NCBI RefSeq assembly: GCF_014204915.1
Contig: NZ_JACHMH010000001.1
Coordinates: 6,597,501-6,661,500, forward strand
Source: Crossiella cryophila
GTDB lineage: Bacteria > Actinomycetota > Actinomycetes > Mycobacteriales > Pseudonocardiaceae
Direction of reading: 5' to 3'
DNA length: 64,000 bases
The translations under genes were made by a program, and so were the position numbers. A model generated the notes under the pieces. The model was not told where the DNA came from. It worked only from the letters and a program-made list of their open reading frames with translations, and did no database searches. Positions 1-64,000 of the stretch are shown here, piece after piece (positions within the stretch are counted from its first letter, which is position 1; each line of letters opens with the position of its first letter).

Positions 1-1
1 C

Positions 2-373
2 GCTGGCTGCCACGAGCTGACCGCGATCCTGCTGGCCCACCAAGGAGAACTCGCCGAGGCCACCGACGCGCTGGCCCAGGCCGTGTCCGCCTACCGATCC
101 CTGGGCGCGCACTGGGACATCCAGCGCGCCCGCACCACCCTGGCGCGCCTGGGCGTCATCACCCCGGAACCAGCGGCCCCCGTCCCCACGCTGATCATGA
201 GCACCCTGGAGAGCGACGTGGCCCAGCACGCCGCCCGCGGCCTGTCCAACGCCGAGATCAGCACCGCGCTGGGCATCACCCGCGAGGTGGTGGCCAAGCA
301 CCTGGAATCGGTGATGCGCAAGTGGCGGCTGGATTCCCGGCTGGAGATCGCCGCGCACGTGCCTGCCGGGTGA
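2..373 (+). CDS. LuxR-family transcriptional regulator, C-terminal part (5' end outside window)
   Basis: The frame is open from the left edge of the window, so this is the 3' end of a larger gene. The visible 123 residues begin with a TPR-like helical stretch rich in Ala and Leu. They end in a LuxR-type helix-turn-helix at about the last 60 residues (GLSNAEISTALGITREVVAKH), where the family normally has a 'GxSNxEIAxxLxIxxxTVxxH' pattern. Val-Val replaces the usual Thr-Val before the Lys-His. The TPR-like part followed by a C-terminal HTH suggests a large LAL/MalT-type or BTAD-like regulator, but the ATPase part is not visible. Its stop codon is 3 nt from the stop of the convergent pentapeptide-like gene. 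Confidence 0.8.
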   Translation, partial: AGCHELTAILLAHQGELAEATDALAQAVSAYRSLGAHWDIQRARTTLARLGVITPEPAAPVPTLIMSTLESDVAQHAARGLSNAEISTALGITREVVAKHLESVMRKWRLDSRLEIAAHVPAG

Positions 374-376
374 GGG

Positions 377-1519
377 TCAGCGTTTGAGCTTGTTGCGGAC
401 CGCGAGCACCGCCAGCCCGAGCAGCAGCGGGCCGGTGAAGCGCAGGCCCAGCACCACCCATTCGCCGGTGCCGGTGAGCGGCTGGGCCGGGGGCGAGAAC
501 AGCGAGAGCACGGACTGCCCGGCCAGTCGCACTGACCGCTGCGCGAGGTCGGCGGGTGCCGGATCGGGGAAACCGTGCAGGGCCAACAGGATTGTCCCGA
601 TGGCGACCACTACCGCGAGTGCGGCCACCGCCCGGCCAGCCCGGAGTCCGTAGCCGGAAAGCAGCCAGTAGGCCGAGATCAGCAGGTAGTCAGCCGCCGC
701 CCGGATCCGGCTGCCACCCCCAGCCTCCCTCGCGGCACGAAGCTTCTCGGCCCGGCGCATCTCCATCTCGCCAAAGTAGAAGTCGGCTGCGCCAGGTTCG
801 TCCTTGGCGTCTTCCAGGGCTTTGCGGAGCGAGCGGTAGACCCCGGCCACATCCGACGGCACCGCTGAGGGTCCTTGCTGCCAGGTCCGCCAGCGAGCTT
901 CCTCTGCAATGATGTGCCGCCGGGTTCGCCAGCGTCCGGGCGGCGGACCGAAGACATTGTCCCGCAAGCGGATGCGGTCAAGATTACGGGCGGCGCCCAG
1001 TGTGCAGCGGGACAGGTCGAAACCCTGGATGGTTAGGGTTGACACATCCAAGCCCGTCACCGAGCCCAGTCCGGGGCGGGCTCCTGGGCCAGCGTGGAGG
1101 GAGCTGGGTTTGTGCAGCTGTGCGCCGTCAAGGACGAGGTCACCACCGTCCAACGACAGCGTGAGTCCGCCGACGAAGACCGTGTCATGTGCGGTTATCA
1201 GCTCGGCGGTGACCTCGATGTCCGCGCTGCCAAGAAAAGTAGCCTTGTCGAGGGTGAGTGTCGAGGTGGTGACGCCACGCCAGCGGACCGCGTCCTCGAA
1301 CAGCGCGCCCCGGAGGTTGAGTCCGCCGTTGAATCTCGTGCCGTCCAACGTCGTCGTGCCGCTGAATCTGAACTGCTCGAAGGAGACCGGGTCCTCGAAC
1401 ACGGTTCCGGTGAGGTCCAGTCCGGTCAGGGTGGCCCTGCCTCCCTCTAGCGCCAGTTTGTCCAGCAACTGGTTCAGCTGCTCGGCGCTGACGACCATCC
1501 CGCGCAGCTCAGAACTCAT
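377..1519 (-). CDS. Pentapeptide-repeat-like protein with two C-terminal membrane helices
   Basis: This 380-residue protein is the last gene of a three-gene cassette. The ATG at 1519 overlaps the stop of the upstream ATPase gene by 11 nt, which fixes the start. Residues ~25-190 are a degenerate pentapeptide or right-handed beta-helix region with recurring Phe/Leu every fifth position (LDLTGTVFEDPVSF, LNLRGALFEDAVRW). Residues ~235-275 form a charged helix (VYRSLRKALEDAKDE, FYFGEMEMRR) that typically precedes the membrane part in related actinobacterial proteins. Two hydrophobic helices follow, at about 295-318 and 355-376. No potassium-channel selectivity motif is present. By position and architecture I infer a membrane effector or channel-like output for the two upstream ATPases. 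This is an inference, not a known activity. Confidence 0.8.
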   Translation of the reverse strand: MSSELRGMVVSAEQLNQLLDKLALEGGRATLTGLDLTGTVFEDPVSFEQFRFSGTTTLDGTRFNGGLNLRGALFEDAVRWRGVTTSTLTLDKATFLGSADIEVTAELITAHDTVFVGGLTLSLDGGDLVLDGAQLHKPSSLHAGPGARPGLGSVTGLDVSTLTIQGFDLSRCTLGAARNLDRIRLRDNVFGPPPGRWRTRRHIIAEEARWRTWQQGPSAVPSDVAGVYRSLRKALEDAKDEPGAADFYFGEMEMRRAEKLRAAREAGGGSRIRAAADYLLISAYWLLSGYGLRAGRAVAALAVVVAIGTILLALHGFPDPAPADLAQRSVRLAGQSVLSLFSPPAQPLTGTGEWVVLGLRFTGPLLLGLAVLAVRNKLKR

Positions 1520-4500
1520 CGATCCCCCGCCCGTTCGGGCCGAACGCCTCGAAGTACAACGAGTGGCGCACCAGGTACTCGCCGAACAACGGCACCGCCA
1601 GCCGGTACTGATTGGCCTCCCGGCGCAGGTGCGCGCGGTCGAGCAGGTCCAGCAACGCCTGTGGCCCACCGAGTTCGGCCGCCTCGGTCTCCGGCATGCC
1701 CTTGGCCCCGTTGCGGGCGAAGTGCGCCAGCACCCGCTTCTCCGGCCCGCTGTACAGGTCCCGGCGGCGGCACTCCGCGAGTGAGACGCCCTCGGTGTCC
1801 TGGGCGGGCAGGCAGAGGAACGGGTCGGCCTCCACCATGGTGTCGATGATGTGGTCCACCAGATCGCGTTTGGTGACCGCGTATCCGTTCTCCGCGGCCA
1901 GGTAGTTCTCCAGCTGTGAGCGCAGCCTGCCCCAGAAGTACGGCCGCAGACCGAGTCTGGCCACCACCACGTCCCGGACATCGCGCGGCAGCACCACCGG
2001 CGCGTCCAGCAGCGGCGGATCTCCTTGCCACCGCACGGGATCGGCGAGCTGCGGGCAGAAGTAGGTGACGCAGTCCGGCCAGGACAGGTCGGCTGGGCAC
2101 TCGACGAACTCCCAGGTGGACAGGTCCGCGGCGTCGCGGTGGAATCGTTGCACGGTGGCGATCAGCGCGAGGTTCTGCCAGCGCAGCCCGCCCAGCCGGA
2201 GCGCGAGCCGGTGCAGGGTGGACCCCTCGGCCGCCGACAGCAGGGTGTCGAACTCGTCCAGCACCACCGCCACCGTCCCGCGTCCGGCCAGGGCCCGGTC
2301 CGCCTCGGTCAGCACCGCGATCAGGTCGTGCTGGTCCGTGCCCGGTGCCAGACCCGTCTGTTCGCTGAACCTGTTGGCCAGCAAGGCCGCGAGGCGTTGT
2401 TCGTAGCCGTCCGGGCGGGTGCCGTCGACGTCGACGAACATGTCGATCGGGATGAACCCGGTGAGCAGCCCGGTGGCCAGTCCGCGGCGGCAGGCGTGCA
2501 TGGCCAGGGTGGTCTTGCCGGCCCGGCGTGGGCCGAAGATCGCGATCGGGGTGCGTGGGCGGCGGTCGGGCCGCATGGCCCCGGTCAGCCGGACCAGTTG
2601 ATCGGCCCGGCCGCGGAACAGGTTGTCGTGCACCCACACCGATCCGGGCGTGGAACTCGGCCCCAGCCGGGTCCGCTCGGGCAGTGCGATCTCGCGGGTC
2701 TGCTCGCCGACGGTCAGCGCGGTGCGCCCGCCCTCGACCACCTCCAGCCACACCGGCGGGCTGGTGTACCCGGCGGCGTGCGCGGTGTCCGGGGCGAACT
2801 CGGCCAGTTCCACCGTGACCCCGCCCAGATCGGCGAGCATCCGGCCGACCGGGTTGGTGTTGACCACCACCGGCCGCGCTGGCCGGCCCGGCGGCCGGTC
2901 CACCAGCACCACGGCGTCGGCCAGTCCGGAGTAGCGACCGGCGACCGCGGCCTTGGCGTGGGTGTCCACCAGTGTGGCGATCTCGCCGAGCGGGGCGAGC
3001 ACCTGCACCGCCCGCAATGCCTCCTGCGGGGCGAAGAACAGCCGTTCGCAGGCCCTGGCCAGGTCGTTGGCCAGCCAGGACTGCTCCTCGATGGCGGCGA
3101 GCAGCCCGTCCGGCAGCACGTAGCGGAAGGCCAGCGCGGTGAGGTCGAGGCTGGCGAAGGCGTTGGGCTGGCTGGCGGCCGCGGCGGTCTGGTTGGCGGT
3201 GCCGATGTGACTGGTGCGCGGCCGCACCAGCACGAGCAGGGCCAGCAGTTCCGCCGGACTCAGTTCGAGGCGCACGATCCCGCTGATCGGGCGGGCTTTC
3301 ACGTAGTACTCCAGCCAGGGCGCGTGCCGCACCAGGCCGTTGAGCCGCTCGATCGCGGTGGTGCCGACCGTGCGGGCGTCCAGGGAGTACCGCGGCGGAT
3401 AGGGCCGCTGCGGGCGGCGGGTGATCCACTCGTGCATGAGGTTGCAGACCCGCGAGGTGATCCGCGGCCGGTTGATGGCGTTCTCGCCGACGTGCGCGCG
3501 CAGGTAGGCGGTCAGTGCTCGGGCGAACACCCGGTCGGCACCGGGTTCCTCCGCACCGTCGCAGGCCTGCGCCAGCAGGCTTTCCGCGGCCAGGGCGGCG
3601 AGCGCGGTCCGGCCCTGGCGGCGGCCGGTCACCACGTCGATCTCCGGCGCGTAGTGCCGCAGCACCCAGCGGGCCCGGTCCGGATCGTGCGGGTCCATCA
3701 GCATTTGCTGGATGAACTGGCTGGCCTCCTCGCGCGCCCCGGCCCCGGTGGGCGGAGCCTCGGTCCACAGTCCGGCCGCCAGTCGCAGGGTCGCGGGCAG
3801 TGCCTCGGTCATGGACACCGCGTCCGGGCGCAGTGCGCGCGGTGCGGGTCGCGGGACCCGGATGCCGTCGAGTTCCTGATGGCCCCGGTGCACGAGCAGG
3901 CGCAGCACCCGGGTGAGAACCTCGTACAGGGCAACGGGTTCGACCCGGCCCGGCCAGTACTCCAGCACCCGGGCCGGACCGGCCGGGCCGGCGAGCCGGA
4001 GCTGGATGCGGGGTTCGCCGGGGGGCAGGTCGATGGTGCCGTCGCAGTCGCCGACGCTCACGTGCCCGTCGGCGACGGTGACCGGCAGTGCCCGGGTGCG
4101 GCCGCCCGCCGAGACCTGCCAGATTGCCGGGTCTGCCAACCCGTCGCCGGGCAGGGCGGCCAGGCGCGTGCCGAGCAGGTCCCCGGTGCCCTCAAGGGGC
4201 AGTCGTGGCCCCGCCCGGTCGTCAAGGAATTCCAGGGCGTCCAGGCTGGGGCTGAGGGTTTCCGCGAGCACCAGGCGGGTGTCGTCCTGGCCGCTCACCA
4301 GGACCGCGTGGGTGGAGTTGCGGTAGGCGCCGCCGCGCCCGTGCAATGGGAACACGGCCAGCGGCCGCCAGCGCACGATCTCGGCGGGCCGCGTGGTGGC
4401 GTGGTCGAAGGTGGCGGACCAGTCGAGGCCGGGCAACGCGTTCTCGCCGGAGCCCAGCACGGCCAGCAGGTCGAGCAGGTCACGCAGTGCGGTGGCGGCG

Positions 4501-4976
4501 GTGGCGGATGCGGCGGGCCCTGGCCAGTACTCGGCCACCTCACGCCCCCGGCCCGGCCGATCCACCGTCAGCCGGATCAGGGTGGTGCCCTCGGGTACGG
4601 CCAGTCCGGTCAGCGGGCCGCCGGTGATCACCAGGTCCTCGCCGTCCGCGAGGGTCAGTTCAACCCGCCGCAGGCCGGTCTCGGCCGTGCGGAAGTCGAG
4701 CGTGCAGGCGCCCGATGGCTCTTCGGACTCCCGGGTGAGGGCGGCGAGCAGGGCGCCGAGTCCGGTCGCGTCGACCACCGCACCCCGCTCGCCCACCGTT
4801 TCCAGGGCGTCCAGCACCGGCGCGGTTGTGTTGATCATGGTGATGCGGCGCTGGGTGTGGTCGGTGGACACCCGCACCACGGTCAGGTTGGACCTGCGGT
4901 GCGGGCCGCCGAACCGGAGTCCGAGCCTGCTCGTGCCGCGCTGGCTGAGCCGCAGTAGCCGCCACTCGTGCCTCAT
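1509..4976 (-). CDS. Large protein of unknown function with C-terminal AAA/STAND-type ATPase domain
   Basis: This protein has 1155 residues. The ATG at 4976 forms an ATGA overlap with the upstream gene. Residues 1 to about 790 match no family I recognise. They contain two beta-rich halves with repeated 'EYWPG' motifs (~110 and ~345), then a mostly helical stretch. An ATPase domain of Orc/Cdc6 or STAND flavour follows, with Walker A GPRRAGKTT at ~813 and Walker B VAVVLDEFD at ~905. A sensor-like LIATVQRF comes next, and a winged-helix-like C-terminus (VLAHFARNGAKGMPETEAAEL) lies near 1090. The gene sits between a second P-loop ATPase and a membrane pentapeptide-like protein. I infer a regulatory NTPase that senses something and gates the downstream membrane protein. 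Confidence 0.85.
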   Translation of the reverse strand: MRHEWRLLRLSQRGTSRLGLRFGGPHRRSNLTVVRVSTDHTQRRITMINTTAPVLDALETVGERGAVVDATGLGALLAALTRESEEPSGACTLDFRTAETGLRRVELTLADGEDLVITGGPLTGLAVPEGTTLIRLTVDRPGRGREVAEYWPGPAASATAATALRDLLDLLAVLGSGENALPGLDWSATFDHATTRPAEIVRWRPLAVFPLHGRGGAYRNSTHAVLVSGQDDTRLVLAETLSPSLDALEFLDDRAGPRLPLEGTGDLLGTRLAALPGDGLADPAIWQVSAGGRTRALPVTVADGHVSVGDCDGTIDLPPGEPRIQLRLAGPAGPARVLEYWPGRVEPVALYEVLTRVLRLLVHRGHQELDGIRVPRPAPRALRPDAVSMTEALPATLRLAAGLWTEAPPTGAGAREEASQFIQQMLMDPHDPDRARWVLRHYAPEIDVVTGRRQGRTALAALAAESLLAQACDGAEEPGADRVFARALTAYLRAHVGENAINRPRITSRVCNLMHEWITRRPQRPYPPRYSLDARTVGTTAIERLNGLVRHAPWLEYYVKARPISGIVRLELSPAELLALLVLVRPRTSHIGTANQTAAAASQPNAFASLDLTALAFRYVLPDGLLAAIEEQSWLANDLARACERLFFAPQEALRAVQVLAPLGEIATLVDTHAKAAVAGRYSGLADAVVLVDRPPGRPARPVVVNTNPVGRMLADLGGVTVELAEFAPDTAHAAGYTSPPVWLEVVEGGRTALTVGEQTREIALPERTRLGPSSTPGSVWVHDNLFRGRADQLVRLTGAMRPDRRPRTPIAIFGPRRAGKTTLAMHACRRGLATGLLTGFIPIDMFVDVDGTRPDGYEQRLAALLANRFSEQTGLAPGTDQHDLIAVLTEADRALAGRGTVAVVLDEFDTLLSAAEGSTLHRLALRLGGLRWQNLALIATVQRFHRDAADLSTWEFVECPADLSWPDCVTYFCPQLADPVRWQGDPPLLDAPVVLPRDVRDVVVARLGLRPYFWGRLRSQLENYLAAENGYAVTKRDLVDHIIDTMVEADPFLCLPAQDTEGVSLAECRRRDLYSGPEKRVLAHFARNGAKGMPETEAAELGGPQALLDLLDRAHLRREANQYRLAVPLFGEYLVRHSLYFEAFGPNGRGIDEF

Positions 4977-6283
4977 ACCCACTCCCCTGCCTCGCGCACC
5001 ACGTTGTCCCGCAACGCCCAGCCATCCGGCAATCGCTCCCGCGCCCCTGGCAGGCTGGCGCCGGGCACGGCCACCAGCACCTCGCGCGGGTGCGGGGCGG
5101 CGAGCACCCGCAGCGGCCGCCCGGACAGCACCACCACCCGGGTGCGGATGTCCCTGGCCCGGACCGGTTCCAGCGGCTCCCGCAGGTACTTCACCCGGTC
5201 CGGCGGGATGTCCTGCTCGGCCCGGATCTTCTCCACCACCGCGCGCACCTGTCCTGGCACCAGGTCCTCCGGCAGTCCGGCGGCCACCAGCGCGGCCTCC
5301 ACGTGCGCCAGGTCGACCAGCAGCACCGGGCTGGGCGGCCGGAAACCCCACAGCGCGGCGGGCAGCGGCCTGCCATTGCCGCCCAGGTCGGCGGGCAACC
5401 CGAAGGCGGCCAGCGGGTTCGCCCCGCGGTCGATCTCCCGGACCACCAGTTCCCAGCTGGCCCGCACCCCCTCGATCCGGTGCTTGGCGGCCACCGACGG
5501 GAGCAGGCTCTTGTCCAGCAGGTCCTCCACCTCCTGCCGCAACGCGGGCACCAGCTCCGCCGGCGCCACCCCCGCGCGCAGCTCACGCACCGCGGCCAGC
5601 AGCAGCCCGATCCAGCCACCGCAGGCGTCCAGCACCGCGGCGCGGGCCTCGGCCGGACAGTCCAGTTCCGCCAGCAGCGTCTCCGCCGCGGCCCGGTCCA
5701 GGTGCGGGAACGAGCCCACCTCGGCGATCAGCCGGGCCACCTCGCCGGAAATGCGCACCAGGCCGGGGTTGCGGCTGCGCCGGGCGTGCCGGACAAAGGA
5801 ATCGGTGGTCGGGAACCTGGTGAGGAGAATGAGACCAAGCCCGGCCCCGACCGAATTCCGCGCCCGCTCCCGCACCAGTGTGTGCAGTTTCTCCAGCTTT
5901 TCCACGTGCACGCAGGTCTCGTAGTTCTCCTGCGCCTGATCCCAGTGGTCGAGCACCAGGGTGACCCGCTGCCCGGGGTGGTGCTCGGCCAGCAGTCCGG
6001 GCAGTTGCGCGAACAGGTCAGTGCCCGGCGTCACCCAGCGACTGAGCCGTAATCGTTGGGAGAGCAGGGCGCAGAAGCCCTCGGCGGTGCGGGCCGATGG
6101 GTCGGCGAGCAGGTCCCAGTAGCGGTAGACGACCTGGTTCGCCGAATGCGGCTGAGTCTCGGCCAGGTGGCGGAAGAATGTCGACTTGCCCGAATCCACG
6201 CCGCCGGTCACCAGGAAGTCCGGCAACGCGGCCGCGGCGGTCTGTCGCCACAACCAGCGCACGTGCTCAGCGAAAATGGTCAT
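4973..6283 (-). CDS. P-loop ATPase, first gene of three-gene ATPase/pentapeptide cassette
   Basis: From the ATG at 6283 the protein has 436 residues. An in-frame ATG at 6319 has no clear Shine-Dalgarno, whereas GGTGA precedes the chosen start at short spacing. Walker A is GGVDSGKST at about residue 30, and Walker B is VTLVLDHWD at about 115. LGLILLTRF at ~150 resembles a sensor strand. The rest is a helical and mixed region without recognised domains, ending in a 'RVVVLSGRPLRVLAAP' beta segment. The family is not identifiable by eye. The stop overlaps the start of the 1155-residue ATPase (ATGA), so the two are probably translationally coupled. An inverted repeat 62 nt upstream (6345-6357) may control the operon. 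Confidence 0.85.
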   Translation of the reverse strand: MTIFAEHVRWLWRQTAAAALPDFLVTGGVDSGKSTFFRHLAETQPHSANQVVYRYWDLLADPSARTAEGFCALLSQRLRLSRWVTPGTDLFAQLPGLLAEHHPGQRVTLVLDHWDQAQENYETCVHVEKLEKLHTLVRERARNSVGAGLGLILLTRFPTTDSFVRHARRSRNPGLVRISGEVARLIAEVGSFPHLDRAAAETLLAELDCPAEARAAVLDACGGWIGLLLAAVRELRAGVAPAELVPALRQEVEDLLDKSLLPSVAAKHRIEGVRASWELVVREIDRGANPLAAFGLPADLGGNGRPLPAALWGFRPPSPVLLVDLAHVEAALVAAGLPEDLVPGQVRAVVEKIRAEQDIPPDRVKYLREPLEPVRARDIRTRVVVLSGRPLRVLAAPHPREVLVAVPGASLPGARERLPDGWALRDNVVREAGEWV

Positions 6284-6344
6284 CAAGTCACCAATCGGGC
6301 AGAGGATCGCGGCACCCATTCAGCTGCCGGTGATGTCCCCGCCG

Positions 6345-6357
6345 ACAACACCGTTGT
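6345..6357. promoter_or_regulatory. Inverted repeat ACAAC-ACC-GTTGT upstream of the ATPase cassette
   Basis: This is a perfect 5-bp inverted repeat with a 3-nt centre, followed by GTTAAC. It lies 62-74 nt before the ATPase start codon, where an operator or promoter element is expected. No cognate regulator is adjacent. Confidence 0.35.
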
Positions 6358-6458
6358 TAACCGCGGAATGGGACCGCAAGCAGTTCGTTACGCACCTGCC
6401 GCATTCCACCAACCCCACCCGGCCCGCGCACCGCGCCCGACTGTCCACAATGGACTTG

Positions 6459-6566
6459 TTGCCGGACAAGGCTTTTTCCGGACGCGCCACCGGTTTCTCG
6501 GTGCAACCGGACTAGCGCGGACGGGCGATGCCGAACCCCGGTCCCGGCCATACCGTTGTCCGGCAA
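6459..6566. promoter_or_regulatory. Pair of 11-bp near-palindromic sites in opposite orientation before the MFS gene
   Basis: TTGCCGGACAA (6459-6469) and its exact reverse complement TTGTCCGGCAA (6556-6566) flank about 86 bp. Each copy is itself nearly palindromic. The second copy lies 34 nt before the MFS start codon. These look like two binding sites for one regulator. Apart from these sites and the repeat at 6345, the 316-bp gap 6284-6599 shows no gene. Confidence 0.4.
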
Positions 6567-6599
6567 GGAAGTAGGCCGAACAGCGAGAGCGAGGTCCGG

Positions 6600-8072
6600 A
6601 TGTCCGTCGCGCTGTCCCCGCCAACGCGGCCCTACCGAGCGATCATGGTGGCCGGTGCGGCGACCACCATCATCTGTTCCATCGTCGGGTTCTTCCGCGC
6701 GTTCCTGATGGACACCACCGGCATGTCCATGCCAGGCATGACCGCCCCCGGCGACAGCATCCTGCACGGCATGCCACTGGCCGAGATGCCGGAGATGTTC
6801 CTGGCGGGCGCGGGCATCCTGGCCACCCTGGCCGCCGCGCTCTGGCAGGGCACCGCCCGCGCACCCGCCGCCACCACAACCCGCGGCAGACCCCTGGTCG
6901 CGCTGGTCGCTACCGCCGCACTGGCCATCGACATCAGCAAGACCTCCACCCTGGGCTTCGTGATCCCCGGCATGCGGCTGGAGTACGGCATCACCCCGCA
7001 GACCGCGTCCCTGCTCGCGGTCGGCGGCCTGGCGGGCACCGCCACCGGCGCCCTGCTGTTCACCCGCCTGGCCGAACGGATCGGCCGCCGCAACTCCTAC
7101 CTGATCGCCGTGCTCGCCTTCACCGCGACCAGCATGTGCGGCTGCATGCCCACCTTCACCGGCAACGTGGTGATGTGCTTCCTGATGGGCACCGCCGTCG
7201 GCGGCCTGGCCCCGCTGCTGATCACCATGCTCGCCGACCTGTTCCCCGGCGGCGCCCGCGGCCCGGTGGTGGCCGGCCTGTCCATGGTCGCCACCGCCAT
7301 CGGCTACCTGATCGCCTCCGGCTCCGCGCTGTGGCTGGAACCCACCTACGGCTGGCGGGTGCTCTGGCTGATCGGCGCCCCCACCGGCCTGCTCCTGGTC
7401 CTGGCCACCTTCCTGGTCCCCGACCGCACCCCAACCCAGCCCACCCCGGAAACCCGCACCCAGCTGCACGCCCGCACCGCCTTCGGCGCCCGCCTGCAGT
7501 GGCTCTACGCCGCCACCGTCGGCCTGCTCACCTTCGGCCTCACCACCTGGGTGCCCTCCCTGGCCAGGGCCAGCGGCCTCACCCTCACCACCGCCAACGC
7601 CCTGCTCACCGCGGTAGCCGTGCTCATGGTCCCCTGCGCGGTCCTGCTCGCCCTGATCTACCGCCGCACCGGCCCCATCCCCCTGGCCGTCCGCCTCGCC
7701 CTGTGCACCGCCGCCCTACTCCTCGCCCTCACCACCTCCGGCCTCACCGCCGCCGTCTCCTGGCTCTCCGCCGCGGTACTGGCCGCCTCCCTGTTCGCGG
7801 TCAACACCATGGCCGCCGTCTTCCTCCCCATCGCCGCCGACCTGGCCGACCCCCACCGCCGCGGCCGCGCCACCGGCACCGTCTCCTTCTTCAACCGCCT
7901 GGGCGGCCTGACCGGGCCGGTGGTCTTGGCGCTGATCGTGTCCTCGGTGACGGATGTGCTGCTGGCGGTGGCTGGGCTGGCGCTGTTGTGCGGGGCGATC
8001 GCCTGGTACACGGGGCGGCGGCACCGGGCGGCGGTTGTGCCGGAACCGGAGCCGCAACGGCCGTCACCCTGA
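6600..8072 (+). CDS. MFS transporter with N-terminal Met-rich loop
   Basis: This 490-residue membrane protein starts at the ATG at 6600, preceded by GAGG. It has about 13-14 hydrophobic segments. After the first helix (~14-32) comes a short loop dense in Met (MDTTGMSMPGM, then HGMPLAEMPEM), and then a second extra helix. A standard MFS fold begins near residue 110. The MFS loop signature between TM2 and TM3 is visible as RLAERIGRRNSYL (family pattern GxLaDrxGrrxxl). The Met/His-rich loop could bind soft metals or simply be extracytoplasmic decoration. The substrate is unknown. A strong hairpin follows the gene, and an FAD oxygenase gene lies 93 nt downstream on the same strand. Confidence 0.88.
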   Translation: MSVALSPPTRPYRAIMVAGAATTIICSIVGFFRAFLMDTTGMSMPGMTAPGDSILHGMPLAEMPEMFLAGAGILATLAAALWQGTARAPAATTTRGRPLVALVATAALAIDISKTSTLGFVIPGMRLEYGITPQTASLLAVGGLAGTATGALLFTRLAERIGRRNSYLIAVLAFTATSMCGCMPTFTGNVVMCFLMGTAVGGLAPLLITMLADLFPGGARGPVVAGLSMVATAIGYLIASGSALWLEPTYGWRVLWLIGAPTGLLLVLATFLVPDRTPTQPTPETRTQLHARTAFGARLQWLYAATVGLLTFGLTTWVPSLARASGLTLTTANALLTAVAVLMVPCAVLLALIYRRTGPIPLAVRLALCTAALLLALTTSGLTAAVSWLSAAVLAASLFAVNTMAAVFLPIAADLADPHRRGRATGTVSFFNRLGGLTGPVVLALIVSSVTDVLLAVAGLALLCGAIAWYTGRRHRAAVVPEPEPQRPSP

Positions 8073-8112
8073 CGGCTCAACCAGCACGGCTTCGCCCCGC
8101 GGGCGGGCCACG

Positions 8113-8147
8113 GTGGGCCAGGCTGGATCTCACCCAGCCTGGCCCAC
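8113..8147 (+). terminator. GC-rich hairpin after the MFS gene
   Basis: A perfect 14-bp stem (GTGGGCCAGGCTGG) with a 7-nt loop lies 41 nt after the MFS stop. There is no T-run. Such GC-only hairpins are common at actinobacterial transcript ends. It also sits 19 nt before the FAD oxygenase start, so it could act as an attenuator instead. Confidence 0.6.
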
Positions 8148-8165
8148 GGAAGGACCTCCACCCCG

Positions 8166-9560
8166 ATGCCCCGACTGGAACACGCCCTCATCCTCGGCGG
8201 CGGCATCGCCGGCACCCTGGCCGCGTTCGCACTGGCCGCGCACGCCGAGTCGATCACCATCGTCGACCGCGACCACTTCACCGAAGGCCAGCACCACCGC
8301 AAAGGCGCACCGCACGCCCGGCACACCCACGTCCTGGTCTCCGGCGGCGCCCGCGCGGTCGACGAGCTGGTCCCGGGAATGACGAAGAGCCTGCTGGCCG
8401 CCGGAGCGCAACTGATCCACATGCCCAGCCGCTACCTCACCCTGTCCCCCGACGGCGGCTGGTTCCCGCGCTTCCCCGGCACCCAGTTCATCATCGGCTG
8501 CAGCCGCGCCCTGCTGGAATCCACCCTGCGCGCCCGCCTGCGCGAGCACCGGCACATCAGCACCAGCACCAACACCGACGTGATCGCCCTGACCGGCACC
8601 GCAGCGGCGATCACCGGCGCCAGGCTCCGCGACCGGACAACCGGCGAGGTCCGGGAACTCACCGCGGACCTGATCATCGACGCGACCGGCCGTGGCTCCG
8701 GCGCGGCCGAGTGGCTGACCGCACTGGGCCTGCCCGCCGTCCCGGAGTCCACAGTGGACCCCGGCATCTTCTACGCCACCAGGCTCTACCGGGCCCCCGC
8801 CTCGGCGGGATCGAGCTTCCCCGGCGTGAACGTGCAAACCAGCCCGATCCTGACCCCCGACATCCGCCGCGGCGGCTCCCTGATCCCCATCGAGAACGGC
8901 CTCTGGACGGTCACGGTGGCCGGCGCTGGCGGCGACCACCCCGGCATCGACGACGCGGGCTTCACCAGCTTCGCCGCCAGCCTCCCGCACCCGGTCCTGG
9001 CCGAGCTGATCGCCGCCGCCGACCCGGTCGGCCCCGCCTTCGGCTTCCGCGCGCACGCCAACCGACGCAGGCACTTCGACCGCCTCCGCCCGGCCCCGCA
9101 AGGCTTTGTCGCCCTCGGTGACGCCTACGCCACCTTCAACCCGATCTACGGCCACGGCATGTCGGTGGCCGCACTGGCCGCCCTCGCCCTCCGCGACACG
9201 CTGCGCCAGCACGGCCCCACCCGCACCCCGCTCATCCAGCGCAGGATCGCCCAGGCCTCCGACAACGCCTGGACCATGGCCACCGGCCAGGACCTCCGCT
9301 TCGCCCAGACCATCGGCCCCCGGCCCGGCCTGGCCGCCCGCCTGGGCTACCGCTTCCAGGACTGGTTGCTGGCCAAGGGAATGCACATCGAGCAGGTGTC
9401 AGCAGCCCAGTTGGACATCTTCACCCTGTCGGCAACGCCGAGGCAGGCGCTGCGACCCGGGGTGCTGGTACGGGCACTGCTGGGGCCACGGCGACGCGGG
9501 CTGCCCGCACCACCGTTCACCGAGGCAGAGCGGCGGGTCCTCATCTCGGCGCCGAACTGA
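8166..9560 (+). CDS. FAD-dependent oxidoreductase/monooxygenase (aromatic hydroxylase superfamily)
   Basis: This 464-residue protein has the group A flavoprotein layout. The Rossmann motif GGGIAGTLAA lies at residue ~10, and E/D-type dinucleotide binding is seen at IVDRD (~36). DATGRGS lies at ~177, and the FAD-ribityl motif GDAYATFNPIYGHGM at ~318. Its closest visible relatives are the squalene-epoxidase-like or geranylgeranyl-reductase-like flavoproteins that carry a His-rich segment (HHRKGAPHARHTHVL) after the first motif. AAGGA lies 11-15 nt upstream of the start. The neighbouring MFS exporter suggests modification and export of a small molecule, but no biosynthetic core genes are nearby. 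Confidence 0.85.
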   Translation: MPRLEHALILGGGIAGTLAAFALAAHAESITIVDRDHFTEGQHHRKGAPHARHTHVLVSGGARAVDELVPGMTKSLLAAGAQLIHMPSRYLTLSPDGGWFPRFPGTQFIIGCSRALLESTLRARLREHRHISTSTNTDVIALTGTAAAITGARLRDRTTGEVRELTADLIIDATGRGSGAAEWLTALGLPAVPESTVDPGIFYATRLYRAPASAGSSFPGVNVQTSPILTPDIRRGGSLIPIENGLWTVTVAGAGGDHPGIDDAGFTSFAASLPHPVLAELIAAADPVGPAFGFRAHANRRRHFDRLRPAPQGFVALGDAYATFNPIYGHGMSVAALAALALRDTLRQHGPTRTPLIQRRIAQASDNAWTMATGQDLRFAQTIGPRPGLAARLGYRFQDWLLAKGMHIEQVSAAQLDIFTLSATPRQALRPGVLVRALLGPRRRGLPAPPFTEAERRVLISAPN

Positions 9561-9581
9561 CCAGCCCACGCCATCGTTGTC

Positions 9582-10127
9582 TCAGTCAGTCTCGGCAGAC
9601 GGCGCCTCAACCGGAAACATGATCGGACTCAGCAGGTAGCGCGCACGCTCCGGCCCCGGCTGGTTCATCAACCGGGGCACCAGCACCCGCCGCAACTCCC
9701 CGATCAACTCCGCCAGCTCCTCCCGGCTGAGCCACACCGCATGCTGCCGATACCCCACAAGATCCGCCGCCGGATCCGAGTCCCCCCGATCCAGATAGGC
9801 GTTGAACTCCGCGACCAGCACCGCCATCGCGGTGGCGAACACCCGGCGATGGTCCTCGGTGGTCGCTGCCGCCACCGCCTCGGCGTCGACGGTCGCCCGG
9901 TCGTGGCGAAGCCGGTAGCGGCGTTCCACCGCGCCGCGGACTCGGCGTTCGCCCGCGATCTCCAGGATTCCGGCGCCTGCCAGGAGGTCCACGTGGCGGT
10001 AGACCATGGCTTTGGAGGTGTCGGGGAGGCGGGTGCAGAGCTGGGCGGTGGTGAGTTCGCGGCCGCCGTTCATGGCGTGCACGATCCGCAGGCGGACCGG
10101 GTGGGCCAGTAGTTCCAGGGTGTCCAC
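9582..10127 (-). CDS. ArsR/HTH_20-type winged-helix transcriptional regulator
   Basis: This 181-residue protein starts with GTG at 10127. The N-terminus MDTLELLAHPVRLRIVHAM is the usual ArsR-like opening helix ('LxhPxRlrIlxaL'). It is followed by a winged helix (TTAQLCTRLPDTSKAMVYRHVDLLAGAGIL). Residues ~90-181 form a helical effector or dimerisation domain. No metal-binding Cys cluster is seen. The gene is divergent from an alpha/beta hydrolase, and an inverted repeat (10152-10176) between them is the likely operator. Confidence 0.85.
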   Translation of the reverse strand: MDTLELLAHPVRLRIVHAMNGGRELTTAQLCTRLPDTSKAMVYRHVDLLAGAGILEIAGERRVRGAVERRYRLRHDRATVDAEAVAAATTEDHRRVFATAMAVLVAEFNAYLDRGDSDPAADLVGYRQHAVWLSREELAELIGELRRVLVPRLMNQPGPERARYLLSPIMFPVEAPSAETD

Positions 10128-10151
10128 CTGGCAACGGTCTCATGTCGTGCT

Positions 10152-10176
10152 ACCGTTCGCAAACGATGAGAACGGT
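10152..10176. promoter_or_regulatory. Inverted repeat ACCGTTC-N11-GAACGGT between regulator and hydrolase
   Basis: A perfect 7-bp inverted repeat lies in the 65-bp divergent gap. It ends 16 nt before the hydrolase ATG at 10193 and begins 24 nt from the regulator GTG. A further half-site-like AACGGT occurs at 10133. It probably binds the adjacent ArsR-like regulator. Confidence 0.55.
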
Positions 10177-10192
10177 GGACTGGGGGTTGGGT

Positions 10193-11464
10193 ATGGGGAC
10201 TGATCCGGTGGTGGTCGCGGGGGCAGTGGTGGGGTTGTTGCGGGAGGGGCGGTTCGGGGAGGTTGAGGGGTTGTTCTCGCCTCGGTTGCGGGCTGCCGCG
10301 CCCTCGCCCGCGTTGCGGGTGGGGTGGGAGGGGCAGGTTGCCCGGCTTGGAGCGGTCACGGTGGGGGAACCGGTCCGTGGGGCGGTGGTGGCTGGGCTGG
10401 TCGAGGTTCGGGTGCCGGTGACGGGGGGCCGGGGTGGGGTGACGGTGGTGTTGTCGGTTGACGACAGCGGCGTTCTGCATGATCTGGTGCTCGCGCCGCC
10501 TGTCGCGGAGTGGACGCCGCCACGCCATGCCGCCACGCGGAAGTTCACCGAGCGGGAGGTCACCGTGGGTTCCGGGGCTCTGGCCGTGCCGGGCACGGTG
10601 ACGCTGCCGCGTGGGGACGGGCCGTTTCCGGGGGTGGTGTTGCTGACCGCGGGGCCGTTCGACCGGGATCTGACCACCGGGCCGAACAAGCCGTTCAAGG
10701 ATCTGGCCTGGGGACTGGCCAGTCGCGGGATCGCGGTACTGCGCTTCGACAAGGTCAACCACGTGCACCCGCGGGTCGCGGCGGAGCCGGGGTTCACCAT
10801 GGTCGAGGAGTACCTGCCGCATGCGGTGGCGGCGGTTCGGCTGCTCCAGGGGCAGGCTGGGGTGGATGCGGGGCGGGTGTTCGTGCTGGGGCACAGTGGG
10901 GGTGGGAAGGCGGCGCCTCGGGTTGCCGCGGCTGAGGATTCGGTGGCGGGGCTGGTGATCCTGGCCGGGGACACGGTGCCGTTGCCGCGGGCGATCGTGC
11001 GGGTGGCGGGTTATCTGGCCGAGTTGGATCCGGGCATGGCGGGGATGGTGGAGTCGTTCGCGCGGCAGGCGGCGGCGGTCGAGGATCCTGGGCTGACGGC
11101 GGAGGAGCCGGGGGCGGAACTGCTCTTCGGGTGGCCGGGGTCGTACTGGCTGGATCTGCGTGCGTACGACCCGGTCGCGACCGCGGCCGCCTTGGACAAG
11201 CCGATGCTCATCCTGCAGGGTGGCCGGGACTACCAGGTGACCGTGGCCGAGGACCTCGCCCGCTGGCGGGCGGGGCTGGCTCACCGGGCGGATGTGGTGA
11301 TCCGGGTACATGAGGCCGATGATCACCTGTTCTTCGCCGGGGCCGGGCCGTCGACCCCGGCGGACTACGAGTCGCCTCGGCACGTCGATCCGGCTGTGGT
11401 CGCCGGGATCGCCGACTGGCTCGCACCCCGCCGGGGCCGGCTGGCCCGGCTGTTCACCCGCTGA
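10193..11464 (+). CDS. Alpha/beta hydrolase with N-terminal DUF3887-like domain
   Basis: This protein has 423 residues from the ATG at 10193. Starts at 10142 and 10166 are also in frame but would run into or through the inverted repeat. Residues ~1-100 form a small alpha+beta domain of the type often placed before dienelactone-hydrolase-like enzymes. Residues ~115-420 carry the hydrolase fold. The nucleophile elbow is GHSGGG (~235), the acid is in GGRDYQV (~345), and His is in EADDHLFF (~380). Together they make a plausible Ser-Asp-His triad. No signal peptide is evident. Likely a cytoplasmic esterase or peptidase-like hydrolase under control of the divergent ArsR-like protein. It is convergent with, and 3 nt from, the DUF5682 gene. 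Confidence 0.85.
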   Translation: MGTDPVVVAGAVVGLLREGRFGEVEGLFSPRLRAAAPSPALRVGWEGQVARLGAVTVGEPVRGAVVAGLVEVRVPVTGGRGGVTVVLSVDDSGVLHDLVLAPPVAEWTPPRHAATRKFTEREVTVGSGALAVPGTVTLPRGDGPFPGVVLLTAGPFDRDLTTGPNKPFKDLAWGLASRGIAVLRFDKVNHVHPRVAAEPGFTMVEEYLPHAVAAVRLLQGQAGVDAGRVFVLGHSGGGKAAPRVAAAEDSVAGLVILAGDTVPLPRAIVRVAGYLAELDPGMAGMVESFARQAAAVEDPGLTAEEPGAELLFGWPGSYWLDLRAYDPVATAAALDKPMLILQGGRDYQVTVAEDLARWRAGLAHRADVVIRVHEADDHLFFAGAGPSTPADYESPRHVDPAVVAGIADWLAPRRGRLARLFTR

Positions 11465-11467
11465 GGG

Positions 11468-14245
11468 TCACAACGCGGCGAGCACCTCCTCCAGCGCCAT
11501 CGCCGTGTCCGGGTGGCGGCTGAGCAACTCCGCGCCCGCCGGGGCGGACTCCGTTGTCTCCCAGGGATCCGCGCAGCCCAGCAGGCTCGCCACCGCATCG
11601 CAGGCGGCGGGATGTGCGGCCAGCAGCGGGGTGCCGTGGCCGCTCGTCGAGCGCCGCACGGTGACTGGTTCCGGTTGGGCGAGCCATGGTGGCACCCATT
11701 CGTCCAGTGTGGACAGTCGGCCGGGGAAGATCCGGCCCGCTTCCCTGGTCAGCACCGGGACGAGCTGGCTGCCGCGGGCGCGCAGGGTGGTGATCAGGGT
11801 GGGCAGCCAGGGCAGCAGCAGGTGGTCGGGCAGGCGGGCGAAGGCGTTGGAGATGGCCTCCACCACGAAGTCGGCCAGGCCGGGAGCCGGTTCCAGGGCG
11901 TGTACGAAGCCGCTGAGGTAGCGGGGGTAGGCGGGCAGCACCAGGGGGTTGGCCAGCAGGTCGTCGCAGCGGGTGCGCAGCTCGGCGCGGGACAGGGTGC
12001 CGAGCTGGACCTGGGCGGCCCACAGCAGGGCGACCTTGGCCGGATCCCGCGGGTGGGACTGGGCGATGGCGAGTTCGAGCTGGGTGCGGTCGCAGCCAAG
12101 GGACAGGGCCAGGGTCTCCATGCTGAACAGGAAGCCGAGCATGGCCGCGACCTGGTCCACGCCCGCGTCCTCATCGGTGAAGGCGGTCGGCAGCAGGGTG
12201 CAGTAGTGGGCGTAGCCGGTCTTGACGAAGGACTCGATCCAGGCCGGCAGGGCCGGTTGGCTGGTGCGGTAGTAGGAGAGCAGGCGGCGGACCCGGCGCA
12301 GGACGTCGGGGGCGCCGTCCACGGTGCGTTCGGTGGCCAGCACCTCCAGCGCGCGGGTGCCGAGTTCCCCTGCCAGGCGGTGGCTGCGCAGGTACAGCGT
12401 GGCGTCCTCGACGGCTTCGAGGACGTCGGCCGCGGTGGCCCGTTGGTGGTAGGCGTTGCGGCGCAGGCGTTGTTCCAGGACCTGTTCCAGGCTGACGCCC
12501 TCGTAGCCGAGTTCGATCAGCGCCCGCTGGTGGGTGCCAAGGGCCAGGTCCCAGGACTCCTGGATCGGGCGTTCGCCGAGGCTGCGCTGACCCATGATCG
12601 GGCGGGCCGCGCCGTGCGGCATCAGGTACCGCAGCATCCACAGCACATCCGAACACCGCTCCAGCTCGGGCTGACCGGCGATGTCGAGCAGGGCTCGTTG
12701 CACACCACGCTGTTGCAGCTTGAGGTTGAGCGGGGCCAGGCGGTCGTGCACGTCGCGGGCCAGTGGCGGCAGCGCGTCGTAGCCGACCTGGCCGATCCGG
12801 TCGCCGCCCATCATGATCTCCACGATGCGCCGCACGTCGCGCCTGCCCGGCACCACGTCCTTCTCGATGCAGGTGACCGCCGCGTCCTGGAAGTCATACG
12901 GCGTCGGCTTCGCCCGATCACGCATCCCGGCCAGCAGGATCGAGGTCTCGTACACCGAGATCGCGTCCGCGGTGGAGGCCAGGTAGCCGTTGCGGCGGGC
13001 CGCGCGGACGATCTCCACCGACCAGCCCAGCAACTCGGCCTGGTCCACCTCGTCGAGCACCGCCGGGCGTTGCAGGAACCCGGTGAGCTGGTCCGCGGTG
13101 TCGATGGCGGGCACCGGGTTTGGCAGGGCGGCGGGCTTCTTCCGTTTGCTGCCACCGACCTGGCCGTCGAGCTGGAACTGGGGCACCTTGGTGCGCTTGA
13201 CGTTCTTGGCCCATTCGGTGGCCGCGATCGACACCGAACCCGCGGCCAGACCGAACTGCGCCTCGATCGCGGCGTGGCTGGACGGGATCAGCCCGTACTG
13301 CCAGGTGCTCGCACTCGGCGGGCTGATCACGAACTCGTCGCTGCCCTCGATGCCGAACTCCTCGACCCGGCTGGCCGCGTGGAAGGCGCCGCAGACGTAG
13401 AGGCAGTCGGCGGGATCCGTACCGGTGGCGGCCAGATGTTCCCGCATCCGGGTCCACATGTACCGCTCGCGGTCCTCATCCACCCGCACCCGGTGCGGAT
13501 CACCTGGTGCCAGCCGCCGGAACAGGCTGCCGATCAACAGCATCACCTGGCGGTAGGTGTCGTAGTCGCTGTCGCCCAGCGGCAGTTCCACGTACTGGTG
13601 CCACCACTCCGACCAGTGCCGCACCCGCCCGTGCCGCAGCAGGTGCTCCTCCAGTTCGCCGAAGCGCGGTCGCAGGTCGCCGATCTCCACGCCGATCGCG
13701 TCGCCGTGCAGCGCGGCTTCCTCCTCGGCCTGCGCGGCATCCGGGTCGGGGGCGGGGGTTTCCCTTTCCTCCCACTGGAAGACGTGGTCGGCGGAGCGGT
13801 CGACCAGGACCAGTTCCACGCCAGGGGTGTCCAGGGCGTAGGCGATGGCCTGGTACTCCGCGGACGCCTCGGTGATCGGCGCGACCACCGACAGCGGCGC
13901 CCACTCGGCCGAGAAGCCGTCGACCTCGGTGGCGAATGCCTGCACCGCCACCGGAAGCCGGCAGTTGCGCAGTTCGGTCAGCAGCGGGGCCAGGTCCTCG
14001 CACAGCTCCAGGTAGACCACCTTGGGCTGTTTCTCGCGCAGCCGCCGGGCCATCGCCACGGCCGAGGCCGGGGAGTGGTGGCAGACCGGGAAGATCTCCA
14101 GTGGCTCGCGCACCGCGCGGTCCACATCGTCGACGATGCCGAGCAGGATCCCTTCCAGCGCACCGGGTCCGTCGGCGAACTCGGCCGCGGCCCCGCTGAG
14201 CTGGCCGCGCAGTGCGGCGAAGGCGCCGCCCTCCGCGCCGCTCAC
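11468..14245 (-). CDS. DUF5682 family protein (YehM-like), last gene of MoxR/vWA operon
   Basis: This 925-residue protein has a GTG start at 14245 that overlaps the MoxR stop (GTGA). Near residue 48 it has the conserved VCHHSPAS motif, then VYLELCEDLAPLL. Further on comes CGAFHAASRVEEFG (~285). The C-terminal two thirds is a long helical-repeat region. This pattern matches DUF5682, a family found beside MoxR AAA ATPases and vWA proteins. No catalytic function is established that I know of. The His-His-Ser near the N-terminus could be an active or metal site. Last of five overlapping genes (18609 to 11468). Confidence 0.85.
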   Translation of the reverse strand: MSGAEGGAFAALRGQLSGAAAEFADGPGALEGILLGIVDDVDRAVREPLEIFPVCHHSPASAVAMARRLREKQPKVVYLELCEDLAPLLTELRNCRLPVAVQAFATEVDGFSAEWAPLSVVAPITEASAEYQAIAYALDTPGVELVLVDRSADHVFQWEERETPAPDPDAAQAEEEAALHGDAIGVEIGDLRPRFGELEEHLLRHGRVRHWSEWWHQYVELPLGDSDYDTYRQVMLLIGSLFRRLAPGDPHRVRVDEDRERYMWTRMREHLAATGTDPADCLYVCGAFHAASRVEEFGIEGSDEFVISPPSASTWQYGLIPSSHAAIEAQFGLAAGSVSIAATEWAKNVKRTKVPQFQLDGQVGGSKRKKPAALPNPVPAIDTADQLTGFLQRPAVLDEVDQAELLGWSVEIVRAARRNGYLASTADAISVYETSILLAGMRDRAKPTPYDFQDAAVTCIEKDVVPGRRDVRRIVEIMMGGDRIGQVGYDALPPLARDVHDRLAPLNLKLQQRGVQRALLDIAGQPELERCSDVLWMLRYLMPHGAARPIMGQRSLGERPIQESWDLALGTHQRALIELGYEGVSLEQVLEQRLRRNAYHQRATAADVLEAVEDATLYLRSHRLAGELGTRALEVLATERTVDGAPDVLRRVRRLLSYYRTSQPALPAWIESFVKTGYAHYCTLLPTAFTDEDAGVDQVAAMLGFLFSMETLALSLGCDRTQLELAIAQSHPRDPAKVALLWAAQVQLGTLSRAELRTRCDDLLANPLVLPAYPRYLSGFVHALEPAPGLADFVVEAISNAFARLPDHLLLPWLPTLITTLRARGSQLVPVLTREAGRIFPGRLSTLDEWVPPWLAQPEPVTVRRSTSGHGTPLLAAHPAACDAVASLLGCADPWETTESAPAGAELLSRHPDTAMALEEVLAAL

Positions 14246-15354
14246 GCGAGGCTGGCGATCGCGTCCCGACCGCCCTCCAGGAACTCCGGCCAGTCCCCGC
14301 CCTCGTCCTTGCTGCGCGGTTCGACCACGCCGTGCAGGTACTTGTTGAGGATGGCCAGGTCCTCCGGCTCCCGCCGGGCCAGCGAGCCGACCAGTGAGGA
14401 GGCCAGGGTGCGGGCGGTCAGCGCCTGCTGGCCGAAGAAGTTGCTGTGCAGGATGGCGTCCTCCAGCACGCCGATCTGCTCGGCGGTGGACAGCGCGGAC
14501 TCCAGCTTCTCGTCGTCGCTGCCCGCCGCGGCCGCCGAGGCCCGCAGGTCGGCGAAGCTGCGCAGCAGCACGTCCAGCAGGGTGGGCGGCACGTCCAGCT
14601 CGATCTGGTGCCGCCGCAACAGTTCCTCGGTGCGGAAGCGGACGATCTGTGTCTCGCTCTTCTTGTTGGTCACCACCGGGATGCGCACGAAGTTGAACCG
14701 CCGCTTGAGCGCGGAGGACAGGTCGTTGACGCCGCGGTCCCGGCTGTTGGCGGTGGCGATGATGGAGAACCCGGGCTTGGCGAAGACGATGCCGTCGCTG
14801 TCGAGTTCGGGCACGGAGATGTACTTCTCGGACAGGATGGAGATCAGCGCGTCCTGCACGTCGCTGGTGGAGCGGGTCAGCTCCTCGAACCGGCCGAGCT
14901 GGCCGGTCTCCATCGCGGTCATGATCGGCGAGGGGATCATGGACGCCCTGGACTGGCCCTTGGCGATGACCATGGAGACGTTCCAGGAGTACTTGATCTG
15001 GTCCTCGGTCGTCCCGGCGGTGCCCTGCACGACCAGGGTGGAGTTGCGGGAGACGGCCGCGGCGAGCAGTTCGGCCAGCCAGCTCTTGCCGGTGCCGGGG
15101 TCGCCGATGAGCAGCAGGCCGCGGTCGGAGGCCAGGGTGACGATGGCCCGCTCGACGATGCCGCGGTCGCCGAACCACTTCTGGGCCACCGGGCGGTCCA
15201 GGCCGTCGGCGCGTTCGGCGCCCAGCACGAACAAGCGCACCATCTTCGGGGACAGCCGCCAGGAGAACGGCTTGGGGCTGTCGTCGACGGACTCCAGCCA
15301 GTCCAGCTCCTCCGCGTACTTGAGTTCGGCCGGTGCGCGCAACAGGTCGGACAT
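14242..15354 (-). CDS. MoxR-family AAA+ ATPase (YehL-like)
   Basis: This 370-residue protein has an ATG at 15354 with AAAGG upstream. Walker A is LLIGDPGTGKSWL (~76). A helix-2 insert region is followed by GRFEELTRSTSDVQDALISIL, where MoxR proteins normally carry the Walker B Asp-Glu. Here the acidic pair is in R-F-E-E, which is atypical. Sensor 1 Asn lies in FSIIATANSRDRG (~185), with an Arg-rich sensor 2/arginine finger in LKRRFNFVRI. MoxR ATPases act with vWA partners as chaperone-like or remodelling machines. The vWA gene is directly upstream (11 nt), and DUF5682 overlaps downstream. Confidence 0.88.
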   Translation of the reverse strand: MSDLLRAPAELKYAEELDWLESVDDSPKPFSWRLSPKMVRLFVLGAERADGLDRPVAQKWFGDRGIVERAIVTLASDRGLLLIGDPGTGKSWLAELLAAAVSRNSTLVVQGTAGTTEDQIKYSWNVSMVIAKGQSRASMIPSPIMTAMETGQLGRFEELTRSTSDVQDALISILSEKYISVPELDSDGIVFAKPGFSIIATANSRDRGVNDLSSALKRRFNFVRIPVVTNKKSETQIVRFRTEELLRRHQIELDVPPTLLDVLLRSFADLRASAAAAGSDDEKLESALSTAEQIGVLEDAILHSNFFGQQALTARTLASSLVGSLARREPEDLAILNKYLHGVVEPRSKDEGGDWPEFLEGGRDAIASLA

Positions 15355-15365
15355 CGTGGTGCCTT

Positions 15366-16736
15366 TCAGGAAGTCAGGAAAGTCTTGAGTTCGTGCACGA
15401 GCTTGCTGATGTGGCCGGAGATCACCGGGGTGCCCAGGTCCTTGAACCGCTCCCGGAACCACGGGTTCACGCTGCCGCGGCCGGAGCTGGTCACCGAGCC
15501 CACCGGGATGAACTTGGCCCCGGAGCGGTGCACGGCGGCCATGCTCTCGAAGAGCTGCTCGCCGTTCCACTCGTAGAAGTCGGAGATCCACACCACCACG
15601 GTGTTGCGCGGTTCGGCGATCTTGGGCTGGGCCAGCGCCATCGCCACCGTGCCGTCGGTGCCGCCGCCGAGATTGGTGCGCAGCAACGTCTCGAACGGGT
15701 CGGCCACCCATGGGGTGAGGTCCAGTGCCTGGGTGTCGTAGGCGATCAGGTGCACGTCGACCCTGGGCAGCCCAGCGAAGATGGAGGCCAGGATGGTGCA
15801 GTTGACCATCGAGTCGACCATGGAACCGGACTGGTCCACCACCGCGATCAGCCGCTGTGGCGTGGTCTTGCGCGCGGTGTGCCGGTAGTAGAGGCGGTCG
15901 ACGTAGAGCCGCTCCTCCTCCGGGCTCCAGTTGGTCAGGTTCTTCCAGATGGTGCGGTCCAGGTCGAGGTTGCGGAAGACCCGCTTGGGCGGCACCGACC
16001 GGTCCAGCGCGCCCACGGTGGCCTTCTGCACCTGGGTGCGCAGCACCTCGGCGACCTCGTCCACGAACCGGCGGATCAGCGCCTTGGCGTTGGCCAGCGC
16101 CACCCCGGAGAGATTGTCCTTGTCCCGCAACAGTTGTTCGATCAGCGACATGCTCGGGGTGAGCCGCGCGGCCAGCACCGGGTCGGCCAGCACCTCGCGC
16201 AGGTGCATGCGCTTGACCAGATCGCCTTCCAGCGCACCGAGTTCCGGGCCGATCTCCGGCAGCAGCGTGCCGAGGTCGGGTGCGGGCGCGCCGCCGGTGC
16301 CGGTCGGGCTGACGCCGCGGCCGCCGGAACGGTTGCCGCGCAACTCCCCCGGCTTGCAGCCCAGCGCCCGTTCCAGCCAGCCCGCGTCGGCCTGCCAGCG
16401 GGAGAGCTGGCCCGCGCTGACCGTGCCGGTGCCGGTGTTGAAGACGTTGAGCAGCACCTTGGACACCAGTGCCGCCCGCCGCACCTCGGCCGCGCCGTCC
16501 CGTTCATCCGTGGCCGGCTGCACCATCAGGCCGTCGAACTCCGCGGCCAGGTCCGGGTGCCGTTGCACGATCGAGTCGATCGCGACCTGCGGGTCCAGCA
16601 GCGCCGGGGGCAGGCCGATGTCCTCGACCACGGCCAGACTGGCCGATTCCAGGCTGGCCTGCTCCTCCTGGTCGAAGAGCCGGGCGAGCAGTCGCCAGTA
16701 CAGGACCTGGCGGCGGTTCTCGTGCGTCTGGGTCAT
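15366..16736 (-). CDS. vWA-domain protein partner of the MoxR ATPase (YehP-like)
   Basis: This 456-residue protein has an ATG at 16736 that overlaps the preceding stop (ATGA). Residues ~1-270 are helical. The vWA domain occupies ~290-456 with a complete MIDAS: DQSGS (~299), the Thr in NLGGGTDGT, and the Asp in VVWISDFYEW. No signal peptide or membrane helix is seen, so it should act in the cytoplasm. Such vWA proteins bind clients or recruit a MoxR ring through the metal site. It is in the same operon as a MoxR ATPase, DUF5682 and a SWIM-like protein, a combination also seen in the E. coli yeh cluster. Confidence 0.88.
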   Translation of the reverse strand: MTQTHENRRQVLYWRLLARLFDQEEQASLESASLAVVEDIGLPPALLDPQVAIDSIVQRHPDLAAEFDGLMVQPATDERDGAAEVRRAALVSKVLLNVFNTGTGTVSAGQLSRWQADAGWLERALGCKPGELRGNRSGGRGVSPTGTGGAPAPDLGTLLPEIGPELGALEGDLVKRMHLREVLADPVLAARLTPSMSLIEQLLRDKDNLSGVALANAKALIRRFVDEVAEVLRTQVQKATVGALDRSVPPKRVFRNLDLDRTIWKNLTNWSPEEERLYVDRLYYRHTARKTTPQRLIAVVDQSGSMVDSMVNCTILASIFAGLPRVDVHLIAYDTQALDLTPWVADPFETLLRTNLGGGTDGTVAMALAQPKIAEPRNTVVVWISDFYEWNGEQLFESMAAVHRSGAKFIPVGSVTSSGRGSVNPWFRERFKDLGTPVISGHISKLVHELKTFLTS

Positions 16737-18109
16737 TTCCGCAACAGCCTTCCGGCTCGCTCGCGCAGCACCGCGGTGGCGTCGGTGGCGGCCTTCTCCG
16801 CCTTGGCCCCGACCTTGTCCGTGGTGCCACCGGCCCAGGCTCCGGCATGCAGGGCAACGGTTTTCTTGCGGGCGAGGGTCTCCACGGCCAGTGGCTGGAG
16901 GCTGAAGTCCCCGGCGTCCCAGCGCAGCAGCCCGAGGCAGGCGGTGGAGGCGGCGACGGCCTCCGGGGTGAGCGGTCCGGCGGCCGGGACGCGGTCGGCG
17001 GCCACGGTCAACGGATACCCGGCGACGGTGAAGGTCAGCGCGTCCTCGGCGCGGTCGACGGTGTAGCCCTCCAGGAACACCGGGACGGCCAGGCGGGCCG
17101 GGTGCCGGTCCAGGGGCGCGGCAGGTGTGCTGATCGCGGTGGGCAGGGCCACCCGCGCGGTGACGAAGGCGTCGGCCGGTTCGCCGGTGCGGGCGTGCTC
17201 GTCCTGCCAGATGAGGTCGCCCTCGGCGGTGATCGGCATGTCGGTGAGGTCCATCGAACGGCCCTCGCCCAGTGCCGCCAGCAGGGACAGGTGCGGCCGG
17301 AGCAGCTGCCAGATCCCGGCGCCGATCACGGTGTCCGGCTTGGGCGTGGACACGCTGGCCCGCACCAGCCGGGCCGGTCCGCCATCAGCGGGTTCGAGGA
17401 TGGCGTGCACCTGGGCCTGGGCGGCGGTGGCGTGCTCGTGCAGGTCCACCCCGAGCGGCAGCAGCCTGCCGGAGACAGTCTCGATTGCCGGAGTGGCAAC
17501 GGAAACGGTCAGCAGCATGGCCCGCGACCACAGGTCACCCCAGCGGCGGGCCGGGACGCGCTCCAGCGCCGAGCCGGGGCAGGAGGCGCCGAGTTCGGCC
17601 GCGAAACCGTCCAGCAGCACGGCCAGGCGGCGCACTGCCGGGTCCGGCAGCAGGGCCGAGATGACCGGCGCGGCCCCGGAAACCAGGTCCTGGTCGATAC
17701 CCCGCCACCCGGCCCGCACCAGGTCGGACAGCCAGGATCGGGCCGCCAGCAGCACATTCGGCACTTCGTCCACAGTGGACAGTGAATCGGCTTCGGTACC
17801 GATGACCTGTCCGGTCGCCGCCGACACCCGCTCCAGCAGCGCGTCGTGCACCGAACCGCACAGCGCGGTCCGCGCGGCGGCCAGTGCGAGGAAGTGCTCC
17901 TCCCCCGCCGCACCGGCCACCGCCTTCTCCGCCGCCTCGGCCACCCTGGCCGCCAGCGGCGAACCCAGCAGGGCCTCGGCGAGTTCGGTCAGGTCGGCGG
18001 CCTGCGGGCGCAGCAGCCCTGAGGTCAGTGCCCGGTCGGCGGCGTCCACCGCGGCCAGCGCCTCCGCCAGCCCGGAGATGTTGTCCCCCAGCAGATCGGC
18101 CCGCATCAC
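16733..18109 (-). CDS. Unknown protein of MoxR/vWA/SWIM operon
   Basis: This protein has 458 residues from the GTG at 18109. An ATG follows immediately at 18106, and either could be used. The first ~190 residues are predicted to be helical and Ala/Leu rich. The middle and C-terminus look beta-rich (LTFTVAGYPLTVAADRVP). No motif is recognisable, and there is no signal peptide or membrane helix. The start overlaps the SWIM-like gene stop, and the stop overlaps the vWA start (ATGA), so it is very likely a subunit of the same system. It is the one member without a clear counterpart in the four-gene yeh layout. Confidence 0.8.
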   Translation of the reverse strand: MMRADLLGDNISGLAEALAAVDAADRALTSGLLRPQAADLTELAEALLGSPLAARVAEAAEKAVAGAAGEEHFLALAAARTALCGSVHDALLERVSAATGQVIGTEADSLSTVDEVPNVLLAARSWLSDLVRAGWRGIDQDLVSGAAPVISALLPDPAVRRLAVLLDGFAAELGASCPGSALERVPARRWGDLWSRAMLLTVSVATPAIETVSGRLLPLGVDLHEHATAAQAQVHAILEPADGGPARLVRASVSTPKPDTVIGAGIWQLLRPHLSLLAALGEGRSMDLTDMPITAEGDLIWQDEHARTGEPADAFVTARVALPTAISTPAAPLDRHPARLAVPVFLEGYTVDRAEDALTFTVAGYPLTVAADRVPAAGPLTPEAVAASTACLGLLRWDAGDFSLQPLAVETLARKKTVALHAGAWAGGTTDKVGAKAEKAATDATAVLRERAGRLLRK

Positions 18110-18609
18110 GCCACCGCCCTGGTGGTGGGGAACCAGTGCAGTTCCGGCACCGGCGCGGTGCTCGCCGGCAGTTCCAGGTAGGCCAGGTGGCGCAGGAACC
18201 GGCTGAACACCAGTGCCGCCGCTGTGCTGTCGCCCTGGGTGGGCCGGGTGCCGCTCATGCCCCAGGCAAGGGCGTTGGCGTCGAGGTCGGCCTCGGCGAC
18301 CTCGACCCGCAGGTAGCGCGCCACCCGCTCGGCGCCGTACTGCAGCACCGACTCGGTGATCAGCGCGTGGATGTGGTTGCAGAACACCCCGTTCGCGCCG
18401 CCGCAGGGCCGGTTGTTGTTGGTGCTACACGAAAAGGTGTAGTCCCCGGCCGCCACCGATGACACGTAGACCCGGCCGATGTCCGACCCGCTGGACACCA
18501 CCCCCTGCAACCGCCCGTCCGCCAGTTCGACGAACGGGACCTTGGCGAGTTTGCGCGGCCGCGCGGGCGCCAACACCCGCGCCACACTCGCCCTCTCCCA
18601 GTCTGACAA
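18106..18609 (-). CDS. SWIM-like zinc-finger protein, first gene of MoxR/vWA operon
   Basis: This protein has 167 residues from a TTG start at 18609. The start is chosen because AAGGAG stands 8 nt before it and no ATG or GTG is in frame nearby. The centre holds CSTNNNRPC, then seven residues and CNH, giving C-x7-C-x7-C-x-H. This resembles the SWIM zinc finger (CxCxnCxH) except that the first pair is widely spaced. The following ALITESVLQYGAERVARYL helix is typical of SWIM contexts, which bind DNA or protein. First gene of the five-gene operon running to 11468. Confidence 0.75.
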   Translation of the reverse strand: MSDWERASVARVLAPARPRKLAKVPFVELADGRLQGVVSSGSDIGRVYVSSVAAGDYTFSCSTNNNRPCGGANGVFCNHIHALITESVLQYGAERVARYLRVEVAEADLDANALAWGMSGTRPTQGDSTAAALVFSRFLRHLAYLELPASTAPVPELHWFPTTRAVA

Positions 18610-18741
18610 CGCACCATCTCCTTGCGCCGACCCGTCTCCACACCACCTCGGCGGGAACAACCCAAACCTATCGGCGACCACCGACAATTCCGATCTTGCC
18701 TGGCCAAGCCGCGATGGGCGGGAGCGGGTAGCGTCCGGCAG

Positions 18742-19296
18742 ATGACCATCCCCGAGGAGTTCCGGGACTTCGCCGTGGCCGCCGCCGGTGCGAGCGGAGC
18801 ACTGATCGGACTGCTCTTCGTCGCCCTGTCGGTGTTCCCGGAGCGGACCCAGCAGGCGGCCACCCACACCGAATACCACACTCGCGCCGCCGCGGCCCTG
18901 CTGCTGTTCGTGCACACCCTGCTGCTGTCCCTGGCGACCCTGGTGCCCGGGGCCTCGCTCGGCTGGTGGGCGCTGGCGGTCGCGGCCACGGTGCTGGCCT
19001 TCGCCGCGGCCATCACCAGGGCGATCGTGCACGCGGCGCGCACCGGCACCGGGAAGTGGCGGTCGCTGGGACTGGTGGCGGCGCTGCTGGTGATCGCCGG
19101 GTTCGAGATCCGGGCCGGGGTGGAGTTCCTGGCCGGGGGTTCGGTCGTGGACGCGATGCAGACCCTGGACTACGTGCTGATCGCCAACCTGGGGGTGGGT
19201 ATCGCGCGGGCCTGGCAGATGATGGACATGCGCTCGATCGGGTTGTTCTCCTCGTTGTTCGCGTTGGCTCGCGTGGAGAAGAAGGCGGGCTCCTGA
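18742..19296 (+). CDS. Small integral membrane protein of unknown function
   Basis: This protein has 184 residues from the ATG at 18742. Four to five hydrophobic helices are visible: ~12-30, ~50-68, ~72-92, ~108-128 and possibly ~142-160. The opening FAVAAAGASGALIGLLFVALSV is characteristic of a widespread actinobacterial family of hypothetical membrane proteins. No catalytic motif is seen. It is divergent from the MoxR/vWA operon with a 132-bp gap, and convergent with a large secreted protein, separated by a strong hairpin. Confidence 0.8.
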   Translation: MTIPEEFRDFAVAAAGASGALIGLLFVALSVFPERTQQAATHTEYHTRAAAALLLFVHTLLLSLATLVPGASLGWWALAVAATVLAFAAAITRAIVHAARTGTGKWRSLGLVAALLVIAGFEIRAGVEFLAGGSVVDAMQTLDYVLIANLGVGIARAWQMMDMRSIGLFSSLFALARVEKKAGS

Positions 19297-19300
19297 CGGG

Positions 19301-19333
19301 TCGGGGCGGCCGGGTCTGGCCCGGCCGCCCCGA
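19301..19333. terminator. Bidirectional GC-rich hairpin between convergent genes
   Basis: A perfect 14-bp stem (TCGGGGCGGCCGGG) with a 5-nt loop fills the 42-bp gap between convergent stops at 19296 and 19339. It is likely a shared terminator. It has no U-tract. Confidence 0.7.
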
Positions 19334-19338
19334 TCCGG

Positions 19339-22300
19339 TCAGCTCAGCGGTGCGCTGACCGAGGACAGCAGCCGGTTGCCGGGATCGCTCCACAACACCT
19401 GCATCCGGTTGCCAAGACCGGCCACCGCGGGCTGTCTGGTGGTGCGCGCGTACCGGACCACCGGCACCGGCAAGGTCCAGGTCGAACCGTCCGCACTGGA
19501 GGTGCTGTAGAGGGCCTGATCGGCGCCCTTGCCCTGCCACAGCTGGTACAGCCTGCCGTTCACCGTGCTGAGCACCGGGCCACTGGCGCTCTCATAGAAG
19601 CCGCCGGGGTTGGCGGGCCAGGTCACACCGTCGGCGCTGGAGGCCAGCCGGATGCCGGCGTCGGCCTGGTTCTTCCAGCTCAGCACGAGCTTGCCGTTGA
19701 CCGAGGCCAGGCTCGGCCGCTGGCCTGCCCGCTGGGTGGGCATGATCTGCTGGTAGGCGGTCCAGGTCCGGGTGTCGGCGCTGGAGGCCAGGTGCATCTC
19801 CCCGTTGTGGTTGACCACCGCGAACAGCCGTCCGTTGTGCACGGCCAGCGCGGGCGCCTCCAGCCCGGGGAACTGACTGCCGAGCGCACTGCCGTTGACC
19901 CAGGTCAGGCCGTCCACGCTGGTGGCGTACCACTGGAAGATGTTGTTGCCCTGCGGCGACCTGGCCTTCCAGGTGGCGACCAGCTTCCCGTTGAACACCG
20001 TCACCGTGGGCGCGAGCCCGCCAGGCGTCATCATCCCGATGGTGCTGGGCGGCGTCCAGGTGCGACCGTCCACACTGGACGATGTGACCACCGAGCCGGT
20101 GCTCGCGTGCTGCCACAGGGCGACCTGCCTGCCGTTGAACTCGGTCACCGCGGGCGGGGTGGTGGTCGCGGCGTCCCCGGCGACCGCGGCAGCGGCCGAC
20201 CAGCGCTGGATGGCGGGCGCGGGCACCGGCAGCGAGTCGATCGGACCGGCGAAGTTGAACGCCGGGTACACCGCCTTCATCGCCAGCCACAGCTTGCGCA
20301 ACTGCTGCTGCACCTCCGGCAGCGTCTGGTCCGAACCCTCGTACCGCTGGGCGAAATGCTCGGTGTACCGGCCCGCCAGCCGGTCCAGCCGCACCTTGGC
20401 CGCCCAGGCCATGCACACCGCCAGCGGATCCTTGGTGCTCAGGCCGGGCAGTCGCTGGCAGCCCAGCGGACCCGGATCCTCGAACTGGTCGGACAGCCAG
20501 GGCGAGACACCGTTGCCGAGGTTGTTCGCGGCGTGGTCGTAGATCCAGGACAGCAGCTGCTGCTCGTACAGCGCGTGCGAGCCGTGCAGCAGGGCGCGCA
20601 GGTGATCGTCGGACTTGAGCGCGCGCGGGAAACCCAGTTCGGTGTAGGCGCGCAGCAGGCGGGCCGCCAGGTTGACCTCGTTGGGCCTGCTGGTCTCCCG
20701 GATCTGCTTGGCGGTCCAGCGATAGTGGTCCTGCTGGCGGGCGGTGAGGAACTTCTCCATCCGGGTCCTGGCGTCGGCCTCGGTGTTGGACGGGTGCAGT
20801 GCGATGCCCTTGGCCTCGAACTCACCGCGCAACTGCGGCCACTCCTTGAGCACCAGCTCCGGCGCGGTGTGCTTGAAGAAGCAGCCCATCTCCTGCCCGT
20901 TGATCAGCGAGCAAGCCTCGAACTCCGCGCCCCACTTGACGATCGCGCTGATCCGCCGCGCCTGTCGCAGCTCCGAGCCCGGCCACTGGATGTCCTGCCG
21001 GAACTCCACTCGCAGGTTGCCGTACTCGCGCCGGATCTCACATCGCTGACTGGTGCAGGCATGGGGAAGGATCTCGGTCCGCTGGTTCTCGAAGGTCGCG
21101 GTCCAGCAGATGTCATAGCTCGGTGGGGCGTCGTGGATGTTGCGGGCCAACAACATCGCGGGCAGCAGCTGGGTGCCCTTGGCGTTGTTCGGCCGGTCGA
21201 TCCGGTCGCCACCGTTGGCCTCGCAGCGCTTGGTCTGGCCGTCGCCCTCCAGGCCGTCCTTGTCCGGGACCTTCTGGTTCGGGCCGTCGAAGAGGCCGTA
21301 GCGGTCCCGGGTGGTCTCCTTCTCCAGTTCGGCGTTGCGGCCGTAGAACTCGGTGATCTTGTTGGTGTAGTTGGACATCAGCCCGGCGAAGAGCGGGTTG
21401 ACGGTGCCGTTGGGGCCTGGGTCGCTGAACCGCAGCGCCGCGTCCCTGATCTTGACCCCGGCCTCGATCACCGCGTTCGCGCGTTCGGGCGCGACCTGCT
21501 TGGCCAGCGCGGGATTCTGCTCGGTGGACAGGGTGTAGGCGTTCGCGGCGATCTTCCACGGCAGTGGGTTGCCGACCTTGGGGGCGGCCGGGAAGGGCTG
21601 GCCGGACAGCCTGCTCGCGTAGTAGGCCAGGTAGCCGATGCTGCCTTCCGGGCCGTACAGGTCGAGGTTGGTCGCCACGTCGTTGGGATCGCGGCTGTCC
21701 TCGGGCACGGCGAAGGCGGTCTTGGCCATGACCTCGCTGCCCAGCCGCTGGAACTCGTTCTCCGGCCCCTTGTAGTCCTCGAAGGTCGGGGTGCGGCCGG
21801 GGTAGTTCTGGCGGAAGTCGACGAAGGTGTTCGCCGCCCGCCAGGTCGGCTCCGTGAACAAGTCGCCGAGGGATTTCACCACCGTGCGGCCGATCACCCT
21901 GGTGGTGCTGTCCAGCTTGGCCAGCTCGCGCTCGATGTCGGTGACCCGGCCCCTGACCACCTCCAGGGTGGCCTCCATCTGGCCGAGCTGGACGGTCAGG
22001 CCCGCGTAGATGTCGTTGAGCCTGCCGTCGAGCAGGGCGAAGTGGCTCTTCATGTTCTGGCTGAGCTGCTCGACCTGCTTCTGCAGCTTGCCGATCTCCG
22101 CCAGGATCACCTGCTCGACCGTCGGGCCGGCGGAGGCGAACAGCGAGACCAGGGTGCTGATCGCGCCGATCACGTTGCCGGTGAAGGCGACCGTTGCCAG
22201 GGAGAAAACGCTGTTGATCAGGGTGAACGCGGTGATGCACTTGTTCACCGCGGTGGCCAGCTGCACCGCGCCGGCGGCGAACTGGCGGACCTGCTTGGCG

Positions 22301-23250
22301 CCCTCGGGATCGTTGATGCCGACCAGGAACGCGACCGCGTCCAGCCCGCCCTTGGCCCCGCTGATGTACTCCTGCCGCTTCTCCTCCAGCTCCTTGGCCG
22401 CGTCCTTGGCCGCCTGGTCCGGTTCGACCGGCTTCTTGCCGGGCTGGTGCGTGGTGGTCCGGTTCCGCAGGTCCACCACCATGTCGCCGCGCTGGTTGGT
22501 CAGGCCCGTGCCGAGCTGCTTGACCGCGTCCTTGGCGGCCACCTTGAAGTCGGGCACGTTGCCGTAGCGGTCCAGGATCGGCTTGATGTCGAGGACCTTC
22601 TTGAACTTCGGCAGTTCGCCGATCTGCTGTCCGCTGGCTGCCGCGCTCACCCCGAGGGTGTTGCCCAGTCCCGCGTCCCAGGCGCCCCGGAACGCGGCGT
22701 CGGCGCGGGCGGTGGCCGCGACCCCGGCCCAGGCACCAGCCTCGGCGGCGGCGAAGCCCGCGTTGAAGGACTGTTTGGGCAGCGCGCCCATGATCCGGTC
22801 CTCGATGCGGCCGGTGATCGCGGTGACGTCACGGACGGTGAGCGTGCCGCGCAGCGCGCTGATCTTGGCCCCGTCCAGCACCGCGCCCGGCGTGCCCTGG
22901 AGTGCGACCAGGCAGGCGCCGACGATGTCCTCGGTGTCCTGGGCCCAGATCACCTCGGGCACGGCCGCTTCGATGGCCCGTTGCACGGCGTTGAGGTGGT
23001 TGGTGGCGGCGGTCTGGTCGGCGGCCGGGTTCCTGCTCCGCCAGTCCACCAGTTCCGCGCTGGCCACCAGGTGACGGGCGTAGTCGCGGTCCACATCGGC
23101 GATGCGGACGTAGCCGCCGAGCATGGCGTTGGCCAGTCCGGCGTTGTCCAGTGGCGGTTGCGCCACGGCGGCTGGGGCCGCGGCCAGGGTTCCGGCCAGC
23201 AGCGCACCCCCCAGCAATGCCGCGACGGTGCGCCGCAGTCGAGAACGCAT
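19339..23250 (-). CDS. Large secreted protein: helical/coiled-coil N-terminal region plus sialidase-like propeller repeats
   Basis: This 1303-residue protein has an ATG at 23250 with GGAG 10 nt upstream. A clear Sec signal peptide (RLRRTVAALLGGALLAG..AVA) is likely cleaved near residue 30. Residues ~330-400 include a long hydrophobic helical hairpin (AFTGNVIGAISTLVSLFAS). It leads into a coiled coil (~385-470, IGKLQKQVEQLSQNM). The last ~310 residues contain five 'S-x-D-x-x-T-W' blades (SSVDGRTW, TSVDGLTW, SSADTRTW, SSADGVTW, SSADGSTW), as in BNR/sialidase-type beta-propellers. No sialidase catalytic RIP motif is obvious. A buried hydrophobic hairpin in a soluble secreted protein plus a binding propeller recalls pore-forming or surface-binding proteins. 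That is an inference. Confidence 0.85.
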   Translation of the reverse strand: MRSRLRRTVAALLGGALLAGTLAAAPAAVAQPPLDNAGLANAMLGGYVRIADVDRDYARHLVASAELVDWRSRNPAADQTAATNHLNAVQRAIEAAVPEVIWAQDTEDIVGACLVALQGTPGAVLDGAKISALRGTLTVRDVTAITGRIEDRIMGALPKQSFNAGFAAAEAGAWAGVAATARADAAFRGAWDAGLGNTLGVSAAASGQQIGELPKFKKVLDIKPILDRYGNVPDFKVAAKDAVKQLGTGLTNQRGDMVVDLRNRTTTHQPGKKPVEPDQAAKDAAKELEEKRQEYISGAKGGLDAVAFLVGINDPEGAKQVRQFAAGAVQLATAVNKCITAFTLINSVFSLATVAFTGNVIGAISTLVSLFASAGPTVEQVILAEIGKLQKQVEQLSQNMKSHFALLDGRLNDIYAGLTVQLGQMEATLEVVRGRVTDIERELAKLDSTTRVIGRTVVKSLGDLFTEPTWRAANTFVDFRQNYPGRTPTFEDYKGPENEFQRLGSEVMAKTAFAVPEDSRDPNDVATNLDLYGPEGSIGYLAYYASRLSGQPFPAAPKVGNPLPWKIAANAYTLSTEQNPALAKQVAPERANAVIEAGVKIRDAALRFSDPGPNGTVNPLFAGLMSNYTNKITEFYGRNAELEKETTRDRYGLFDGPNQKVPDKDGLEGDGQTKRCEANGGDRIDRPNNAKGTQLLPAMLLARNIHDAPPSYDICWTATFENQRTEILPHACTSQRCEIRREYGNLRVEFRQDIQWPGSELRQARRISAIVKWGAEFEACSLINGQEMGCFFKHTAPELVLKEWPQLRGEFEAKGIALHPSNTEADARTRMEKFLTARQQDHYRWTAKQIRETSRPNEVNLAARLLRAYTELGFPRALKSDDHLRALLHGSHALYEQQLLSWIYDHAANNLGNGVSPWLSDQFEDPGPLGCQRLPGLSTKDPLAVCMAWAAKVRLDRLAGRYTEHFAQRYEGSDQTLPEVQQQLRKLWLAMKAVYPAFNFAGPIDSLPVPAPAIQRWSAAAAVAGDAATTTPPAVTEFNGRQVALWQHASTGSVVTSSSVDGRTWTPPSTIGMMTPGGLAPTVTVFNGKLVATWKARSPQGNNIFQWYATSVDGLTWVNGSALGSQFPGLEAPALAVHNGRLFAVVNHNGEMHLASSADTRTWTAYQQIMPTQRAGQRPSLASVNGKLVLSWKNQADAGIRLASSADGVTWPANPGGFYESASGPVLSTVNGRLYQLWQGKGADQALYSTSSADGSTWTLPVPVVRYARTTRQPAVAGLGNRMQVLWSDPGNRLLSSVSAPLS

Positions 23251-23524
23251 CCTGTTCTCCTCGCGCAGTCAGGGTCCGGTGCGAGTGATCCACCGGTGCC
23301 CTGACTCTGCTGGTGGCGGGGCCGCCGCGGGAGGTGCGGACGTATTCAACAGGCAAAGAATACGCCCGTCGAGGTTGACGAATCCGGTGGCGATCATTCG
23401 TTTCGTAGCACGAACCGGGTGCACCAGGGTGGCCAGCCTGGACACCGGGCAGCCGGAGTTGCGGCTGGGCCGGGGACGCGTGCCCTAAAGCTTGCGCCCA
23501 GAAGTCCGGACCGCAATTCACCGG
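23251..23524. promoter_or_regulatory. Upstream region of the secreted protein with inverted repeats
   Basis: This is the non-coding part of a 411-bp gap. CGTATTC-N10-GAATACG (23341-23364) is a perfect 7-bp inverted repeat 91 nt before the secreted-protein start. TTCGT-AGC-ACGAA (23402-23414) is a second palindrome. Either may be an operator. No gene is seen. The rest of the gap is the fold-back repeat at 23525-23655. Confidence 0.4.
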
Positions 23525-23655
23525 CGTGTTGGCCGTTGTCGTACACAGTCTTGGCCGAACTGGTACGCCTCTTCGGCCAACACACCGCCCACAACGGCCA
23601 ACACACCGTCAAGTTCGGCCAACACACCGTACGAGAACGGCCAACACGATGTGGG
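23525..23655. repeat. Fold-back element A of the TTGGCCGAAC repeat family
   Basis: Two forward 22-nt-type units (GTTGGCCGTTGTCGTAC, CTTGGCCGAACTGGTAC) are followed by four reverse units containing CGGCCAACAC. The left arm (23525-23566) and right arm (to 23648) are near-perfect reverse complements of about 40 nt, so the element can fold back. It is about 92% identical to the element at 40029-40158. It ends 6 nt from the PucR gene stop codon. Confidence 0.85.
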
Positions 23656-23661
23656 GGGTGC

Positions 23662-25311
23662 TTAGCCGCGCCACAGCCGGAGTTGCAGCATCGCGGCGAA
23701 GCGGGCTCCCGGGTCGGTGAGGTCGATCTCGCCTACCTCGGCCAGCCGGCGCAGCCGGTAGCGGAAGGTGTTGGGGTGCACGAACACCGCGGCGGAGGCG
23801 GCCACCACATCGCCGAAGGCGTCCAGCCAGGCGTTGAGGGTTTCCACCAGTGCGCTGTTGTGCTTGCGGTCGTAGGCGAGCAGCCGGGCGACCGGGCCGG
23901 TGAGGGTGTCGCCGCGTTCGGCGATCAGGTCGGCGAGTTCGAGCAGCAGGCCCTCGCTGTGCACCTCGCCCACCCGCGCCACCGGGTTCCGGCCGCGCCC
24001 GGCCCGCAGCACCCGCAGCACCAGGTCGGCGCCCGCCCTGGACCGGGACAGCGCCATGCCGTCCACCGCGACCGGGCCGATGCCGACCAGGATGGGCAGC
24101 CGGTCGCCGAGCCTGCCGCGGAAGTCGGTGGCGATGCGGTGCACCCGCTCCTCGGCGGCCGGATCCTGCTGCGGCACCGGCAGGATCGCGTAGGCCACAT
24201 CGCCGAGCAGTGCGGCGGCGGCCCGTGGGTGCACGGCGCTGAGGTGCATGGCGAGGGCGTCGGCGATCTGCTGGCGTTCGGTGACCAGCTGGGCGTGCTG
24301 GGCCGGGTCCTCGCCGTGCGAGTCGGCCAGCGCGAGGGCGAGCACCACCGCGGACTGCTCGGTCAGGCCCAGTCTGCGGACCGCCTCGGCCGCGCCGGGT
24401 CCGCCTTCCATCGCGGTGCTGACCAGGTCGGCACGCAGCCTGCGCTGCACGTCGGCGCCCGCGCGCGACCGCAGCAGGTGCAGCGCGACCAGTTTGGCCG
24501 CGTCGCACAGGGTTCGCGCCCGGTCCTCGTCGAAGGGCTCGCGGACCGCGGCCCAGATGGAGCCGAGGATCTCATCGCCGGCGCGCACGGCCACCGCCAT
24601 CCGGGGCAGGGGCAGCGCGCCGGGTTCCTCGCTGGGCATGGCGTCCACGAAGACCGGGCGGTCACTGCGGTAGAGCTGCTGGAACACGCCGCGCTCGGCC
24701 AGGATCTGGGCGAACCGGGCCGGCACCTGCCTGCCCAGGATGGTCTCCACCCGGGACGGGTCGGCCTGCTCCTGCCGCCCGGAGAAGGCCAGCACCCTGG
24801 AGCCGCGGTCCTCGATCGTCACCGGCGCGTCCAGCAGCGCCGCGATCGCGTTGGCCAGCGCGAACAGGTCCCCGGACGGCAGGCCGCCGAGGGTTTCCGG
24901 ACCGGCCTCGCCCACCTCGCCCTCGGCGATCAGCGAGCGCAGCATGGCGGCCAGCTGGGTCCAGGAGGCGCCGCGGGCCAGGCCGAGCAGCACCACCCCG
25001 GACCGGCGCACGGCCGCGGCGATGTCCGCGTCCACCGCCACCGGCCCGCGTACCACCAGCGCGGCCGCGTCGTGCCCGCCCAGCGCGTCCAGCCGGGCGA
25101 CGATCTCGGCCGGGGTGTGCAGGCCGACGCCGAGCACCAGCGCCTGCCGCGGCAACTCCTGGTCGTCCAGTGGATCGTGGATCACCACCCCGCCCAGCCG
25201 CCGGGCCGGGCCGGGATCGCCGCAGACCAGGTCGACCAGGGTGCTGCCGAGGTCGTGCAGAACGCGGCCGAGTCCGGCCCTGGGGCTGCCCATCACCGCA
25301 TTGTCCGCCAT
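23662..25311 (-). CDS. PucR-family transcriptional regulator
   Basis: This protein has 549 residues from the ATG at 25311. An ATG at 25293 is an alternative, and neither has a strong Shine-Dalgarno. The N-terminal ~130 residues match the purine-catabolism (PucR) domain style with repeated short beta/alpha units (VVIHDPLDDQ, ALVVRGPVAVD). A GAF/GGDEF-like central region follows. The C-terminus has the PucR helix-turn-helix (VHPNTFRYRLRRLAEV, ~515-530). PucR proteins usually activate nearby catabolic operons. This one is 4 nt downstream of the epimerase gene in a peptide-degradation operon, so it probably controls that operon. Confidence 0.88.
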   Translation of the reverse strand: MADNAVMGSPRAGLGRVLHDLGSTLVDLVCGDPGPARRLGGVVIHDPLDDQELPRQALVLGVGLHTPAEIVARLDALGGHDAAALVVRGPVAVDADIAAAVRRSGVVLLGLARGASWTQLAAMLRSLIAEGEVGEAGPETLGGLPSGDLFALANAIAALLDAPVTIEDRGSRVLAFSGRQEQADPSRVETILGRQVPARFAQILAERGVFQQLYRSDRPVFVDAMPSEEPGALPLPRMAVAVRAGDEILGSIWAAVREPFDEDRARTLCDAAKLVALHLLRSRAGADVQRRLRADLVSTAMEGGPGAAEAVRRLGLTEQSAVVLALALADSHGEDPAQHAQLVTERQQIADALAMHLSAVHPRAAAALLGDVAYAILPVPQQDPAAEERVHRIATDFRGRLGDRLPILVGIGPVAVDGMALSRSRAGADLVLRVLRAGRGRNPVARVGEVHSEGLLLELADLIAERGDTLTGPVARLLAYDRKHNSALVETLNAWLDAFGDVVAASAAVFVHPNTFRYRLRRLAEVGEIDLTDPGARFAAMLQLRLWRG

Positions 25312-25315
25312 TTGT

Positions 25316-26422
25316 CTACAAAGGAATCCACTCGGTGCCGACGGTGACCGCGGCCAGCGCTTCGGGGATCGGGGTGACGCCGAGGCCCGGTCCGGTGGGC
25401 ACGTGCAGGTGCCCGTCCTGGAGCACGAACGGCTCGGTGATGTCGGTGCGGTAGTAGCGGTCGGAGGCCGAGGTGTCGCCGGGCAGGGTGAACCCGGGCA
25501 GCGCGGCCAGTGCCACGTTCGCGGCCCGGCCCAGCCCGGTCTCCAGCATGCCGCCGCACCACACCGCGATCCCGTGTGCCACGCAGACATCGTGGATCCG
25601 GCGGGCCTCCAGGTAGCCGCCGACCCTGGCGGGTTTGATGTTGACGATCTGGCAGGCGCCCAGGGTGATCGCGTCCGCGGCGGACTGGGCGGAGGTGATC
25701 GACTCGTCCAGGCAGACCGGGGTGCGGATGGTCTTGGCGAGCCGGGCGTGCGCCAGGATCTGTTCCTCGGGCAGGGGTTGTTCGATCAGCAGCAGGTCGA
25801 ACGGGTCCAGCCGGGCCAGGTGCCGGGCGTCGGCGAGGGTGTAGGCGGTGTTGGCGTCGACCTGGAGCAGGAACTCGTCGCCGAAGCGCTCGCGGACGGC
25901 CCGCACCGGCTTGACGTCCCAGCCGGGTTCGATCTTGAGCTTGATCCGCCGGTAGCCCTCGGCCAGGTAGCCGCCGACCGCGTCCAGCAGCTCAGGGATG
26001 GAGTCCATGATGCCCACCGACACCCCGCAGGGCACCCGGTCCCGCACCGCGCCCAGTTCCCGGGACAGCGGCACTCCCCTGGCCCGGCACTCCGCGTCCA
26101 GCACGGCCATTTCCAGTGCGCCCTTGGCCATCCGGTGCCCGTGGAACCTGGCCAGTGCCGGGGCGACCGCGGTGGCGTCCAGCCGCTCGCGGCCGGCCAG
26201 TTCCGGGATGAGGAACTGGCGGAGCACGTCCGCGCAGCCGTCCAGGTATTCCGGCGAGTACACCGGAGCGGCCATCGCCGCGCATTCGCCCCAGCCCTCG
26301 GCCTCGTCGGTGACCACCCGCAGCAGCAGGGTGGAGCGCACGGTCTGGGTGCCGAAGGAGGTGCGGAAGGGGGCGACCAGCGGCAGTTCGATCCGCCGCA
26401 GCTCCACGCCGGTGAGTTTCAC
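25316..26422 (-). CDS. Enolase-superfamily N-acylamino acid racemase / o-succinylbenzoate synthase-like (or dipeptide epimerase)
   Basis: This protein has 368 residues from a GTG at 26422 that overlaps the previous stop (GTGA). The capping domain is N-terminal and the barrel C-terminal. Catalytic KLKIEPGWD gives a KxK motif (~161-163). Metal ligands lie in DANTAYT, IEQPLP and LDESI, and the second-side Lys is in NIKPARVGG (~262). WCGGMLETGLGRAANVALAALPGF is diagnostic of the NAAAR/MenC type 2 branch. No menaquinone genes are nearby. The neighbours are a dipeptidase and a peptidase, so racemisation of N-acyl amino acids or epimerisation of dipeptides fits better than menaquinone synthesis. Confidence 0.88.
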   Translation of the reverse strand: MKLTGVELRRIELPLVAPFRTSFGTQTVRSTLLLRVVTDEAEGWGECAAMAAPVYSPEYLDGCADVLRQFLIPELAGRERLDATAVAPALARFHGHRMAKGALEMAVLDAECRARGVPLSRELGAVRDRVPCGVSVGIMDSIPELLDAVGGYLAEGYRRIKLKIEPGWDVKPVRAVRERFGDEFLLQVDANTAYTLADARHLARLDPFDLLLIEQPLPEEQILAHARLAKTIRTPVCLDESITSAQSAADAITLGACQIVNIKPARVGGYLEARRIHDVCVAHGIAVWCGGMLETGLGRAANVALAALPGFTLPGDTSASDRYYRTDITEPFVLQDGHLHVPTGPGLGVTPIPEALAAVTVGTEWIPL

Positions 26423-29400
26423 GATGCCACCACCTTGGGGGTGGCCCGCACGCCGAGGTGCACGTACGGCTCACCGGTGGGCAGCGTGTAGAAGGTGACC
26501 GAGGTCCACGCGTTCGCCCCCGGCAGGCGGCAGACGAACAGCGAATCGGTGATCGGCACCAGGTCGAGTTCGCGCGGTGGTTCCGGGTCCAGCTCGGCCA
26601 TCGGCCCGGTGATCGTCATCCGCAGCCGCAGTCCCGCCTCGCCCTGGAACACCTCGATCAGCTGCCCGGCCCGCTCGTAGCGGCCGAGGTGCCGGGCGGT
26701 GTCGACCACCGGCGGCCGCGGCGCGGGTTCCAGCGGTGCGGGCATGGTGATCCCGGCCAGTTCGGCGAAGATCTCCCGGTACAGCGCCAGGAACAGGTCG
26801 CGGGTCTGGCCGCCGTTGGTGAGCAGGGTGACCGCGAGGCCCGCCTCGGGCAGCACCCGCAGGAACGCGGACTGGCCGATGGTGTTGCCGTCGTGGCCGA
26901 TCAGCCGGTGCCCGCCCCAGCCGAACCGGATCCAGCCAAGGCCCCAGGAATCGCCGAGCACGTGCGGGTCCGGCACCTCGGTCTGCTTGTCGGTCATGGC
27001 CAGCGCCGACTCGGCGGAGAGCACCCGGGTGCCGTCGGCGGCGAGTCCGCCTGCGAGGTGCATGCGGGCGAAGGTGAGCACATCGGCGGTGCTGGCGAAG
27101 ATCAGCCCGGCCGGTCCGCAGGAGCGCGGCAGTCCCCAGGCCGGGGCGGGGTGCAGGTCGCCGCCCTCGCCGACGTGCCCGATCGCGGCCCGGTGGCGCA
27201 GCGCCTGTTCGGGCAGGGTGCCGGTGTGGGTGAGGCCGAGTGGCTCGATGATCTGCTGCTGCAGGGCGGCATCCCAGGTCAGGCCGGTGAGTTTCTCGAT
27301 CACCCGGCCGGCCAGGATGAAGCCGGAGTTGCAGTAGGAGAAGGTCGCGCCCAGCGGGTGGTTGTGCTTGAACCCGGCGAGCTGGTCCGCGTAGCGCGCG
27401 AGGCATTCGTCGCCGCGGCCGGTGTCGGTGAACACATCGCCGTCGATGCCGCTGGTGTGGGTGAGCAGGTGCCGCATGGTGACCTTGCCGGCCACGATCG
27501 GATCGGCGAGCCGGAGTTCGGGCAGCACGTCCATGAGCGGCGCGTCCAGGTCGAGTCTGCCCTCATCGACCAGGCGCAGCACCTGGGTCGCGGTCCACAC
27601 CTTGCTGATCGAGCCGATCTGGAACACCGAATCCTCGGTGACCGGCACGCCGGTGGCGGTGTTGAGCACACCGTGACTGGCCTGGACCACCTCGGCGTCC
27701 TGGTCGAGCCGCAGGATGCCCAGTGCCGCACCGGGCACGCCGTATTCCTGGCACAGCGCGGACAATCTGCGTTCCCAGTGCGCCCGGTCGATCGGCGCGC
27801 GCCGCGGCCTGCCGGGTTCGCCCGCGTACTGGCGGACCCAGTCGGCCACCCGCTGGTTGAAGTCGGCCCGGTGACCGGGTTTGCCGTTGAGGATGAACAG
27901 GTGATCGGCGCCGGGGTAGCGCACCAGCCGGGTCGGCACGCCCTGGGCACGCAACGCGGTGAACCACTGTTCGGCCTGCCCCACCGGGCACCGATCGTCG
28001 GCGTCCCCGTGCAGGATCAGCGTGGGCGTGCGCACCCGGCCCACCTTGGTCAGCGGCGACATCGGCCCGAACTCGGCCGAGCTGCCCAGTTCCAGTTCGG
28101 CCAGCAGGTGCCCGACATCGGAGGTCCCGGCCATGCTGGTGAGATCGCTGACCACGCCACCGGCGACCGCGGCGGCGAAGCGCGGATCCCGGCTGGTCAG
28201 GTAGCAGGTCATGAAGCCGCCGTAGCTGTACCCGGTGACGGCCAGCCGCCGCGGGTCGGCGATGCCCTCGGCGACCAGATCGTCCAGTGGCTCAAGGAAA
28301 TCGCGCGCGTCGTCCACTCCCCAGGCGCCGAGTGCCTTGGTGTAGAAGGATTCCCCGTAGCCGTCGCTGCCGCGTGGGTTGAGCAGCAGCACCGCCCAGC
28401 CCTGGGCGACCAGGGTCTGGTGGTAGAGGTGCACCGGGTCGGCGGCGCCGTTCCAGGCGTTGTGCGGGCCGCCGTGGATGTCCAGCAGCAGGGGCAGCGG
28501 CCCGGTCCGGCCGGGATCGCGCAGCAGCCAGCCGTGCACCACCACGCCGTCGGAGATGGTGAACTCGCGTTCCGCACGCGGGAACAGCTCGGCCTCGGAC
28601 TCACTGTGCCCGGTGCGGACCGCGAGTTCGCCGGTGGCCAGGTTGAGCACCGCGATCTCGGCGTAGGAGGAGCGGGTGCCGAGCACGATGGCCGCCACAT
28701 CGCCACCGACCGACAACCCGGACACCGCCTGGTCGCCGCCGATCAGCAGCCGCGGTTCACCGCCGTCCACGCCGACCGCGTAGAGGTGGGTGTAGCCGCG
28801 GTCCCTGGCGCAGAACAGGACCGTCTGACCATCGTCGATCAGCGTCGGCGTGCCGCCGGGGTAGCCGGGCATCCCGGCCATCACGTTGCGGTCCAGGGGC
28901 GCGGACAGGTCGTGCACCTCGCCGCCGAGGTCGACCCGGAGCAGGTGCTGGTGGCCGGCGGCGGTGTCCTCGCGACCGGTGACCAGCAGTGCGCCGCCGT
29001 CGGCGGTCCAGCCCACCGTCCCGGCCACGCCGGTGCGCAGTCCGGCGGGTTCCGGCCGCGCGCCAGGCTGATCGGCGGCCACGATGTGCACCGGGGTGCG
29101 GAAGGTGAGGTCGGCGTCGGGGTCCTGGGCGGCGGCGAAGGCCAGCCGGGTCCCGTCCGGGGACCAGGCCGGGTTGCCCGCGTGCCAGTCCCCCGCGGTG
29201 AGCCTGCGGACCTCGCGGGTGGCCAGGTCGAGCACATGGAGGTGACCGCGGAAGGTGCGCAGCAGTCCGGTGCCGTCGGCCTTGTACCCCAACCGATCGG
29301 TCACCACCGGCGCGGTACCCGCCTCCGTGCCGTCGGCGGCCAGGTCGACCGCGGCGGTGAAGGCCAGCGCACCGCCGTCCGGCCGCCAGACCGGGGCGCC

Positions 29401-29727
29401 CGCACCCAGTGGCAGCGTGGTGACCTGCTCGGCCTCACCGCCGTCGGCGGGCAGCAGCCAGAGCTGGGCCGGTCCGTCCTGGGCCCGCAGGAAGGCGATC
29501 CGGGAGCCGTCCGGGGACCAGGCCGGTGACCGGTCGGCGGTGCCCCTGGTGAGCTGCCGGGGTTCGCCGCCTGCGACCGGGACCGTCCACAATGTACGGA
29601 CGTCGTGATCGGCTGCCCGGTCGGTGGTGCGCAGCACGTAGACAACGCGGGTGCCGTCCGGGGAGACCGCGGGCTGTTCGGGCAGCGCGAACCCGTACAG
29701 GTCCTCGATGGTGACTCGCTTGCTCAT
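26419..29727 (-). CDS. S9 prolyl-oligopeptidase-family peptidase fused to a class C beta-lactamase-fold serine hydrolase
   Basis: This is a single 1102-residue frame. Residues 1-~400 form a beta-propeller with TolB-like blades (WSPDGSRIAFLRAQ, WSPDGTRLAFAAA). Residues ~400-640 are the S9 hydrolase domain, with nucleophile GYSYGG (Ser ~499), Asp in LHGDADDRCP and His in YPGADHLF. After an Arg/Pro-rich linker (~645), residues ~655-990 form a penicillin-binding/beta-lactamase fold. It has SISK (Ser ~705), YCN (~800) and a HDGN third motif. A small beta domain closes the protein. There is no signal peptide, so it should be cytoplasmic. Two independent serine hydrolase active sites in one chain suggest processing of one substrate in two steps, perhaps D-amino-acid or acylated peptides. 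Confidence 0.9.
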   Translation of the reverse strand: MSKRVTIEDLYGFALPEQPAVSPDGTRVVYVLRTTDRAADHDVRTLWTVPVAGGEPRQLTRGTADRSPAWSPDGSRIAFLRAQDGPAQLWLLPADGGEAEQVTTLPLGAGAPVWRPDGGALAFTAAVDLAADGTEAGTAPVVTDRLGYKADGTGLLRTFRGHLHVLDLATREVRRLTAGDWHAGNPAWSPDGTRLAFAAAQDPDADLTFRTPVHIVAADQPGARPEPAGLRTGVAGTVGWTADGGALLVTGREDTAAGHQHLLRVDLGGEVHDLSAPLDRNVMAGMPGYPGGTPTLIDDGQTVLFCARDRGYTHLYAVGVDGGEPRLLIGGDQAVSGLSVGGDVAAIVLGTRSSYAEIAVLNLATGELAVRTGHSESEAELFPRAEREFTISDGVVVHGWLLRDPGRTGPLPLLLDIHGGPHNAWNGAADPVHLYHQTLVAQGWAVLLLNPRGSDGYGESFYTKALGAWGVDDARDFLEPLDDLVAEGIADPRRLAVTGYSYGGFMTCYLTSRDPRFAAAVAGGVVSDLTSMAGTSDVGHLLAELELGSSAEFGPMSPLTKVGRVRTPTLILHGDADDRCPVGQAEQWFTALRAQGVPTRLVRYPGADHLFILNGKPGHRADFNQRVADWVRQYAGEPGRPRRAPIDRAHWERRLSALCQEYGVPGAALGILRLDQDAEVVQASHGVLNTATGVPVTEDSVFQIGSISKVWTATQVLRLVDEGRLDLDAPLMDVLPELRLADPIVAGKVTMRHLLTHTSGIDGDVFTDTGRGDECLARYADQLAGFKHNHPLGATFSYCNSGFILAGRVIEKLTGLTWDAALQQQIIEPLGLTHTGTLPEQALRHRAAIGHVGEGGDLHPAPAWGLPRSCGPAGLIFASTADVLTFARMHLAGGLAADGTRVLSAESALAMTDKQTEVPDPHVLGDSWGLGWIRFGWGGHRLIGHDGNTIGQSAFLRVLPEAGLAVTLLTNGGQTRDLFLALYREIFAELAGITMPAPLEPAPRPPVVDTARHLGRYERAGQLIEVFQGEAGLRLRMTITGPMAELDPEPPRELDLVPITDSLFVCRLPGANAWTSVTFYTLPTGEPYVHLGVRATPKVVAS

Positions 29728-29744
29728 GGTGCGCCAGCTCCTCG

Positions 29745-30779
29745 TCAGTGGGCTGCTCGGCCGAGTTGTCCGCGGAACAGGGTCAACACGTTGCCGCCCA
29801 ACACTTTCGCGATGTCGTGCTCGGCCCAGCCACGGGCCAGCAGTGCCTCGGTGACCAGTGGCAGCCCGGCCGGTCCCTCCAGCCCCGGCAGGAACTGGTC
29901 GGTGGGCACACCCTCGACCTCGGCCGCCTCACAACAGGGCATCACCACATCGGCCAGCACCTCCTTCACGAAGTCCGGCCCCAGGCCAACCCGGTCCACG
30001 CCCATGACCCCGGCGATGTGCTCGATATGGTCGATCAGCCGCTCGATCCGGTAGTCGGTCTCGTGCAGGAACGGCGCGAAGAAGTTCACGCACACCACGC
30101 CCCCGTTGGCCGCGATGCCGCTGAGCTGGTCGTCGGTGAGGTTGCGGTGGTGATCACGCAGCGCGCGGGCGCTGGAGTGGGTGGCGATCACCGGCCGGGT
30201 GGCCAGCTCCAGCACATGATCCACCCCCGCGGCGCCGAGGTGGCTGACATCGAAGAGCATGCCCAGCCGCTCCATCTCGGCCACCGCCGCGATCCCGGCC
30301 CTGGTGAGCCTGCTGCCGGTGTGGTCCTCGCCGCTGCCGTCGGCCAGCGCGGTCCGCCCGAAGTGCGCCAGCGAGGCGATCCGCACGCCAAGGCGATCCA
30401 GGGTCTCCAGCAGTTCGACGTCCTCACCGATGCCCGGCGCACTCTCCAGGGCGAGCACCAGCGCGATCCGGCCCGCGCCCAGGGCGTGGTCGATGTCGGC
30501 GCCGTTGAAGCACAACTCCACCGCGTCCGGATTGCCCTCGGCGATGCGATGCGCGGCCTCGATCATGCGCAGGGTCTGCCGCAGCGCGCCTTCGGGCCGG
30601 TACAGGTCGTCGATGAACACCGGCAACACCTGCAGGTTCACCCCGCCCTGGCGCAGTTGCGGCAGCCACTGCTCGCGGAAGTAGGACGACCAGCGTTCGA
30701 CCGGGCGGCCGACCACCGAGCAGAGCAGGTCGTTGTGCGTGTCCGCGACCACGCTGCGCCGGTGCAGGTCATCGGTCAT
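29745..30779 (-). CDS. M19 family membrane-dipeptidase-like metallopeptidase
   Basis: This 344-residue protein has an ATG at 30779 preceded by a strong GGAGGG. M19 features are visible: the first metal motif ADTHNDL (~12-18), bridging Glu in LALESAPGI, His in FDVSHLG (~200), His in IATHSSARA (~220), and Asp in VGLGPDF near the end. Family members cleave dipeptides, often with a D residue or beta-lactam-like ring at the C-terminal side. No signal peptide is seen. First gene of the operon with the S9/beta-lactamase fusion, the racemase-like enzyme and PucR. Confidence 0.9.
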   Translation of the reverse strand: MTDDLHRRSVVADTHNDLLCSVVGRPVERWSSYFREQWLPQLRQGGVNLQVLPVFIDDLYRPEGALRQTLRMIEAAHRIAEGNPDAVELCFNGADIDHALGAGRIALVLALESAPGIGEDVELLETLDRLGVRIASLAHFGRTALADGSGEDHTGSRLTRAGIAAVAEMERLGMLFDVSHLGAAGVDHVLELATRPVIATHSSARALRDHHRNLTDDQLSGIAANGGVVCVNFFAPFLHETDYRIERLIDHIEHIAGVMGVDRVGLGPDFVKEVLADVVMPCCEAAEVEGVPTDQFLPGLEGPAGLPLVTEALLARGWAEHDIAKVLGGNVLTLFRGQLGRAAH

Positions 30780-30895
30780 CTGGTTCCCTCCGCCGTGCCA
30801 TGGGCTGGATCATGACCAACGCTAGGCGTGGGCGGGGGCGGGTGCCTCGTGGGAGCGCACGAAAGTGGAGTGCGGAATCTGTCGGGGCGAACGAA

Positions 30896-32209
30896 CTAGC
30901 CCACGATCCGCTTGGCGAACCGGCGCACCCGATCCAGCACCGTGAGCCGTTGGGGTGCCGCGGGTGGGAGCAGGGTCAGGATCTCCTCGTCGGTGGCCAC
31001 CCGCGCGGCCAGCACGGCCGCCCGCAACGCCGCCCGGTCCGCCCCGGCGCTGCCGGCGACCCGGGCCCGCAGCCCGTCCCGGACGTGCACGTACACCTGC
31101 CGGTCGGCCAGTCGCCGGTAGTGCAGACCGGGGCCCTCCTCCAGGCATTCCAGGTACGGCGAGGGCGATTGGGAGCCAGTCTGGGCAGCGCACTCCCCCT
31201 GGCTCCAGTCCAGCGGTGCGTCGACCTCGATGTCGCGGGCGCCTGGCCACTGGCTCCGGTCGGTGAGCTGGAACACCAGGCCCTGGCCGGGGCCGGCGGG
31301 CGCGCTGGTGTAGCCGGGGATGTCGACGGTGTGGCTCGCCGGGTCGGCGGTGGCCACCGCGGCGAGCACGGAGTCCCGGAGCAACGCGCGGTCGACCGCG
31401 GTCGAGCCGATCAGTTCCACCAGCGTGCCGCCCCGGCGCAGGACGTAGCCGTGTTCGGACACGCTGTGCCAGTAGGCCAGTCCGGTCCGCTCCACCGTGC
31501 ACCCGTCCACCGGATAGACGTGGTACTGGGCGCCGGTCACGCAGTCCGGTATGGGGTCCTCTGGCAGGGCCCGCAACCTGATGTGCCTGCCGGGCGGGGT
31601 GCCCGCCGGGCCGTCAGGTCGCAGCACCCAGCCGGGGTGCTCAGGTGATCGGTGGTAGCCGGGGAGCTGGCTGACCACGAGGTCCGCGCGCTGGCGCCGG
31701 GCGTCGGCCAGTCGCCGATCGGCCTCGCTCATCTCGGGGATCCCGTTCGCCGGCGCGGACAGCAGGCCGTAGCAGGCGGCGACCGCCAGCACGAGCGAAC
31801 CGACCGCCAGGTGCCACCGGCGCAGCAACACCCCGGCCGTGAGCGCGCACAGCAGCGCGTTCCAGATCGGCCAGGGCAAACCCGGCCCCGGTGCGGCGTC
31901 CGCGGCGACTGCCCAGCTCAGGCCCCAGCCGAGTACCCACGGCCAGCTGACCAGGACCGCCCAGCAGATCCGGCCGGTCCTCCCCGGTGGCAGCCTCGAC
32001 ACCCCTGGCGTCATCGTGGCCACCCCGGTGAGCAACGCGATCCCGGCCAGCGCCGACACCGCCGCCGCGAGCACCATCGCGGCCTGGCCACCGGCGACCC
32101 CGGCGACCAGGCTCAGGTAGCCGCCGAAGGGCATGATCAGGCCGACCACACCGGCGGCGATGACCTGGGTGGGCGCGCCGCCCGGCCGCCGCGCTACCCC
32201 GCGATCCAC
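30896..32209 (-). CDS. Membrane protein of unknown function, tandem paralogue 1
   Basis: This protein has 437 residues from a GTG at 32209 that overlaps the end of the upstream paralogue by 16 nt. The first ~165 residues have four to five membrane helices, including the shared motif RTGRICWAVLVSW and LLRRWHLAVGSLVLA. The remaining soluble part contains DRRLADARRQRADLVVSQLPGY and ends RVRRFAKRIVG. Compared with its neighbour it carries an extra ~110-residue insert. No known family is recognised. The helices and shared soluble domain suggest a membrane-anchored extracytoplasmic or cytoplasmic sensor, but I cannot assign a role. Confidence 0.78.
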   Translation of the reverse strand: MDRGVARRPGGAPTQVIAAGVVGLIMPFGGYLSLVAGVAGGQAAMVLAAAVSALAGIALLTGVATMTPGVSRLPPGRTGRICWAVLVSWPWVLGWGLSWAVAADAAPGPGLPWPIWNALLCALTAGVLLRRWHLAVGSLVLAVAACYGLLSAPANGIPEMSEADRRLADARRQRADLVVSQLPGYHRSPEHPGWVLRPDGPAGTPPGRHIRLRALPEDPIPDCVTGAQYHVYPVDGCTVERTGLAYWHSVSEHGYVLRRGGTLVELIGSTAVDRALLRDSVLAAVATADPASHTVDIPGYTSAPAGPGQGLVFQLTDRSQWPGARDIEVDAPLDWSQGECAAQTGSQSPSPYLECLEEGPGLHYRRLADRQVYVHVRDGLRARVAGSAGADRAALRAAVLAARVATDEEILTLLPPAAPQRLTVLDRVRRFAKRIVG

Positions 32210-33171
32210 TTGGCGAACCTCCGCACCGCCCCCACGAACGTCGCCGGCTCCGGCGGCGCGGCCGGGAACATCGCCAGCACCTCCGCATCCGTCACCCCCC
32301 GAGCCCGCGAAGCCGCCGCCCGCAACACCTCCCGCGTCACCCCAAGCCCGCCACGCACCGCCGCCCGCACCCCGTCCACCCGGTACTCATGCCAGTTCTC
32401 CCCCCGCCGGTACTCCAACCCGGGCGCCTCCAGCACGCACTCCCGCATCGGCCCCCCGGCCCGGAGCTGGGCGGCACAGGAGCCGGGGTCCCAGTTCTCG
32501 CGGCCGATGATCGAGAGCCGGTGCTCGGGCTGGTTGGCCGCCGGGTCGACGGGGGTGAGTTGCCAGCCGCGGTCGCCAAGGGTGCGGTGGTAGCCGGGGA
32601 GGTCGGTGATGGTGAGTTCGGCTCGGGTGTGGCGGGCGGCGGCCAGGCGGCGGTCGGGTTCGGTCAGGTCCGGGCCGGCGGCGGCCAGGATGTGCAGGAA
32701 GCCGTAGGCGATGGCCAGGGTCAGGGCGAGGAAGCCGAGCGAGAGGTACCAGCGGCGCAGCAGCAGGCCTGCCACCAGGGCGAAGGGCACGCCGCCCAGG
32801 AGCAGGCCGGTGCGGCCGGTGCTCAGGACGCCCTCGCTGACGGTGACGCTGACCCACCAGCCCAGCCCGCCGACGCCGCCGACCAGCGCCGACCAGCAGA
32901 TCCGGCCGGTTCTGGTGTCGGTGAGCGCGGAGGCCGCCGGGGTCAGCGTGGCCATCAGGTAGAGCAGGGCGATCCCGGCCGGGACCACGACCAGGCCCAC
33001 CAGCGCACCGGCCGGGCCGAGCAGCAGCACGCTGGCCACCACCACGGACAGGCCGAAGATCACGCCGACCGCGCCCACCACGCCCGCGGTGAGCACCTGC
33101 ACGAGTGTGTGGGCGAGCAGGCGCCGGGTGGTCACGACCGCGGTCTCGGGCACCCCGTGAACTTGGCACAT
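32194..33171 (-). CDS. Membrane protein of unknown function, tandem paralogue 2
   Basis: This protein has 325 residues from the ATG at 33171. Starts further in are possible because no good Shine-Dalgarno is visible. It shares clear blocks with the downstream gene: RTGRICWSALVGG, LLRRWYLSLGFLAL, then DRRLAAARHTRAELTITDLPGYHR and the C-terminal RFAKWIAG. Four or five N-terminal helices precede a ~180-residue soluble domain. The pair arose by tandem duplication. Function is unknown. Confidence 0.75.
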   Translation of the reverse strand: MCQVHGVPETAVVTTRRLLAHTLVQVLTAGVVGAVGVIFGLSVVVASVLLLGPAGALVGLVVVPAGIALLYLMATLTPAASALTDTRTGRICWSALVGGVGGLGWWVSVTVSEGVLSTGRTGLLLGGVPFALVAGLLLRRWYLSLGFLALTLAIAYGFLHILAAAGPDLTEPDRRLAAARHTRAELTITDLPGYHRTLGDRGWQLTPVDPAANQPEHRLSIIGRENWDPGSCAAQLRAGGPMRECVLEAPGLEYRRGENWHEYRVDGVRAAVRGGLGVTREVLRAAASRARGVTDAEVLAMFPAAPPEPATFVGAVRRFAKWIAG

Positions 33172-33198
33172 TCACTGGCGTCGGCGAAATCCGCAGAT

Positions 33199-33744
33199 CT
33201 ACGCACTGGCCGGGCCGTGTTCGACGACGATCAACTTCTCCAGCCGGTAGGCGTCCAGGTCCGGGCTCAGCCAGGACTCGCCCTGGCGGGCCTGGTGAAA
33301 GCGGAAGGTGCCGTTCGTGCTGTTCGCGCTGACAATGCAGCACACCGCCGCGGGCAGGGCGCTGACGAGCCGGGCGATCTCCAGCGCGAAGCCGAGTCCG
33401 TGGCGCAGCATCAGGAGCTGGTCCGGTTCGGAGATCACCGGTTCGCCCGGCAACTGGCCCAGGTGCACCGGCAGCACGTCGTCGAGGTGGAAGCTGCTCA
33501 TCGAGCATTCCCAGCAGATCGGGTCCTCGGCGAAGCCAGGGGTCCGGTCGGCCTGGTCGGCGTGCCGGGCGAAGACCAGGGCCCCGCCGCGCAGCAGCAC
33601 ACCCTCGGTGACCAGGTCACGCAGCTCCGGGGCCAGGTCCGTAGGCGGGATCGCCGCCCGCAGGTCCAGCACCCCGGCCGCCACCTCGTTGAACCGCACG
33701 CTCAGCACGGCGGCCAGCCTGTCATCTCCGGCCTGGCCAGGCAC
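33199..33744 (-). CDS. Hypothetical protein
   Basis: This protein has 181 residues from a GTG at 33744. It has no signal peptide or membrane helix. CWECSMSSFHLDDVLPVH (~75-95) could be a Cys/His site, and the C-terminus is hydrophobic and then acidic. I do not recognise the family. It is 27 nt upstream of the first membrane paralogue on the same strand, so co-transcription is plausible. Confidence 0.6.
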   Translation of the reverse strand: MPGQAGDDRLAAVLSVRFNEVAAGVLDLRAAIPPTDLAPELRDLVTEGVLLRGGALVFARHADQADRTPGFAEDPICWECSMSSFHLDDVLPVHLGQLPGEPVISEPDQLLMLRHGLGFALEIARLVSALPAAVCCIVSANSTNGTFRFHQARQGESWLSPDLDAYRLEKLIVVEHGPASA

Positions 33745-33751
33745 GCCGATT

Positions 33752-33783
33752 CCCGGCAGCCGACCACGCGGTCGGCTGCCGGG
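33752..33783 (-). terminator. Perfect GC-rich hairpin after the acyl-CoA carboxylase gene
   Basis: A 14-bp perfect stem (CCCGGCAGCCGACC) with a 4-nt loop (ACGC) lies 7 nt after the carboxylase stop. It probably ends that long transcript, although transcription could read into the co-directional 181-residue gene. Confidence 0.7.
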
Positions 33784-33790
33784 ACGGGGT

Positions 33791-36700
33791 TCAGCGCTTC
33801 ATGCCGTGTTCGATGGCCTCGATGATCCGCGGCCGCAGTTCGGCGGCGCTGATGATCGCGTCCACCGAGCCGACCTCGACCGCGCGCTGGATGCTGTGCA
33901 CCCGGTCGAACTCCGCGGCCACCTCGCCGAGCTTCTCCGCCCGGACCGAGGAGCGCACCTCCGCCAGCTGGGTGGTCAGCCCGGCCCGCTCGGCGCCACT
34001 GGCCGCCGAGACCAGGGCCTGCAACTCGACCACCCGTGGGTCGGTGGCGGTGCGGTTGTTCACCTCGCCGGAGAACACCACGGCCGCCGCGGGCGCGCCG
34101 CCGAGCACGGAGGCGAAGGAGCCCTCCAGTGCCAGCACGGTCATGTTCGGGTTGAGCGCCTTGGAGAAGACCACGAACGCGCCGCCGTGGTAGCGGGAGA
34201 TCACGCAGAACACGATCGGGCCCTCGAAGTTGACGATCGCCCGGCCGATCTCCGCGCCGTACTCCAGCTGCAGCTTGCGCATGGACTCCGGCGAGCCGTC
34301 GAAGCCGGACAGATTCGCCAGCACCACCAGCGGCCGGTTGCCCGAGGCGGAGTTGATCGCCCGCGCGGTCTTCTTGGACGAGCGCGGGAACAGGGTGCCC
34401 GCGGTGTAGGTGTCCGGGCCGTCGGTGGGCGGGAAGCCGCGGCGCGGCACCGACTTGGACTCGATGCCGATCAGGCAGACCGGCCAGCCGCCGATGTGCA
34501 CGTCCTGCACCGCCGAGGTGTCCGCGTCGGCCATGCCCGCCCAGCGCTCCAGCACCGGGTGGTCCTGGTCGGACAGCGCCCGCATCACGGTGCGGATGTC
34601 GAAGGGCTTCTTGCGGTCCGGGTTGTGCTGGACCGAGAAGATCTCGCCGACGGTCTTGAACTCGCTGTCCACGATCGCGTGCGGGTAGGGCGTGACGTCC
34701 CGGTTGGCCGGGTCATTGGTGACCGCCCGGCGCGGCGCGGTCTCACCCGGCACCACGTAGGTGTGGTCGTAGTGCCCCATCAGCACATCACGCGCGCCCG
34801 GCAGGTTCGGCGCCCAGTACTGCGCCTGGCCGTTGGGCCCCATCACCCGGTCGTAGCCGCCGATGCCGAAGTTGTCCTCGGCCGAGACGCCACCGGAGAA
34901 GTCCAGCGACTGCTTGCCGGTGAGCACCATGGCCGAGTCCGGGGTCATCACCAGGATGCCCTTGGTGTGCATGAGCATGGTGGCTTCGGCGTTCCAGTAC
35001 GGCTGCGCGCCGACGGTGATCCCGGCGACCACGATGTTGATCTCGCCACCGGCCTGGGTGAACTCCACGATCCGCTTGAGCGCCGCGGCCACCCAGTCCA
35101 TGTTCTCGGTACCCGAGGTCATCGAGATCCGGGCGCCCGCCGAGAGCGCGAACCATTCCAGCGGGACCTGCATCCGCTCGGCCAGGTCCAGCGCGGCGAT
35201 GATCCGCGAGCACTCCGGCTCGGAGAGCGCGCCCAGGGCCTTGGTCGGGTCGCCCAGCAGCAGCACCCGGGTCACGCCCTCGGGCACCCGCTCGGTGGGC
35301 GTGCGCACCACACCGGCCACCAGTGCCGCGGAGTTCTTGCCCTTGGGCCGGTCCACCGGGACCAGCACGCCCTGCTCGTCCAGGTCGTGCTCGACGAAGG
35401 CGCCCGAGGGCCCGGCGAGCAGGTCGGTCAGCTCGTACGGGTAGGTGTTGCCGCGGCGGGCCGCGCGCAGCACCTTCTGCCGGTAGTCATCCAGCGGCCG
35501 CACCGGTTCGGTGTCCGGCTCGCCAACGTGCAGGCGTGCGCCGTTGCCGGGGTCCAGGGTGATCCGCACCGAGACCTCGGTCAGCTCGCCGCTGGACTTG
35601 CGGCGGCGGGCCAGGAACTGGACCTCCTCCAGCCCGGCGCCGGTGGCGGTCGGCAGGATGCGCTGCACCAGCTGGTTCAGCTCGTCGGTGGCCAGCTCGG
35701 TGGACGGCCAGACGTACATCATGATCCGGTTGGTGTCGAAGCGCTTGTTCTGCGGGCGCTGCGCCTGGATGTTGCGGATCGCGCCGAGGCAGGCGTTGAC
35801 GCCGTCCTCCACCGCGGGCAGCGCGACCAGGCGGCCCTCGGACTCGCGCAGCGGGGTGAGGTCGCGGATCTGACCCATCGCGATCAGCCGCTCGTCGGCC
35901 GGGTTGCTCTTGGCCACCGCCTTGAACAGGTAGATCTCCTCATCGGCCGAGGGCAGCCGGGTGAGGTCGAACTCGCGCAGCCGCTCCAGCTGCAGGCGCT
36001 GGGCGATCTGCGGGTGCAGCCCGCGGATCAGCCGGTCCTCGGTGAAGCCGTCGGCCTCGGGGCGGAAGGTGAAGTGGTGGTGCATGACCGCGCCGCTGGT
36101 GCCTGCCACCGTGGTGGTGATCCGGCGGACCGCGGCGGGCGGCGGGTGCGCGGCGAGCAGTTCGCCCAGCCGCACCGCCATCGCGTCCGCGTCCGGCTGG
36201 CCCTCCCAGGTGACGTAGAGGTCGGCGAGCAGCCCGCGCTCGCCGATGCCGGTGGCGAACCCGCCGAGCGCGGCGACGGCCTCGGGCAGTGCGGCGATGT
36301 CGACCGCGGTGGTGACCAGCCGGGTCTCGCCGTCCTCATCGGTGTGCTCGGCGGTGACGAACCGGCAGCCCGCGGTGTCGGTGGCGGTGACCTCGGACAG
36401 GCCGCGGTTGCCGTAGTAGCGGCGGGTCAGGACTTCCAGCAGCGGCGCGTGGTCGCGGCCGGGGCGGCCGATGCGCTGGCCGATCAGCCGGACCAGCGGT
36501 TCGGAGCAGGCGACCATGGCCTGGATCCGCTCGGCGCGGTCGGCCGCGTCCGGGTTGCGGTCCAGGTGGCGCAGCTCGTCCCTGATCTCGGCGTAGACCT
36601 TGGCGCGGGTGCGGCGCAGCAGCGGCTGGGCGTACCAGCGGAACACCACGCCGCGGGCCAGGTCGGACACCGCGGGGAAGCGCACCTGGGTGGCCTGCAC

Positions 36701-39274
36701 CAGGTGTTCCAGCGCCAGGCCCGCGCGCTCGCGCAGGGATTCCAGCGGCGCGCCACCGGCCAGCCACTGGCGCAGCAGCTCGGAGACGATCGCCACGTCC
36801 ACCGACATCCGCTGCTGGGCCAGGAAGATGCGGAAGACCGCGGCCTCCAGCTCGGGCGTGCGGTCCAGGTCGGTGACGCCGTAGTGGCCGAGCACCCGGC
36901 GCAGGTTGGCCTGGAAGTCCTCGGTGACCCCGGCCCGCTCCACGTCCAGGCTCTGCAGGTAGCTGTGGAAGTACTCGCGCGGGCTGTGCACCGGGCTGTG
37001 CGGCTCGACCTCCAGCTCGCTGCCCGGCTTGTTGCGGCTCAGCTCGGAGAGGTCGGCGAAGACGGTGAGCAGGTCCAGCTCGCCGGGCAGCGGCCTGCTG
37101 CCCAGTTCGGCGCGGGCGCTCAGGTACTCGGCCAGCACCCGGCCGTTGTCGTGCGGGTCGACGTCGAAGCCCAGCAGCAGGCTGCGCAGGTCCTGCAGGC
37201 CGCGCTCGGCCCGGTGCGCCGCGGAGACGCCGGAACGCTCGGTGGGCAGGTCGATCTCGACCGTGCCGGTCTCCTCGGCGGCCTCCTCTTCGGCGCCCTC
37301 CTCGGCCAGTGGCTCCAGCCGCAGCAGCGGGGTGCCGGTCTCGACCTGGCTGCCCACCGACACCGGGCATTCCCGGACCCTGGCCCGGAACGGCGCGCGC
37401 AGCACCATTTCCATCTTCATGCTTTCCAGCACCAGGATCGGCGCGCCGGACTCGACCTCGTCGCCCGCGGCCAGCGGGGTGGCGACCACCAGCGCGGGGG
37501 CGGGGGCGCGGACCACGCCGCCCTCGTCCCGGCTGATCCGGTGCGTCACGCCGTCGACCTCGACCAGGTGGATCGGGCCGTGGGTGGCCGAGACCAGCCG
37601 GAACCGGCGGCCGTTGACCACGATCTGGCCGAAGTGCTCGTCGAAGCGCTCCACCTCGATCTCGGCGGTGTGCACGTCGCCGCCGCCGGAGATGCCCGCG
37701 CGGAAGCGGTTGGGGCCGGTGCGGGCCACCGAGACCCGGTAGCCGACGCCACGCAGCTTGAGGTCCAGGGGGCGACCGGCCTCGTGCTGGACCTGCGGGC
37801 GGCCGCCGTGCGCGGTGGAGAGCAGCCGCTGGCGGCCGACCTCCTCCTCGTCCAGGTATGCCTCGATCGCGGCGGCGGCCAGTGCGATGGCGGAGTGCCG
37901 GTGGTTGACCAGGCGGCCCTGCGCGCGCACCCGGTCGATCCAGCCGGTGTCCGCGCTGGCGTCGATGACCTCGGGCTGGTCGAGCAGGTCGAGCACGAAG
38001 CTCTTGTTGGTCGCGCCGCCCTCGATGATCACCGTGGTCTCGGCCATGGCCCGGCGCAACCGGCCGAGCGCCTGCTCGCGGTCGGCGCCGTAGGCGATGA
38101 TCTTGGCGATCATCGAGTCGAAGTCACCGGGGATGGTGTCGCCCTCGCTGACGCCGGTGTCCACCCGGATGCCGGGTCCGGCGGGCAGCACCAGGCGGGC
38201 GATCCGGCCGGGGGCGGGGGCGAAGTCGCGGTCCGGGTCCTCGGCGTTGAGCCGGGCCTCCACCGCGTGCCCGAGTTCGGCGGGCTGGGGGCCTTCGAGC
38301 TTGCCGCCGCCTGCCACGTGCAGCTGCAGGCGGACCAGGTCGGTGCCGGTGGTGATCTCGGTGATCGGGTGCTCGACCTGGAGCCGGGTGTTGACCTCCA
38401 GGAAGGCGAACAGCTTCTCGCCGGGGTGGTAGAGGAACTCCACCGTGCAGGCGCCGCGGTAGCCCACCCGCACGGCCAGCCGCTCGGCGGATGCCTTCAG
38501 CTCGGCGGTCTGCTCCGGGGACAGCAGCGGGGAGGCGGACTCCTCGATGATCTTCTGGTTGCGGCGCTGCACCGAGCAGTCGCGCACGCCCAGTGCCCAG
38601 GCGGTCTCGCCGTCGGAGATGACCTGGACCTCGACGTGCCGGGCGCCGGTGACCAGGCGCTCCAGGAAGACCACGCCGGAACCGAAGGAGCGCAACGCTT
38701 CCTGACTGGTGCGCTCGTAGGCCTCGGCCAGGTCCTCGCCGGAGGCGACCATCCGGATGCCGCGCCCGCCGCCACCGGCGGTGGCCTTGAGCATCAGCGG
38801 GTAGCCGATCTCGTCCCCGGCCCGCAGCGCGTCTTCCAGGGTGGCGACCTCGCCGCGGCTCCACGGCGCGACCGGCACGCCGACCTCCTCGGCGATCAGC
38901 TTGGCGCCGATCTTGTCGCCGAGCTGGCGCATGGCCTCGGCGCTGGGGCCGACGAAGGTGACGCCGACCTTCGCGCAGAGTTCGGCGAAGGCCGGGTCCT
39001 CGGCGACGAAGCCCCAGCCGACCCAGGCGGCGTCCGCACCGGACTCGACCAGCGCGCGCTCCAGCACGGCCAGGTCGAGGTAGGGGCGGGCCGCGGCCGG
39101 GCCCAGCGGGTAGGTGAGATCGGCCTCCCGGACGAAGGTCGCGTTGCGGTCGGCGTCGGTGTAGAGCGCGACCGTCTCGATCCGCTTCCCGGTTTCCGCC
39201 GAGAGATCCCGGACGGCGTGGATGAGCCGCATCGCGGCCTCTCCACGGTTGACGATGGCGACACGACTGAACAC
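33791..39274 (-). CDS. Single-chain multidomain acyl-CoA carboxylase (BC-BCCP-CT)
   Basis: This is a 1827-residue protein. The N-terminal biotin carboxylase spans ~1-450, with ATP-grasp glycine loop KATAGGGGRGIRMV and FLEVNTRLQVEHPITE. The biotin carrier domain has ESMKMEM with the biotinyl Lys at about 619. A central ACC-type helical/beta region spans ~690-1150. Fused N- and C-carboxyltransferase domains run from ~1180 to the end, with GPNGQAQYWAPN and RYHGGAFVVFSKALNP. This single-chain layout looks eukaryotic but is known in actinobacteria as a long-chain acyl-CoA carboxylase (LCC type). The first residues MFSRVAIVNRGEAAMR are typical, which supports the ATG at 39274. It likely makes carboxylated acyl-CoA for lipid synthesis. 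A strong inverted repeat lies upstream at 39407. Confidence 0.93.
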   Translation of the reverse strand: MFSRVAIVNRGEAAMRLIHAVRDLSAETGKRIETVALYTDADRNATFVREADLTYPLGPAAARPYLDLAVLERALVESGADAAWVGWGFVAEDPAFAELCAKVGVTFVGPSAEAMRQLGDKIGAKLIAEEVGVPVAPWSRGEVATLEDALRAGDEIGYPLMLKATAGGGGRGIRMVASGEDLAEAYERTSQEALRSFGSGVVFLERLVTGARHVEVQVISDGETAWALGVRDCSVQRRNQKIIEESASPLLSPEQTAELKASAERLAVRVGYRGACTVEFLYHPGEKLFAFLEVNTRLQVEHPITEITTGTDLVRLQLHVAGGGKLEGPQPAELGHAVEARLNAEDPDRDFAPAPGRIARLVLPAGPGIRVDTGVSEGDTIPGDFDSMIAKIIAYGADREQALGRLRRAMAETTVIIEGGATNKSFVLDLLDQPEVIDASADTGWIDRVRAQGRLVNHRHSAIALAAAAIEAYLDEEEVGRQRLLSTAHGGRPQVQHEAGRPLDLKLRGVGYRVSVARTGPNRFRAGISGGGDVHTAEIEVERFDEHFGQIVVNGRRFRLVSATHGPIHLVEVDGVTHRISRDEGGVVRAPAPALVVATPLAAGDEVESGAPILVLESMKMEMVLRAPFRARVRECPVSVGSQVETGTPLLRLEPLAEEGAEEEAAEETGTVEIDLPTERSGVSAAHRAERGLQDLRSLLLGFDVDPHDNGRVLAEYLSARAELGSRPLPGELDLLTVFADLSELSRNKPGSELEVEPHSPVHSPREYFHSYLQSLDVERAGVTEDFQANLRRVLGHYGVTDLDRTPELEAAVFRIFLAQQRMSVDVAIVSELLRQWLAGGAPLESLRERAGLALEHLVQATQVRFPAVSDLARGVVFRWYAQPLLRRTRAKVYAEIRDELRHLDRNPDAADRAERIQAMVACSEPLVRLIGQRIGRPGRDHAPLLEVLTRRYYGNRGLSEVTATDTAGCRFVTAEHTDEDGETRLVTTAVDIAALPEAVAALGGFATGIGERGLLADLYVTWEGQPDADAMAVRLGELLAAHPPPAAVRRITTTVAGTSGAVMHHHFTFRPEADGFTEDRLIRGLHPQIAQRLQLERLREFDLTRLPSADEEIYLFKAVAKSNPADERLIAMGQIRDLTPLRESEGRLVALPAVEDGVNACLGAIRNIQAQRPQNKRFDTNRIMMYVWPSTELATDELNQLVQRILPTATGAGLEEVQFLARRRKSSGELTEVSVRITLDPGNGARLHVGEPDTEPVRPLDDYRQKVLRAARRGNTYPYELTDLLAGPSGAFVEHDLDEQGVLVPVDRPKGKNSAALVAGVVRTPTERVPEGVTRVLLLGDPTKALGALSEPECSRIIAALDLAERMQVPLEWFALSAGARISMTSGTENMDWVAAALKRIVEFTQAGGEINIVVAGITVGAQPYWNAEATMLMHTKGILVMTPDSAMVLTGKQSLDFSGGVSAEDNFGIGGYDRVMGPNGQAQYWAPNLPGARDVLMGHYDHTYVVPGETAPRRAVTNDPANRDVTPYPHAIVDSEFKTVGEIFSVQHNPDRKKPFDIRTVMRALSDQDHPVLERWAGMADADTSAVQDVHIGGWPVCLIGIESKSVPRRGFPPTDGPDTYTAGTLFPRSSKKTARAINSASGNRPLVVLANLSGFDGSPESMRKLQLEYGAEIGRAIVNFEGPIVFCVISRYHGGAFVVFSKALNPNMTVLALEGSFASVLGGAPAAAVVFSGEVNNRTATDPRVVELQALVSAASGAERAGLTTQLAEVRSSVRAEKLGEVAAEFDRVHSIQRAVEVGSVDAIISAAELRPRIIEAIEHGMKR

Positions 39275-39406
39275 CGGCAGAGCCTCCCAAGTACGCGCGT
39301 GCGGAAGGCGACGCCCGGGTCCCGGAACGTCGCCTGCACCGAGTACATACCCTGCTGGATCCGGGCCGCGCGAACCTATGTCCCGGATCGCGCATGCCGG
39401 GGCCGT

Positions 39407-39431
39407 CGCTTTGTAGGGACTCTACAAAGCG
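39407..39431. promoter_or_regulatory. 10-bp inverted repeat upstream of the carboxylase gene
   Basis: CGCTTTGTAG-GGACT-CTACAAAGCG is a perfect 10-bp inverted repeat. It lies about 133 nt before the carboxylase start and about 92 nt after the ohr stop. It has no T-run, so an operator for a lipid-responsive regulator is likelier than a terminator. The 248-bp gap 39275-39522 shows no gene. Confidence 0.5.
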
Positions 39432-39522
39432 CGACCTGCCTTACACCACCGCCACCCCGGTTCGCACCAGATCTGCCACAAAGCGGAAGTGAACAAGACT
39501 GCCGGTTGTCCGGTTCGACCGC

Positions 39523-39951
39523 TCAGGCCACGGTGGCGTCGATGGTCACCGGGATGGTCGGGCCCAGCGCCTTCGAGTAGGGGCAGATCTGGTGAGCCTC
39601 CCGGCCGAGCTGTTCGGCGGTGTCCTGGTCGATGCCGGTGACCTCCAGGTGCAGGGCGGCGCTGAGGTTGAAGGAGCCCGCGCCGTCGTGGTGCAGGGTC
39701 ACCTCGGCCACCACCGCGAGGTCCTTCAACGGCACCTTGGCCGCCGTGGCGGCCCGGCGGGTGGCACCCAGGAAGCAAGAGGCCCAGCCCGCGGCCAGGA
39801 GCTGTTCGGGGTTGGTCGCACCACCCGCGCCCCCCAGTTCCTTGGGGATGGCGAAACGGACGTCCAGGTTGCCATCGGCTGCCACGGCGCGGCCCCCGTT
39901 GCGCCCCTCGCCGGTCACGGTCACGGCTGCGGTGTACTCGGTAGCTGTCAT
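39523..39951 (-). CDS. ohr: Organic hydroperoxide resistance protein, Ohr subfamily of OsmC
   Basis: This 142-residue protein is the usual Ohr length, with an ATG at 39951. Both peroxidatic and resolving cysteines are present (ASCFLG, Cys59; QICPYSK, Cys123). Arg17 in GEGRNGG and Glu49 in TNPEQL also match the Ohr active site. Ohr reduces organic peroxides with lipoyl or small thiols. No OhrR-type MarR gene is adjacent. The gene is divergent from a SARP regulator, and the whole intergenic region is occupied by the fold-back repeat, which must therefore overlap its promoter. Confidence 0.92.
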   Translation of the reverse strand: MTATEYTAAVTVTGEGRNGGRAVAADGNLDVRFAIPKELGGAGGATNPEQLLAAGWASCFLGATRRAATAAKVPLKDLAVVAEVTLHHDGAGSFNLSAALHLEVTGIDQDTAEQLGREAHQICPYSKALGPTIPVTIDATVA

Positions 39952-40028
39952 GCCAACCACCAGACCACCCGCGTGCACACACCCCGCGAACAACTTGTTG
40001 ACGCGCAGGTCCCGGCCACCCCCACCGC

Positions 40029-40158
40029 CGTGTTGGCCGTTCTCGTACCCAGTCTTGGCCGAACTGGTACACCCCCCGGCCAACACACCGACCACAACGG
40101 CCAACACACCGTCCAGTTCGGCCAACACACCGTACGAGAACGGCCAACACGGTGTGGG
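40029..40158. repeat. Fold-back element B of the TTGGCCGAAC repeat family
   Basis: The structure matches element A: two forward units and four reverse units. Arms at 40029-40070 and 40111-40151 are near reverse complements. It occupies most of the 227-bp divergent gap between ohr and the SARP gene and ends 20 nt before the SARP GTG. Confidence 0.85.
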
Positions 40159-40178
40159 TGGGTACCTAGGGTGGGGGC

Positions 40179-42098
40179 GTGAGCACACGGCTGCGGTTCG
40201 AGTTGCTGGGTCCGGTCCGGGCCTGGGTGGATGGGGGCGAGGCTGATCTGGGGGCGCCGCAGCAACGTGCGTTGCTGGGGGTGTTGTTGCTGCATGGGGG
40301 TGCGGTGGCCACTCAGGATGTGCTGGTTGAGGCGGTGTGGGGGGCGCAGGCGCCGCCTGCGGTGGGGGGCATGGTGCGGTCCTATGTCTCACGGCTTCGG
40401 CGGGCGCTTGGTGATGGCCGGCCTGCCTCGGTGATCCGGTCGGTGGCCGGGGGTTACGCGCTGGCCACCGGACCCGGTCAGCTCGACCTGGCCGACTTCC
40501 AGCAGCAGCTCTCCGCCGCCCGGGAGGCCCGGCGCACCGGTGAGCTGGAGGTCGAGGCCACCGCGCTGCGGGCCGCGCTCGGGCTCTGGCAGGGGCTGCC
40601 GCTGGCCGGGGTGCGCGGGGAGTACGCGGAGCGGGAACGCGAACGGCTGCGGCAGTTGCGGCTGACCGCGGTGGAGGATCTGGCGGCGGCCGACCTGGAA
40701 CTGGGCAGGCACGTCGAGGCGGTCTCCGCGCTCACCCCGCTGATCATCGAGGAGCCGCTGCGGGAACGCGCCCGGGTGCTGATCATGCTGGGGCTCTACC
40801 GCTCGGGCAGGCAGGCCGAGGCGCTGGAGCTGTACCAGGACGCGGTGCGCCGCTTCACCGACGAGCTGGGCCTGGACCCCGGCGCCGAACTTCGCGAGAT
40901 GCAGCGCCGGATCCTGCGTGCCGACCCCGGCCTGACCGGCCCCACCCCGGTACGCCCGCTGTCCTCGGCCGAACGCGCCCGCAAACCCATGCAGCTGCCG
41001 CCGGACCTGCCCGAGTTCACCGGCCACCAGGCCCTGCTGACCGAGATCGCGACCCAGCTGGGCCCGCAGGAGACCGGGGTGCCGGTGCACGCCTTCACCG
41101 GCGGGCCCGGCATCGGCAAGACCGCCGCCGCGGTGCACCTGGCGCACCAGGTGGCCGCGGACTTCCCGGACGGGCAGTTCTACGTGTACCTGCGGGCCGC
41201 GCCCTGTCCGCTGCCGGTGCTGCTGCACGCCCTCGGCGTGACCGAGGTGCCGGCGGAACGGGTGGAGCGCTCCGCGCTGTGGCGCACGCTGACCTGCGGG
41301 CGGCGGATCCTGCTGGTGGTGGACGACGCGATCGAGGACCACCAGGTGCGCGCCGTGCTGCCCGGCACCGGCGGCCCCGCGGTGCTGCTCACCGCCCGGC
41401 AACGACTGCACGGCCTCGCGCACGCCCGCTGGCACACCCTGTCCGGTCTGGACCAGCGGGAGCAGCGCGAACTGCTGGCCAGCACGATCGGCGCGGACCG
41501 GCTGGCCACCGATCCCGAGGCGGTGCGGGCCCTGATCGCGCACGCCGACGGCCTGCCCCAGGTGCTGCACAACGTGGCCGCCCGGCTGGCCGCCCGCCCG
41601 GACTGGAGCCTGGCCACCGCGGTCCGCCGCCTCACCGCGCCCGCCGCCCAGTCCGCCGAGGATCCCTACACCCCAACCCTGCAAGCGCTTCCCGCCGAGC
41701 TGGGCCGCGCGCTGCGGCTGCTGGCCGTGCCCGACGGCGAGACCACCACCCTGCCCGCCGCCGCGGCCGTGCTGGACCGGAACCCGGCCACCACCGAGGA
41801 CCTGCTGGACGCCCTGGTCGAGGCGCACCTGCTGGAACCGGTGACCGAGGGCCGCTACCGGCTGCGCGGACCACTGCGCCGGGCCGCCCGCGCCCAGGCC
41901 CTGCTCACCGACGGCGAAGCCGCCTGCCAGGCCGCGCTGGCCAGGTTGACCCAGCATCATCTGGACACCGCGGACAAATGGAATCCGGCCGACGAACCCA
42001 ACCGCTGGGCCCTGGCCGCGCAGGCCGACAAGATCGCGGACGCCCCCGCCCAGGACCTCGCCCGGCTGCTCGCCGCCCGCACGCCCGCGACGCGTTAA
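40179..42098 (+). CDS. SARP/AfsR-type transcriptional regulator with NB-ARC ATPase domain
   Basis: This protein has 639 residues from a GTG at 40179 with a G-rich upstream stretch. Residues ~1-95 form an OmpR-like winged helix (LRFELLGPVRAWVDG, MVRSYVSRLRRALG, VAGGYAL). Residues ~100-245 form the bacterial transcriptional activation domain (DLADFQQQLSAAREA, ALELYQDAVRRFTDELGLDP). An NB-ARC-like ATPase follows, with P-loop GGPGIGKTAAA (~307) and ILLVVDDAI. The C-terminal TPR arm of full AfsR is missing. SARP proteins activate secondary-metabolite or physiological genes. No biosynthetic cluster is visible here. Confidence 0.9.
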   Translation: MSTRLRFELLGPVRAWVDGGEADLGAPQQRALLGVLLLHGGAVATQDVLVEAVWGAQAPPAVGGMVRSYVSRLRRALGDGRPASVIRSVAGGYALATGPGQLDLADFQQQLSAAREARRTGELEVEATALRAALGLWQGLPLAGVRGEYAERERERLRQLRLTAVEDLAAADLELGRHVEAVSALTPLIIEEPLRERARVLIMLGLYRSGRQAEALELYQDAVRRFTDELGLDPGAELREMQRRILRADPGLTGPTPVRPLSSAERARKPMQLPPDLPEFTGHQALLTEIATQLGPQETGVPVHAFTGGPGIGKTAAAVHLAHQVAADFPDGQFYVYLRAAPCPLPVLLHALGVTEVPAERVERSALWRTLTCGRRILLVVDDAIEDHQVRAVLPGTGGPAVLLTARQRLHGLAHARWHTLSGLDQREQRELLASTIGADRLATDPEAVRALIAHADGLPQVLHNVAARLAARPDWSLATAVRRLTAPAAQSAEDPYTPTLQALPAELGRALRLLAVPDGETTTLPAAAAVLDRNPATTEDLLDALVEAHLLEPVTEGRYRLRGPLRRAARAQALLTDGEAACQAALARLTQHHLDTADKWNPADEPNRWALAAQADKIADAPAQDLARLLAARTPATR

Positions 42099-42179
42099 CC
42101 CACGCGCAACCGCCCGGATACCTCGTATTAGGTTCCGCGTATGACCAAGCACCAACCACGACGGGGTGGCTGACCAACA

Positions 42180-42800
42180 ATGCGACTAAGCCGGAAGCCC
42201 ACCAGTCGGCGGTTCTTCGAGCTGTTCAGTGAAATCGGTTCGAACATCGCCGCGAGCGTGGACGTGCTGCGGGAGTTCGTGCGCGCGCCCGACGAGCGGC
42301 GCGCCGAGCTGGCCGAGCGCCTGCACGAGCTGGAGCACGTCGGTGACCGTGCCACGCACGCGATCATCGAGCACCTGGACCGGTCCTTCGTCACGCCCTT
42401 CGACCGCGAGGACATCTACCGCCTCGCGGTCCGCCTCGACGATGTGGTCGACGACATCGACGCCGCGGTCGACCTGACCATGCTGTACCGGGTGGACGTG
42501 CTGCCCGAGGGGGTGGACGCCCAGGTCGAGCTGCTCAGCCGGGCCGCCCAGCTCACCGCGGAGGCCCTGCCCAGGCTGGCCGACCCGCAGGGGCTGACCG
42601 ACTACTGGGTGGAGATCAACTCGCTGGAGAACGAGGCCGACAAGGCCTACCGGCGACTGCTCTCCCGGCTCTACGACGGGCGGCTGGAAGCCCTGGAGGT
42701 CATGAAGCTCAAGGAGATCGTCGACCAGCTCGAGGCCGCCGCGGACGCCTTCGAGCACGTCGCCGACGTGGTGCGCACCATCGCGGTCAAGGAATCCTGA
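42180..42800 (+). CDS. DUF47 (PhoU-like) protein paired with Pit transporter
   Basis: This 206-residue all-helical protein has an ATG at 42180. The conserved pattern is visible: acidic ELEHVGDRATHAI (~60), RLDDVVDDIDAA (~88-100) and SLENEADKAYRRLL (~155). These ExxxD-type motifs bind metal clusters in PhoU-like folds. DUF47 proteins commonly precede Pit phosphate transporters and may regulate them. Here the stop overlaps the Pit start by one base (TGATG), which indicates coupled translation. Confidence 0.9.
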   Translation: MRLSRKPTSRRFFELFSEIGSNIAASVDVLREFVRAPDERRAELAERLHELEHVGDRATHAIIEHLDRSFVTPFDREDIYRLAVRLDDVVDDIDAAVDLTMLYRVDVLPEGVDAQVELLSRAAQLTAEALPRLADPQGLTDYWVEINSLENEADKAYRRLLSRLYDGRLEALEVMKLKEIVDQLEAAADAFEHVADVVRTIAVKES

Positions 42801-43789
42801 TGCTCACCACCATGCTTGTGGTGGTGGTCGTGCTCGCGCTGGCCTTCGACTACACCAACGGCTTCCACGACGCGGCCAACGCCATCGCCTCCGCGGTGTC
42901 CACGAGAGCGCTCACCCTGCGCGCGGCGCTGGCCCTGGCCGCGGTGATGAACCTGATCGGCGCGCTGCTGGGCACCGCGGTCGCGGTCACCGTGGCCTCC
43001 GGGGTGATCGACACCCCGGTCGGCGACCACGGGTTGCGGGTGGTGCTGGCCGCACTGGTCGGGGCCACCGTGTGGAACCTGATCACCTGGTACTTCGGGC
43101 TGCCGTCCTCCTCCTCGCACGCGCTGATCGGCGGCCTGGTCGGCGCGGCGCTGGCCTCGGCGACCAACGTGCACTGGTCCGGGGTGCTGATCAAGGTGGT
43201 GGTGCCGATGGTGGTCTCGCCGCTGGTCGGGCTGACCCTGGGCTACCTGGTGATGACCGGGATCATGTGGGCCTTCCGCAACGGCAACGCGCACAAGGTC
43301 GGCCGCGGCATGCGGCGGGCGCAGATCGTCTCCGCCTCCAGCCTGGCCCTTGGCCACGGCCTGCAGGACGCGCAGAAGAGCATGGGCGTGATCGTGCTGG
43401 CCCTGGTCATCGGCGGTCAGCAGGTCGGTTTCCACGTTCCGTTCTGGGTGGTGGTGGCCTGTGCGCTGGCCCTGGCCGCGGGCACCTACGCGGGCGGGCT
43501 GCGGATCATGCGCACGCTGGGCAGACGGATCTTCCACCTGACCCCGCCACACGGTCTGGCGGCCGAACTGGCCGCGTCCTCGGTGCTGTACCTGACCGCG
43601 TTCGTCTTCGCCGCGCCGATCTCCACCACGCACGTGATCACCTCGGCGGTGATGGGGGTCGGGGCCACCACCCGGCGCTCCGCGGTGCGCTGGTCGGTGG
43701 CGGCCGACATCGCCAAGGGCTGGGTGCTCACCCTGCCCGGTTCGGCGGCGGTGGCCGCGGCCACCTACGGCATCACCGCGTTGTGGTGA
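42800..43789 (+). CDS. pit: Inorganic phosphate transporter, Pit family
   Basis: This 329-residue membrane protein has about ten helices. The two inverted PiT signatures are present: ALAFDYTNGFHDAANAIA near the N-terminus and ASSLALGHGLQDAQKSMGVI in the second half. GLPSSSSHALIGG and APISTTHVITSAVMG are the matching partner motifs. Pit carries metal-phosphate by proton symport. Its 3' end overlaps the convergent epimerase gene by 25 nt. Confidence 0.92.
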   Translation: MLTTMLVVVVVLALAFDYTNGFHDAANAIASAVSTRALTLRAALALAAVMNLIGALLGTAVAVTVASGVIDTPVGDHGLRVVLAALVGATVWNLITWYFGLPSSSSHALIGGLVGAALASATNVHWSGVLIKVVVPMVVSPLVGLTLGYLVMTGIMWAFRNGNAHKVGRGMRRAQIVSASSLALGHGLQDAQKSMGVIVLALVIGGQQVGFHVPFWVVVACALALAAGTYAGGLRIMRTLGRRIFHLTPPHGLAAELAASSVLYLTAFVFAAPISTTHVITSAVMGVGATTRRSAVRWSVAADIAKGWVLTLPGSAAVAAATYGITALW

Positions 43790-44739
43790 CGCGGTTCCCG
43801 GCCGAGCAGGTCAGCCACCGCGGCCGGCCAGTCCGGGAAGTCGAAGCGGAAACCCGCCGCCAGCAGGCGTCCTGGCACCACCCGCCTGCTCTTGAGCAGT
43901 AGTTCGGTGTCGGAGCGGAGGGCGAACGCACCCAGTTCGGCCATCCACTTCGTGGCCGGCAGGCCCACCGGGATCCCTTGTGCCGCACGCAGTGCGCGCA
44001 TGAGGTCCCGGTGCGGCAGCGGGTGGGGCGCGGCCAGGTTGACCGGGCCGGTCAGCTCGGGCCGGTCCAGCAGGAAGGTCACCGCGCGGACCAGGTCCCT
44101 GCCGTGGATCCAGGACACGTACTGCCGCCCGCCCGCGACCGCGCCACCCAGGCCGAGCCGGGTCATCCGCCGCAGCACGTGGAAGGCGCCACCGCGGCCG
44201 GGGCTCATCACGATCGCGGTGCGCAACGCGACCTGACGGGTGTGCGGGGTGACGGATTCCCGTTGCGCCGCCTCCCAGTTCCGCGCGATCCGCACGCTGT
44301 AGGCCCAGTAGTCCGGCACCCCTGGCTCGCCGCCGCCGAGCTGCCCGGTGATCTCGTCGTTGGCCTGGTCGAACCGGTGCGCGTAGATGGTGGCGGTGCT
44401 CATCTGCAACCAGGTCGCTGGTGGGCGCCCGGCGCGGGCGATGGCCTGGCCGAGCACGCGGGTCGAGTCCACCCGGGAGTCCATCATCTCGCGCAGGTTG
44501 GCCGCGGTGTAGCGGCAGCTCACACTGCGCCCGGCCAGGTTGACCACCGCGTCGCAGCCGTCGATCCGCTCGGCCCACGGCCCGAGCGTTCGACCGTCCC
44601 AGTGCAGCCACTCGATCCCCGGCTCCGGTGCGGGTGCGGGCCGTCGGCTCAGCACCAGCACCTGATGGCCGAGCGCGACCAGCTCGCGGCCCAGAAATCC
44701 GCCGATGTGCCCGGCTCCCCCTGGCAGCACGATCCTCAT
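43765..44739 (-). CDS. TIGR01777/YfcH-type NAD-dependent epimerase-like protein
   Basis: This protein has 324 residues from the ATG at 44739. The Rossmann motif is LPGGAGHIGGFLG (~5-17). VVNLAGRSV, LQMSTATIYAHRF and SVRIARNWEAA follow (a YxxxK-like position is replaced). It ends in a DUF1731-like C-terminus (VGLPATKWMAELGAFALRSDTELLLKSRRVVP). The family is widespread, with unknown physiological substrate. A 16-bp palindrome just upstream (44760-44775) suggests repression by a TetR-type protein. Confidence 0.9.
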   Translation of the reverse strand: MRIVLPGGAGHIGGFLGRELVALGHQVLVLSRRPAPAPEPGIEWLHWDGRTLGPWAERIDGCDAVVNLAGRSVSCRYTAANLREMMDSRVDSTRVLGQAIARAGRPPATWLQMSTATIYAHRFDQANDEITGQLGGGEPGVPDYWAYSVRIARNWEAAQRESVTPHTRQVALRTAIVMSPGRGGAFHVLRRMTRLGLGGAVAGGRQYVSWIHGRDLVRAVTFLLDRPELTGPVNLAAPHPLPHRDLMRALRAAQGIPVGLPATKWMAELGAFALRSDTELLLKSRRVVPGRLLAAGFRFDFPDWPAAVADLLGREPRHHNAVMP

Positions 44740-44759
44740 GCCGCCACCGTACCGCAGAA

Positions 44760-44775
44760 TTGAGCACTCGCTCAA
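44760..44775. promoter_or_regulatory. Palindromic operator TTGAGC-ACTC-GCTCAA
   Basis: A perfect 6-bp inverted repeat with a 4-nt centre lies 20 nt before the epimerase start, in the gap divergent from the lipoprotein gene. The form is typical of TetR-family operators. The only nearby TetR gene, at 47691, has different sites at its own promoter. Confidence 0.55.
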
Positions 44776-44853
44776 AACTGTGTCCGACTGGCCGGACCCT
44801 GCCAACCGGAGACACCTCCACCCCGGCCGTGGTGCGATCCTCGGGTGAAGATC

Positions 44854-45480
44854 ATGACGACCGCCCGGATCGCGGCGGTGGTCTGCGTGCTGTCGCCACT
44901 CCCCGGCTGCGCCCCGCCCGAACCCGCCGCCACCACAGCCGTGGCGGCGCCCAGCACCGGCAAGCCCCAGCCCACCGAGACCGTGCCGGAACGGCAGTGG
45001 TGCTACGACGGCGTGCCCTACAACCCGCGCGGCCCCGAGTACCGCGGCCCCGGCCCGCACCTGGCCACCGTGGCCGCGCTGCACAGCGGGAGCTGGCTGG
45101 TCAGCACGCTGAGTCCGGGCGCTCCCCTGCTACCCCGGCGGTGGTTCCCGACCAGAGCGGACCAGTTCGACCGGAACCGGGTGACGCTGGTCGTCTGCGC
45201 GTTCCTGCCCACTCCCACCGGCACCCGCCGCACCGGCAGCTGCGAACTCGCCGACCAGGAGACCAAGCGGCCGCGGACCGTGGACATCGTGCCCGCCTCC
45301 TACAGTTTCACCGTGCTGGAGGCGCGGTCCGGGCGGAAAATCGGGCAGTTCACCCTGCCCGGTAGTGAAAACCACTGCCCGCACGGACTGCTCGTGGCGC
45401 GCGACCAGAACATTGGCCAACGGGTCGACGAGGCCGCGTTCACGGCCGAACTGGATCCTTTTGTGCACGGAAAACGCTGA
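44854..45480 (+). CDS. Putative secreted lipoprotein of unknown function
   Basis: This protein has 208 residues from the ATG at 44854. A GTG at 44845 is an alternative. A short hydrophobic signal (TTARIAAVVCVLSPLPGC) ends in a lipobox-like LPGC at Cys19, followed by a low-complexity Ala/Pro/Thr linker. The folded part begins near residue 45 (RQWCYDGVPYNPRGPEYRG). No domain is recognised. The four remaining Cys may form disulfides outside the cell. Confidence 0.75.
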   Translation: MTTARIAAVVCVLSPLPGCAPPEPAATTAVAAPSTGKPQPTETVPERQWCYDGVPYNPRGPEYRGPGPHLATVAALHSGSWLVSTLSPGAPLLPRRWFPTRADQFDRNRVTLVVCAFLPTPTGTRRTGSCELADQETKRPRTVDIVPASYSFTVLEARSGRKIGQFTLPGSENHCPHGLLVARDQNIGQRVDEAAFTAELDPFVHGKR

Positions 45481-45650
45481 TCCGCACTGTGACCCGCGCC
45501 TCCTTTGCGCCGTCAGCTAATTGGGAAGATAAGCATCGGGACAACGGTTACCCTATTTAGGTGACGCTGGGGGGCTGTCCGGGCCCGTCGCCCATCGTTT
45601 CCCATTCCTCCCTGATCACCGCAGGCTCGGACCCGCCAGGAGCCCTCCCC

Positions 45651-47105
45651 ATGACGACCAGCACCACCACCGCCCCGCCGCGCCCGGAGCAAGCTCCGGC
45701 GCGCCCCGGTCTGCTGATCGGGGTGCTCGTCCTCTCCGCGTTCGTGATGATCCTCAACGAGACGATCATGAGCGTGGCGCTGCGGGACCTCACCGTCGAC
45801 CTCAAGGTGCCCACCACCACCATCCAGTGGCTGACCAGTGGCTTCCTGCTGACCATGGCCGTGGTCATCCCGACCACCGGCTTCCTGCTCGAACGCTTCA
45901 CCCCGCGCCAGGTCTTCGCGGTCTCGCTGACCGCGTTCTCCCTCGGCACCCTGCTCTGCGGCGTCGCACCCGGTTTCGAGGTGCTGCTGGCCGGCCGGGT
46001 CGTGCAGGCCGTCGGCACCGCGGTGATGCTGCCGCTGCTGATGACCACCGTGATGCGCCTGGTGCCGCTGGAGCGGCGCGGGGCGACCATGGGCACGATC
46101 ACCATCGTGATCGCGGTGGCCCCGGCCATCGGCCCGACCATCGGTGGCGCGGTGCTCTCCTCGCTGGGCTGGCGGTGGATGTTCCTGATCGTGCTGCCGC
46201 TGGCGGTCGGCGCATTGGTGGCCGGCCTGGCCCTGCTGCGCATCCACAGCGAGACCCGCCCGGTGCCGCTGGACCTGTTCTCGGTGCTGCTGTCCGCGCT
46301 CGGTTTCGGCGGTCTGCTCTACGGCCTCTCCGCCAGTGGTGAGTCCGCAGGCGGGCATTCGCCGGTGCCGCCGTGGCTCGCGGTGACCGTCGGCGCGGTC
46401 TCGCTGCTGGTCTTCGGCTGGCGGCAGCTGCGCCTGCAGCGGGAGGACAAGGCGCTGCTGGACCTGCGCCCGTTCACCCACCGCTCGTTCGTGGTCGGGC
46501 TGGTGCTCAGCGCCCTGCTGTTCGTCTGCCTGATCGGCGCCGGCGCGATCCTGCTGCCGCTGTACCTGCAGACCGTGCTGCACACCTCGACCTTCGTCAG
46601 CGGCCTCGCGGTGCTGCCGGGTGGTCTGGTGCTCGGTCTGCTCGGCCGCCCGGTGGGCAAGCTGTTCGACAAGGTGGGCGCCCGCCCGCTGGTCATCCCC
46701 GGCGCGTTGTCCATGGCGGTCTCGCTGTGGCTGTTCTCCGCGCTGGGCCCGGGTTCGCCGCTGCTCGCGGTGATCGGCATCCACATCCTGCTGATGATCG
46801 GCCTCGGCCTGATGATGACCCCGCTGATGACCGAGTCGCTCGGCTCGCTGCCGGAGCAGCTCTACTCGCACGGCAGCGCGATCCTGGCCACCCTCCAGCA
46901 GGTCGCGGGCGCGCTGGGCACCGCGGTGTTCATCACCGTGGCCACCCTGGGCAGCACCGACCGCTCCACCGGCAGCCCCGACGTGGACGGTCTGCACCTG
47001 TCCTTCCTGGTCGCGGGTTGCATCGGCGTGGTCGCCCTGGTCGGCTCGTTCTTCGTCCGGGCCAAGCAGCCGGGTGACGCGCCGTCGGCACCGGCCATGC
47101 ACTGA
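45651..47105 (+). CDS. DHA2-family (14-TM) MFS drug exporter
   Basis: This protein has 484 residues from the ATG at 45651, with AGGAG about 10 nt upstream. The DHA2 signature appears as LNETIMSVALRDL (pattern LDxTIVNVALPxI). Motif C-like IVIAVAPAIGPTIGGAVL and motif A-like ERFTPRQVF are also visible. Fourteen hydrophobic segments can be counted. Such proteins export drugs or dyes with proton antiport. A Rho-independent-type hairpin follows. Confidence 0.9.
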   Translation: MTTSTTTAPPRPEQAPARPGLLIGVLVLSAFVMILNETIMSVALRDLTVDLKVPTTTIQWLTSGFLLTMAVVIPTTGFLLERFTPRQVFAVSLTAFSLGTLLCGVAPGFEVLLAGRVVQAVGTAVMLPLLMTTVMRLVPLERRGATMGTITIVIAVAPAIGPTIGGAVLSSLGWRWMFLIVLPLAVGALVAGLALLRIHSETRPVPLDLFSVLLSALGFGGLLYGLSASGESAGGHSPVPPWLAVTVGAVSLLVFGWRQLRLQREDKALLDLRPFTHRSFVVGLVLSALLFVCLIGAGAILLPLYLQTVLHTSTFVSGLAVLPGGLVLGLLGRPVGKLFDKVGARPLVIPGALSMAVSLWLFSALGPGSPLLAVIGIHILLMIGLGLMMTPLMTESLGSLPEQLYSHGSAILATLQQVAGALGTAVFITVATLGSTDRSTGSPDVDGLHLSFLVAGCIGVVALVGSFFVRAKQPGDAPSAPAMH

Positions 47106-47120
47106 AGCAAGTAGCACCAC

Positions 47121-47153
47121 AACGGGGGATCGGCAGCACGCCGGTCCCCCGTT
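47121..47153 (+). terminator. Hairpin terminator after DHA2 exporter
   Basis: AACGGGGG pairs with CCCCCGTT, and an inner CGGC pairs with GCCG. TTTTC overlaps the end of the stem. It lies 16 nt after the exporter stop and may serve the convergent SnoaL-like gene (stop at 47161) as well. Confidence 0.8.
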
Positions 47154-47160
47154 TTCGCTT

Positions 47161-47604
47161 TCACTGCTTGGCTTCGACCGCCGCCACGAGTGCGCCGAGC
47201 TGGCCGCGGATCCGGGCGGTCGAGAAGTGATCGAAGTAGTCCCGGGACTCGACGATCTCCCCGTCACGCACCCGCAGCACGAAGATCGCCGGTTGGCTGA
47301 ACTCCTCGCCGGTGTCGGTAGTGGTTCCCCGGTACTCGAACTCGGCGATGATGACCTCGGGGTCGGCCGTCTCGTGCACGGTGATGTCAGCCGCCCATCG
47401 GCGCGGTCTGGGGCTGGCGTCCACCGGCGTGAAGTGCGCCCGTAGTTCCTCGCGGGTACGCAGTGCGGGGGCGCGCAGCGGATCGAACGGGTGCACCACG
47501 TGGGTGTGTTCCGCGTAGAGGTCCGGCAGCTCTTCCCAGCGGCCGCTCCCCACGCCGTCGACGAGCGCGAGGAAGACCTCGCGCGGGCTCCTGGGTGTGG
47601 TCAT
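47161..47604 (-). CDS. SnoaL-like/NTF2-fold protein
   Basis: This 147-residue protein has an ATG at 47604. The NTF2-like cone fold is suggested by FLALVDGVGSGRWEELPDLYAEHTHVVHPF at the N-terminus. VIIAEFEYRGTT and FVLRVRDGEIVESRDYFDHF follow. Members include polyketide cyclases and small isomerases, and many have no known activity. It is divergent from a TetR gene with two operator palindromes in the gap, so it is the likely regulated target. Confidence 0.88.
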   Translation of the reverse strand: MTTPRSPREVFLALVDGVGSGRWEELPDLYAEHTHVVHPFDPLRAPALRTREELRAHFTPVDASPRPRRWAADITVHETADPEVIIAEFEYRGTTTDTGEEFSQPAIFVLRVRDGEIVESRDYFDHFSTARIRGQLGALVAAVEAKQ

Positions 47605-47624
47605 GAGGCGCCTCCCGTATTATC

Positions 47625-47663
47625 CGGAGTCCCGACTCCGCGAATATATGGAGTCCCCACTCC
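47625..47663. promoter_or_regulatory. Two TetR-type operators in divergent promoter
   Basis: Site 1 is CGGAGTC-CC-GACTCCG (47625-47640, perfect 7-bp arms). Site 2 is GGAGT-CCCC-ACTCC (47650-47663). Their centres are 24 bp apart, so two dimers could bind on related faces. They lie between the SnoaL-like and TetR genes. Confidence 0.75.
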
Positions 47664-47690
47664 GGATGTCAATCAAGGGGAGATGCGGCG

Positions 47691-48278
47691 ATGAGTACGC
47701 CGGACCGGCCTGCCGGGCGAGCCCAGCGCGTGGACGCGCGCACCAACCGCGACCGCATCCTGAACGCCGCCGACGAGGTCTTCGGCCAGGGCGGCGAGAC
47801 CGCCTCGACGGAGGAGGTGGCCCGGCTGGCGGGGGTGGGCATCGGCACGGTGTTCCGTCACTTCCCCACCAAGGCCGGGTTGCTGGAGGCCGTGCTCGTC
47901 CGGCGTTTCGACCGCCTGCGCGAGCGGGCCGAGGCACGCTTCGACGCCGACCCGGGTCCGGCGTTCTTCGACTTCTTCCGCCAGGTCGTGGCCGACGCGG
48001 CGACGAAGATCCTCATCGGCGAGGCCCTGCTCGACGCGGGCGGCACCGGCGGCGGCGCGGCAGCGGCCTCGGACGGGCTGCGCCAGGCGGTCGGCACCCT
48101 GCTGCGGCACGCCCAGCAGGGCGGAGCCGTCCGGGCCGATATGGCACTGCCCGAGGTCTACGCCCTGCTGGTGGGCACCGCCCGAGCCGCCGCGAAGGCC
48201 CGGCTCGACCAGGAGGTGACCGACCGGATGCTCACCATCGTCTTCGACGGCCTCGCACCGCACCGGTCAGTCACCTGA
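47691..48278 (+). CDS. TetR-family transcriptional repressor
   Basis: This 195-residue protein has an ATG at 47691 with AAGGGGAG 7-14 nt upstream. The N-terminal helix-turn-helix is clear: RDRILNAADEVFGQGGETASTEEVARLAGVGIGTVFRHFPTKAGLLEAV, written here as its parts RDRILNAADEVF and VGIGTVFRHFPTKAGLL. The variable helical C-terminus binds an unknown ligand. It probably represses itself and the divergent SnoaL-like gene through the palindromes at 47625-47663. Confidence 0.92.
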   Translation: MSTPDRPAGRAQRVDARTNRDRILNAADEVFGQGGETASTEEVARLAGVGIGTVFRHFPTKAGLLEAVLVRRFDRLRERAEARFDADPGPAFFDFFRQVVADAATKILIGEALLDAGGTGGGAAAASDGLRQAVGTLLRHAQQGGAVRADMALPEVYALLVGTARAAAKARLDQEVTDRMLTIVFDGLAPHRSVT

Positions 48279-48287
48279 TCGTCCCGA

Positions 48288-49700
48288 TCAGCGCCCCGGG
48301 ATCGGCCGGAGCACGTGTGCCCAGCCGCTGTAGTAGTCACTCGGCGGCGCGACCACGTCGAACACCACGTCCTTGCGCACGAATCCCCAGCCCTGCACCG
48401 TCATCCGGTACCGCCCGGCCGGACCGGCCAGCCGGAGCACGCCCGCGCCGTCGGTCTGGGCGGTGAACTCGTGCCCGTTGTCCAGGTCGATCAGCCGGAC
48501 CTCCTGGTTGACCAGCCCCTCGCCAGGGTCGACGGTGGCGTTGTTGTTCCGGTCGTCGAACAGGGTGCCGCTGCTGGTCCCGTCCCGCCCGGTCACCTTC
48601 GCCGTCAGCAGCCCTCTCGGCTGACCGTCGGAGTGCTCTTCGAGCTGGCAGAAGTCGCAGCTCTGGTACAGGTGGCCGCGCACCCCGCCGTGGGCCGGCA
48701 CCGTGCCGCGCACCCGGTACTCGCGGGTCTGTCCCGGCTGGACCGTCGTGCCGGCCGCGTAGTAGCCGAGTTCGCCCCAGCCCTCCGGCGGGACCTCGAG
48801 CTGCAGGCGGTTGTCGATCCGGTCGCAGGCGACGTGGATCCCGGTGAGCGCCCTGGTCCCGGTGTTGGTCAGGGTCAGCCGGATCTCGGCCTCCGCGCCG
48901 ACCGGGTAGCTCGCCTTGTCCAGCCCGACGCTGACCCGCAGCGACTCCGAGAGCGGGCGCATCGCCCGGAACGACACCTTGGTCTCCGGCGCCGAGCCGT
49001 CCAACCGCAGTTCCCGGTACCCGTGGCTGATCCAGCCGCCTGGCACGCTCTGCACGCTCAGCGAGTGCTTGCCGGGGGACACCCCAGGGAAGGAGTACCC
49101 GCCGTCGGCGCCGGTCACCGCGGTGCGCGCGCCCTCGTTGTCACGCAGCTCCACCGTGGCCCCGGCCAGGCCCTCCCCCGCCGAGGGCTCGCCGTTGAGG
49201 TCGGCGTCGCCGTAGATCTGCCCGCTGACCACCACCTTGTTCTCCGGCGAGACCACCGGCACCAGCGCCTCGCCCTGGTCGTCGGCCGGGTTCACATCGC
49301 GGGGCGAAATCGGGCCCAGCCTGAACCGGGCGTCCCCGCCGCCCCACTCGCCGAGGTGCCCGCGCAGCGTGTACTCCCGGGACTCCCCCGGCAGGTAGCT
49401 CGCGCCGAGCCCGCCCGGCCCGAGATCACCCCAGTCGCTCATGTTGTCGATGAAGAACCGGGTGCCGGAGACGTGCTGCTCATGCTTGCGCAGGTAGTAG
49501 GCGCCCCGGTCACCGGCGTTGGTCACGGTGAGCTTGACGGTGATCGGGTCCCCCGGCAGGTAGGTCCCGCCGGCCACCGAGACCGTGCTCCGGATGTCCG
49601 GCCCCTCCGCCGCCGAGGCGGTGCCCGCGACCAGCCCACTGGCCGCCAATGACAACACGACCGCGCCGGTCAGCACGCGCGCCGATGACAACGACCCCAT
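48288..49700 (-). CDS. Secreted protein with CARDB-like and SdrD B-like/Cna B-type repeats
   Basis: This protein has 470 residues from the ATG at 49700. A Sec signal peptide (SARVLTGAVVLSLAASGLVAG..ASA) is cleaved near 32. Two CARDB-type beta-sandwiches begin with GGTYLPGDPITVKLTVTNAGD and DKASYPVGAEAEIRLTLTNTGT. Each is followed by an SdrD/Cna B-like module: YGDADLNGEPSAGEGLAGATVEL and FDDRNNNATVDPGEGLVNQEV. The protein is therefore a 2x duplicated unit. There is no LPxTG anchor, so it is probably secreted. The signal peptide, duplicated Ig-like modules and lack of catalytic residues suggest a surface or matrix role. Confidence 0.88.
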   Translation of the reverse strand: MGSLSSARVLTGAVVLSLAASGLVAGTASAAEGPDIRSTVSVAGGTYLPGDPITVKLTVTNAGDRGAYYLRKHEQHVSGTRFFIDNMSDWGDLGPGGLGASYLPGESREYTLRGHLGEWGGGDARFRLGPISPRDVNPADDQGEALVPVVSPENKVVVSGQIYGDADLNGEPSAGEGLAGATVELRDNEGARTAVTGADGGYSFPGVSPGKHSLSVQSVPGGWISHGYRELRLDGSAPETKVSFRAMRPLSESLRVSVGLDKASYPVGAEAEIRLTLTNTGTRALTGIHVACDRIDNRLQLEVPPEGWGELGYYAAGTTVQPGQTREYRVRGTVPAHGGVRGHLYQSCDFCQLEEHSDGQPRGLLTAKVTGRDGTSSGTLFDDRNNNATVDPGEGLVNQEVRLIDLDNGHEFTAQTDGAGVLRLAGPAGRYRMTVQGWGFVRKDVVFDVVAPPSDYYSGWAHVLRPIPGR

Positions 49701-49781
49701 TCGCTGTTCCCCCAGACTGCCCACGCGCTCGCCGCGCGATCTTCCTCTTACACACCCGGGCGGCTCTCCAGGTTGCTTCAC

Positions 49782-49795
49782 GTGACTCAGGTCAC
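49782..49795. promoter_or_regulatory. CRP-like palindrome GTGAC-TCAG-GTCAC
   Basis: This perfect 5-bp inverted repeat fits the actinobacterial Crp pattern GTG-N6-G-N-CAC. It lies 82 nt upstream of the secreted-protein start and just past the 3' end of the sugar permease gene. Confidence 0.5.
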
Positions 49796-49805
49796 ACGAA
49801 CTCGA

Positions 49806-50621
49806 CTATCGGAGCGCGCCCGCGGTGGCGCCCGCCTGGATCTGCCGCTGGAACACCACGTAGGCCGCCAGCACCGGCAGCATCGCGATGGTCAGCCCGG
49901 CGAACAGCCCGCTCCAGTCACCGCGGTAGCCCTGGCTGGTGGACAGCGCGGCCAGACCCTGGGCGAGCACGTAGTTGTCCGGGTCGGGGTTGAGCACCAG
50001 TGGCAGCAGGTACTGGTTCCACAGGCCGAGGAAGTTGAAGATGGCCACCGAGATCAGGCCGGGGCGGGCCATCGGCAGCATGATCCGGAAGAACACCCCG
50101 GCGTGCGAGCAGCCGTCCAGGAACGCGGCCTCGGCCACCGCGCTGGGCAGGCCACGGAAGAAGGCGTGCAGGAAGAAGATGGTGAACGGGGTGGCGAAGG
50201 CGGTGTAGACCAGGATCAGCCCGAGGTGGGTGCCGAGCAGGCCGAGCTGCTGCACGGTGAAGAACAGCGGCACCAGCGCCAGGAAGGTCGGGAAGAACAT
50301 CGAGGCGACGAAGAGATAGTAGACGAACCTGTTGCCACGGAAGGGATAGCGGGCCAGCGCGTAGGCGGCCAGCGCGCCGAGCAGCATGGTCAGCCCGAGC
50401 GCGCCGCCGACCACGAGCACCGAGTTGAGGAAGTAGCGGCCGATGTCGGCCTCGGTCCAGGCTCGGGCGAAGTTCGTCCACTGTGGACTCTCCGGCAGCG
50501 ACCACGGGCTGGTCAGGATCTCCCGGTCGGTCTTGAGCGCGCTGATCGCGGCCCACAGCAACGGAAATCCGGTGACCAGGGTCCAGCCCAGCAGCGCCAG
50601 GTGCAGCGGGATCCGTCTCAT
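49806..50621 (-). CDS. ngcG: ABC sugar permease, NgcG-like
   Basis: This 271-residue protein has an ATG at 50621 that overlaps the preceding permease stop (ATGA). About six helices are seen. The inner-membrane permease EAA loop appears as EAAFLDGCSHAGVFFRIMLPMARPGL. As in CUT1 importers, this is the MalG-type partner. No ATPase gene is in the operon. CUT1 systems of actinomycetes commonly use a shared MsiK ATPase encoded elsewhere. Confidence 0.85.
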   Translation of the reverse strand: MRRIPLHLALLGWTLVTGFPLLWAAISALKTDREILTSPWSLPESPQWTNFARAWTEADIGRYFLNSVLVVGGALGLTMLLGALAAYALARYPFRGNRFVYYLFVASMFFPTFLALVPLFFTVQQLGLLGTHLGLILVYTAFATPFTIFFLHAFFRGLPSAVAEAAFLDGCSHAGVFFRIMLPMARPGLISVAIFNFLGLWNQYLLPLVLNPDPDNYVLAQGLAALSTSQGYRGDWSGLFAGLTIAMLPVLAAYVVFQRQIQAGATAGALR

Positions 50622-51526
50622 GCCAGCTCCACCCGCTCCCGGCGGCCCGCCCGCAACGCCAGCACGGCGAAGACCAGGGTGCCGAAGAACAGCGCCACCC
50701 CCATCGCGGCCGCGTAGCCGAACCGGCTGAAGGTGAAGGCGTTGCGGTACAGGGAAAGCCCGATGACCTCGGTGGCGCCGTCCGGGCCGCCGGGGCCGAC
50801 GGTCATGATCTGCACCAGCGCGAAGCCGTCCAGCGCGGCCATGCCCAGGTAGACGAAGGCGACCTGCACGTTGTCCCACAGCAGCGGCAGCGTGATCCGC
50901 CGGAACGTGGTCCACTGCCCCGCGCCGTCGAGCAGCGCGGCCTCGTAGAACTCGCGTGGGATGGCGTCCATGGCCGCGCTGAACAGCACCAGGTAGAAGC
51001 CGACGCCGGACCAGATCAGCACCGCCAGCACCGCGAACAGGGCCAGTCCCGGCTCGGCCAGCCAGCTGCGCGCCAGCCCGTCCAGGCCGAGCGCGCGCAG
51101 CCCGCCGTTGATCAGTCCGCTGTTCGGGTTGTAGGCGAAACCCCACAGCACGGCCACGATCGCCACCGAGAGCAACTGCGGGAAGAAGAACACGATCGAG
51201 TAGAACCGGGCCCCGCGCACCCCGGACCGGCCACCGCGCGAGCCGAACTTGAGCGCGGTGGCCAGGAACAGGCCGAGGGCGATGGTGCCCAGCGGCAGGG
51301 TCAGCAGCAGCACCAGGTTGTTGCGCACCGCCGCCAGGAACAGCGGGTCCGAACCGAGCTGCCGGAAGTTGTCCAGCCCGACGAACCGCGCCTGCCCGGC
51401 CACCCCGTTCCAGTCGGTGAGCGAGAGGTAGAACGCCTGCGCGTACGGGGAGAGCACGAACACCACGTGCAGCAGCAACGCGGGCAGCAGGGCGCAGGCG
51501 ACAAAACCCAGACCCCGCCGCCTCAT
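50618..51526 (-). CDS. ngcF: ABC sugar permease, NgcF-like
   Basis: This 302-residue protein has an ATG at 51526 that overlaps the binding-protein stop. Six or so helices are visible, and the EAA loop is EAALLDGAGQWTTFRRITLPLLWDNV. It opens with a typical MalF-type helix (LGFVACALLPALLLHVVFVLSPYAQ). It forms the membrane channel with the downstream permease. Confidence 0.85.
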   Translation of the reverse strand: MRRRGLGFVACALLPALLLHVVFVLSPYAQAFYLSLTDWNGVAGQARFVGLDNFRQLGSDPLFLAAVRNNLVLLLTLPLGTIALGLFLATALKFGSRGGRSGVRGARFYSIVFFFPQLLSVAIVAVLWGFAYNPNSGLINGGLRALGLDGLARSWLAEPGLALFAVLAVLIWSGVGFYLVLFSAAMDAIPREFYEAALLDGAGQWTTFRRITLPLLWDNVQVAFVYLGMAALDGFALVQIMTVGPGGPDGATEVIGLSLYRNAFTFSRFGYAAAMGVALFFGTLVFAVLALRAGRRERVELA

Positions 51527-52929
51527 CTGCGGGTGTACTTCTTGACGCTGGAGTCCTTGGCGAGTGCGTCGGCGGCCAGTTGCAGGCGGTCGGCGAAGGC
51601 GGCCGGGGTGAGTCGGCGGGTGATCAGCTCGCCGACCGCGTCGTCGGTGGCCTTGCGCAGCTGCGGATACCAGCCGCGATGCCGGAAGCTGATCAGTTCG
51701 GTGCCGGCCGCGCGCACCGCGGCGCTGACCGAGCCCAGGCCGCTGGACAGGGTCAGGCCGTCGGTGGCCCCGGCGACCGAGGGCAGCGTGCCCGCGGTGC
51801 GGGCGAACTCGCGGCAGGCGTTGCGGGAGAACAACATCCGCAGGAAGTCCAGGCCGCCCGCGATGTTCTTGGCCTGGGCCGGGACCAGGTAGGACTCGGT
51901 GCTGGACGCCTCCAGCGCGGTGGGTTTGAGCTTGTCGGCGGTGGTGCGCGCGGGCAGCACGCCCAGCGTCATCTCGAAGCCCGGCGGGGTGACGTCGCGC
52001 TGCTCGCTCTCCAGCCAGGAGCCGGACGGGATGAACGCGGCCTTGCCCTGGCACCAGGCGGCCTGGGCCTCGGTGTGCGACAACGCCTCCGAGCCCGGCA
52101 TGAAGTACCCGCGCCCGGCCAGTTCGGCGAACGCCTCGGCCGCACCGCGCACCGCCTCGTGCCGCCAGGCCCCCGGTTCCAGGTTGTCCAGCGCGCGGAT
52201 CAGGTCCATGCCGCCGGACTTGGCGGCCATGGTGAGCAGTGGATCGGTGACGTAGTCCGGGTACTTGCCCTGGTAGGTCCAGGGCGCGATCCCGGTCTTC
52301 TTGATCTCCGCGCACAGCGCGAGCATGGCCTCCCAGGTGGCCGGGTAGGTCCAGCCCTGCCTGTCGAACAGGGACTTCGAGTACCACAGGCCCCACACGG
52401 TGAAGGTGTAGTTCAGGTGCACGCAGACGCCGTCCCGCTCGCCGTCCTCGACCACACCGGGCAGCAGGGTGTTCCGCACGGTGACGTTGGGGTCGTCCCA
52501 GGAGGGGGCGTCGAGCAGTTCGGCCAGGTTGGTGAGCTGACCGGCGGCCGCGAGCGCGGAGATGTCCAGCGCGCCGGCGCCGGTGTTGTCCACCACGTCC
52601 GGCGGGGTGTTGGCCACGAACCGCGGCCGCAGGGTGTCGCCGACCTGCTGGATGCCGCGGTGCTCGATCGCACTGCCCTGGTGCTGCCGCCGGTAGACCT
52701 CCTCGGCCGCCTTGACGTAGTCGTCGCCGTAGCCGCCCTTGAAGACCACCACCTCCAGCGGTGACCCGGCCTTGACCCCGAACGGGTTGCCCGCACTGCG
52801 TTCCCCGCGCTGCCCCGGTCCGGCGCCCGGCCCGCCGCCGGTGACGCAGGCGCCGAGCAGTGGCGCGGACATCCCGAGCACGGCCGCGGCCCGCAGCAGG
52901 TCGCGACGGGAGATGTTGGTCCTTGTCAT
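51523..52929 (-). CDS. ngcE: Sugar-binding lipoprotein of ABC importer, NgcE-like (N-acetylglucosamine/chitobiose)
   Basis: This 468-residue protein has an ATG at 52929 with AAGGAGG upstream. A twin-arginine motif SRRDLLRAAAV is followed by the lipobox LLGAC at Cys28, so it should be exported folded and lipid-anchored. The fold is a family 1 solute-binding protein. The start of the mature domain (SPLEVVVFKGGYGDDYVKA) and the SRRDLLR leader fit the NgcE branch, which binds GlcNAc and chitobiose. The assignment to GlcNAc/chitobiose is by resemblance. I saw no DasR-type operator in the 208-bp upstream gap. Confidence 0.82.
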   Translation of the reverse strand: MTRTNISRRDLLRAAAVLGMSAPLLGACVTGGGPGAGPGQRGERSAGNPFGVKAGSPLEVVVFKGGYGDDYVKAAEEVYRRQHQGSAIEHRGIQQVGDTLRPRFVANTPPDVVDNTGAGALDISALAAAGQLTNLAELLDAPSWDDPNVTVRNTLLPGVVEDGERDGVCVHLNYTFTVWGLWYSKSLFDRQGWTYPATWEAMLALCAEIKKTGIAPWTYQGKYPDYVTDPLLTMAAKSGGMDLIRALDNLEPGAWRHEAVRGAAEAFAELAGRGYFMPGSEALSHTEAQAAWCQGKAAFIPSGSWLESEQRDVTPPGFEMTLGVLPARTTADKLKPTALEASSTESYLVPAQAKNIAGGLDFLRMLFSRNACREFARTAGTLPSVAGATDGLTLSSGLGSVSAAVRAAGTELISFRHRGWYPQLRKATDDAVGELITRRLTPAAFADRLQLAADALAKDSSVKKYTRR

Positions 52930-53078
52930 GTCGGGCCTCCTTCTGGTGGAGGGATTTCCGACTCTGATCGTGACCGAGGGCCCGCCCGGTGTCGACGTCC
53001 AGCGCCGGATGCAACCCGGGTGGCAGAGCGCCCGCCGTCCTGGCTGCTCACGGGGTCTGGGCGAGACCTCGGATATGT

Positions 53079-53109
53079 GTTACTTTTGGTTACAGTAACC
53101 TTGAGTAAC
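53079..53109. promoter_or_regulatory. 31-bp four-box palindromic operator upstream of the diiron oxygenase
   Basis: GTTAC-N5-GTTAC-A-GTAAC-N5-GTAAC is centred on 53094. The two half-sites on each side are exact 5-mers, and the whole is symmetrical. It ends 28 nt before the oxygenase start, overlapping the expected promoter. It resembles TetR-type operators with two dimers. No TetR gene is adjacent. Confidence 0.7.
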
Positions 53110-53137
53110 AGCTACTCGGCTTACAAGGAGTCCACGA

Positions 53138-54034
53138 ATGGCCACCGTTGAAGCCCGACCCGACCGCCAGGCCGTGGCCCAAAGGCTGCTGGACTCGTCG
53201 TCGGAGTTGTCCTACGACCCGGCGACCGAGGTGGATTGGGAGACCCCGCTGGACCCGGCGCACCACGGGATGAGCCCGGAGTGGTGCACCCTCTACGGCA
53301 CCGCGTACTGGGCGGAGATGTCCCCGGAACAGCAGCGCGAGCTGACCCGCCAGGAGTCGGCCTCGGTGGCCAGCACCGGGATCTGGTTCGAGATGATCCT
53401 GCAGCAGATGATCCTGCGGGACTTCTACGGCAAGGACCCGACCGACCCGGCCTTCCAGTGGGCGCTGACCGAGATCGCCGACGAATGCCGCCACTCGATC
53501 ATGTTCGCCCGCGGCGCGGCCAAGCTGGGCGCGCCCGCGTACCGGCCGAACCGGGTGGTGATCGAACTGGGTCGCCTGTTCAAGACCGTCGCGGTCGGCG
53601 AGGCCGCCTACGCCTCGATCCTGGTCGCCGAGGAGGTCCTCGACGTCATGCAGCGGGACTGGATGCGCGACGATCGGGTGGCGCCGTTTGTCCGCACCAT
53701 CAACAACATCCACGTGGTCGAGGAATCCCGGCACATGAAGTTCGCCAGGGAGGAGACCAAGGAGCGTCTGGAGGGCGCGGGCTGGCTGCGCCGCCAGATC
53801 AACGCGCTGGTGGTCTCGATCGTCTCCTACTACATCGTGACCAGCATGGTCGGCAAGAAGGTCTACGCCAACGCCGGCCTGGACGTCGACCGCGCGGTGC
53901 GGGAGGCCAAGGCCAACCAGCACCACAAGTCGATGATGCGGTCCAGCTGCGCGGGCCTGATGGAGTTCCTCAACTCCGCCGGCCTGCTCACCAAGGCCGC
54001 GACCTGGTTCTACCAGCGAGCGAACCTGATCTGA
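53138..54034 (+). CDS. AurF-like diiron oxygenase
   Basis: This 298-residue protein has an ATG at 53138 with AAGGAG 7 nt upstream. A ferritin-like helical bundle is seen with diiron ligands: Glu85 (WFEMILQQ), Glu116/His119 (DECRHS), Glu165/166 (VAEEVLD), and His192, Glu196, His199 (IHVVEESRH). This matches the AurF p-aminobenzoate N-oxygenase family (PF11583 type). Many members of that family act on lipids or unknown substrates. The next gene is a ferredoxin-fused NADP reductase only 3 nt away, which is an obvious electron donor. Confidence 0.9.
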   Translation: MATVEARPDRQAVAQRLLDSSSELSYDPATEVDWETPLDPAHHGMSPEWCTLYGTAYWAEMSPEQQRELTRQESASVASTGIWFEMILQQMILRDFYGKDPTDPAFQWALTEIADECRHSIMFARGAAKLGAPAYRPNRVVIELGRLFKTVAVGEAAYASILVAEEVLDVMQRDWMRDDRVAPFVRTINNIHVVEESRHMKFAREETKERLEGAGWLRRQINALVVSIVSYYIVTSMVGKKVYANAGLDVDRAVREAKANQHHKSMMRSSCAGLMEFLNSAGLLTKAATWFYQRANLI

Positions 54035-54037
54035 GCC

Positions 54038-55546
54038 ATGGCCTTCGCGATCACCCAGACCTGCTGCGCTGATGCCTCCTGCATCACGGTCTGCCCCGTC
54101 AACTGCATCCACCCGACCCCCGACGAGCCGGATTTCGGCCGCACCGACCTGCTCTACGTGGATCCCAGCGCCTGCATCGACTGCGGCGCCTGCGCCGACG
54201 CCTGCCCCGTCGACGCGATCTTCCCGGTGGCCGAACTGCCTGCCGACCTCAAGCCCTACGCCCGGATCAACGCCGACTACTACACCGACCGCGCTCCGGC
54301 CGAAACCGCGCCCGCGCCGATGTTCCACGCCTGGAGCCCGCCGGAGTTCAGCCGCACCATCCCCGCGGACTTCGCCCCGCTGGACATCGCGGTCGTCGGC
54401 ACCGGCCCCGCCGGCATGTACACCGTCGCGGACCTGTTGCTGCACACCAACGCCAGGGTCACCCTGATCGACCGCCTCCCGGTCACCGGCGGCCTGATCC
54501 GCTACGGCGTGGCCCCCGACCACCCGTCCACCAAGAAGATCGCCGAAACCTTCGCCCGCTTCCACCAGCACCCCCGCCTGACCCTGCGCCTGGGCGTCCA
54601 GATCGGCCGGGACATCACTCCGGCCGAGCTGTCCGCCCAGCACGACGCGGTGATCTACGCCGTCGGCGCCTCCGCCGCCCGCACCCTGGACATCCCCGGC
54701 GAACACCTGCCAGGCAGCCTGGCCGCCACCACCGTGGTCGCCTGGTACAACGGCCACCCCGACATCCCAGCCACAGCCGTCGACCTCTCCGCCGAACGCG
54801 TGGTCTTGGTAGGCAACGGCAACGTAGCCCTGGACGTGGCCCGAATCCTCACCGCCGACCCGAACACCCTGGCGGACACCACGACCGCCCCCACCGCCCT
54901 GACCCAGTTGACCTCCAGCAAGGTCCGCGAGGTCGTGGTCCTGGCCCGCCGAGGCCCCGCCGACGCGGCCTACACCATGCCCGAACTACTCGCCCTGACC
55001 GAACGAGCCGACATCGACCTGGTCCTGGACGACCAGGACCCCCGCACCACCCACGCGGTCGACGCGAGCGAAGGCAAAGCCGCACTGCTACAAGGAATCA
55101 CCCGCCAAACGGTGGACTGGTCCACCCCACCCGCCCCAGGTCGAAGGCGAATCGTGCTCCGCTTCCACTCGACACCCCTGGAGATCGTCGGCGACACCGA
55201 GGTCCGCGGCCTGCGCGTCACCGGCCCCGACGGGGAGATCGAGATCGCCACCGGCCAGGTGATCCGAGCCGTCGGCTACCGCGGAAACCCGTTGCCGGGC
55301 CTGCCTTTCGACCCCGCCACCGGCACAATCCCGCACGAACGCGGCCGGGTCAGTCCGGGCACCTACGTGGTCGGCTGGATCAAACGCGGCCCCACGGGCG
55401 GAATCGGCGCCAACAAGTCCTGCGCCAGCGAAACAGTCGGCACCCTCCTCACCGACGCCATCGCCACCACCCTCCCACCCCGAACCCCCCGCCCCACCCG
55501 CCTCACCCGCCTGACCTCACTCCTACGCGGCCGCCCCACCACCTAA
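54038..55546 (+). CDS. fprB: Ferredoxin domain fused to ferredoxin-NADP reductase (FprB-like)
   Basis: This 502-residue protein has an ATG at 54038. The N-terminal ~85 residues carry a bacterial-type ferredoxin with two Cys clusters (CADASCITVCPVNCI and CIDCGACADACPV). These fit a 7Fe/8Fe arrangement. The adrenodoxin-reductase-like part follows, with FAD motif VVGTGPAGMYTVADLL (~115), NADP motif VVLVGNGNVALDVARIL (~250) and RAVGYRG near the end. It resembles mycobacterial FprB. The C-terminal ~25 residues are Pro/Arg/Thr-rich. Probably supplies electrons to the upstream diiron oxygenase. Confidence 0.9.
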   Translation: MAFAITQTCCADASCITVCPVNCIHPTPDEPDFGRTDLLYVDPSACIDCGACADACPVDAIFPVAELPADLKPYARINADYYTDRAPAETAPAPMFHAWSPPEFSRTIPADFAPLDIAVVGTGPAGMYTVADLLLHTNARVTLIDRLPVTGGLIRYGVAPDHPSTKKIAETFARFHQHPRLTLRLGVQIGRDITPAELSAQHDAVIYAVGASAARTLDIPGEHLPGSLAATTVVAWYNGHPDIPATAVDLSAERVVLVGNGNVALDVARILTADPNTLADTTTAPTALTQLTSSKVREVVVLARRGPADAAYTMPELLALTERADIDLVLDDQDPRTTHAVDASEGKAALLQGITRQTVDWSTPPAPGRRRIVLRFHSTPLEIVGDTEVRGLRVTGPDGEIEIATGQVIRAVGYRGNPLPGLPFDPATGTIPHERGRVSPGTYVVGWIKRGPTGGIGANKSCASETVGTLLTDAIATTLPPRTPRPTRLTRLTSLLRGRPTT

Positions 55547-55768
55547 CCACCCCACCACCCGTCACGCGGGAGGGCGGGTGCGAGGGAGGTCAGGCGGAGG
55601 GGAAGGGAGAGGGGGAAGGGAGAGGGGAGGACGGGAGGACCATGCTGGGCCGCCCCACCCCCTAACCACCGCACCGCCCGTCGAGCGGGCGGGAAGGGAG
55701 GGAGCAGGAAGGCGGGAAGAAGGCGGGAGGGAGGGCCATACTGCCCCGCCCCGCACCCACCCCCGGCG
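55547..55768. repeat. Purine-biased intergenic region with a direct duplication
   Basis: This is the first part of a 651-bp gene-free gap. A ~43-nt segment spanning the end of the reductase gene (55531-55573, GCCGCCCCACCACCTAACC) recurs with few changes at 55648-55690. Each copy is followed by a G/A-rich tract on the + strand. The copies are about 117 bp apart. No gene is seen. Confidence 0.7.
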
Positions 55769-55944
55769 TGTTGGCCGATCTCGTACGCCATGTTGGCCGA
55801 ACTCGTACGCCATGTTGGCCGAACTCGCACGCCACGTTGGCCGAACTCGCACGCCACGTTGGCCGAACTCGCACGCCACGTTGGCCGAACTCGCACGCCA
55901 CGTTGGCCGAACTCGCACGCCGCATTGGCCGAACTCGCACGCCC
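55769..55944. repeat. Eight-copy tandem array of the 22-nt repeat
   Basis: Eight head-to-tail 22-nt units have core TTGGCCGAACTCGCACGCC. The first units carry GATC or GTAC variants (GATCTCGTACG) and later ones are nearly identical. The period of 22 is not a multiple of 3 and all frames stay open, so the array is not expected to be coding. No spacers are present, so it is not CRISPR. Confidence 0.95.
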
Positions 55945-56016
55945 ACCAGGCAAACCCAACCCGACCGCCGCACCAGCGGGCCGCCAACTCCCCTTCCCCG
56001 CCACCCACCCCCGGCG

Positions 56017-56195
56017 TGTTGGCCGATCTCGTACGCCACGTTGGCCGTTCTCGTACGCCCCGCCGAGCAATCCCACGCCCGGTGTGTTCGCCGAACTCGC
56101 ACATCACGTTGGCACCTGTCGCACGCCCGTCGGGCAATCTCACGCCTGGCGTGTTGGCCGATCTCGTACACCACGTTGGCACTTGTCGCACACCC
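56017..56195. repeat. Higher-order array of the same family, period about 66 nt
   Basis: Two full triplets and a final pair of 22-nt units lie at 56017, 56085 and 56152. Each group is a TGTT(G/C)GCCGA-type unit, then a CGTTGGC-type unit. The first two groups also have a divergent unit (GAGCAATCCCACG, GGGCAATCTCACG). Extra 1-2 nt separate the groups. The array stops 3 nt before the convergent MerR gene stop. Confidence 0.85.
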
Positions 56196-56197
56196 CC

Positions 56198-56815
56198 TCA
56201 CCCCACCCCCCGCCGAGCCCGATAAGCCCGCTGCCGACAAGCCGCCGAGCAATACCGCCGAGGCCGCCCCCGACCCCCCTCCCCCACCACCCGCGCACAA
56301 CTCACACACCGCATTTCGTCACCAACCTCCCCCTTTTCATCACCACCTCCACCCCGAGCCGCCCGAGCCGCCGACACCAGATCCCCCGCCGGCAACCGCC
56401 CCCGAGGCGTCCACGTGACCAGCTCCCGCTCCAGATAAGGACAGTCCGTCATGTCCGCGTCCTCGCACTGCAACAGGTGCTGGAGGTAGGCGCGGGCGGC
56501 GGTCAGCTGGTCGATGCGGTCGGCCAGTACGCCGATCTGCTCGGCGACCGTGCCCTGCCAGTCCTCCCGTCTGGCCTGGCCCGCGGCGACCACCGCGGCC
56601 TTGGACAGCGGCATCAAACCCGTCACGCAACACAGGTAGGCCACGCCGAGGCGACGCAGGTCAGCCTCTCGGTAGCGGCGGCGGCCTGCGTCTCGTGGGG
56701 GTGGGCCGAGCAGGCCGCGGTCCTCCCACCAGCGCAGGGTTGACGGCGGGAGGTCGTACAGGGCGGCGGCTTCGCTGATGGGGACGGCGGGTGGGGTCAC
56801 TGGGTCAGTTGACAT
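56198..56815 (-). CDS. MerR-family regulator with C-terminal zinc-ribbon-like motif
   Basis: This protein has 205 residues from the ATG at 56815. A TTG at 56836 is less likely because the shorter form has the normal MerR N-terminus (VPISEAAALYDLPPSTLRWWEDRGLL). Helix-turn-helix and wing are at ~10-60 (RRYREADLRRL), with a coiled dimer helix at ~85-115. The C-terminus is unusual for MerR: MRCVSCARVVGEGGRGRPRRYC then SAACRQRAYRARR. This C-x2-C and C-x3-C arrangement suggests a small zinc-binding tail. Divergent from the ABC/O-methyltransferase operon, which it probably controls together with the iron box. Confidence 0.85.
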   Translation of the reverse strand: MSTDPVTPPAVPISEAAALYDLPPSTLRWWEDRGLLGPPPRDAGRRRYREADLRRLGVAYLCCVTGLMPLSKAAVVAAGQARREDWQGTVAEQIGVLADRIDQLTAARAYLQHLLQCEDADMTDCPYLERELVTWTPRGRLPAGDLVSAARAARGGGGDEKGEVGDEMRCVSCARVVGEGGRGRPRRYCSAACRQRAYRARRGVG

Positions 56816-56828
56816 CAAGTCGACTTGA
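56809..56828. promoter_or_regulatory. MerR-type operator: palindrome TCAAGTCGACTTGA beside TTGACA
   Basis: A perfect 14-bp palindrome (56815-56828) abuts a -35-like TTGACA (56809-56814) reading toward the ABC genes and covers the regulator start codon. MerR proteins bind such dyads in promoters and often repress themselves. This fits autoregulation plus control of the divergent operon. Confidence 0.6.
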
Positions 56829-56845
56829 AGCGGCAAGGTTTTGCC

Positions 56846-56864
56846 TCAGGTAAGGCTAACCTTT
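56846..56864 (+). promoter_or_regulatory. Iron box (DtxR/IdeR/DmdR-type operator)
   Basis: The 19 bases at 56846-56864 (core AGGTAAGGCTAACCT) match the consensus TTAGGTTAGGCTAACCTAA at about 15 of 19 positions. It lies 15 nt before the ABC transporter start. This is strong evidence of iron-dependent repression of the downstream operon. Confidence 0.75.
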
Positions 56865-56878
56865 CTTGGGGGCTGTGG

Positions 56879-58624
56879 ATGAGTGTTGACGTCGGGCCGC
56901 GGTTGATCGGGTTTCGGGCGGCGGGGCGGATGTTGCGGCCGGTGCGCGGGCACCTGGTCACCGGCGCGATGTTGTCCGCGCTGGGTGAGGCGGCGGGGTT
57001 CGCGCCCTACCTCGCCGTCGCCGAGATCGCGCGGTCGGCGTTGACCGGGTCCGGCGGGGTGTTGTGGTGGGCGGTGGTGGGAGCGGCGGGGGCCGTGTCG
57101 CGGCTGCTGTTGCTGGCGTTGTCCTCGCATCTTGGGCACCACGCGGACGCGCGGATGCTGCACCACCTGCGCCGCGGCCTGGTCCGACGACTCGGGGTGC
57201 TGCCGCTGGGCTGGTTCCGCGCCGCTGGGTCCGGCCAGGTCAAGAAGGCGATGACGGATGACCTGGAGGACATGCACAACCTGTTCGCGCACTCCCTCGG
57301 CGAGATCCTCGGCGCGGCCACCGCGATCCTGTGCGGCCTGACCTACCTGCTGCTGGTGGACTGGCGGCTCGCCCTGGTCACCGTGCTGGTCCCGGCGCTC
57401 GCACTGCTCTGCTACCGGGTCTCGATGCGATCCATGCCGCAGCACGTGGCCCGGCTGATCACCGCCGAGCGCGAGGTCAGCGCGGCCGCGGTCGAGTACG
57501 GCGACGGCATCGCGGTGGCCAAGACCTTCGGCGCGGGCGGCCGGGTGCTGGACCGCTTCCACACCGCCGTGCGCGAGCAGCAGCGGGCGTTCCGGGTCTG
57601 GGTGGACGAGGTGCGGTACAGCTCCGCGCTCAACCGGGTGCTCGGCTCCGAACTGACTGTGCTCGCGGTGGTGCTGGCCGTCGGACTGCCGCTGGTGGCC
57701 GCGAAGTCGTTGCCCGCGGCGGATCTGCTGCCGTTCCTGGTGGTCGGGCTGGTACTGCCGAACGCGTTGCTGCCGATGATCCACGGCGGCATCGGCCTGC
57801 GCACCGCCCGCCTGGCCGCCGGGCACATCGACGGGCTGCTCACCCGCCCCGGACTGCCCGAACCGGCGAAACCCCAACGCCCGCGAGGACATCGGATCGA
57901 GTTCGACCGGGTCAGCTTCTCCTACGACGGCGTCACCAACGCGGTCAGCGACCTCACCGCGACCTGCGCACCGGGCACGGTCACCGCGCTGGTCGGACCC
58001 TCCGGCGCCGGGAAATCCACCCTCGCCGCACTGCTGCCGCGCTTCCACGAGGTCACCGGCGGCGCGATCCGGATCGGCGGGGTCGACGTCCGCGAGATCG
58101 CCCCGGCCGAGCTGTTGTCCTTGCTGGGACTGGTGTTCCAGGACGTGGTGCTGTTGCGGGACACGGTCACCGAGAACATCCGCATCGCCCGGCCCGGCGC
58201 CACCGACGCCCAGGTGCGCGCGGCGGCCGAGGCCGCGCAGATCCATCACGTGCTGGCCGCGTTGCCGCGGGGCTACGACACGGTGCTGGACGCGGGCGAG
58301 GGCGGTCTATCCGGTGGTGAACGGCAGCGGCTGACCATTGCCCGCGCGATCCTGTCCGAGGCCCCGATCGTGGTGCTGGACGAAGCCACCGCGGCCCTGG
58401 ACCCGGACAGCGAGGCGGCCGTGCAGGACGCGCTGTCCGCACTCGTCGCCGGGCGCACCGTGCTGGTCATCGCGCACCGCCTGCACACCATCGCCACCGC
58501 CGATCAGATCCTGGTCCTGGACGAGGGCCGCCTGGTCGAACGCGGCGACCATCACGAACTCCTCGCCAAGGACGGGCTCTACGCGCGCCTGTGGCTGGCC
58601 CAGCGGAACGGAGACCAGGCATGA
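56879..58624 (+). CDS. ABC transporter half-subunit 1 (TMD-NBD), iron-regulated
   Basis: This 581-residue protein has an ATG at 56879 with a G-rich upstream stretch. The N-terminal ~330 residues hold about six helices. The ATPase has Walker A GPSGAGKST (~378), signature LSGGERQRL and Walker B IVVLDEATAALD. The architecture and position under an iron box recall IrtAB/YbtPQ-type siderophore transporters. No siderophore synthetase is nearby, so direction and substrate are inferred. The next half-subunit overlaps by ATGA, so they likely form a heterodimer. Confidence 0.9.
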   Translation: MSVDVGPRLIGFRAAGRMLRPVRGHLVTGAMLSALGEAAGFAPYLAVAEIARSALTGSGGVLWWAVVGAAGAVSRLLLLALSSHLGHHADARMLHHLRRGLVRRLGVLPLGWFRAAGSGQVKKAMTDDLEDMHNLFAHSLGEILGAATAILCGLTYLLLVDWRLALVTVLVPALALLCYRVSMRSMPQHVARLITAEREVSAAAVEYGDGIAVAKTFGAGGRVLDRFHTAVREQQRAFRVWVDEVRYSSALNRVLGSELTVLAVVLAVGLPLVAAKSLPAADLLPFLVVGLVLPNALLPMIHGGIGLRTARLAAGHIDGLLTRPGLPEPAKPQRPRGHRIEFDRVSFSYDGVTNAVSDLTATCAPGTVTALVGPSGAGKSTLAALLPRFHEVTGGAIRIGGVDVREIAPAELLSLLGLVFQDVVLLRDTVTENIRIARPGATDAQVRAAAEAAQIHHVLAALPRGYDTVLDAGEGGLSGGERQRLTIARAILSEAPIVVLDEATAALDPDSEAAVQDALSALVAGRTVLVIAHRLHTIATADQILVLDEGRLVERGDHHELLAKDGLYARLWLAQRNGDQA

Positions 58625-60381
58625 TCCGCGAGTTGCACCGGTTGTGGCCGGAACCCGCGCCACTGCACCGTTTCGCCGCCTTGCAAGCGGCACTCGCGGT
58701 GCTCCAGGGCCTGCTGCTCGGGCTGTTGTTCCCGATCCTGCGCGCGGTGCTGCGCCCGGAACCGGACTTCGCCGCCGCCACCCCGTGGCTGCTGTTCGGC
58801 CTCGCCGGGGTGTTGTTGCACTGGCTGCTCAGCGTCGTGGCCACCCCGGTCGGTTTCGCGGCCAGCGGGGAACTCGGGGTGGCGCTGCGGATGCGGTTGA
58901 TGGGGCAGCTGACCACGTTGCCGTTGGGCTGGTTCACCGCCGAGCGCAAGGGGACCTTCACCCGCACGGTGACCAGCGTGGCCACCTCGGTCTCCCGGCT
59001 GTGTGTGGTGGTCGGGGGTCCGGTGATCACCTGCACGCTGGTCCCGGTCACCGTCACCGCGGTCACCCTGGTCGTGGACTGGCGGCTCGGCCTGGTGCTG
59101 CTGGCCACCCTGCCGGTCACCTTCCTGCTGCTGCGGCACTGCCGCCGCAAGACCGCCGCCGCGTGCGCGGACATGGAGGTGGCGGCCAACGAGATCGCCG
59201 CCCGCGCCATCGAGTACGGCCAGGCCCAGCCCGTGCTGCGGGCGGCCGGTCAGGCCCGGACCGGCACCCGGCAACTGGACGCCGCGCTCACCGAGCACCA
59301 CCGCCGCTATGCCCTCGCCCTCAACGAATCCCTGCTGCCCACCCTGTCCGTCACCGGCGTGGTCACCCTCGGCTTCGTGGCGGTGCTGGCCATCGGCGTG
59401 CACCTGCTCACCTCCGGCGCGCTCGCGGTCGCCGACACCGTCGCGCTGCTGGTGCTCGCGGTCCGCTTCCTGGAACCCCTTGGCGCGCTCGCCGGTCACG
59501 TGCACGGCCTGGGCGCCCTGGACTACGGCCTGGACCGGGTGCGCCAACTCCTGCGCACACCCCAGTTGCCCGTCCCAGCCAACCCGGCCCGCACGCTCCC
59601 GCACTCCGGCATCGACCTGGTCGGCGTCACCCACACCTACGGCCCGGACCGACCCGCCCTCGACGGCGTCACCATCCACTGCCCACCCGGCTCGACCACC
59701 GCGCTGGTCGGCCCGTCCGGATCCGGCAAGACCACCGTGATCCGGCTGATCGCCCGTTTCCTGGACACCACCGAGGGTTCGGTGCGCCTGGGCGGCCTGG
59801 ACGTCCGCGACTACGACCACGCCGACCTGCTCACCCACCTGGCGATCGTCTTCCAGGACGTCTACCTGTTCGACACCACCATCGAGGACAACCTCCGCCT
59901 GGCCCGCCCGGCGGCCACCCGCGCCGAACTCACCGCCGCGGCCCGCGCCGCCCGGCTGGACGAGGTGGTCGACCGGCTGCCGCAGGGCTGGCGGACCCGG
60001 GTCGGCGAGGGCGGGGCGCAGCTCTCCGGCGGTGAACGGCAACGGGTGGCCATTGCCCGCGCCTTCCTCAAGCAGGCCCCGATCGTGCTCATCGACGAGG
60101 CCGCCTCCGCCCTGGACGCCGCCAACGAGGCGGCGATCAGCGCGGCCATCACCGAACTCGCCCGCGACCCGAACCGCACCGTGGTGGTCATCGCGCACCG
60201 GCCCAGCACCCTGGCCGCCGCCGACCAGGTGATCTCCCTGGACGCCGGCCGGGTGGTCGAAACCGGCGCCCCGGCGGAACTCCTCGGCACCGGCGGCGCG
60301 TTCGCCCGCATCCACCAGCAGTTCAGCCACGCCCGCGGCTGGCGCATCGCCGCCCGCGACCAGCAAGGAGCCCCTCGATGA
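58621..60381 (+). CDS. ABC transporter half-subunit 2 (TMD-NBD)
   Basis: This protein has 586 residues from the ATG at 58621, with an ATGA overlap to the first half-subunit. Six helices precede the ATPase. Walker A is GPSGSGKTT (~370), the signature LSGGERQRV, and Walker B IVLIDEAASALD. Both half-subunits retain the catalytic Glu. The heterodimer is co-transcribed with an O-methyltransferase. Confidence 0.9.
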   Translation: MIRELHRLWPEPAPLHRFAALQAALAVLQGLLLGLLFPILRAVLRPEPDFAAATPWLLFGLAGVLLHWLLSVVATPVGFAASGELGVALRMRLMGQLTTLPLGWFTAERKGTFTRTVTSVATSVSRLCVVVGGPVITCTLVPVTVTAVTLVVDWRLGLVLLATLPVTFLLLRHCRRKTAAACADMEVAANEIAARAIEYGQAQPVLRAAGQARTGTRQLDAALTEHHRRYALALNESLLPTLSVTGVVTLGFVAVLAIGVHLLTSGALAVADTVALLVLAVRFLEPLGALAGHVHGLGALDYGLDRVRQLLRTPQLPVPANPARTLPHSGIDLVGVTHTYGPDRPALDGVTIHCPPGSTTALVGPSGSGKTTVIRLIARFLDTTEGSVRLGGLDVRDYDHADLLTHLAIVFQDVYLFDTTIEDNLRLARPAATRAELTAAARAARLDEVVDRLPQGWRTRVGEGGAQLSGGERQRVAIARAFLKQAPIVLIDEAASALDAANEAAISAAITELARDPNRTVVVIAHRPSTLAAADQVISLDAGRVVETGAPAELLGTGGAFARIHQQFSHARGWRIAARDQQGAPR

Positions 60382-61385
60382 CCGCCTTCCAGACCGTGAC
60401 CCACCTGCTCTCCGGCGCGACCAGGACCATGGTGGTCGGCGCCGCCGCCCGCCTGGGCCTGCCCGACCACCTGAACCACACCCCGCGCACCGCCGAGGAC
60501 ATCGCCGCCGCCTGTGGAATCCCTGCGCCACAAGCACTCCGGCTGCTCCGGGCACTCGCCGACCTCGGCCTGTGCGTGGACGGCCACACCGGCTTCACCG
60601 CCACCGAGGCCGGCACCCTGCTCCGGTCCGATGTGGACGGTTCACTGCGCGCCTACGCCCTGCTCGCCTCCCACCCCACCGGCCTGGAACCCCTGGCCCG
60701 CCTGGACTTCAGCCTGCGCACCGGCCGCGCCGCCTTCCCGGAGGTCTTCGGCCGCGAGGTGTTCGAGCACTTCGCCGCCGACCCGGAACTGGCCGCCCTC
60801 TACAACTCCGCCATGGGCCAGCCCACCCGGCACATCGCCAACACGCTGCCCGAGCTGTACGACTTCACCCGGTACACCTCGATCACCGACGTCGGCGGCG
60901 GCAACGGCTCGCTGCTCATCTGTCTGCTGCACCGCTTCCCGGCGTTGCGGGGCCTGGTCTTCGACACCCAGGCCGCCATTCCCGAGGCCGCCGAGGTGGT
61001 CCGCCAGGCCGGGTTGAGCGACCGCTGCGGCACCCAGGCCGGTGACTTCTTCACCGAGGTCCCGCGTGGGGCGGACCTGTTCGTGCTCAAGTGGATCCTG
61101 CACGACTGGGACGACGAGCAGGCCGTCCGGATCCTGGCCAACTGCCGGGCCGCGCTGCCTGATCACGGCCGGATCCTGATCGTGGACGAGGTCCTGCCGG
61201 AACGCGGAAACCCCATCCAGCCAAGGGATCCCGGCCTGACCGACATCCGGATGATGGTGCTCTACGGCGGCCGGGAACGCACCCGCGCCGAGTTCGAACA
61301 GCTCTGCGACCGCGCCGGCCTCACGGTCACCACCGCGGTGCGCCGCGACGGGGTCAGCCTGGTCGAGGCGGTCCGTAGCAGCTGA
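60378..61385 (+). CDS. Small-molecule O-methyltransferase (plant COMT / hydroxyindole OMT-like)
   Basis: This 335-residue protein has an ATG at 60378 that overlaps the ABC subunit stop (ATGA). An N-terminal winged-helix dimerisation domain (~1-95) is followed by a SAM-binding fold. Motif I is DVGGGNGSLL (~175), and LKWILHDWDDEQAVRIL carries the catalytic-base His (~240). Such enzymes methylate phenolic hydroxyls. In this operon it may modify a catechol or phenolate ligand that the ABC pair moves. The gene overlaps the convergent WYL regulator by 32 nt. Confidence 0.9.
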   Translation: MTAFQTVTHLLSGATRTMVVGAAARLGLPDHLNHTPRTAEDIAAACGIPAPQALRLLRALADLGLCVDGHTGFTATEAGTLLRSDVDGSLRAYALLASHPTGLEPLARLDFSLRTGRAAFPEVFGREVFEHFAADPELAALYNSAMGQPTRHIANTLPELYDFTRYTSITDVGGGNGSLLICLLHRFPALRGLVFDTQAAIPEAAEVVRQAGLSDRCGTQAGDFFTEVPRGADLFVLKWILHDWDDEQAVRILANCRAALPDHGRILIVDEVLPERGNPIQPRDPGLTDIRMMVLYGGRERTRAEFEQLCDRAGLTVTTAVRRDGVSLVEAVRSS

Positions 61386-62337
61386 GGACCGCAGTGGCCC
61401 GGTCCCGCAGCGCGGTGCGCAACCATTGCGGGGTCAGGGCTTCCGCGTTCGTGGCGAGCTGCCACAGCGCCCATTCGGCGTGCCGCGCGTCCTGGAAGGT
61501 CGCGGACACCCGCAGCCAGCCGTCCGCGTCGACCGCCTCGTCGGCGCGGACGGTCAGCGCGGTGCCCACCAGTTCCGCCCGCCGCGCCGGATTCAGCCGC
61601 AGCAGCACGGTGACCTGGTCGCCGCCGGTGCGGAACCGGGTGCTGCGTTCCTGCCAGGCCTGGTCCAGGTCAACCCGCTCCGGTCGCTGGGCGGGCTCGT
61701 CGAGTTCCTCGGCGGACTGGATCCGGGACAGCCGGTAGGTGCGGTCCGCGCCGGACCGGGTGGCCAGCAGATAACCCTGCCCGCGCACGGTGACCAGGCC
61801 GATCGGGTCCACCGTGCGCCACCGCGCGGCCTGGCCGGCGGCCGCGTAGTGGATGCGCAGCCGGTGCCCGGCGAACACCGCGCGCCGGACCTCGGCCACC
61901 ACGGCCGCAGGCACCTCCTCGGCCTCCACCCGGCGCGCGAGCAGGTCGGTCTCCGGCTCGACCAGCAGCCGCTCGGCCGCCCCGGCCGCGGTGGCCAGGG
62001 AACCCTCCGGCAGCGCGTCCACCACCTTGCGCATGGCCGAGGCCAGCGCCGAGCCCAGCCCGAACGCCTGCCCACCGCGCCGCGATCCGGCCACCAGCAG
62101 TGCCAGCGCCTCGTCGTGGTTGAGCCCGGTGAGTTCGGTCTGGAACCCCGGCAGCAACGCGAACCCGCCGAGCCGCCCGCGCTCGGCGTACACCGGCACA
62201 CCCGCCGCGGACAACGCCTCGATGTCCCGCAGCACCGTGCGGGTGGACACCTCCAGCTCCCTGGCCAGCGCGGTCGCGGACAGCCGACCGTGCCGGCGCA
62301 GCAACAGCACCAGTGACACCAACCGGTCGGCCCGCAT
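61354..62337 (-). CDS. WYL-domain transcriptional regulator (HTH_11 + WYL)
   Basis: This 327-residue protein has an ATG at 62337. The N-terminal DeoR-like helix-turn-helix (LRRHGRLSATALARELEVS, TVLRDIEALSAAGVPVY) is typical. It is followed by the WYL domain region (RLRIHYAAAG..RWRTVDPIGL..GQGYLLATR), in which the exact Trp-Tyr-Leu motif is altered to GYLLAT. A beta-sheet C-terminal extension completes it. The family senses nucleotides or single-stranded nucleic acid, or acts as an ordinary repressor. Divergent from a small NTF2-like gene, its likely target. Confidence 0.88.
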   Translation of the reverse strand: MRADRLVSLVLLLRRHGRLSATALARELEVSTRTVLRDIEALSAAGVPVYAERGRLGGFALLPGFQTELTGLNHDEALALLVAGSRRGGQAFGLGSALASAMRKVVDALPEGSLATAAGAAERLLVEPETDLLARRVEAEEVPAAVVAEVRRAVFAGHRLRIHYAAAGQAARWRTVDPIGLVTVRGQGYLLATRSGADRTYRLSRIQSAEELDEPAQRPERVDLDQAWQERSTRFRTGGDQVTVLLRLNPARRAELVGTALTVRADEAVDADGWLRVSATFQDARHAEWALWQLATNAEALTPQWLRTALRDRATAVLSCYGPPRPG

Positions 62338-62398
62338 GCCAGAAGTCTACGGAAATACGTGACACAGGATGTCGTGATTCGTTGACAGGCTCCTTTCC

Positions 62399-62752
62399 AT
62401 GACAAGCAAGACAGTGGCCACCGAGCCGAACGACCTGGGCAGGTTCTTCATCGAGCGCGGCAACGCGGGCGATGTGGACGGCCTGGTGGCGTTGTACGAA
62501 CCGGACGCCGTGCTGGCCTTCCCACCCGGCAACCTCGCCACCGGCCACGCCGAGATCCGCAAGGTGTACGAGCAGTTCGTCGCCGCCGCGCCCGTGCTCG
62601 CCCCGGGCAGGCAGCACCCGGCGCTGGTGAGCGGCGACCTGGCGCTCACCGCGTGCACGCTGACCACCGGCGAGATCACCGTGGAGATCGCCCGCCGCCA
62701 GCCGGACGGCACCTGGCTGTGGGCCGTGGACCAGCCGGTGCTGCTGCCGTAG
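62399..62752 (+). CDS. NTF2-fold (SnoaL-like) small protein
   Basis: This protein has 117 residues from the ATG at 62399. FFIERGNAGDVDGLVALYEPDAVLAFPPGN is a typical NTF2-like start, and IRKVYEQFVAA a helix of the cone. ITVEIARRQPDGTWLWAVDQP ends the sheet. No catalytic residues are recognised. Divergent from the WYL regulator with a 61-bp gap. Confidence 0.85.
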   Translation: MTSKTVATEPNDLGRFFIERGNAGDVDGLVALYEPDAVLAFPPGNLATGHAEIRKVYEQFVAAAPVLAPGRQHPALVSGDLALTACTLTTGEITVEIARRQPDGTWLWAVDQPVLLP

Positions 62753-62807
62753 CGGGATCACGGTGGGCTCGGCCCGGCCGGGCTCACCGCACCGCACGGG
62801 GACCACG

Positions 62808-63356
62808 ATGAGACGAATCATGACGATCGGCGTCTACGGCGACACGGCCGAGACCTTCCTGCGGCAACTCACCGGCAAGGGCGTGGGCCTGCTACTCGAC
62901 CTCCGCCAGCGCCGCGGGGTCCGCGGCCCCGACTACGCCTGGGCGAACTCGGCCCGGCTCCAGCAGGCCCTTGCCACGGCGAACATCGGCTACCGCCACC
63001 TGAAAGACCTGGCGCCCACCACCGAACTACGCCAACTCCAGTACCGCGAGGACGACCGCCAGGGCGTCGGCAAACGCAACCGCGTCACGCTGGCACCCGC
63101 CTACATCGACGGCTACACCCGGCAGATCCTCGACCCGTTCGACCTCGGCGGGCTCGCGGCGGAACTGCCGACCGGCTCGGTGACCGCGTTGTTCTGCGTG
63201 GAGCGCGACCCGGCGGCCTGTCACCGCTCACTCGTGGCCGCGCGCCTGCTGGGCTACTTGGCTTCGACCTGTCCCACCGCAGCGGAACCGGTCAGCAACT
63301 CAGCACACGCGGACTGCCAGGCAGCGTCCCCGGGGTACAGCTCGCTGCGGAGGTAG
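62808..63356 (+). CDS. DUF488 family protein
   Basis: This protein has 182 residues from the ATG at 62808. An ATG at 62820 is also possible. TIGVYGDTAETFLRQL opens the usual beta-alpha start, and LLLDLRQRRGVRGPDYAW carries the conserved DLR..P. The C-terminal signature LFCVERDPAACHRSLVA (~145) contains the conserved Cys and His pair. Function is unknown. The last ~30 residues after the signature overlap the opposite-strand hydrolase gene by 103 nt and look non-conserved. Confidence 0.85.
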   Translation: MRRIMTIGVYGDTAETFLRQLTGKGVGLLLDLRQRRGVRGPDYAWANSARLQQALATANIGYRHLKDLAPTTELRQLQYREDDRQGVGKRNRVTLAPAYIDGYTRQILDPFDLGGLAAELPTGSVTALFCVERDPAACHRSLVAARLLGYLASTCPTAAEPVSNSAHADCQAASPGYSSLRR

Positions 63357-64000
63357 GCCCAGGTGAGGCGCTGCACCGCGGCGACCCGCTCCGGGTTCTC
63401 GTCCGTGGTCTCGGCCACGTCGTAGCCGGAGACGCCGCCTAAGCCGTGTTCCGCACCGAAGAGGGTGAGCAAGGTCTTCGGGGCCGGGGCCAGGTGGTAC
63501 GGGTCGGCGTGCCAGTCCGCGCCCGCGACGGTGAGGTGGGTGGAGGTGTCCTTGTCGCCCGCGACCACCAGGGCCGGGGTGGTCATGGTGGCGAAGTCGG
63601 TGCCGGTGACGAAGGAGAGCAGTTCGGTCGCGGACTCGGCGAGGGCGTCACCGCCGCGGCCGGGTGCGGCGAGCACCACGCCCGCCTTGATCCGGTGATC
63701 GGCCAGGTCCAGTTCGATGCCGGTGTCCGGGTCGGTGATCCGCGCGCCCAGCAGCAGGGTGGCGGTGTGGCCGCCCATGGAGTGGCCTGCCACCGCGACC
63801 CTGGTGTGGTCCAGGCGGCCGCGCAGGTGTGGGACCGCGGCCTCGATCTCGTCCAGGCGGTCCAGGATCCGGGTCATGTCCTCGGCCCTGGACCGCCAGT
63901 GCAGGGGCGCGCCGGGGGTGGCGGGGTCGAGGTTGAGGCTGCGGGAGCTGAGGTGGGTGGGCTGGATGACGGCGAAACCGTGCGCGGCCCAGTACTGGGC
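63254..64000 (-). CDS. Alpha/beta hydrolase (chlorophyllase/PETase-like fold), 5' end outside window
   Basis: The frame is open to the right edge of the window, so the start is missing. About 248 residues are visible. WAAHGFAVIQPTHLSSR precedes the nucleophile elbow VAGHSMGGHTA (~90 of the visible part). Asp lies in VVAGDKDTS, and His in FGAEHGLGG, giving a full Ser-Asp-His triad. The family includes lipases and chlorophyllase-like hydrolases. It ends inside the 3' end of the DUF488 gene. Confidence 0.85.
   Translation of the reverse strand, partial: AQYWAAHGFAVIQPTHLSSRSLNLDPATPGAPLHWRSRAEDMTRILDRLDEIEAAVPHLRGRLDHTRVAVAGHSMGGHTATLLLGARITDPDTGIELDLADHRIKAGVVLAAPGRGGDALAESATELLSFVTGTDFATMTTPALVVAGDKDTSTHLTVAGADWHADPYHLAPAPKTLLTLFGAEHGLGGVSGYDVAETTDENPERVAAVQRLTWAYLRSELYPGDAAWQSACAELLTGSAAVGQVEAK

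What the first reader, a model, noticed from the sequence alone, without database searches (positions are those of the whole stretch)
55769..55944. Eight-copy 22-nt tandem array of a new-looking dispersed repeat family
Eight consecutive units of TTGGCCGAACTCGCACGCC-type sequence stand head-to-tail with a period of exactly 22 nt. This is two turns of DNA, so each unit would present the same helical face. That suits cooperative protein binding more than coding. The array is between convergent genes. The same core occurs at 23.5 kb and 40.0 kb in fold-back form.
Basis: seen in the sequence. Interest (0 to 1): 0.75.

Follow-up and report, generated by a model that had tools for sequence, protein, structure and literature searches.

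The report
Dispersed repeat arrays at gene ends
A soil bacterium carries hundreds of short repeats in small arrays placed just after its genes, often where two genes end against each other, and each related species spells them differently, which suggests a fast-evolving end-of-gene boundary element whose partner protein is unknown.

Summary
The array is real: eight units, exact 22-nt period, 55770-55943, with fold-back relatives at 23526-23647 and 40030-40150. It belongs to a large family: 765 core matches in this 10.06-Mb genome (genus Crossiella) against 1 in a backwards-read control. Elements lie just past stop codons, favour convergent gene pairs (15 of 40, against 74 of 707 gaps) and avoid divergent ones (2 of 40). 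Neighbouring units are 21 or 22 nt apart (116 of 116 with the 9-nt core). Species differ in unit sequence ("dialects"). All 12 testable element sites of this genome hold an element in the close relative G108, 8 of them wholly or partly in another dialect. Elsewhere elements alternate with plain GC hairpins or with overlapping convergent genes. Other genera of the family carry the GTGTTGGCC core with a 21-nt period. Most elements fold into long hairpins, but the window's array does not, and arm covariation and G-U asymmetry are absent, so the units look more like protein-recognised DNA sites than RNA stems. Best reading: a REP-like, turning-over 3'-end boundary element (terminator or convergent-gene insulator). 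Binding protein and mobilising enzyme are unknown; termination and protein binding are inferred, not shown.

The parts
55768..55943 (+). Eight-unit one-way array, period 22, unit (G)TTGGCCGAACTCGCACGCCAC
56016..56172 (+). Four further units in the same direction, partly degenerate, inside a 67-nt repeat (56004-56195)
23526..23647 (.). Inward fold-back element (++---), 14 nt from the 3' end of the gene 23662-25311 (-)
40030..40150 (.). Inward fold-back element (++---) between divergent genes; one of 2 of 40 such cases
54038..55546 (+). Left convergent neighbour of the array, Fer4 plus Pyr_redox_2 domains
56198..56836 (-). Right convergent neighbour, MerR-type regulator
23662..25311 (-). Gene whose 3' end borders the 23.5-kb element, PucR-type helix-turn-helix
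40179..42098 (+). Gene starting 28 nt after the 40.0-kb element, BTAD-type regulator

Best explanation
The array is one copy of a large, fast-evolving family of intergenic repeats in Crossiella, with relatives in other genera of the same family. Each element is a cluster of 21-22-bp units, usually as two inverted arms and sometimes, as here, in one direction. It sits just past stop codons, above all between convergent genes. Shown: dispersal, ~2-turn spacing, 3'-end placement, species dialects, turnover at shared sites, and alternation with plain hairpins or overlapping genes. Inferred: each unit is one recognition site for an unidentified DNA-binding protein, and the loaded cluster, helped where arms are inverted by a long hairpin, marks a two-sided gene end that stops or separates converging transcription. 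Copies spread and are replaced in the manner of REP elements by an enzyme not identified. The confidence is for this way of working; that it is a dispersed 3'-end repeat family I hold at about 0.95.
For: 765 core matches against 1 in the backwards control. Convergent 15 of 40 elements against 74 of 707 gaps, divergent 2 of 40 against 228 of 707 (Fisher 2.5e-6, 3.5e-5); nearest gene end a 3' end in 31 of 40, median 12.5 nt. Stop codons near elements followed by CCC 21 of 36 against 95 of 1328, TAA 13 of 36 against 62 of 1328. Successive TGTTGGCCG cores within 40 nt: 116 of 116 at 21 or 22 nt. GTGTTGGCC arrays with 21-nt period in three further genera. 12 of 12 G000 sites occupied in G108, 8 wholly or partly in another dialect. 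A plain hairpin in G000 and G055 where G108 has an element; convergent genes overlapping by 17 nt in G000 and G086 but separated by an element in G055 and G108. No arm covariation and no fold excess of the window array, as expected for double-stranded sites.
Against: No binding protein, no binding data and no transcript data. 30 of 42 elements have inverted arms and most tested ones fold strongly, which a pure protein-site model does not require. The genus member G086 has almost none (4 units) although 95.9% identical to G055 in one region, so the elements are dispensable. Two of 40 lie between divergent genes. With the shorter core TTGGCCG, 13 of 167 neighbour distances within 40 nt are not 21 or 22. 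Spacing and placement could be inherited by copying.
Confidence: 0.42

Rival explanations
1. The elements work purely as RNA: long GC-rich hairpins from the inverted arms terminate transcription from both sides, or protect mRNA 3' ends, as unusually large bidirectional terminators without a T-tract.
For: 30 of 42 elements have inverted arms; 14 of 15 stretches tested fold well below mononucleotide shuffles in both dialects (z -3.5 to -15.8); placement after stop codons; interchange with a plain hairpin.
Against: The window array does not fold better than shuffles (z 0.77, 161 of 200 shuffles at least as stable) and 12 of 42 elements are one-way. Transcribed strand more stable in only 12 of 22 one-direction elements (p 0.26). 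Paired arms do not covary (p 0.68 and 0.75). No T-tract terminator-like site at the window array.
Confidence: 0.25
2. A selfish REP- or MITE-like repeat without host function, spread by an unknown transposase and tolerated only behind genes.
For: Copies vary from 4 to 752 units among five congeneric genomes; presence or absence between 96%-identical relatives; two in-frame insertions in G108 coding sequence absent from G000; Palindromic repeats elsewhere also sit behind genes (PMC3733652, passages).
Against: 12 of 12 G000 sites are occupied in G108, often by another dialect, so sites persist while sequence changes (two of the twelve G108 loci were fetched for that element). No transposase linked: Y1_Tnp absent at E 0.001 from G055, G016, G086 and no units in three Y1_Tnp loci scanned. 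Gains look non-random (G055 and G108 at the same junction).
Confidence: 0.25
3. A DNA uptake or recombination signal with species dialects, doubling as gene-end hairpins, as DUS do in Neisseriaceae.
For: Dialects, hundreds of copies and inverted pairs associated with terminators are described for DUS (PMC3630211 and PMC1852404, passages).
Against: Units are clustered 21-22 nt apart; multi-unit elements overlap a predicted gene in 1 of 42 cases, while intragenic DUS are common. I did not look for competence genes or a receptor.
Confidence: 0.05
4. Chance or coding repeats.
For: The unit is open in all six frames.
Against: Counts far above controls; period 22; no Pfam match in five array ORFs.
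Confidence: 0.01

Closest known systems
REP / BIME palindromic repeats (GTAG and CGTC superfamilies)
   Same: Hundreds of short copies, intergenic, near 3' ends and convergent or same-direction genes, sometimes intragenic and in frame
   Different: Those are 20-40-bp palindromes tagged GTAG or CGTC, often with a RAYT; here tandem 21-22-nt units, not palindromic in dialect 1, no such tag in the consensus, no RAYT link
DNA uptake sequences (DUS) of Neisseriaceae
   Same: Species dialects, many copies, inverted pairs at gene ends
   Different: DUS are single 9-12-nt words, also common inside genes; here multi-unit arrays almost only outside predicted genes
Bidirectional intrinsic terminators
   Same: Hairpins between convergent genes just after stop codons
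   Different: Far longer, built of repeated units, no T-tract at the window array, one-way versions exist
Iterons and other direct-repeat protein sites (recalled; BldC direct repeats seen only as a search listing and abstract, PMC5859096)
   Same: Direct repeats, here about two helical turns apart, as in protein-bound arrays
   Different: Many chromosomal sites at gene 3' ends; no match of the window array in the plasmid collection; no protein known

Membership tests
REP (GTAG/CGTC) | Unit is a 20-40-bp palindrome | tested here: not met
   Dialect-1 consensus GTGTTGGCCGTTSTYGTACGSC is not self-complementary; dialect 2 of G108 is closer to a palindrome
REP (GTAG/CGTC) | GTAG or CGTC tag at one end | tested here: not met
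   Consensus shows GTAC, no GTAG or CGTC at an end (definition)
REP (GTAG/CGTC) | Associated RAYT (Y1_Tnp) flanked by the repeat (GTAG class; CGTC class has none) | tested here: not met
   No Y1_Tnp in G055, G016, G086; one with a stop in G000; no units in L142, L143, L144 (L145 not scanned)
REP (GTAG/CGTC) | Intergenic, behind genes, convergent or same-direction | tested here: met
Intrinsic terminator | GC hairpin | tested here: inconclusive
   14 of 15 stretches fold strongly, the window array does not
Intrinsic terminator | T-tract after the hairpin | tested here: not met
   0 terminator-like sites at 55500-56300; only this region scanned
DUS/USS | Single words spread over the genome, also inside genes | tested here: not met
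   1 of 42 multi-unit elements overlaps a predicted gene
DUS/USS | Natural transformation with a sequence-specific receptor | not tested
   No search made
Rfam RNA families | Match to a curated model | tested here: not met
   0 matches at gathering threshold in the whole window

The most novel reading that the evidence does not exclude
A protein-read 'gene-end code': tandem sites about two DNA turns apart, recognised by a lineage protein whose specificity drifts, so that hundreds of boundary sites at fixed gene ends are rewritten in concert into species dialects; the loaded clusters insulate convergent genes and let formerly overlapping convergent genes be separated.
Probability: 0.2. Interest if true: 0.85.

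Novelty: new variant of a known kind. Interest (0 to 1): 0.62.

Why it matters
How convergent genes are kept apart in GC-rich actinobacteria is not well resolved (my general knowledge). Here close relatives offer natural swaps at the same gene pair: overlapping genes, a plain hairpin, and arrays of two dialects. That makes the function of dispersed 3'-end repeats directly testable. It is also a bacterial case in which position, spacing and architecture persist while the sequence of many sites turns over within a few percent of divergence.

Tried and rejected
Coding: rejected (22-nt period, no Pfam match in five array ORFs, open in all six frames so open frames mean nothing). Known RNA: no Rfam match. 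RAYT-driven REP: not supported. Selection for RNA pairing: G-U asymmetry, arm covariation and tandem self-folding gave no support; only one pairing scheme of arms was tested. Plasmid origin: window array has no match in the plasmid collection. Viral contigs: 27 records with a GTGTTGGCC pair, 26 at 21 nt and one at 20, with few other cores in the stretch held; I judge them chance or coding and did not translate them. Literature: no paper describing this repeat in the listings of ten searches; the library holds only open-licence papers. A misreading of mine: I read the wrong flank of four minus-strand loci (L132, L134, L192, L195) and a note repeats it; corrected. My gene caller is home-made and missed at least one real gene, the MerR gene, which I put in by hand for without correcting the background counts; an overlap of about 12 kb between L083 and L164 was left in the background and holds no listed element.

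Full report
Observation. The core with up to 3 mismatches has 14 matches in the window against 0.07 expected. Four more units in the same direction follow at 56016-56172, inside a 67-nt repeat. The 23.5- and 40.0-kb fold-backs are inverted elements (++---).

The family. The window is G000:C1:6597501-6661500 of a single-contig genome of 10,058,141 bases. TTGGCCGNNNTNGYAC matches 765 times there, the pattern read backwards once. Among 297 genomes drawn evenly from the family, TTGGCCGNNNTNGTAC gives 752, 289, 246, 36 and 4 hits in the five genomes of the genus and at most 4 in each of the other 292. A two-unit pattern hit 19 stretches of the species collection, all of Crossiella sp. S99.2; records near the window's own genome may be left out there. 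Two contigs of G108 have the lengths of S99.2 contigs (539,781 and 247,121), so G108 is very probably S99.2 and the genus Crossiella. The species of G000 is not known to me.

Sample and anatomy. At 14 bits it finds 211 units against 7 in reversed sequence. They form 51 clusters; 8 of the 11 single-unit ones lie inside predicted genes and are probably chance. After adding nine adjacent stretches and dropping one overlapping stretch (L103), 1.824 Mb hold 42 elements of two or more units: 17 outward (---+++), 13 inward (+++---), 12 one-way. Centres are nearly constant: 34-35 nt in 12 of 14 plus-to-minus turns, 47-49 nt in 14 of 17 minus-to-plus turns. Successive TGTTGGCCG cores within 40 nt are 22 nt apart 94 times, 21 nt 22 times, otherwise never; with the shorter core TTGGCCG it is 154 of 167, the other 13 scattered between 9 and 39 nt (this count also includes L196-L199). 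Some one-way clusters have an inverted partner within 1 kb; the window array has none.

Position. Of the 42 elements I dropped the one overlapping a predicted gene and the one at a stretch end, and put in the missed MerR gene beside the window array. Of the remaining 40, 15 lie in convergent gaps (74 of 707 gaps of at least 60 nt are convergent) and 2 in divergent gaps (228 of 707); Fisher 2.5e-6 and 3.5e-5. The nearest gene end is a 3' end in 31 of 40, and the median distance to the nearest end is 12.5 nt. G016 (convergent 4 of 8, nearest end 3' in 7 of 8) and G055 (4 of 7; 7 of 7) agree; all but one of those stretches were chosen around listed hits or an orthologue. Stop codons from 10 nt inside to 60 nt before an element are followed by CCC in 21 of 36 cases against 95 of 1328 other genes, and are TAA in 13 of 36 against 62 of 1328. 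Element ends thus tend to read TRACCC...GGGTYA, from stop codon to stop codon.

Dialects. G108 has 501 copies of TTGGSCCAANYSGTACG, G000 one, and G016, G055 and G086 none. G016 uses GTGTTGGCCGRTCCSGTACCTC-like units and G055 units close to those of G000 (read by eye). The two G108 dialects can share one array and one 22-nt register: G108:C1:106837 and 106859 (dialect 1), then 106881, 106903, 106925 (dialect 2). Outside the genus, a GTGTTGGCC pair occurs in 14 of 292 genomes; three genera have repeated copies, up to 135 pairs in one genome (G269), and nearly all listed pairs are 21 nt apart, against 22 in most Crossiella pairs. Five short stretches from four genomes of one genus show arrays, inverted or one-way, with 21 of 22 neighbour distances at 21 nt.

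Turnover at shared sites. G000 and G108 are collinear at mostly 87-97% identity over two regions. In the first, all 4 G000 elements in aligned sequence have a G108 element in the same gap (61075 mixed; 84226, 98576, 175058 dialect 2); a fifth G000 element (A 33736) lies outside the alignment and is not counted. In the second it is 4 of 4 (39116 dialect 2 or nearly, 43696 and 72456 mixed, 90088 dialect 1). Four opportunistic pairs are also shared: L109:261 and L106:8764 and L109:4871, all dialect 1 in both, and L076:11227, dialect 2 in G108. The G108 loci for L109:261 and L106:8764 were fetched because of that very element, so an unbiased count is 10 of 10; the total is 12 of 12, 8 of them wholly or partly dialect 2. 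The reverse is not symmetrical: of 14 G108 sites in the two aligned regions 8 have a G000 element and 6 do not: 2 in-frame insertions, 1 plain hairpin, 1 pair of genes 4 nt apart, and 2 with other sequence (95027, 155278). In the second region G055 has an element at 2 of 2 G000 sites within its aligned 58 kb, while G086, 95.9% identical to G055 there, has neither.

What stands there instead. (i) At G108 37759, just downstream of a minus-strand gene, G000 and G055 have an ordinary hairpin (G000 folded: 17-bp outer stem, -46 kcal/mol; G055 by eye) where G108 has an element. (ii) At G055 site L181, G000 and G086 have the two convergent genes overlapping by 17 nt with C-termini PSRRR* and VIDGD*; G055 keeps both C-termini with an element in a 159-nt gap, and G108 has PTRRP* and VIDGD* in a 163-nt gap. 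With G055 near G086 and G000 near G108, this means two gains or two losses at one junction; I cannot tell which. (iii) At the L076 pair, read by eye, G016 has the genes running into each other, G086 a short hairpin, G000 a dialect-1 and G108 a dialect-2 element; G055 has another neighbour. (iv) Beside the window's reductase gene G055 and G086 have a plain GC hairpin, by eye, and a different neighbour. (v) At G055 site L183 the minus gene of G086 runs on towards its convergent partner where G055 has a stop and an element; G000 and G108 have another neighbour there. (vi) Two modules of what I take, from recalled motifs, for a polyketide synthase carry the same in-frame 17-residue insertion in G108 and not in G000; one may be a copy of the other.

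RNA or protein. Of 15 stretches folded, 14 lie well below 40 mononucleotide shuffles (z -3.5 to -15.8) in either dialect; the exception is the window array (z 0.9; z 0.77 against dinucleotide shuffles). But where only one strand should be transcribed, that strand is the more stable in only 12 of 22 elements (p 0.26); variable positions of paired arms match no more often than between elements (13 inward pairs p 0.68, 31 outward pairs p 0.75); and tandem copies of seven real units fold no better than copies of shuffled units. The hairpin therefore looks like a consequence of inverting a conserved unit. Core and spacing kept in other genera, and one-way arrays, fit a protein that reads double-stranded DNA. 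I identified no such protein. Spread by an enzyme is likely, but Y1_Tnp does not fit.

Conclusion. The array is a one-way member of a REP-like family of 3'-end elements with a two-turn unit and species dialects. It works, I think, like a boundary between genes: position and swaps are shown, termination and binding are inferred. It is not a REP in the strict sense, since unit palindrome, end tag and RAYT link were tested and not met. Of the papers cited I saw passages of PMC3733652, PMC3630211 and PMC1852404 and the listing and start of abstract of PMC5859096.

Noticed in passing
L079 8876-10644, L126 17441-18387, L106 8764-9463, L163 11440 region: Some elements form the ends of 0.6-1.8-kb non-coding mosaics with other palindromic families (such as GGGCTTCGCCCG and GAGCGGTTCCCCCATCCCCGTCAGCCT with its complement) in a similar order.
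   Followed up: partly
window 55542-55574 and 55661-55693: A 33-nt stretch from the stop codon of the reductase gene with a short GC hairpin is repeated 119 nt further on (85% identity), between gene and array.
   Followed up: no
G000 chromosome, about 0.40-1.67 Mb: No listed core match between 398,803 and 1,672,096; all 65 hits of a sub-pattern avoid 0.154-1.77 Mb and 8.96-9.72 Mb. The chromosome is unevenly populated; origin not located, GC skew of the samples not decisive.
   Followed up: partly
window 47150-48285: About 1.1 kb present in G000 and absent from G108 between collinear flanks.
   Followed up: no
G108 region 2, 2109 and 6942 (loci L205-L209, reverse complement): Dialect-2 element inserted in frame (net 51 nt, AQLVRPVGPSGRTSLPK) in two modules of a polyketide-synthase-like gene.
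   Followed up: partly
G009, G041 and genus g26 genomes; L220-L224: Same GTGTTGGCC core with a 21-nt period in other genera of the family.
   Followed up: partly
G000:C1:6800204-6800452 (L143): Y1_Tnp-type transposase fragment with a TGA inside, not flanked by units.
   Followed up: no
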